Source: an uncultured Christensenellaceae bacterium (GTDB lineage Bacteria > Bacillota > Clostridia > Christensenellales > UBA1242). Taken from it: DNA of 21,991 bases. Below the pieces are notes generated by a model. That model worked only from the letters and a program-made list of their open reading frames with translations. It ran no database searches and was not told the origin of the DNA. The translations under genes and the position numbers were made by a program. The DNA lies in the NCBI GenBank assembly GCA_949902685.1, contig CATLDS010000001.1:1-21991 (forward strand), read 5' to 3'. This document shows, piece by piece, positions 1-21,991 of this stretch (positions within the stretch are counted from its first letter, which is position 1; every line of letters begins with the position of its first letter).

Positions 1-943
1 GTTTAAGGTCACCCTTTATATCATTCAAATTTTGACGGTGTTTCTCTTCTTCCAATGCAACAAGTTTACTGGTAAGTATCTTCATAGCATTTTCGCGGTT
101 TTGCAACTGACTACGTTCATTTTGACAAGTAACCACTATCCCTGTAGGAATATGAGTTATACGTACTGCAGTCTCTACTTTATTCACATTTTGTCCACCG
201 GCACCAGACGAACGATAAGTATCAATCCTAAGGTCTTCATTATTGATTTTCACTGTTGTCTCTTTAGTAATAGCAGGCACTACCTCTACAGACGCGAAAC
301 TAGTATGTCGTCTCTTATTGCTGTCGAACGGACTAATACGCACTAATCTATGCACACCCATTTCGCCCTTTAACTTACCGTACGCATACTCGCCCTTTAT
401 CCACAGAACTATGGATTTTAGTCCTGCATCATTGCCATCAAGTTTGTCAACAACGCTAAACTCAAAATTATTTTTGTTAGCGTACATTTTGTACATACGA
501 CTGAGCATAACCACCCAGTCCTGAGCCTCAGTGCCACCCGCACCAGAGTGAATGGTAATAATTGCATCATTGTTATCGTACTTCTCATCAAGTAAGGTAC
601 GGACATTAAGTTCATCCACCTTCTCTCGTAATTCCAACATTTCACTAAACGCAAGATTTAGCATCTCAATATCAGTCTCTGTCTCCAAACTTTTCACAGT
701 ATCAATAAGTGATGTCAGTCTATCTTGTAGAGTTTGTACTTCATTAAAAAGGTCTTGCAGAGACTTCATTTCTTTGTTCGTCTGCATTGCATAATCTAGA
801 TTGTTCCAAAACGATAACGACTCTCGTTCTTTCATGAGTACAGCCATGCGTTGTTGCATTGCGTCTAAATGTAGACAGCTCTTAGTCAACTCAAATTTCT
901 TAACCAAAACCGCCAATTCTTCTCCAATATTTTCTATATTCAT
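1..943 (-). CDS. prfB: Peptide chain release factor 2 (RF2), C-terminus cut by window edge
   Basis: Class I release factor that reads UAA and UGA stop codons and triggers peptide release on the ribosome. The minus strand is open from ATG at 943 to the window edge (about 314 codons; RF2 is usually 330-370, so only the C-terminal end is missing). It carries the SPF anticodon-mimic tripeptide (residues 204-206) that separates RF2 from RF1, and the catalytic GGQ (249-251), both within one residue of the E. coli positions. The N-terminal coiled-coil domain aligns with E. coli RF2 from the first residue (…HLDAMQQR… against …DYDAKKER…). The reading frame is continuous, so the usual UGA programmed-frameshift site near codon 25 is absent. 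No Shine-Dalgarno is seen; a TATAAT box ends 6 bases before ATG, suggesting a leaderless mRNA. Confidence 0.95.
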
Positions 944-949
944 GTAATG

Positions 950-978
950 ATTATATCAAAACACGAACTTAATAGCAA
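950..978 (-). promoter_or_regulatory. prfB promoter, TTGCTA-17-TATAAT
   Basis: On the minus strand, TTGCTA (973-978) and TATAAT (950-955) are separated by 17 bases, with a TG extended -10. The -10 ends 6 bases before the prfB ATG, so transcription should start at or next to the start codon. Confidence 0.75.
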
Positions 979-996
979 ATAAATTTATTTTTTGTT

Positions 997-1029
997 TTGA
1001 CATGTTTACGCTCTATTGTCATCTATACA
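997..1029 (+). promoter_or_regulatory. Possible promoter of the barnase/barstar pair
   Basis: A consensus -35 TTGACA lies at 997-1002. The -10 is ambiguous: TATACA at 1024-1029 gives a long 21-base spacer, TCTATA at 1022-1027 gives 19. The position upstream of the 1069 start is right, but the -10 assignment is uncertain. Confidence 0.4.
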
Positions 1030-1068
1030 GAGTATTATGTTTGATAAATTTAAGGAGAATGCTATAAT

Positions 1069-1632
1069 ATGAATATAGTTGATGAATTTAAAAAACTATT
1101 ATCCAATATCTTAAATAGGTCAAATGCCGACTTTGTCCAATATCAACATACGGGATCTTGCCGTCGTCCATGCCTCGATTGCCCTGCCAAACATTTACGA
1201 ATTTATGCTAACAATGAGGAGAAACCAAAGGTAAGATTGGCAAACCATATAGGTTGCGATTGCTATTACACTGACATAATCACTCAACAAGCCGGTACTA
1301 TCTCAAATAAAGGTATTTTAGCACCAGATGTCTATCTAAAAGCTTATGGTCATTTGCCTGATTATTATATTACTAAGGAAGAGGCTATTAACAAATACGG
1401 CTGGACAAGTAAAAATACTATCGCAGGTGTAGCACCTAGAAAGATGATCGGCGGTGTACGATTCTATAATAATAAACAAATCTTACCCGAAAAAGAAGGA
1501 CGTGTCTGGTACGAATGTGATGTCGATTATGTCTCAGGGAGACGTAATGCTAAAAGATTATACTATTCTAATGACGGATTAATGTTTTATACTGAAACTC
1601 ACGATGCAACTAATGTGATTTTCATAAAATAA
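1069..1632 (+). CDS. Barnase-type ribonuclease toxin with Cys/His-rich N-terminal segment
   Basis: Residues about 83-187 match barnase (microbial RNase N1/T1 family), a guanyl-preferring endoribonuclease. All barnase active-site positions are visible with the same spacing: K103 in YITKEEA (barnase K27), E149 (E73), R159 (R83), R163 (R87) and H178 (H102); the SGxRN motif is also present. Unlike secreted barnase there is no signal peptide. The first 70 residues instead hold C31, C35, C38, H60, C63 and C65 in a C-x2-C…H-x2-C-x-C pattern, similar to the Cys/His motif of Mu gpF-like phage minor head proteins and some polymorphic toxins; that likeness is inference. AAGGAG lies at 1052-1057. The next gene, 9 bases on, is a barstar-like inhibitor, so this is a toxin/immunity or toxin/antitoxin pair. 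The enzyme should be catalytically competent. Confidence 0.9.
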   Translation: MNIVDEFKKLLSNILNRSNADFVQYQHTGSCRRPCLDCPAKHLRIYANNEEKPKVRLANHIGCDCYYTDIITQQAGTISNKGILAPDVYLKAYGHLPDYYITKEEAINKYGWTSKNTIAGVAPRKMIGGVRFYNNKQILPEKEGRVWYECDVDYVSGRRNAKRLYYSNDGLMFYTETHDATNVIFIK

Positions 1633-1641
1633 GGAGAAAAG

Positions 1642-1959
1642 ATGAACGAATATATTTTTAATAAAAACAATTATAAATCATATAAGGATTTCTACGAGGA
1701 ATTTTACAAGTCGTTTAACATCCAAGAATATGGTGATTTTGATGGTTGTGAGAATTTGAGATATAGCGCAGATCTTCTAGATGAATTTATGTTCTACATT
1801 AGTAGAGATAATGTAAAGATTGTACTAATTGGTTGTGATTTAGACGTAATTAAGCAACAGAAAACTTATGATAATTATGAATGGAATATAATAGTAAGGG
1901 TACTTAGTCGTTTTGTCGAAGAATATCCTAACAATACTCTTGAATTTAGAAACGAATAA
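1642..1959 (+). CDS. Barstar-like ribonuclease inhibitor
   Basis: A 105-residue acidic protein, directly downstream of the barnase-like gene and almost certainly co-transcribed (9-base gap, own AAGGAG site). Size, acidity and the block around GCENLRYSADLLDEF followed by a hydrophobic strand (KIVLIGC) and a final helix (VRVLSRFVEEY) fit the barstar fold, in which an acidic helix plugs the RNase active site. The canonical NLDALWD helix is only loosely kept, so the assignment rests on context plus partial motif. Its expected role is to protect the producer from the adjacent RNase. A hairpin terminator follows immediately. Alternative: an unrelated small immunity protein. Confidence 0.75.
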   Translation: MNEYIFNKNNYKSYKDFYEEFYKSFNIQEYGDFDGCENLRYSADLLDEFMFYISRDNVKIVLIGCDLDVIKQQKTYDNYEWNIIVRVLSRFVEEYPNNTLEFRNE

Positions 1960-1964
1960 TGATT

Positions 1965-1987
1965 AAATGACCTTTAAGTCATTTTTT
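1965..1987 (+). terminator. Terminator after the barstar gene
   Basis: AAATGAC (1965-1971) and GTCATTT (1978-1984) form a perfect 7-bp stem with a 6-base loop and run into TTTTTT, just after the barstar stop codon. Confidence 0.75.
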
Positions 1988-2010
1988 CGTGTTAAAGTAG
2001 TGTCACTAAA

Positions 2011-2041
2011 AAATAAAAAACTCCCGATATATCTCGGGAGT
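2011..2041 (-). terminator. Terminator of the rpsF-ssb-rpsR operon
   Basis: An 8-bp stem (ACTCCCGA 2020-2027 with TCGGGAGT 2034-2041, 6-base loop) is followed on the minus strand by a U-rich tract read from the A-run at 2011-2020. It lies 10 bases after the rpsR stop. Confidence 0.9.
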
Positions 2042-2050
2042 AACTTTTTT

Positions 2051-2344
2051 TTAATCACCGCTGAATGGTAATAGGGCGATATTTCTAGCACGTTTGATAG
2101 CCACAGTCAATTCTCTCTGGTGACGAGCACAAGTGCCAGTTTGACGAGATGGTATAATCTTACCTTTCTCAGTCACGAATTTTCTAAGTCTATTGACATC
2201 TTTGTAGTCTATGAACTTGCAATTCTTATCTTCACAGAAAGCACAAACCTTTTTCTTGTTCTTATTGTGACGAACAAACTTTTTCTTCTCAACAGGTTTA
2301 TTCTCAACTACTGGAGTCTCAACTACTTCCTTAACTTCTTCCAT
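2051..2344 (-). CDS. rpsR: 30S ribosomal protein S18
   Basis: Small-subunit protein that pairs with S6 on the 16S rRNA platform. The C-terminal 60 residues carry the S18 signature ([19 protein letters not shown], then [22 protein letters not shown]). A CxxC (CAFCEDKNC) precedes it, as in zinc-type S18 proteins. The N-terminus has a low-complexity Val/Glu/Lys extension of about 25 residues. The start is placed at 2344 because AAAGGAG sits just upstream of that ATG; an upstream in-frame ATG at 2380 would add 12 residues but lacks a site. Last gene of the conserved rpsF-ssb-rpsR operon, ended by a strong terminator. Confidence 0.95.
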
Positions 2345-2408
2345 ATTTTCTCCTTTTAAAGTTTTTACTTTTACAATCAACTTAAGATTTAGTTAGTCTA
2401 TATCCAAA

Positions 2409-2816
2409 CTAGAAAGGCAAATCGTCATCGCTTACTGGTTGTAAATCATTCACTGGTTGGTTACCAGATACAGACATACCACCCTCTGCTGAACCATCAT
2501 TTTTAGATGACAAGAATTCAACTTCATCTGCAGTGATATCTACAGACAAACCTTTAGTACCATCTTGACGCTCATAATTTCTAATTTGAATTGAACCTGA
2601 AACTGCTATTTTGCTACCTTTCTTAAGAAATTTAGCACAATTCTCAGCAGTACCACGCCATGCGGTAATGTTGAAGAAATCAGTTTCTCTCTCTCCTTCC
2701 GCATTGCTAAATCTTCTACCTACAGCAATCGAAAAACGACATACTGATACACCACTACTAGTAGTAGTTAACTCAGGGTCTCTTGTCAAATTGCCTATTA
2801 AATATACTTTATTCAT
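2409..2816 (-). CDS. ssb: Single-stranded DNA-binding protein
   Basis: SSB coats single-stranded DNA in replication and repair. It has the OB-fold start MNKVYLIGNLTRDPEL, the core blocks TDFFNITAWRGTAENCAKFL and KGSKIAVSGSIQIRNY, a Gly/Ser/Asn-rich linker and the acidic tip DDDLPF that recruits partner proteins. At 135 residues it is slightly shorter than B. subtilis SsbA, through the linker. AAGGAG precedes the ATG. Middle gene of rpsF-ssb-rpsR. The 52-base gap from rpsF contains two adjacent inverted repeats. Confidence 0.97.
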   Translation of the reverse strand: MNKVYLIGNLTRDPELTTTSSGVSVCRFSIAVGRRFSNAEGERETDFFNITAWRGTAENCAKFLKKGSKIAVSGSIQIRNYERQDGTKGLSVDITADEVEFLSSKNDGSAEGGMSVSGNQPVNDLQPVSDDDLPF

Positions 2817-2833
2817 ATTTTTCTCCTTCTCGC

Positions 2834-2868
2834 GACTAGACTATATCTAGTCCGCCATTAGTCTAATG
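2834..2868 (-). repeat. Two adjacent inverted repeats between rpsF and ssb
   Basis: GACTAGA/TCTAGTC (2834-2840 and 2846-2852, 5-base loop) is followed by CATTAG-T-CTAATG (2856-2868). The first can form a 7-bp hairpin just upstream of the ssb ribosome binding site. There is no U-tract, so it is not a normal terminator; it may be a processing, stability or translation-control element. Confidence 0.5.
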
Positions 2869-2869
2869 A

Positions 2870-3151
2870 CTATTTCGCTACTATTATATAGCGCATAATA
2901 TTATTAGTGATTGATAGTAAAGAACCGAGTTTATTAGGAACTTTAGCATCTGCAGTGAAATTAACTAAGACGTAATAACCTTCACGTTTCTTCTCAATCT
3001 CGTAAGCAAGCTTCTTGATACCGATACGCTCTACTGACTCAATCTTGCCACCATCTTTCTCAATCATGCCATTGACTAAAGCGATCATGCTCTCTTTATC
3101 TTCATCAGTGGACTGACTAGGAATGATGTACATCATTTCGTAATTATTCAT
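2870..3151 (-). CDS. rpsF: 30S ribosomal protein S6
   Basis: Primary-binding partner of S18 on the 30S platform. Typical S6 start MNNYEMMYIIPS, the central ERIGIKKLAYEIEKKREGYYVLVNF block and a C-terminal strand NIMRYIIVAK; 93 residues is the usual size. The start at 3151 is chosen because AAGGAGG lies 5 bases ahead; the frame extends upstream to 3196 but that part (MCPCLFRPK…) does not resemble S6. First gene of the operon, behind a promoter and a leader of about 98 bases that may hold an S6:S18 feedback site. Confidence 0.96.
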   Translation of the reverse strand: MNNYEMMYIIPSQSTDEDKESMIALVNGMIEKDGGKIESVERIGIKKLAYEIEKKREGYYVLVNFTADAKVPNKLGSLLSITNNIMRYIIVAK

Positions 3152-3249
3152 ATATACCTCCTTATGGACTTTAGGCCTAAATAGGCAAGGACACATAATA
3201 ACCTTAATCGACTGTTATCATGCGTTTTAGGTTGAATTAAACTTTCAAC
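3152..3249 (-). promoter_or_regulatory. rpsF leader (about 98 nt), possible S6:S18 autoregulatory site
   Basis: Predicted from the promoter to the rpsF start. It contains the self-complementary TTTAGGCCTAAA (3170-3181) and an upstream CCTAAA (3226-3231) that could pair with TTTAGG. S6:S18-binding leaders are known before rpsF in many bacteria, but the known motif was not confirmed here by eye. Confidence 0.35.
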
Positions 3250-3255
3250 TTGTGC

Positions 3256-3284
3256 ATTATAACATAATAATAATATAAAATCAA
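3256..3284 (-). promoter_or_regulatory. rpsF-ssb-rpsR promoter, TTGATT-17-TATAAT
   Basis: Minus strand: TTGATT (3279-3284), 17-base spacer, TATAAT (3256-3261) with a TGT extended -10. Confidence 0.85.
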
Positions 3285-3323
3285 GTAGTTAGTCGTAAAT
3301 AGTATAGACAAATATGTACAATC

Positions 3324-3346
3324 AAAAAAGGCTATACACTAGCCTT
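3324..3346 (-). terminator. Terminator overlapping the end of the YgjV-like gene
   Basis: AAGGCTA/TAGCCTT stem (7 bp, 5-base loop; 3328-3346 on the plus strand) followed on the minus strand by a U-tract. The stop codon of the upstream gene lies inside the hairpin. Confidence 0.75.
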
Positions 3347-3865
3347 CTTTTTCTTATTATCTCTCACAATATCTATAATTGTTCCAATGACGCAAGTTAT
3401 AAATAAACCGATTTCAAGTATCATATTAAATATACTACCCACAAAGAACAGATAGAGGATTGTACAGAATATGCTGAAATCAATACTGATTTTTAACATT
3501 GTAAGATTTGGAATAATCGTGAAGATATACATTACAGTTAAACCAAGCAATGGTAATATACAATACCAACCCGCCCATGTTACTATTGACAACACTAGCG
3601 CCACTAACCAACTGATTACCACTGTGATAACTTTAGCTTTTTGAGGAGCATCCTTTTTCTCTAAGAAATAGAATATCGCTACCCTTATTAAATCCACTGC
3701 CGCAATTACCACACCTACCCATGCATATAAGAACGCATACTGAGCCACAAAGAATGCTGTACTAATAGTCTCTAGTAGGAAAAGTTTAGTTTTACTTTTC
3801 GCAAACAAACTCCATGCATAGAATAAGATGTTTATTACCATTAAAATTTCTGCTACTATTTTCAT
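3332..3865 (-). CDS. YgjV-like integral membrane protein
   Basis: 177 residues made almost entirely of hydrophobic helices (about six, with short charged loops such as EKKDAPQK) and a Lys-rich cytoplasmic tail NKKKKASV. Length and the pattern (helix, KSKTKLFLLETIS, tryptophan-containing helices, final helix) resemble the YgjV inner-membrane family, whose function is not established. It lies 46 bases downstream of the carboxypeptidase gene on the same strand. There is no Shine-Dalgarno; a candidate TTGATA-18-TAAACT (3873-3902) ends 7 bases before ATG, so it could also have its own leaderless transcript. Family assignment is moderate. Confidence 0.6.
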   Translation of the reverse strand: MKIVAEILMVINILFYAWSLFAKSKTKLFLLETISTAFFVAQYAFLYAWVGVVIAAVDLIRVAIFYFLEKKDAPQKAKVITVVISWLVALVLSIVTWAGWYCILPLLGLTVMYIFTIIPNLTMLKISIDFSIFCTILYLFFVGSIFNMILEIGLFITCVIGTIIDIVRDNKKKKASV

Positions 3866-3911
3866 GTTTGTGAGTTTAACATACCAAACTAAATTTTATC
3901 AAGTGATTTAA

Positions 3912-5063
3912 TTAATTTGCTGTAATTTCTTTGAAATAATCCCATATGCTTGCTTCGTTATGTGTTTCGCTAGATTTAATGTCAATACTATCGACAACTA
4001 CTCCATCAACAACAATCTCTACATTACCTACAACTTGACCTTCTTGTACGCTGGTGAGCATATGAGGTAAATTATAATTCAATGAATAATTCACGTCTTT
4101 ACCTTGTTCTGTAACGACAGTGTATCCTCTATCACAAGTTAACTTAGTAACCCTATCTAATCCTTTTATCTTGACAGTTTTATCTGCTAAATCTGTAGCA
4201 CTGAAAATAGTTTTACTTTCAAATGCTCCAAAACCATAATTTAATAAATCACTGGCAAGTTTAAATCTATCCTTACTATTCTCTACGCCTAATACAACGG
4301 TTATTAGTTCCATGTCATTACGCATAGCACCGACTGCTAGACAGAATTTTGCCTGATTAGTAGAGCCTGTCTTACCACCTACACAACCTTCATAAAATCT
4401 AGAAAGTTTATTTGTATTAGTCATTTGAGTAGTTCTACCTGATGGGTGTACAAAATCTTCATTCCAAATTGAAGAATAATTATGGTACTCATCATGATTT
4501 AAAACTTTACTAAGTAATATAGCCTGATCATATGCAGACGAATAACCATCAGTAGTAGGTAGTCCAGTACAGTTAGCATAGTTAGTATCGTTCATGTTTA
4601 GTTCTCTAGCGCGTTCGTTCATCATACGAACGAAATTGTTTTCACTGCCAGCGATATGCTCAGCTAAAGCCACACTACTATCGTTAGCGCTTGCTACAAT
4701 GACAGATTTTAGTAAATCTCCTACTTCATACTCGTCATGTGCGTCTAAAAATATTTGGCTACCACCCATACCATTGGCATTGGCACTGATTATCACCTTA
4801 TCATCTAGCGAAAGTTTGCCAGAATCTATCTCTTCAAGTGTCAAAAGCACAGTCATCAATTTTGTCACACTGGCAATTGGTAACTTATCATGGCAATTGG
4901 TATCATAAAGGATTTTGCCAGAGTTTTTCTCTATTAATACAGCGGATTTATAATTCACAGCCGTATCAAATGTCGCACTAACCTCCACGCTATCAATAGG
5001 ATTAATCATCGCTCCCACTATTATAAAAGCAAATGCTAAAAACAATAAAATCTTCTTTTTCAT
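3912..5063 (-). CDS. dacF: D-alanyl-D-alanine carboxypeptidase (PBP5/DacF type)
   Basis: Low-molecular-mass penicillin-binding protein that trims the terminal D-Ala from peptidoglycan stem peptides outside the membrane. It has an N-terminal signal peptide (KKK then a hydrophobic run, likely cut near residue 30) and the three serine-peptidase S11 motifs in order: S65-V-T-K68 (nucleophile and general base), S125-A-N127 and K231-T-G233. A beta-rich PBP5 C-terminal domain follows, ending in a short amphipathic stretch (IWDYFKEI) that may hold it to the membrane. 383 residues is normal for the family. AAGGAG precedes the ATG but falls in a 6-bp hairpin (5072-5093). The paralogue name (dacA or dacF) cannot be fixed from sequence alone. 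Confidence 0.93.
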   Translation of the reverse strand: MKKKILLFLAFAFIIVGAMINPIDSVEVSATFDTAVNYKSAVLIEKNSGKILYDTNCHDKLPIASVTKLMTVLLTLEEIDSGKLSLDDKVIISANANGMGGSQIFLDAHDEYEVGDLLKSVIVASANDSSVALAEHIAGSENNFVRMMNERARELNMNDTNYANCTGLPTTDGYSSAYDQAILLSKVLNHDEYHNYSSIWNEDFVHPSGRTTQMTNTNKLSRFYEGCVGGKTGSTNQAKFCLAVGAMRNDMELITVVLGVENSKDRFKLASDLLNYGFGAFESKTIFSATDLADKTVKIKGLDRVTKLTCDRGYTVVTEQGKDVNYSLNYNLPHMLTSVQEGQVVGNVEIVVDGVVVDSIDIKSSETHNEASIWDYFKEITAN

Positions 5064-5071
5064 AATTGTCT

Positions 5072-5093
5072 CCTTACCATATTCTTTGTAAGG
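5072..5093 (-). promoter_or_regulatory. Hairpin covering the dacF ribosome binding site
   Basis: On the minus strand CCTTAC and GTAAGG form a perfect 6-bp stem with a 10-base loop. GTAAGG contains most of the Shine-Dalgarno, so folding would hide it. Confidence 0.45.
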
Positions 5094-5176
5094 TTTTTAA
5101 TTTTATGTAAACATTGCTACATTTTATTTAATAATGCTAATAAATTGATTTTATAAATCAAACCGAATTTCACCTA

Positions 5177-5206
5177 TAAAAAATGCCTACCATACTTTTT
5201 AGGCAT
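5177..5206 (-). terminator. Terminator of the glnS-lepB-alkD group
   Basis: ATGCCTA (5183-5189) and TAGGCAT (5200-5206) form a 7-bp stem with a 10-base loop; on the minus strand it is followed by a U-tract. It lies 13 bases after the alkD-like stop. Confidence 0.85.
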
Positions 5207-5218
5207 CTATCTAAAACT

Positions 5219-5926
5219 TTATTTGATTTTGTATCTTAATAAATATTCTTTGTCTTCCTTACTAACTCGATAACTATCACGACATTTTTGCACTGCTTTA
5301 TTTACAGTAAATTTATTAAGACATCCTAAATCCAATAATTGCAAAGTCATCTCTCTTTGCTTAATGAAGCATTCAGCGATAAACCATGCCAAAACCATGT
5401 TAACATAATATTCATCTTCGTTCTTCATCGTTTTTATTACATCAAATATTTCTTTCAAGTATTCTTTTTTACTAATATAATTAAACCATATAATCACTCC
5501 TATTCGTCTAGTGAATGGAGCACTTGATTTAGTATATTCCATAGACAAGTGAAAAAACTCTTTCTCCTTACCTTTTATATTGAATGATAATAAATCACAA
5601 CTAGCCCAGTTATCTACATACATAGTATACTTGTCCAAATATTTTTTAAGAAGATTGAAGTCTTTTATCTTCGCAATAAGCATTCCATTGATAATGGTAT
5701 TCTCATAATAATAGTTCAAAGACAAATCCAAAAAGGATAAATAATCACCCTTATATATCTCTCTTGCAATCTTTTTAAGTTCTGGTGTAGGTATTGCTAA
5801 AAGTGGCATTTTAGTATTGATAATTTTTCTTGTCCATTCTATTTTCTCAGTTCGTTTTTTGCAATCTAAGAACGTTTGAAAAGACTTACCATCACGTTCA
5901 CTCCACCTATCTAAAATGAATTCCAT
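5219..5926 (-). CDS. AlkD-like DNA alkylation repair protein
   Basis: HEAT-like-repeat DNA glycosylase family that removes bulky or cationic alkylated purines. The protein (235 residues, typical) is all-helical. The AlkD signatures are PTPELKKIAREI near residue 50, the central DNWASCDLLS (aromatic Trp and catalytic Asp region), RRIGVIIWFNYI, and VNMVLAWFIAECF with the second conserved Trp. It starts one base after the lepB stop, so it is translationally coupled. Placement in a glnS-lepB operon looks incidental. Confidence 0.87.
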   Translation of the reverse strand: MEFILDRWSERDGKSFQTFLDCKKRTEKIEWTRKIINTKMPLLAIPTPELKKIAREIYKGDYLSFLDLSLNYYYENTIINGMLIAKIKDFNLLKKYLDKYTMYVDNWASCDLLSFNIKGKEKEFFHLSMEYTKSSAPFTRRIGVIIWFNYISKKEYLKEIFDVIKTMKNEDEYYVNMVLAWFIAECFIKQREMTLQLLDLGCLNKFTVNKAVQKCRDSYRVSKEDKEYLLRYKIK

Positions 5927-5927
5927 A

Positions 5928-6602
5928 TTAATACAACAACATCCTTAAAATATTTCTTCCCATCTCTATATATCGGTTCTCACCTTTACGTATAATGATC
6001 TCTACTCTACCTAAAATGGAGTTTCGTCCCTCTGGACCATGTTCAATGGAATCTGTACTTTTAGCCCAATTATCACCCATTAAGAAATAGTCATTTTCGT
6101 TTAGTTTAATAACCCTAGTGCCATCATCTCTAATTAGTACATTACTCTTGTTATTATTAAGGAATGATTTATATGAATTATAATAATTAGTTAGTGCAAC
6201 TTTATCAGCTTCACCTTTATCTCCTACACTTCTAGAGTAGACCAGTTCATTATTCACTAATAATGAATACGAATAATTGCCATTATCCACTATCTCTATC
6301 TCGTCTCCAGGGATACCTACTAAACGCTTAATAATATACTTGTTATGCCATTTGACTGATGCTATTACTATGTCTCCGCGTCTAATCTGTGAATATTTAT
6401 TACAATAGACAATGTCTCCCGGTTCATCTCCCTTGATATTTTGGTTAAGCGTAGGTTGCATAGATTGTTGATACACTTCGCTTCTAATATAAACGAAATT
6501 AAACACTACATTGATGATAGCAAAAACACTCATCACACAAATCATTATTGTGATGAGCGCACTTGCCAAATTTCTTAAACCCCTTCTTAATTTTGAATTC
6601 AT
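5928..6602 (-). CDS. lepB: Signal peptidase I
   Basis: Membrane serine protease that cleaves signal peptides of exported proteins. One N-terminal transmembrane segment (about residues 12-39) is followed by S47 in YQQSMQPTLN (nucleophile) and K91 in IIKRLVGIPGDEIEI (general base), and then the conserved NDYFLMGDNWAKSTDS block and GRVEIIIR. 224 residues with one TM matches Gram-positive type I enzymes. The ATG at 6602 has no clear ribosome binding site at normal distance; translation may depend on coupling to glnS, which ends 36 bases upstream. The alkD-like gene follows after one base. Confidence 0.93.
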   Translation of the reverse strand: MNSKLRRGLRNLASALITIMICVMSVFAIINVVFNFVYIRSEVYQQSMQPTLNQNIKGDEPGDIVYCNKYSQIRRGDIVIASVKWHNKYIIKRLVGIPGDEIEIVDNGNYSYSLLVNNELVYSRSVGDKGEADKVALTNYYNSYKSFLNNNKSNVLIRDDGTRVIKLNENDYFLMGDNWAKSTDSIEHGPEGRNSILGRVEIIIRKGENRYIEMGRNILRMLLY

Positions 6603-6638
6603 TGCTTAAATATTTTTATATAAATTCCTGCCACCTAA

Positions 6639-8273
6639 TTATTTGCTATCTTTAAGACTAACAGTCTCTAAGTATATCTTATCATCTTTTTTAGATAATT
6701 TGCTATCTTCAATGTAATAGCCCATACGAACGAACTGTAAATTTCCTTTTTGCTTAAATCCAAACGGCTCAATATAGGATACATTTTCGGTCATAGAATT
6801 TGAATTAACAATCTTATCCAACATTCCACTTTCAAATACTTCTCCCTCTTTTAGAAGATTGCCAAATTTGCGAGTACGTATTTGCTTGCAATGTTTCCTA
6901 CTAAGCCAGTGAATAGTGCCTTTTGGTTTTATACCTTGCTCTTTTGCATCATAAATGATACTGCAATTCAAGTGGTCAATATTCCCCAATTCATCTTTCA
7001 CTACTTCGTAGCACTTAATAATATACGCACCCATTAGGCGAACATATCCATTTGGAGTAAGGCGGAAGAATTTCGCTCCCGGTTTCTCGATGAAGTCTTC
7101 ACGTTCAATAAATAACTCATTGCTAAATATTACAGTGTGTTTCTTGCTCTTAGGATCTAATGGATTGTTAGATACTAACACTTTCTCTGTTCTCTTCTCG
7201 TCATAATTAGTGATGTTAATCTTAATAGGATCAACAACAGCCATTACGCGTAGTGCATTCTTATTAAGTTCTTCACGAATGCACGCCTCAAGAATGTGTG
7301 GTTGAACTAGACTATTAGACTTCGCTACACCTATACGTGTACAAAATTCTTTTATACTAGATGGAGTGTAGCCTCTTCGCTTAAATGCTTCCAAGGTAGG
7401 CATACGAGGGTCGTCCCAGCCATCCACATAACCGCCCTCTACTAATTCACGTAGATAACGTTTACTCATTATTGTACCATCAAGATTAAGTCTAGCGAAC
7501 TCTATCTGCCTAGGCTTAAGTCCTGTCACTAATCGTACATTCTCTAGCACCCAATTATAAAGCGGTCTATGATCTTCAAATTCTAGACTGCATAGCGAAT
7601 GTGTAATACCCTCATGTGCATCCTCTAGCGGATGAGCAAAATCATACATTGGATAGATACACCACTTGTTGCCTTGTCTATAATGCGTCTCGTGTGAAAT
7701 ACGATAGATTATAGGGTCTCTCATATTGATATTAGGATGTTTCATATCAATCTTAGCACGAAGAGTCTTCTCTCCGTCTTTATACTTGTCTGCTCGCATA
7801 TCCATGAACATCTGCAAATTCTCTTCCACACTACGATTACGATACGGGCTATTCTTACCCGGCTCAGTCAATGTGCCACGGGTGGCGGATATCTCCTCAG
7901 CGCTTAAGTCGCATACATACGCCTTACCTTGCTTGATTAAATCAACTGCACAGTCAAATAAAAAATCATAATAGTCGGATGCATAGTACATCTTCTTCCA
8001 CCTAAAGCCGAGCCATTTGATTGCAGACTGAAGTGCCTTTACAAAATGTTCACTTTCCTTGCTTGGATTGGTGTCATCCATACGAAGATTAGTATAACCC
8101 TTAAATTTCTCCGCTGTCAAAAAGTCTATACACATAGCCTTGACGTGTCCTATGTGAGGATAGCCATTAGGTTCGGGCGGAAAACGAGTAACTATCTGTT
8201 TAATTCCTTTTTCCTTAATATCATCTATAATTGCTTGCTCAATGAAATTACTTGGTGTGATATTGCTGTCCAT
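6639..8273 (-). CDS. glnS: Glutaminyl-tRNA synthetase
   Basis: Class I synthetase that charges tRNA-Gln. It has the PPEPNGYPHIGH motif (HIGH at 40-43), the ARLNLDGTIMSKR block (MSK at 269-271) and two C-terminal beta-barrel anticodon domains; at 544 residues it matches E. coli GlnRS (554). The RFPPEPNG start distinguishes it from GluRS. Most Bacillota make Gln-tRNA through GatCAB instead, so a GlnRS is a lineage marker or a transferred gene. AGGAG lies before ATG, with a good promoter at 8290-8318. First gene of glnS-lepB-alkD. Confidence 0.96.
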   Translation of the reverse strand: MDSNITPSNFIEQAIIDDIKEKGIKQIVTRFPPEPNGYPHIGHVKAMCIDFLTAEKFKGYTNLRMDDTNPSKESEHFVKALQSAIKWLGFRWKKMYYASDYYDFLFDCAVDLIKQGKAYVCDLSAEEISATRGTLTEPGKNSPYRNRSVEENLQMFMDMRADKYKDGEKTLRAKIDMKHPNINMRDPIIYRISHETHYRQGNKWCIYPMYDFAHPLEDAHEGITHSLCSLEFEDHRPLYNWVLENVRLVTGLKPRQIEFARLNLDGTIMSKRYLRELVEGGYVDGWDDPRMPTLEAFKRRGYTPSSIKEFCTRIGVAKSNSLVQPHILEACIREELNKNALRVMAVVDPIKINITNYDEKRTEKVLVSNNPLDPKSKKHTVIFSNELFIEREDFIEKPGAKFFRLTPNGYVRLMGAYIIKCYEVVKDELGNIDHLNCSIIYDAKEQGIKPKGTIHWLSRKHCKQIRTRKFGNLLKEGEVFESGMLDKIVNSNSMTENVSYIEPFGFKQKGNLQFVRMGYYIEDSKLSKKDDKIYLETVSLKDSK

Positions 8274-8289
8274 ATTTTCTCCTAGATAT

Positions 8290-8318
8290 GTTATAGCACA
8301 AACTTAGTCAAATGTAAA
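8290..8318 (-). promoter_or_regulatory. glnS promoter, TTTACA-17-TATAAC
   Basis: Minus strand: TTTACA (8313-8318), 17-base spacer, TATAAC (8290-8295) with a TGC extended -10, 17 bases ahead of the glnS ATG. Confidence 0.8.
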
Positions 8319-8354
8319 ATAATTATTGTAATATAAACAATTTTAATTTTACTA

Positions 8355-8385
8355 TTGACATACCCCCCCCCCTTCATGTTATGAT
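8355..8385 (+). promoter_or_regulatory. Exporter promoter with a C10 tract in the spacer (likely phase-variable)
   Basis: Perfect -35 TTGACA (8355-8360) and -10 TATGAT (8380-8385) are 19 bases apart, and 10 of the 19 are an unbroken C run (8363-8372). Losing one or two C's would bring the spacer to 18 or the optimal 17. Homopolymer runs in promoter spacers are a known phase-variation device in other bacteria. Confidence 0.7.
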
Positions 8386-8409
8386 ACCTTCACATTTTAT
8401 GGGGTGAAT

Positions 8410-10233
8410 ATGAAGACAAAAGAAAACAAGAAGAGATTTAATTTCTGGCCATATCTTAAACCATATGGAGGATTGATATTTGTATATCTTTTGCTTTACG
8501 TCGCAATAGGTGGAATTTCCATATTCAATACCGTTTATTCAGCCAATGCACTCTCCGCTATCACAGAAGGTCAATATAGACTGGCGATACAGATGACATT
8601 CACTATTATGGTAGTATTACTAATTCACTATGTTATAAATCATTTATTAGAAATAATTTATATTGTGCTAGAGATGAATATTATACGTGACATGAGTGTT
8701 GATGTGGTTAATCAGGCATTTAAAATATCATCGCACGCTTATAGTAATCATAAGACAGGTAATTTCACTGCCCGAATATCAAGTGACCCTGATAAAATCT
8801 TTTATAACCTCGAGAGAATAACAGGACAAGTCACTATAATCATTACCAATGTAATAGTTCTATCATATATCGCTTATCTAAATATATGGGTAGGTGTGAT
8901 ATCTATAGTTGCAATAATTCTTGGCTCTATCATTGAGAATATCCGTAAAAAGAAAATGAAAGTTCTAAGAAAAACTACCGATAAAAAACATGAAAAAGTC
9001 TCTAGTATTGTCAACGAGGTTGTAAGAAGTGAAAAAGATATTAAATCACTAGGGCTAGAGAACGAACTAAAGTCTAATCTTATCAGTAACTATGATATAT
9101 ACAGAAAACATGCCATCAAATCTTCTCTTTATAGTCACCGTATGTGGACTCTGCGTATTATATTAGTCAACATACTTCTATCCACCAGTTTAATCCTTGG
9201 CATTATACTTTTAGATAAAGGACTATTAACCTTCGCTGCGTTTATGCTGATATACTCTAACCGTGGTAGTATGCACGGGCTAAGTAATTCTCTCGGCAAT
9301 ATTCAAAGTTATTACAATGACCTCACTATCAGTGTGGATAGAATAAGTGAATTATTCGAGGATGATGAATTCCAACTAGAACATTTTGGTAGTAGACACT
9401 TAGAGAATGTAAAAGGTAAAATAGAATTCAAGAATGTATCATTCAGTTATACAGATTATAAGGAACGCGATGAAAAAGATATAGAGGCAGACAAAAAATA
9501 TAATAAGAAACATAAAATTAAAACACGTGTACCGACTCGTGAAATATCGGGTAACACTAAAGTCTTTGATAAACTGTCATTTGTCATAGAGCCTAATTCT
9601 ACTGTGGCATTTGTAGGAAAATCGGGAAGCGGAAAATCTACTATTCTAAACTTAGTATCCAAAATGTACAATGCCGATAAAGGTAAAGTTCTATTAGATG
9701 GTGTCGATGTACAGACATTAGATAAGGACACCCTGCGCTCCTCTATCTCACTAGTAAACCAATTCCCATATATATTTGACTTGAGTATTAAAGAAAATCT
9801 TTTGCTTGCAAAAGCAGATGCCACTGATGAGGAAATCACAGAAGCATTAAAAAATAGTGCCCTAGACGATTTCGTAGATACTCTGTCTAACGGAGTAAAT
9901 ACGATTGTCGGTGAGAGTGGTATCAAACTCTCTGGCGGACAGAAACAACGTCTGGCTATAGCTCGTGCATTGCTAAGGAAATCAAATATAATTTTATTTG
10001 ATGAAAGTACCAGTTCACTAGATAACCTAGCACAAAATAAAGTTAAGCAAAGTATAGATAATATTAAAGGTAAAAGTACGGTCGTGATAGTTGCACACAG
10101 ATTGTCCACCATAAGAAATGTAGACAAGATATTCTTCCTAGACAGTGGCAAAATTGTGGACACAGGTACTTTCGATGAATTATTTGAAAACAACGAAACA
10201 TTTAAAACAATGTTCCTAGCAGAAAATATTTAA
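8410..10233 (+). CDS. ABC exporter, fused permease-ATPase (multidrug/lipid type)
   Basis: Half-transporter with six N-terminal membrane helices (to about residue 300) and a C-terminal ATPase; two copies form an exporter. The ATPase shows Walker A GKSGSGKST (about 403-411), a Q-loop (VNQFPYIFD), signature LSGGQKQR, Walker B IILFDEST and H-loop AHRLST, so it should be active. A charged Lys/Asp-rich insert of about 38 residues (about 348-385) lies between the first strands of the ATPase domain, longer than usual. ATG at 8410 is preferred over in-frame GTG at 8404 because GGGGTG acts as its ribosome binding site. It is a single-gene unit with its own promoter and terminator. The substrate cannot be read from sequence. 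Confidence 0.92.
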   Translation: MKTKENKKRFNFWPYLKPYGGLIFVYLLLYVAIGGISIFNTVYSANALSAITEGQYRLAIQMTFTIMVVLLIHYVINHLLEIIYIVLEMNIIRDMSVDVVNQAFKISSHAYSNHKTGNFTARISSDPDKIFYNLERITGQVTIIITNVIVLSYIAYLNIWVGVISIVAIILGSIIENIRKKKMKVLRKTTDKKHEKVSSIVNEVVRSEKDIKSLGLENELKSNLISNYDIYRKHAIKSSLYSHRMWTLRIILVNILLSTSLILGIILLDKGLLTFAAFMLIYSNRGSMHGLSNSLGNIQSYYNDLTISVDRISELFEDDEFQLEHFGSRHLENVKGKIEFKNVSFSYTDYKERDEKDIEADKKYNKKHKIKTRVPTREISGNTKVFDKLSFVIEPNSTVAFVGKSGSGKSTILNLVSKMYNADKGKVLLDGVDVQTLDKDTLRSSISLVNQFPYIFDLSIKENLLLAKADATDEEITEALKNSALDDFVDTLSNGVNTIVGESGIKLSGGQKQRLAIARALLRKSNIILFDESTSSLDNLAQNKVKQSIDNIKGKSTVVIVAHRLSTIRNVDKIFFLDSGKIVDTGTFDELFENNETFKTMFLAENI

Positions 10234-10256
10234 ACTGCCAAATCGGCAGTTTTTTA
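10232..10256 (+). terminator. Terminator of the ABC exporter gene
   Basis: AAACTGCC (10232-10239) / GGCAGTTT (10245-10252), 8-bp stem, 5-base loop, followed by T's; it begins inside the stop codon. Confidence 0.9.
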
Positions 10257-10330
10257 TTTGTAAATATTAAATGTCATTGATTAATGAATATGAAAAATAT
10301 CTAGCGTAAAAAGATTAACCACGAAGTTAT

Positions 10331-10939
10331 TTAGAATTTAACTTTTTTACGTTTAGCATATTGTTCAATAATAGGTCGTGTTCTTGCTTCTAATTCGGCA
10401 CTTATTTTTGGTGGATTATTCAATATATTTATTTCTTTTTTTACCATATCTAGTTGATACTCTGCAATGGTTTTATCATTATTAATTAAGTTAATGACAT
10501 ATTTGTTTCTTAGCCTTGCGAATTTGACAGCACGTGTTGCTCCACTTACATGATCCAACTCGTCAGCATACGCTACTATAATATCACTATTTTTTATCAT
10601 ATATTTGTTCGTCTCTATTATCCTCACCTTAAAATAAAGATCTTCAACTGGATAAGAGATAAAATTGTAGTCAGGATGATAGTTATCTCCCGCAATGCCA
10701 CCTTCACAATGTTTATCAGGATACCTAGGACTAGTAATTACTTTATTTATTTCAATATTAGGATATTTCTTCTTCATACGGAGACAAGCCCCAAATGCTA
10801 TCTCATCAAAATATCCATGAGTACCTACTAGAAACTCAGTGATGCCAAAATCATTGATAAGTCTCTCCACTACATCGCATAGAATATCATAATCCAACAA
10901 TACAAATCTTCTACGACCAAAAAAAGCACAAGTTTTCAT
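10331..10939 (-). CDS. SLOG-family (Rossmann-like nucleotide-binding) protein
   Basis: 202 residues. The N-terminal MKTCAFFGRRR strand-loop, the FLVGTHGYFDEIAF block, and NSDIIVAYADELDHVSGATRAVKFA match the SLOG superfamily (related to YspA, DprA and LOG-like folds), predicted to bind nucleotides or their derivatives. No catalytic LOG motif was recognised, so binding rather than hydrolysis is the safer guess. It is divergent from four small HTH genes and its promoter carries the same TTACG-N6-CGTAA palindrome as two of them, here covering the transcription start and the GGAGA ribosome binding site. It is therefore probably co-regulated with, and repressed by, those HTH proteins. The exact role is unknown. 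Confidence 0.8.
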   Translation of the reverse strand: MKTCAFFGRRRFVLLDYDILCDVVERLINDFGITEFLVGTHGYFDEIAFGACLRMKKKYPNIEINKVITSPRYPDKHCEGGIAGDNYHPDYNFISYPVEDLYFKVRIIETNKYMIKNSDIIVAYADELDHVSGATRAVKFARLRNKYVINLINNDKTIAEYQLDMVKKEINILNNPPKISAELEARTRPIIEQYAKRKKVKF

Positions 10940-10941
10940 GT

Positions 10942-10957
10942 TTACGTTTCTCCGTAA
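10942..10957. promoter_or_regulatory. Operator O1 (TTACG-N6-CGTAA) at the SLOG gene start
   Basis: Perfect 5-bp inverted repeat TTACG/CGTAA with a 6-base spacer, 2 bases upstream of the SLOG ATG. It spans the predicted transcription start (about 10954) and the GGAGA site. Confidence 0.7.
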
Positions 10958-10960
10958 GAT

Positions 10961-10989
10961 ATAATAATAGATTTACTATATTGTGTCAA
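10961..10989 (-). promoter_or_regulatory. SLOG gene promoter, TTGACA-17-TATTAT
   Basis: Minus strand: consensus TTGACA (10984-10989), 17-base spacer, TATTAT (10961-10966). Confidence 0.8.
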
Positions 10990-10996
10990 CAATTTA

Positions 10997-11044
10997 TACG
11001 ATATTCCGTAAGACTTTTTTATGGTCAATTACGTATTATCGTAA
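10997..11044 (+). promoter_or_regulatory. HTH-1 control region: operators O2 and O3 with embedded -10
   Basis: O2 is TACG-N6-CGTA (10997-11010); O3 is TTACG-N6-CGTAA (11029-11044). Their centres are 33 bp apart, about three helical turns. The O3 spacer is TATTAT (11034-11039), which serves as the -10, with AAGACT at 11010-11015 as a weak -35 (18-base spacer). The -10 ends 6 bases before ATG. Confidence 0.7.
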
Positions 11045-11045
11045 A

Positions 11046-11276
11046 ATGAAACTAAGAGAAGCAATCAAAAAAAGAATATTAGAATTACCCAAAGGCAGTC
11101 AATCTTTAACTGCTCTTTGTTTGAATTCTGATATAACACCATCTACTGTCTTTGATTTTATTTATGGTAAAAGCAAGTACCCTAATATATTAACTATTAA
11201 AAAATTATGTGATGGTTCAGGAATTACTCTCAAAGAGTTCTTTGATAAAGAATACTTTTTAGAAAATGAAGAATAA
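11046..11276 (+). CDS. Small helix-turn-helix regulator, tandem copy 1
   Basis: A 76-residue XRE/Cro-like DNA-binding protein. LREAIKKRILEL is the first helix, SLTALCLNSDITPSTVFDFIYGKS the helix-turn-helix, and TIKKLCDGSGITLKEFFD the closing helices. The start at 11046 is chosen because homology to copy 2 begins there; the upstream extension to 10983 runs through both operators. No Shine-Dalgarno exists, and the -10 lies 6 bases before ATG, so translation is probably leaderless. Operators flank and contain the promoter, so autorepression is likely. Followed by a near-identical promoter and a paralogue. Confidence 0.82.
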   Translation: MKLREAIKKRILELPKGSQSLTALCLNSDITPSTVFDFIYGKSKYPNILTIKKLCDGSGITLKEFFDKEYFLENEE

Positions 11277-11285
11277 AAACTGAAA

Positions 11286-11331
11286 ACGATATTCCGTAAG
11301 ACTTTTTTACGCTGTTTACGTATTATCGTAA
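11286..11331 (+). promoter_or_regulatory. HTH-2 control region: operators O4 and O5, duplicate of the HTH-1 promoter
   Basis: O4 is ACG-N6-CGT (11286-11297) and O5 is TTACG-N6-CGTAA (11316-11331), centres 32 bp apart. A 24-base block (11286-11309) is identical to 10998-11021, and O5 is identical to O3 including the TATTAT -10; only a 6-7 base linker differs. Confidence 0.75.
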
Positions 11332-11333
11332 TA

Positions 11334-11570
11334 ATGTTTCTTCGTGATGCTGTAATTAAAAGAATTTATGAATATGTTGACGACGATACTTCGTTAACCG
11401 ATATTTGTCTCCGTTCAAATCTAACTCCTTCGACAATATTTGATTTCGTGAATGGAAAAACGAAATACTGCAAATTAATAACCATCAAGAAATTATGTAA
11501 CGGATTAGGTTTAAAATTAAAAGAATTTTTTGATACTCCATACTTTGATGAAGACGATAATATATACTAG
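11334..11570 (+). CDS. Small helix-turn-helix regulator, tandem copy 2
   Basis: 78 residues, clearly paralogous to the gene just upstream: shared LR-A--KRI, TPST-FDF--GK-KY and TIKKLC-G-G--LKEFFD, roughly half the positions identical. The recognition-helix stretch TPSTIFDFV is nearly the same, so both copies probably bind the same operator. There is no ribosome binding site, the -10 ends 7 bases before ATG, and the mRNA is probably leaderless. The promoter duplicates that of copy 1, so the gene and its control region were duplicated together. Confidence 0.82.
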   Translation: MFLRDAVIKRIYEYVDDDTSLTDICLRSNLTPSTIFDFVNGKTKYCKLITIKKLCNGLGLKLKEFFDTPYFDEDDNIY

Positions 11571-11614
11571 AATAATTAATGATATATTAATAAATATGGT
11601 TAAAGATAAACACT

Positions 11615-11627
11615 TAAGAGACTCTTA
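11615..11627. repeat. Inverted repeat TAAGAG-A-CTCTTA
   Basis: Perfect 6-bp inverted repeat around one base, next to the O6 palindrome. Possible second operator for HTH-3, or part of an HTH-2 3' end; there is no T-tract. Confidence 0.35.
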
Positions 11628-11630
11628 TCG

Positions 11631-11648
11631 ACTGTAACAATATACAGT
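11631..11648. promoter_or_regulatory. Operator O6 (ACTGTA-N6-TACAGT) upstream of HTH-3/HTH-4
   Basis: Perfect 6-bp inverted repeat with a 6-base spacer, the same architecture as O1-O5 but a different half-site. Its right edge touches the -35 (TTGTAT, 11648-11653) of a promoter with -10 TATATA (11672-11677; 18-base spacer). Confidence 0.6.
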
Positions 11649-11715
11649 TGTATGCGATCATAAAATATATTTATATAAATTTATTATATTGCCATACACA
11701 ACCATAGGAGGATAT

Positions 11716-11961
11716 ATGACTAACACTGTTAATAAAGCATTACAACTAAGGATACAAGAATTATTAAAAGAAAAGAAAATTACTCAGTATAGATTAGCGA
11801 TGAATAGTGGAGTTTCACATTCTACTTTAAAAAATATCATTCACAATACAGTTGACGACAACTTATTATCTACCGTGATTTTATTGGCAGGAGGATTTGA
11901 TATGACCGTAAGTGAGTTTTTGAAGTCTCCATTGTTTTTGGAAGAAAATTTGAAACTATAA
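11716..11961 (+). CDS. Small helix-turn-helix regulator (HTH-3)
   Basis: 81 residues. ALQLRIQELLKEKKITQYRLAMNSGVSHSTLKNII is an XRE-type helix-turn-helix, closed by TVSEFLKSPLF, a tail resembling that of the two upstream paralogues (LKEFFD--YF). The start at 11716 is chosen because TAGGAGG lies 4 bases ahead; the frame extends to 11689 without a site. It is translated normally, unlike its leaderless upstream neighbours, and sits in an operon with the next HTH gene (8-base gap). The promoter has its own palindrome, O6. Confidence 0.82.
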   Translation: MTNTVNKALQLRIQELLKEKKITQYRLAMNSGVSHSTLKNIIHNTVDDNLLSTVILLAGGFDMTVSEFLKSPLFLEENLKL

Positions 11962-11969
11962 GAGGAAAA

Positions 11970-12239
11970 ATGGAATTTAGTAAAATACTAACCGAAATAA
12001 TTTTAGACCTTCAAGTAACACAAACAGAGTTCGCTACTAAAATAGGTGTTAAGCAAAGCCAAGTCTCTGAATGGTTAAAAGGCAAAAGTTATCCAGGTTA
12101 CACTAATTTAAAAAATATATGTATAGCATATGGTATTTCTGCCGATGCTCTTTTAGGTTTAGAACAATTTGATTTCAAATTAAATAAATCAAAAATTAAA
12201 TCTACTGATGAAATTGAAATTAAGAGACGCTGTAATTAA
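11970..12239 (+). CDS. XRE-family transcriptional regulator (HTH-4)
   Basis: 89 residues. A canonical Cro/C1 helix-turn-helix occupies the first 65: LQVTQTEFATKIGVKQSQVSEWLKGK, then NLKNICIAYGISADALLGL. A charged 20-residue tail follows (KSKIKSTDEIEIKRR). AGAGGAA precedes the ATG, 8 bases after HTH-3, so the two are co-transcribed. Such pairs often control mobile elements or small defence modules, but no integrase or phage gene is nearby. Confidence 0.85.
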   Translation: MEFSKILTEIILDLQVTQTEFATKIGVKQSQVSEWLKGKSYPGYTNLKNICIAYGISADALLGLEQFDFKLNKSKIKSTDEIEIKRRCN

Positions 12240-12319
12240 TTGACGTTCGCTCAAGCAATGGATGTTTTATGTAACAACAGATTATTTATTAAGGCTGACT
12301 GATTTATAATACATGTCTG

Positions 12320-12340
12320 TGAACAAATGTTCATTTTTTT
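12320..12340 (+). terminator. Probable terminator of the HTH-3/HTH-4 operon
   Basis: Short stem TGAAC/GTTCA (5 bp, 4-base loop) followed by seven T's. The 12240-12319 gap before it holds no convincing gene. Confidence 0.5.
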
Positions 12341-12341
12341 A

Positions 12342-12370
12342 TTTACTTTTTACATATATATTGTTATAAT
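12342..12370 (+). promoter_or_regulatory. Promoter of the zinc-ribbon membrane protein, TTTACT-17-TATAAT
   Basis: TTTACT (12342-12347), 17-base spacer, TATAAT (12365-12370) with TGT extended -10. Confidence 0.85.
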
Positions 12371-12394
12371 AAATTCAGTATTAAGGAGGTAAAT

Positions 12395-13264
12395 ATGCCA
12401 TCAGGATCACATGGCGGACATTCTCATTCTGGAGGCTCTAGAAGCGGAGGCTCTTCATCACGTGGAGGTAGTAGTTCTCGTGGCGGGACATATCACAGAG
12501 GGCCTAGAATATATCATTTCGGTAGGTCGTATTATGTAGTACCTACTAAGTTTAGTGCTATTCTAACTTTTTTAACTATGATATTCACATTCTCTATTTT
12601 CTTCCTATTTGCAGGAATTATAATGAATACACAGAGCAAAAATGAAATTGGTAAAATCGAGAGAGACTTCTTCCGTTACCAGAGCATGATTGCATATGCT
12701 CATGAACACCCCGAACTCATAGTAGATGGCGTGATAGAAAATCATTATTACGACGAGGCGGCAGAGAAATGGTATATAACTTACTATTTTAAGACTAACG
12801 ACAATGGCAATATCAATGGAGAAACATATTGCGTTTACTCTCAAGAAGACTTATTAAAAGAACAATACCGCATAGGCTCTGTCATTAAACTTGCTCTAGA
12901 TAGAGTACCTGAACATTACTATGACGACGTAGACTCTATACCTCTAGATTATGAATTTATGCCTATTGAACAAGATGGTCTATATGAAGTTCAGCAGACC
13001 ACTATGAGAGTGGGTAAAAATATGCTTATTATAGCCTCTATTAGTTTAGGTACAAGTGTATTACTATATGTATTAATAGTCTTTACCACTAAGAAGAAAG
13101 CAGACAAGAATGGCAACACTATCAATGAGACCGCTAGCACAACTACCACATCAACTACTACTCCAACTATAGAACAAAAGACTCATACTTATTGTGATTA
13201 TTGTGGCGCTAAACTACCTAGTAACTCTACTAAATGTCCTAATTGTGGCGCTAAGTTAAGATAA
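12395..13264 (+). CDS. Two-TM protein with Ser/Gly/His-rich N-terminus and C-terminal zinc ribbon
   Basis: 289 residues, function not recognised. In order: a low-complexity Ser/Gly/Arg/His segment (1-45) with short repeats of SSSRGG; a transmembrane helix (about 53-76); a polar domain of about 130 residues with two short repeats of Tyr/Asp/Glu-rich strands (DGVIENHYYDEAAEKWYITYYF); a second transmembrane helix (about 209-232); a Thr-rich linker; and a CxxC-CxxC zinc ribbon (C267, C270, C281, C284). Both ends should face the same side, probably the cytoplasm, with the middle domain outside. AAGGAGG precedes the ATG. It is a single-gene unit with a strong promoter and terminator. Zinc-ribbon tails of this kind are common in Bacillota membrane proteins of unknown role. 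Confidence 0.8.
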   Translation: MPSGSHGGHSHSGGSRSGGSSSRGGSSSRGGTYHRGPRIYHFGRSYYVVPTKFSAILTFLTMIFTFSIFFLFAGIIMNTQSKNEIGKIERDFFRYQSMIAYAHEHPELIVDGVIENHYYDEAAEKWYITYYFKTNDNGNINGETYCVYSQEDLLKEQYRIGSVIKLALDRVPEHYYDDVDSIPLDYEFMPIEQDGLYEVQQTTMRVGKNMLIIASISLGTSVLLYVLIVFTTKKKADKNGNTINETASTTTTSTTTPTIEQKTHTYCDYCGAKLPSNSTKCPNCGAKLR

Positions 13265-13292
13265 AAAATACGGATTTTTATCCGTATTTTTT
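13264..13292. terminator. Bidirectional terminator between convergent genes
   Basis: 12-bp stem AAAAATACGGAT (13264-13275) / ATCCGTATTTTT (13280-13291) with a 4-base loop. It has T's on one strand and A's on the other, so it can serve both the zinc-ribbon gene and the ABC-2 operon. Confidence 0.88.
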
Positions 13293-13303
13293 GTTGGTAT
13301 CTA

Positions 13304-14083
13304 TTACGTACCTGTACTTTGATATTTAGATATACACCAATTAAAGAATAAGACACATGGTATTATAAACAACATACCTATAAAAGGTGAAATCGCATAA
13401 ATCACAGGATTAAGACTTCCATACCCCATGATATATGAAATAGGCAGATAATTAAAGCAAGCGAAAGGTAATATGAATGTAAATATTCTAGCCAACCACT
13501 TGTTATATATATTTATAGGATAGAATGCCAACTCTTTACCCCCGTTGGTGATGATATTCAAGAACTCCAAGTTCTCAACAGTAAACACACTAATACCAGC
13601 ACCTATCATAAATATGCCCACAATAATGACAGCACCACAAAAATACGTACCTATCAATACTAAAACTTTCCAAATTGTCCATTGCACACTTAGGTTAACT
13701 ATAGCAATTATCGAGACAACAATACCTAAAATAACTCTACCAAATTTAGCAAATTCAACTTTTTGTCCTAGAATTTGAAGATGCAAATTTCTTGGACGAA
13801 CTAGCAAACGATCAAGGTTTCCCGTACGTATTAGATTAGCAAATTCATCATATCCACGCGCGAAGCACTCAGCGAACGAGAATACAGTCGTAATTATACC
13901 AAACATTAGTACGGTTTCGTAAAATCCCCAGTACCCCACAGACTTAAATTGCTTGAACATAATCCAAATGGTAAATAACTCAGCAATAGTTACTAATGTC
14001 TGTGCTATCATAAGGAACAATGTATTTGCCTTGTATTGCATAGCAGAACGTAAATTCATCTTTAAATATTTATTGTATAGCAA
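13304..14083 (-). CDS. ABC-2 type permease subunit (DUF990-like), distal
   Basis: 259 residues with six predicted membrane helices. The block FARGYDEFANLIRTGNLDRLLVRPRNLHLQ and the later ENLEFLNIITNGGKELAFYPINIY are typical of the ABC-2 permease family found in pairs beside a NatA-like ATPase. It probably forms a heterodimer with the adjacent permease (one-base gap). Substrate unknown. Last gene of a three-gene operon; it ends at a bidirectional terminator. Confidence 0.88.
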   Translation of the reverse strand: MLYNKYLKMNLRSAMQYKANTLFLMIAQTLVTIAELFTIWIMFKQFKSVGYWGFYETVLMFGIITTVFSFAECFARGYDEFANLIRTGNLDRLLVRPRNLHLQILGQKVEFAKFGRVILGIVVSIIAIVNLSVQWTIWKVLVLIGTYFCGAVIIVGIFMIGAGISVFTVENLEFLNIITNGGKELAFYPINIYNKWLARIFTFILPFACFNYLPISYIMGYGSLNPVIYAISPFIGMLFIIPCVLFFNWCISKYQSTGT

Positions 14084-14084
14084 A

Positions 14085-14882
14085 CTAACCTCCCTGAATA
14101 ACCGTTTTCTTTAGCGAACTTTTTATTAATAATTTACCTATCAATATCAATATCACTAGCCAAGCCAACGAGATAGCAATTTGTATAAGAGCTGTTTTAA
14201 TATCGACATTACCTATATAAATTCTAAATGGTAGGTCACTAATAAATCTAAACGGCAAGAAGTTTAGAACCTGTTGCATTGCTTGTGGAAACATCGGTAG
14301 AGGTATAAGAATACCTCCAAATACAGCAGTAATTGTGTTAACTATAGATGAGACACCACGTGATGATTGTGTGATAAAGGTTAAATACACGGAGAACATT
14401 GATATAGCGCCATTGATTAACATACCTAAGATCAATGCAACTAAGAATAGTAAAAATGCCTCAATGCTAACAGGTAAAGACATCCCCATACCACTAGGTA
14501 GGAGGAACGCAATGAATATAATAGGCAAAAAGCGAAGTAGTGTACTCGCCAATGTTGAACCTATATAACTAGCATACCATTGATTGTATAGATTTAGTGG
14601 ACGTACGAAATTATAACAAATATCTCCGTTCTCAATCTGCTGACAAACTTTTTTAGGAGTATTCACATAACGCATTGCAAAAAACGCTTGTCCTAACCAG
14701 ACATATGTAACCATTTGAGAGGTGGAGAAACCTTCAATGCCTCCCCTACCCATGAATGCTGAATATAAATAGATGTACATTAAGCCCCAGAAAAACTGAG
14801 TAACGACTCCTGATAAAGCCTTTGCCCTGTAATGCATCTCTCCCTTGAAGTGCATTTTAAAAATTCCTAAATAAGAAGACAT
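14085..14882 (-). CDS. ABC-2 type permease subunit, proximal
   Basis: 265 residues, six predicted membrane helices, with the family blocks HYRAKALSGVVTQFFWGLMY, ICYNFVRPLNLYNQWYASYIG and PLPMFPQAMQQVLNFLPFRF. It has the same architecture as its downstream partner. It lies 7 bases after the ATPase gene and 1 base before the second permease, so the three are translated together as one exporter. Confidence 0.9.
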   Translation of the reverse strand: MSSYLGIFKMHFKGEMHYRAKALSGVVTQFFWGLMYIYLYSAFMGRGGIEGFSTSQMVTYVWLGQAFFAMRYVNTPKKVCQQIENGDICYNFVRPLNLYNQWYASYIGSTLASTLLRFLPIIFIAFLLPSGMGMSLPVSIEAFLLFLVALILGMLINGAISMFSVYLTFITQSSRGVSSIVNTITAVFGGILIPLPMFPQAMQQVLNFLPFRFISDLPFRIYIGNVDIKTALIQIAISLAWLVILILIGKLLIKSSLKKTVIQGG

Positions 14883-14889
14883 AACACCT

Positions 14890-15876
14890 CTATATTTGAT
14901 ACTCGCTGTATAATCTAGCTAATACTTCATCTACACCTACCATGTCTACCGAGAAATCTACTACTTCGTATTTTTCACTAATATGATTGATGAAATCTTT
15001 TGTATTGAAATCATTATTTATTGTCTTGAAGACTGCCGTATTTTTGTCATGAGACAGTACCTCATACCCTTCTAACTCCACTTCGTTATATTGCTTAGCA
15101 AATTCAACAGTGATAGTTTTTGCCGAGCCGTATTTGTGTTTTATTTCTAAGAAACTTCCATTATATAAAATTTGTCCTTTACCAATCAAGATGATCTTAT
15201 TAGTCAAGGCATCAATATCATTCATATCATGAGTGGTTAGGATTACTGTAGTTTTCCAAGTTTGATTGATATATTTTATAAAGTCACGAACAGCAAGTTT
15301 TGTGACAGCATCCAATCCAATAGTTGGCTCGTCTAAGAATAGAATGTTAGGCTTATGTAGCAATGCTCCTGCCAATTCGCATTTCATTTTTTGCCCTAAT
15401 GACAACTGACGCAACGGACGATCTAAAAGTTCCTCCAAGTTGAGCGTACTAGTGAGTAAAGCAAGAGTCTCAGTGTACACCTCATTAGGAATTTTGTATA
15501 TATCCTTTAACAACTCAAAACTGTCTCTAACTGGCACGTCCCACCATAATTGACTACGTTGTCCAAAAACTACTCCAATATTCTTAACATACTTCTTTCG
15601 TTCCTTCCATGGCACGAAACCATTAATTTTACAGTTGCCAGATGTTGGTGTCAATATGCCACTCATTATTTTAATTGTGGTACTTTTACCTGCACCATTT
15701 GGGCCAATATAACCTACAATGTCTCCCTCTTCGATAGAAAAACTTACATTCTTCAGTGCACTGATTGTTTTACATTGACGTTTAAATAAGCCTTTGAATG
15801 CACCTTTAACACCCTTTTCTTTAATAGAGAGTTTGAAATCCTTACATACATTATCAAACTCTATTATTTTTGCCAT
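14890..15876 (-). CDS. ABC transporter ATP-binding protein (NatA/daunorubicin-type)
   Basis: 328 residues. Walker A GPNGAGKST (58-66), Q-loop VVFGQRSQLWWD, signature LSLGQKMKCELAGALLH, Walker B ILFLDEPTIGLD and H-loop TTHDMND are all intact, so ATP hydrolysis is expected. The N-terminal KEKGVKGAFKGLFKR segment and a C-terminal regulatory domain are usual for ATPases paired with two DUF990-type permeases. AAGGAGG precedes the ATG. First gene of the ATPase-permease-permease operon. The substrate could be a drug, lipid or peptide. Confidence 0.93.
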   Translation of the reverse strand: MAKIIEFDNVCKDFKLSIKEKGVKGAFKGLFKRQCKTISALKNVSFSIEEGDIVGYIGPNGAGKSTTIKIMSGILTPTSGNCKINGFVPWKERKKYVKNIGVVFGQRSQLWWDVPVRDSFELLKDIYKIPNEVYTETLALLTSTLNLEELLDRPLRQLSLGQKMKCELAGALLHKPNILFLDEPTIGLDAVTKLAVRDFIKYINQTWKTTVILTTHDMNDIDALTNKIILIGKGQILYNGSFLEIKHKYGSAKTITVEFAKQYNEVELEGYEVLSHDKNTAVFKTINNDFNTKDFINHISEKYEVVDFSVDMVGVDEVLARLYSEYQI

Positions 15877-15917
15877 TTACCCTCCTTCGTGGACAAAACA
15901 AGATATATAATAAAAGC

Positions 15918-15945
15918 ATTATATCCGTGTATATTGATTAAGCAA
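15918..15945 (-). promoter_or_regulatory. ABC-2 operon promoter, TTGCTT-16-TATAAT
   Basis: Minus strand: TTGCTT (15940-15945), 16-base spacer, TATAAT (15918-15923). The next 20 bases contain an imperfect GATATAAT/ATTATATC palindrome (15901-15925) overlapping the -10. Confidence 0.7.
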
Positions 15946-16050
15946 AAAATTTTGTCGTCCAATCATGATAACATAAATGTATCTTAATAGCAATATATTT
16001 ATTTAAAATTTGCGAATTTTCATCATAAAGTAAACAGTTAAATACTAAAA

Positions 16051-16075
16051 ACAAAAAGAGAGTACAAACTCTCTT
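16051..16075 (-). terminator. alaS terminator
   Basis: 8-bp stem AAGAGAGT/ACTCTCTT (16056-16063, 16068-16075), 4-base loop, followed by U's on the minus strand. It lies immediately after the stop at 16079 of the frame-restored alaS, supporting that as the original gene end. Confidence 0.88.
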
Positions 16076-16078
16076 CTA

Positions 16079-16155
16079 TTATTTAACATTAATTACAGCC
16101 TTTAGTCTTCTTACGCCTGCGGATACTGCCTCTTGTTTCGCTATCTTGAAATTAA
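16079..16155 (-). other. Out-of-frame C-terminal tail of alaS
   Basis: The -1 frame downstream of the alaS stop reads a continuous peptide ending SAGVRRLKAVINVK then TAA at 16079. Its SAGVRR block is a standard AlaRS feature following CGGPH. Adding one A to the AAAA run at 16171-16174 joins it to the main frame as HAKNTSELVNFK. Confidence 0.85.
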
Positions 16156-17919
16156 CTAATTCACTGGTATTTTAGCATGAGGCCCTCCACATATCTGGAA
16201 GTCTACATCTCCAATCTTATATATAGATACTATCTCGTTGCCATCACCCTTGTATACACCATAGCCTCCCTGAGCTTTAGCCTCAGCGAACTTCATCTCT
16301 ACACGCTCGACAGGTATGCTACGATTGATTGCGGTATTCACGAAATCCTCTATTTGTTTAACCTCTTCATCAGTCAACTTTCTATCGAAGTTAAAGTCAA
16401 AACGTAGTCTCTCGCTGGTGATATTACTACCTTTCTGCTCTATTGTTGTACCGAACATTTTTCTAAGTCCTGCGAGCAATAAGTGACAAGCTGTGTGCAG
16501 TCTAGTAGTCCACTCACTATCGTCTGCCAAGCCTCCCTTGAAAGCTCCTGCACTAGTGGTACGAGCCAATTCTTGATGCTGACGGAATGCTTCATTAAAT
16601 CCGTCAATGTCGACAGTCAATCCGCGTTCATTAGCCATCTCACAAGAAAGTTCGATAGGGAAGCCAAACGTGTCGTATAACCTAAAAGCAGATTTACCAT
16701 TGATAATTGTCTCTGGCACATAGTCTGGATTTTGTTTAGACATAAATTCATTCTTTCGCACTATTCCATTCACAACTTTATCGAACTCTTTGTTACCTAG
16801 AGCAAGTGCTTTATTGAATTTATCCATCTCTTTTCTAATCTCGTCAATAATATATAGTTCTTTTTCAACCAATAGCGGATACGCCTCATTATATACTTTT
16901 TCTATAAATATCTTAGCAACCTCTACAATGTTCTCTAGTTCTAGGTTAATCTTATTAGCATATCGCACTGCACGACGAAGCAGTCTACGTAAAATATATC
17001 CAGACCCAATATTGCTAGGTAAAATACCATTCTCATCTCCCATCAACATTACACTGGTACGAGTATGGTCAGCAATAATACGCATTGCTTTAGTCGTATC
17101 TTCATTCTCTCCGTACTTGACACCTAAAGCATTCTCCATATGGTTAATTACACCACTGAATAAATCTGTCTTATAACCATCGGTAATATTATTCAAGAAC
17201 ATCAGCATACGTTCAAAACCAAAACCAGTATCTACATTCTTATTCTTAAGTGGAGTATATTTTCCACCTGCTAGTTTCTCATACTGCATATATACGTCAT
17301 TGCCTATCTCTACAAAACGTCCGCACTTGCAATTGATATCACACTTGCCACTACCACATTCTTCGTCCCAACGAGGATAGAACCACTCGTTATCTGGCCC
17401 ACATGGAGTACCTACCGTACCTTCTAATTCCCACCAGTTATCTTCTTTTCCTTGATAAAAAATGTTCTCTTTTTTAATGCCTAGATTTATTAAAAGTTGA
17501 GCCGTCTCTTCATCACGTGGAGCACTCTCATTGCCAGCAAAAACAGTGGAACAAATCTTGTTCTTGTCCAAACCAAAAACTTTGGTCAAAAGTTCAAAAG
17601 TCCATGCGGTCTTTTCTTTTTTAAAATAATCACCAAGACTCCAGTTTCCCATCATCTCAAAGAATGTGAAATGACTTGCATCCCCTACAGAGTCAATGTC
17701 TACAGTACGAACACAACCTTGTATATTACATAGTCGCGTTCCCTTAGGATGCGGTTTTCCTAATAGATATGGCATGAGTGGTTGCATACCAGCGACATTA
17801 AACATGACACCAGTCTCACCATCACCAATAAGTGACACAGCACCAATATCAATATGTGATTTATTTTTATAGAAGTCTATCCATGCATTCCTTAATTCTT
17901 TGCTACTAATCTTATTCAT
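16156..17919 (-). CDS. alaS: Alanyl-tRNA synthetase, short form, frameshifted near the C-terminus
   Basis: Class II synthetase that charges tRNA-Ala and edits mischarged Ser/Gly. Visible: catalytic core with VMFNVAGMQPLMPYLLG, FTFFEMMGNWSLGDYF and EDNWWELEGTVGTPCGP; a Cys-rich loop (CGSGKCDINCKCG); the tRNA-binding helices; and an editing domain with zinc ligands H-x3-H (HTACH) and C-x3-H (CGGPH). There is no C-Ala/DHHA1 domain, so the enzyme is about 613 residues instead of about 870. The short CGGPH type resembles Patescibacteria enzymes (from knowledge, not a search). In this sequence the frame stops at TAG 16156, 26 residues early, because one A appears missing from an A-run. AAAGGA precedes the ATG. 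Probably follows tmk, with its own promoter. Confidence 0.93.
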   Translation of the reverse strand: MNKISSKELRNAWIDFYKNKSHIDIGAVSLIGDGETGVMFNVAGMQPLMPYLLGKPHPKGTRLCNIQGCVRTVDIDSVGDASHFTFFEMMGNWSLGDYFKKEKTAWTFELLTKVFGLDKNKICSTVFAGNESAPRDEETAQLLINLGIKKENIFYQGKEDNWWELEGTVGTPCGPDNEWFYPRWDEECGSGKCDINCKCGRFVEIGNDVYMQYEKLAGGKYTPLKNKNVDTGFGFERMLMFLNNITDGYKTDLFSGVINHMENALGVKYGENEDTTKAMRIIADHTRTSVMLMGDENGILPSNIGSGYILRRLLRRAVRYANKINLELENIVEVAKIFIEKVYNEAYPLLVEKELYIIDEIRKEMDKFNKALALGNKEFDKVVNGIVRKNEFMSKQNPDYVPETIINGKSAFRLYDTFGFPIELSCEMANERGLTVDIDGFNEAFRQHQELARTTSAGAFKGGLADDSEWTTRLHTACHLLLAGLRKMFGTTIEQKGSNITSERLRFDFNFDRKLTDEEVKQIEDFVNTAINRSIPVERVEMKFAEAKAQGGYGVYKGDGNEIVSIYKIGDVDFQICGGPHAKIPVN

Positions 17920-17941
17920 ATATGTCCTTTTAATTTCGGCT

Positions 17942-17970
17942 ATTTTATCATAACTGCCTTATGTTGTAAA
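17942..17970 (-). promoter_or_regulatory. alaS promoter, TTTACA-17-TAAAAT
   Basis: Minus strand: TTTACA (17965-17970), 17-base spacer, TAAAAT (17942-17947), in the 56-base tmk-alaS gap. Confidence 0.7.
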
Positions 17971-17975
17971 GTGTT

Positions 17976-18626
17976 TTATTCCTCTAATCCTATAGCTTTA
18001 CGTATCATACTCGCTATATTCTCTACAGTCATTATCTCACCATTTTTTGCACATTCTATTCTAATCCAATAAAATTTATTAGCAATATATTTAGCATTAT
18101 GATACGCTGAAATCAAATGAGCTTCATCCCCCTCTAAAATATCTTTTTTCTCACCATTCTTTAATGTTTTACGATTTCTAGCGAACAGTATACTTATATC
18201 TACAGGCACGTCCAAAAATATTGTCAAATCAGGTCTAGGTAGACCTAATCTATCATATTCATAATCCGCCACCCACTCTAGAAAATCATCTAGTTCTACT
18301 CTATCATTAATCCTAGTTGATTGATGTATCATATTGCTAGGCGTATACCTATCGATTATTAAATAGTCAAGTTTTGCCACATCAATATTTTTCATGGTTA
18401 CAAAACGGTCAACGGCATACAGACTGCTAACTTGGTATCCATTTAAGTCATTATTATTTCCTAATTCGCCATTCAAATACATTTTGACTGCTCCACTAGA
18501 CTTACTTTCATAGTTAGGAAAAGAGATTAACTTGCACTTATATCGCTTAGCGCACAAATAATCATACAGGATTTTACTTTGAGTTGCTTTTCCACTACCA
18601 TCAGTCCCTTCAATATTAATAATCAT
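17976..18626 (-). CDS. tmk: Thymidylate kinase
   Basis: Phosphorylates dTMP to dTDP for DNA synthesis. P-loop GTDGSGKATQ (7-16), FPNYES, a DRY-type IIDRYTPSN motif, and a LID region RNRKTLKNGEKKD. The DGSGKATQ variant (Ala in place of Ser/Thr after Lys) and YPRYD/FPNYE type are seen in a subgroup of bacterial Tmk proteins. 216 residues is typical. AAGGAG precedes the ATG. It is divergent from the DUF4097-like gene. Confidence 0.92.
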   Translation of the reverse strand: MIINIEGTDGSGKATQSKILYDYLCAKRYKCKLISFPNYESKSSGAVKMYLNGELGNNNDLNGYQVSSLYAVDRFVTMKNIDVAKLDYLIIDRYTPSNMIHQSTRINDRVELDDFLEWVADYEYDRLGLPRPDLTIFLDVPVDISILFARNRKTLKNGEKKDILEGDEAHLISAYHNAKYIANKFYWIRIECAKNGEIMTVENIASMIRKAIGLEE

Positions 18627-18641
18627 AAATCTCCTTATTTA

Positions 18642-18669
18642 ATTATATCACGAAAAGACTTAATCACAA
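18642..18669 (-). promoter_or_regulatory. tmk promoter, TTGTGA-16-TATAAT
   Basis: Minus strand: TTGTGA (18664-18669), 16-base spacer, TATAAT (18642-18647) with TGA extended -10. Confidence 0.7.
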
Positions 18670-18723
18670 AATAAATACTTGGAATGTAGATAGAAATATC
18701 TAAATAATTTATTCACTGCTTAA

Positions 18724-18752
18724 TTGACAAATTAAATAATTCATTATAGAAT
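18724..18752 (+). promoter_or_regulatory. Promoter of the DUF4097-like gene, TTGACA-17-TAGAAT
   Basis: TTGACA (18724-18729), 17-base spacer, TAGAAT (18747-18752). The -10 ends 6 bases before ATG, and no ribosome binding site fits between. Confidence 0.82.
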
Positions 18753-18758
18753 AAGTAC

Positions 18759-20198
18759 ATGAAAAAATTTTCTAAGTATTTTACAATTACCATTTTATTA
18801 TTAATAGGATTATGTGCAGTAGGCGTACTATACATATTCTTTATTCCAGACTCTAACTTATTTGGAATATGTTATATAAGTTATAATCAGGAGTATTTTT
18901 CTAAAAGTTTAGAATCCAACAATGTCTCTAAGATAGTACTCAATAGTACCGATTATGATGTCAAAGTTGTACCGTCAATCAATGATAAAATATCTGTGAA
19001 AGTATATGCTAACTCGCTGGGTTTCTTATTGGTGAAAAATAAGGAAGTATCGATATCTCACACAGTAGAGGCTAGTACGCTAACATTTAACATTAAAGAA
19101 CCTACTGGAGCTGTAGTGCGTAATAGATCGTATATTGAATTACGTCTCCCAGCAGATATGACAATATCTGTAGGTATCAATAATAATAATGCTTCTTCTA
19201 GTATTACTAATGAAGATTTAACTATTCAAAATTTATATTATAAATCCAATCATGGCACTCTAGATATCAGCAATTCTACTATTAATGGCTTAATAGACCT
19301 TGACCTTAATAACTCAACTTTTACACTAAACAATACAACCAAGACTAACAATAACAGAGTTAATATAGATGTATCCGGTGGTAAATTTGATGCTAGCAAT
19401 GCTGTACTAGGCGACATAATTATCAATAAGAACGATAAAGGTGTAATACTTGCTAAAAGTTGTACGAGACTAACTGAGAAAACGTCTCGAGCTGGTGGAC
19501 GTATTAATATTAAGAAAGTAGAGACTATCGACCTAGAGACTAGTGATACTAACGTCTACATTGATGAGATCGTCAATAGTGGTAATATAATCATGACAGC
19601 CAGTGGTAATATCAATATTGGTACTTGCCAAAGTCAAATGAATATTAAGGCTTCTAATGGTCACATCAATATTAAAGAGGCTAAGCAAGGTATCATACTT
19701 ACTACTAGCAACGGCAATATTAATGTAGAAAATGCATATAGCTTTATTCAAGCAAAATCCACATATGGAGATATTAAAGTAAATTATAATGAAGATGCAG
19801 ACCATACTACTGGTGACGGAGCCACTAAGAGAACATTTACAGCCGAGACAGAGAATGGTAAAATAACTGCTACAGGCGTAGAGAAAGTAAACATCACTAT
19901 AACTAAGAATGGTAGAGCGAATATTCAAATGGACAATGTCATTGGTGTAAATTCGATTTCTGCAGGTAATGGCAGTGTGTATGTAGAGTTCACTTACGGT
20001 GCATCATTTGATTTGACTACTTCATCTAAATCAGGTTCTGTAGATGTCAACTATCAAGGACTTGAGATACCTCACCTAGATAAAAATACAAAGACATTTA
20101 ATGTAAACGATAGTAAAGGTGTAAATAGTTTAAAGGTAGAGTCTAATGCAGGCTCATTAAAAATCCGCGATAACACTACCGCAGATCAAGATTTCTAA
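18759..20198 (+). CDS. Membrane-anchored beta-repeat protein (DUF4097-like)
   Basis: 479 residues: an N-terminal membrane anchor (about 8-29, no lipobox), then a long extracellular region made of short beta strands rich in Asn, Ser, Thr, Ile and Gly. Repeated units such as GNINIGT, GHINIKEA, GNINVENA and GDIKVNYN, about 17-20 residues apart, predict a right-handed beta-solenoid as in the DUF4097 (putative adhesin/auto-transporter-like) family. The function of that family is not established; surface binding or envelope stress roles are proposed. The mRNA is probably leaderless. Its stop codon overlaps the stop of the convergent nrnA gene by two bases, with no terminator between. Confidence 0.82.
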   Translation: MKKFSKYFTITILLLIGLCAVGVLYIFFIPDSNLFGICYISYNQEYFSKSLESNNVSKIVLNSTDYDVKVVPSINDKISVKVYANSLGFLLVKNKEVSISHTVEASTLTFNIKEPTGAVVRNRSYIELRLPADMTISVGINNNNASSSITNEDLTIQNLYYKSNHGTLDISNSTINGLIDLDLNNSTFTLNNTTKTNNNRVNIDVSGGKFDASNAVLGDIIINKNDKGVILAKSCTRLTEKTSRAGGRINIKKVETIDLETSDTNVYIDEIVNSGNIIMTASGNINIGTCQSQMNIKASNGHINIKEAKQGIILTTSNGNINVENAYSFIQAKSTYGDIKVNYNEDADHTTGDGATKRTFTAETENGKITATGVEKVNITITKNGRANIQMDNVIGVNSISAGNGSVYVEFTYGASFDLTTSSKSGSVDVNYQGLEIPHLDKNTKTFNVNDSKGVNSLKVESNAGSLKIRDNTTADQDF

Positions 20199-21160
20199 AA
20201 CAACTTTATTTCCTTAATAGGTTTGACTTGTTTGCTGAGTTCAGCGAGCAAGTCTTTTTTCATCTCTTCTATAGGTCGTTCACTGGTAAATGCTGCAGCG
20301 CCTTTATGCCCACCTCCACCGAAATATTTGGCTACATTACTTATATCAAAACCGGGCTTTGCTCGCATTTCATAATTATAGCCTTTACCTCTTGGCTCTA
20401 TGAAACAAGTGATTTGATTTCCTTCTATACTAGACAATCTATTAGCGATGCCAAGGAAGTCCTCCGTTCCAGCATTTAATTTCGCACTATCTTCGTGTAA
20501 TACATGAGCAAATGCAATTCTACCATCCGCATAAGAATCAATGTTGTTGATGGCTATAGCATAAAGTTTTAGATTTATCTCACTATTACTACCGAGATAA
20601 TACTCAAATATACCTCTCGCATCTACATGTCCAAAGCATTCACCGGCTATCTTAAATGTTTCGGCATTCATCTCTCCCCATTGAAAATTATTAGTGTCCG
20701 TGATAATTCCCGCGTACATCATCGCGTAAATTTTGTCAGTAAATTCATGCTTATATTTCTTCAATATAGAATACAAAATTTCACAAGTAGAACTTATTAT
20801 TTCAACGATATTTTCATCACCTTGATACGCATTAGTGGCATGATGATCTATTACCAACTTGTATTTCGCATTATCAAATAAATGCTCGTATTTACCTAAT
20901 CTTGAACTGTTAGGTGCATCAATCATAACAGCAACGTCGTATTTCTTTTCTTTGGGATTTAATTTTAAATTGCCGAGAATTACTTTATGCTTGGGATTGA
21001 TCTCTTCAGTATCCGCAAATAAATCTACCGTATCAATATTAAATTGTCTTTTTAAAAATTCACGGAAAATAACCATGCTACATATAGCATCACAGTCAGG
21101 ATGAATATGTCCAATCAAACAAACAGACTTATAATTCTTAATCTTATCAATTTCTTTCAT
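20195..21160 (-). CDS. nrnA: DHH-family phosphoesterase, NrnA-type nanoRNase/pAp phosphatase
   Basis: Degrades 2-5 nt RNAs and 3'-phosphoadenosine-5'-phosphate; some members cleave pApA or pGpG from cyclic dinucleotide turnover. Motifs in order: IGHIHPDCDAI (DHH motif I), VMIDAPNSSRLG, VIDHHATNAYQ (the DHH motif, metal ligands), ITDTNNF, and C-terminal DHHA1 GGGGHKGAAAF. 321 residues matches NrnA. No ribosome binding site precedes the ATG; TATATT (21167-21172) ends 6 bases before it, so a leaderless start is possible. The 5' end points toward the DnaA-box cluster. Confidence 0.9.
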   Translation of the reverse strand: MKEIDKIKNYKSVCLIGHIHPDCDAICSMVIFREFLKRQFNIDTVDLFADTEEINPKHKVILGNLKLNPKEKKYDVAVMIDAPNSSRLGKYEHLFDNAKYKLVIDHHATNAYQGDENIVEIISSTCEILYSILKKYKHEFTDKIYAMMYAGIITDTNNFQWGEMNAETFKIAGECFGHVDARGIFEYYLGSNSEINLKLYAIAINNIDSYADGRIAFAHVLHEDSAKLNAGTEDFLGIANRLSSIEGNQITCFIEPRGKGYNYEMRAKPGFDISNVAKYFGGGGHKGAAAFTSERPIEEMKKDLLAELSKQVKPIKEIKLF

Positions 21161-21231
21161 GATATTAATATACTACATATGAAAATAAAAGTACACTTAT
21201 ATTAATAAAATCAACAGATTACAACTGAAAA

Positions 21232-21284
21232 TGTGGATAACTCTGTGGATAACTTCAAATTCAATGTGGATAACTTGTGGACAA
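21232..21284. other. Cluster of four DnaA-box-like repeats, candidate oriC
   Basis: TGTGGATAA (reverse of the DnaA box TTATCCACA) occurs exactly at 21232-21240, 21244-21252 and 21265-21273, with TGTGGACAA at 21276-21284, all in the same orientation. AT-rich DNA flanks it at 21161-21231. dnaA and dnaN are not in the window. Confidence 0.6.
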
Positions 21285-21305
21285 CCCATGTAAATTTACT
21301 AAAAC

Positions 21306-21327
21306 AAAAAAGAAGATTATCAAATCT
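21306..21327 (-). terminator. Probable terminator of the ankyrin gene
   Basis: Minus strand: AGATT/AATCT (5 bp, 4-base loop; 21314-21327), followed by a U-rich tract read from the A-run at 21301-21311. Confidence 0.5.
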
Positions 21328-21342
21328 CCCTTTCATATATCT

Positions 21343-21942
21343 TTAGACAAGTAGGTCATCTTTGTATTCTTTCAAAGTATTTAACGTCTCTTCGTAAGCT
21401 TTCACAGTATCATTGCTAGAGCCGATACGATGACTCCTATCTATCAACTCTTCGGTGAATTTATATGCATCACCTAAAGTCAAATCAGCGCCATTGTCGA
21501 GCAAGAATTTAGCCGTCTTACTATCTGCAATTCTACATGCCCTCTTCAAAGAAGTGTCCCAATCAGCCTCATCTCGCATTATAGAGAAAGTGGCGATAGC
21601 ATTAACTTTAGCCCCATTATTAACTAGATATTCGCTAATATCATAATATCCAACTCCATCGATATTACAGGTTGAATGATGTAGCGGAGATCGCCCCATT
21701 GCATCCAACTTATTAAGGTCTGCCCCTATTTTATGTAGCAGTTGAACCAACTTTAATTTTCCACGCTCACATTGAACTGAAATCAAAGGCATAATCTGTT
21801 CACAGAACTCCACATTCATATTTGCGTCAATACTTTTTATATTCGCACCCAACTCGAGCAGAATGATAACATCTTCCTCATTGCTTTGTTTGAATGCCTC
21901 AAGCAGTTTTCTATCTAACCATTTTTGATGTTTCTCTTCCAT
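21343..21942 (-). CDS. Ankyrin-repeat protein
   Basis: 199 residues with four to five ankyrin units: VIILLELGANIKSID, LKLVQLLHKIGADLNKLDAMGRSPLHHST, ISEYLVNNGAKVNAI, TAKFLLDNGADLTLGD. The pattern of paired helices ending in GA(D/N/K) is clear. No signal peptide or membrane segment, so it is probably cytoplasmic and binds another protein. AAGGAG precedes the ATG, with a good promoter upstream. The partner is unknown. Confidence 0.9.
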   Translation of the reverse strand: MEEKHQKWLDRKLLEAFKQSNEEDVIILLELGANIKSIDANMNVEFCEQIMPLISVQCERGKLKLVQLLHKIGADLNKLDAMGRSPLHHSTCNIDGVGYYDISEYLVNNGAKVNAIATFSIMRDEADWDTSLKRACRIADSKTAKFLLDNGADLTLGDAYKFTEELIDRSHRIGSSNDTVKAYEETLNTLKEYKDDLLV

Positions 21943-21960
21943 ATTCTCTCCTTATCTAAT

Positions 21961-21988
21961 ATTATAACAATACTTTTTTTAAAAGCAA
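21961..21988 (-). promoter_or_regulatory. Ankyrin gene promoter, TTGCTT-16-TATAAT
   Basis: Minus strand: TTGCTT (21983-21988), 16-base spacer, TATAAT (21961-21966) with TGT extended -10. Confidence 0.8.
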
Positions 21989-21991
21989 GTC

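Follow-up and report, generated by a model that had tools for sequence, protein, structure and literature searches.

We suggest that a run of ten cytosines in the promoter spacer of an ABC exporter gene is very probably a contingency tract, which would switch the exporter promoter through the length of its spacer and would be one instance of transcriptional phase variation across a genus and family. The promoter lies in the window, i.e., the whole stretch of 21,991 bp that was analysed. This window is the entire contig C1 of a 751,161-bp genome in 162 contigs (completeness 84.5%).

The run sits in the only evident promoter of the exporter. We propose that slipped-strand mispairing during replication would add or remove C's and so alter the distance between the -35 and -10 boxes. 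With C10 the spacer is 19 bp and the promoter would be weak, the extended -10 element perhaps maintaining a basal level. C9 would give 18 bp and C8 the 17-bp optimum. Such changes would be reversible, and individual cells of one population would thus express the exporter at a low or a high level. The exporter locus would be one of several such loci in the genome, in keeping with a habit of phase variation in the genus and in other genera of the family.

Promoter and gene of the exporter

The promoter is on the forward strand and consists of the -35 box TTGACA (8355..8360), a 19-bp spacer, TACCCCCCCCCCTTCATGT (8361..8379), and the -10 box TATGAT (8380..8385), with the exporter ATG 24 nt 3' of the -10 box. 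The last three bases of the spacer, TGT (8377..8379), form an extended -10 element of the TGn type. Between the boxes, the C10 homopolymer (8363..8372) is uninterrupted. Slippage is expected in homopolymers of about 8 or more units, and the run is long enough for it. The two boxes, the 19-bp distance between them and the ten C's are as the earlier note had described, and they are confirmed on the sequence. A consensus promoter scan found no other promoter-like site on the forward strand from 8200 to the exporter start codon. Because the scan accepts spacers of 16-18 bp only, the 19-bp site cannot appear in its list. Over the whole window it gave 12 sites compared with 11.9 in shuffles, which is no excess.

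The gene downstream (8410..10233, forward strand) encodes an ABC half-exporter of 607 aa, in which ABC_membrane and ABC_tran score above their Pfam cut-offs and Walker A, LSGGQ and Walker B motifs are all present. With a membrane domain, an ATPase and the three motifs, it has the features of an ABCB-like half-transporter, and its relatives in the PDB include ABCB1, Sav1866 and MsbA. None of the best 25 of 185 matching NCBIfam families reaches its own cut-off with this protein. We rejected an assignment as an MsbA equivalog, since the best match, MsbA_lipidA, scores 299.9 bits and the curated cut-off is 602; the same holds for the other named equivalogs among these 25. A terminator-like hairpin, found by a hairpin scan, lies directly 3' of the gene (10232..10252, forward strand). 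It is one hairpin detected once per strand, where shuffles expect 0.7 sites. Because of its position directly behind the gene, the transcription unit is probably the exporter gene by itself. The claim that a complete exporter follows the promoter holds. The divergent neighbour, a glutaminyl-tRNA synthetase gene (6639..8273, reverse strand), lies outside the proposed switch. Elsewhere in the window, 18759-20198 encodes a DUF4097 (Toastrack) protein of 479 aa. A protein search returned a 97%-identical exporter from another record (P0001), with 83% of the query covered. Its sequence departs from ours shortly before the ABC signature and stops at 521 aa, which is what a frameshift would produce and may reflect an assembly error or a broken gene.

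Homopolymer runs in the window and the genome

The C10 tract is the sole C or G run of at least 6 in the window. Four overlapping C7 matches were seen, compared with a mean of 0.25 in 100 dinucleotide shuffles, none of which gave four. It had been claimed that such runs are otherwise absent. This is correct for the window and not for the genome, which has four other C or G runs of at least 7. Given the base composition of the window, 0.06 starts of C10 or G10 are expected in 751,161 bp and three are found. Three of the five genomic runs are in promoter spacers, one is at a Shine-Dalgarno position and one is in a coding sequence.

Two more promoters in this genome therefore share the spacer-tract architecture. 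At C18:2937 a C8 run lies within TTGACA-18-TATAAT, upstream of a 205-aa protein. At C94:1736 a C9 run, read as G9 on the minus strand, lies within TTGACT-18-TATACT. The protein after it has, by eye, a signal-type start and repeats, and matches no Pfam family. Among sampled 9-bp intervals of the same sequences, 2.9% are so placed in a TTGACA/TATAAT-like spacer. Against this null rate, three of five runs gives P = 2e-4, and with the reported run removed, two of four gives P = 0.005. Restricting the test to runs outside ORFs of at least 80 aa leaves one run (1/1, P = 0.06) and is uninformative. Chance does not explain the placement of the C10 run in a promoter spacer.

An assembly or sequencing artefact, for example from poly-G read ends, would also produce a C10 run, and some runs in the dataset are indeed close to the end of a contig or directly at it (e.g., L105; in L290 and L291 the contig stops shortly after the tract). 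The run in the window, on the other hand, is found 8 kb into its contig, and species that were assembled separately have tracts at the same place between well-formed boxes. We regard an artefact as extremely improbable.

Tract promoters in the genus, the family and the class

C runs of at least 8 are found in 29 of the 34 genomes of the genus, counting our own. For the other genomes, runs were picked regardless of promoters by taking the locus listed for each genome; two come from G221, and both are matches. Eight of these 29 runs lie in promoter spacers (P = 1e-6), as do 6 of the 18 that are outside ORFs of at least 80 aa (P = 1e-4). In G212, a genome of another genus, the figures are 13 of 28 runs of at least 8 (P = 2e-13; one of the 13, L138, is weak), and 10 of 11 outside such ORFs (P = 9e-13).

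A search of 297 sampled genomes of the family with the pattern TTGACN{1,12}C7N{2,12}TANNNT gave 340 matches, overlapping alternatives included, in 83 genomes, compared with 15 for the reversed pattern. The corresponding G-tract pattern matched 69 times in 20 of the 34 genomes of the genus, compared with one control match. Taken together, C or G spacer tracts are present in 21 of the 34. The spread over the family is uneven, with a pattern match in 14 of 42 genera. In the class set of 196 genomes, 190 are outside the family, and 13 of these match. They give 17 matches and the control 13, so there is no clear excess, and the habit looks to be one of this family. Viral contigs contained no copy of the exporter promoter and no promoter of the form TTGACAAATC8..TATAAT.

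Variation of tract length and base between relatives

If the tracts act through their length, this length should differ where the flanks are the same. Genus g34 allows this comparison at one homologous promoter, that of a lipoprotein gene which 11 of its 112 genomes carry (56-100% identical). We left out L234, in which the match begins at residue 73. All ten species examined have a tract in the spacer, namely C9, TC9, C10, C8T, CCAC7, C9, C10 and three times G8, i.e., C in seven species and G in three. L229, L231 and L232 share an identical 91-bp upstream flank, including the -35 box, and differ in the tract (TC9, C8T and CCAC7, respectively). In the genomes that carry them (G261, G142 and G222), there are 0 or 1 differences in the 37 bp from the -10 box onward.

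In the genus of the window, G092 and G221 have G9 and G11AGG, respectively, upstream of ATPases that are 98% identical. These two are the only genomes with a tract there; the other seven of the nine genus genomes that have a homologue of this ABC ATPase (L103) have none.

Variation is also found between copies inside one genome. G163 has nine closely similar tract promoters (L278-L286), each in front of its own copy of a multigene family. Those of the first type have G10, G11, G11, G12, G10 and G11, and the three of a second type have G10, G11 and G10. For eight of the G163 genes the product could be read. These proteins are 373 to >770 aa long; their N-termini are hydrophobic, of signal type and fall into two or three groups, and the rest of the sequence diverges. 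From these features we take them for a family of surface proteins. G123 has four similar promoters with G10, G11, G11 and G13, the G13 coming from the pattern-match listing alone, and sets of similar tract promoters are present in G188 and G223. We also considered loss of mismatch repair as the cause of slippage and found it unsupported, as MutS is present in 110 of the 118 family genomes searched, including our own.

These comparisons bear on the possibility that a regulator binds the tract as a fixed site, in which case a C9/G9 motif in the spacer marks a regulon and the sequence matters rather than the length. Of 123 C tracts, 75 are C9, a predominance that is also expected of a fixed motif, and 89 are followed by a G. 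Several promoters of G237 have TTGACAAATC9GAG in common. Conservation of base and length is nevertheless not what is seen at the homologous lipoprotein promoter, where the tract ranges from C7 to C10 and is G8 in three of ten species. The replacement of C by G speaks against a sequence-specific binding site. Lengths of 10-13 occur with the same flanks in one genome, the position of the tract within the spacer varies, and the same genomes have tracts in coding and Shine-Dalgarno positions. We consider a fixed regulator site unlikely and favor the contingency tract.

Spacer lengths of tract promoters

In ordinary pairs of TTGACN and TATAAT-like boxes without a tract, taken from the fetched loci, the spacer is 17 bp in 80 of 217, 16 bp in 19 and 18 bp in 22, and about 5 to 13 pairs are found at each other length. 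The 114 tract promoters are distributed differently, with 15 bp in 28 and 16 bp in 38 (66 of 114 together), 17 bp in 17 and 19 bp in 11. The sample is limited in that many of these loci were found with the tract pattern, and this pattern permits spacers far above or below 17. In our genome, G163, G123 and G188 the spacers are mostly long (at least 18), and in g34 mostly short. Since they are long or short on either side of 17, one or a few units would bring them to the optimum. In the exporter promoter, the loss of one or two units brings the 19-bp spacer toward or to the 17-bp peak. Thus, the tract length is likely the variable that matters, and we infer that C10 is a low-expression state of the exporter, which fits the 17-bp peak of the ordinary promoters.

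Tract promoters also have TGn before the -10 box more often than other promoter-like pairs (56 of 114 compared with 41 of 217).

Proteins encoded downstream of tract promoters

A lipobox is found in 16 of the 92 proteins downstream of tract promoters, and in 7 of the 335 further ORFs that these loci contain; two rows of the 92 are repeats, and some of the proteins are orthologues of each other. By a crude prediction, an N-terminal hydrophobic stretch is present in 39 of the 92 and in 77 of the 335. Pfam gave a single weak family match among seven proteins that follow spacer or Shine-Dalgarno tracts. As judged from their sequences, the targets of tract promoters appear to include lipoproteins, large secreted-type repeat proteins and transporters.

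The tract at the exporter locus

The evidence at the exporter locus itself points partly in the other direction. We surveyed homologues of the exporter in the genus (44-56% identical), one copy per genome and up to 260 bp upstream. Of 20 loci, 19 were usable, since L079 matches only from residue 190, and C or G runs of at least 6 are absent from all 19 upstream regions. Some of these loci (e.g., L068, L071 and L072) have promoter-like boxes without a tract at a comparable place. Because the 19 regions are without such a run, the exporter tract appears specific to this species among the genomes compared, and its origin could be recent and neutral. A role of the tract at the exporter is thus inferred from sibling loci, and the length variation between conserved flanks comes from loci elsewhere in the genus and family.

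This leads to a second alternative, in which the exporter has an ordinary weak promoter whose output depends mostly on the extended -10 element, and the C run arose by chance or by neutral slippage and provides no useful variation. The homologues without a tract and the TGT directly before the -10 box fit this alternative. It does not account for the association between runs and spacers in the genome, the genus and the family, for the tract in all ten lipoprotein promoters examined, or for the excess of lipoproteins downstream of tracts. Because of these three observations, we suggest that there is selection for the tract arrangement in general. At this single locus the run may still be neutral, which we think improbable. 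The earlier note had placed the exporter promoter among homopolymer-spacer promoters that depend on tract length. Comparison strongly supports the existence of this class here, with two other promoters in the same genome, most genomes of the genus, a third of the family's genera and length variation between fixed flanks. For the exporter itself the support is partial, the 19 upstream regions of its homologues having no tract. We retain the contingency tract as the preferred reading, with switching at the exporter predicted by analogy.

Comparison with known phase-variable promoters

In Neisseria, fetA (frpB) has a poly-C tract between the -10 and -35 boxes whose length alters expression, and porA is transcriptionally phase-variable (PMC5320596). 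The exporter promoter is like fetA in its poly-C tract between the boxes, and differs in its Clostridia-type host and in its exporter target, for which an effect of tract length is predicted. The tract of the Neisseria porA promoter is poly-G. In Bordetella pertussis, fim2 and fim3 have a poly-C tract in the promoter, the loss of one C abolishes Fim3 production, and the fim promoters require phosphorylated BvgA (PMC10172299). The poly-C promoter tract is shared with the exporter, but no activator is evident there. In the variable lipoprotein families of Mycoplasma, each surface lipoprotein gene has a homopolymer in its promoter region, and these tracts are poly-A. The likeness to the present family is that surface lipoproteins have their own tracts. 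The differences are that the tracts here are C or G and that the lineage of the window has peptidoglycan-type genes, e.g., for a D-Ala-D-Ala carboxypeptidase. Phase variation at the level of the promoter is described in Clostridia for pdcB and pdcC of Clostridioides difficile, which have promoters inverted by site-specific inversion (PMC11868660), whereas slippage is proposed here. The survey of prokaryote homopolymers by Orsi and others, in its excerpted text, concerns coding tracts (PMC2831843). Among the matches listed from openly licensed literature, there was no report of homopolymer promoter switches in such Clostridia. Homopolymer-based transcriptional phase variation is thus known from Neisseria and Bordetella, and what would be new and remarkable is the host group and the extent.

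More broadly, we think it probable that this small-genome Clostridia family has extensive phase variation through C/G homopolymers, which lie in promoter spacers and also at Shine-Dalgarno positions and in coding sequences. Among its targets would be multigene surface-protein families with a length-tuned promoter for each copy. Cells would vary their surface and transport functions in combination, and the exporter would be one switch of this set. Homopolymer promoters appear to be in wide use in this uncultured Clostridia-type family. If so, single assembled genomes of these bacteria represent mixed populations, and sister cells differ in surface and export functions. Metagenome reads then offer an immediate test of tract length.

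Tracts outside promoter spacers

The two remaining runs in the genome are not in spacers. The C10 run at G000:C3:11978-11987 (L025:2479-2488), which is G10 on the minus strand, is at a Shine-Dalgarno position. The G10 ends 8 nt before a GTG, with the start codon hand-picked, and the frame has >820 codons and a signal-type start. Similar Shine-Dalgarno-type tracts, with G9, a short A-rich stretch and ATG, are found on the other strand of L127 and L147 in G212. The C10 run at C18:5817 (L026:5817-5826) is G10 in the coding direction and encodes glycines in a CofD/YvcK-like gene, where it is possibly a translational switch. This gene adjoins genes that by eye are nucleotidyltransferase-like, HAD-like and glycosyltransferase-like. 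A coding tract also differs between L102 and L104, which have the same protein start and carry G10 and G8, respectively, near the C-terminus, and the difference alters the end of the protein.
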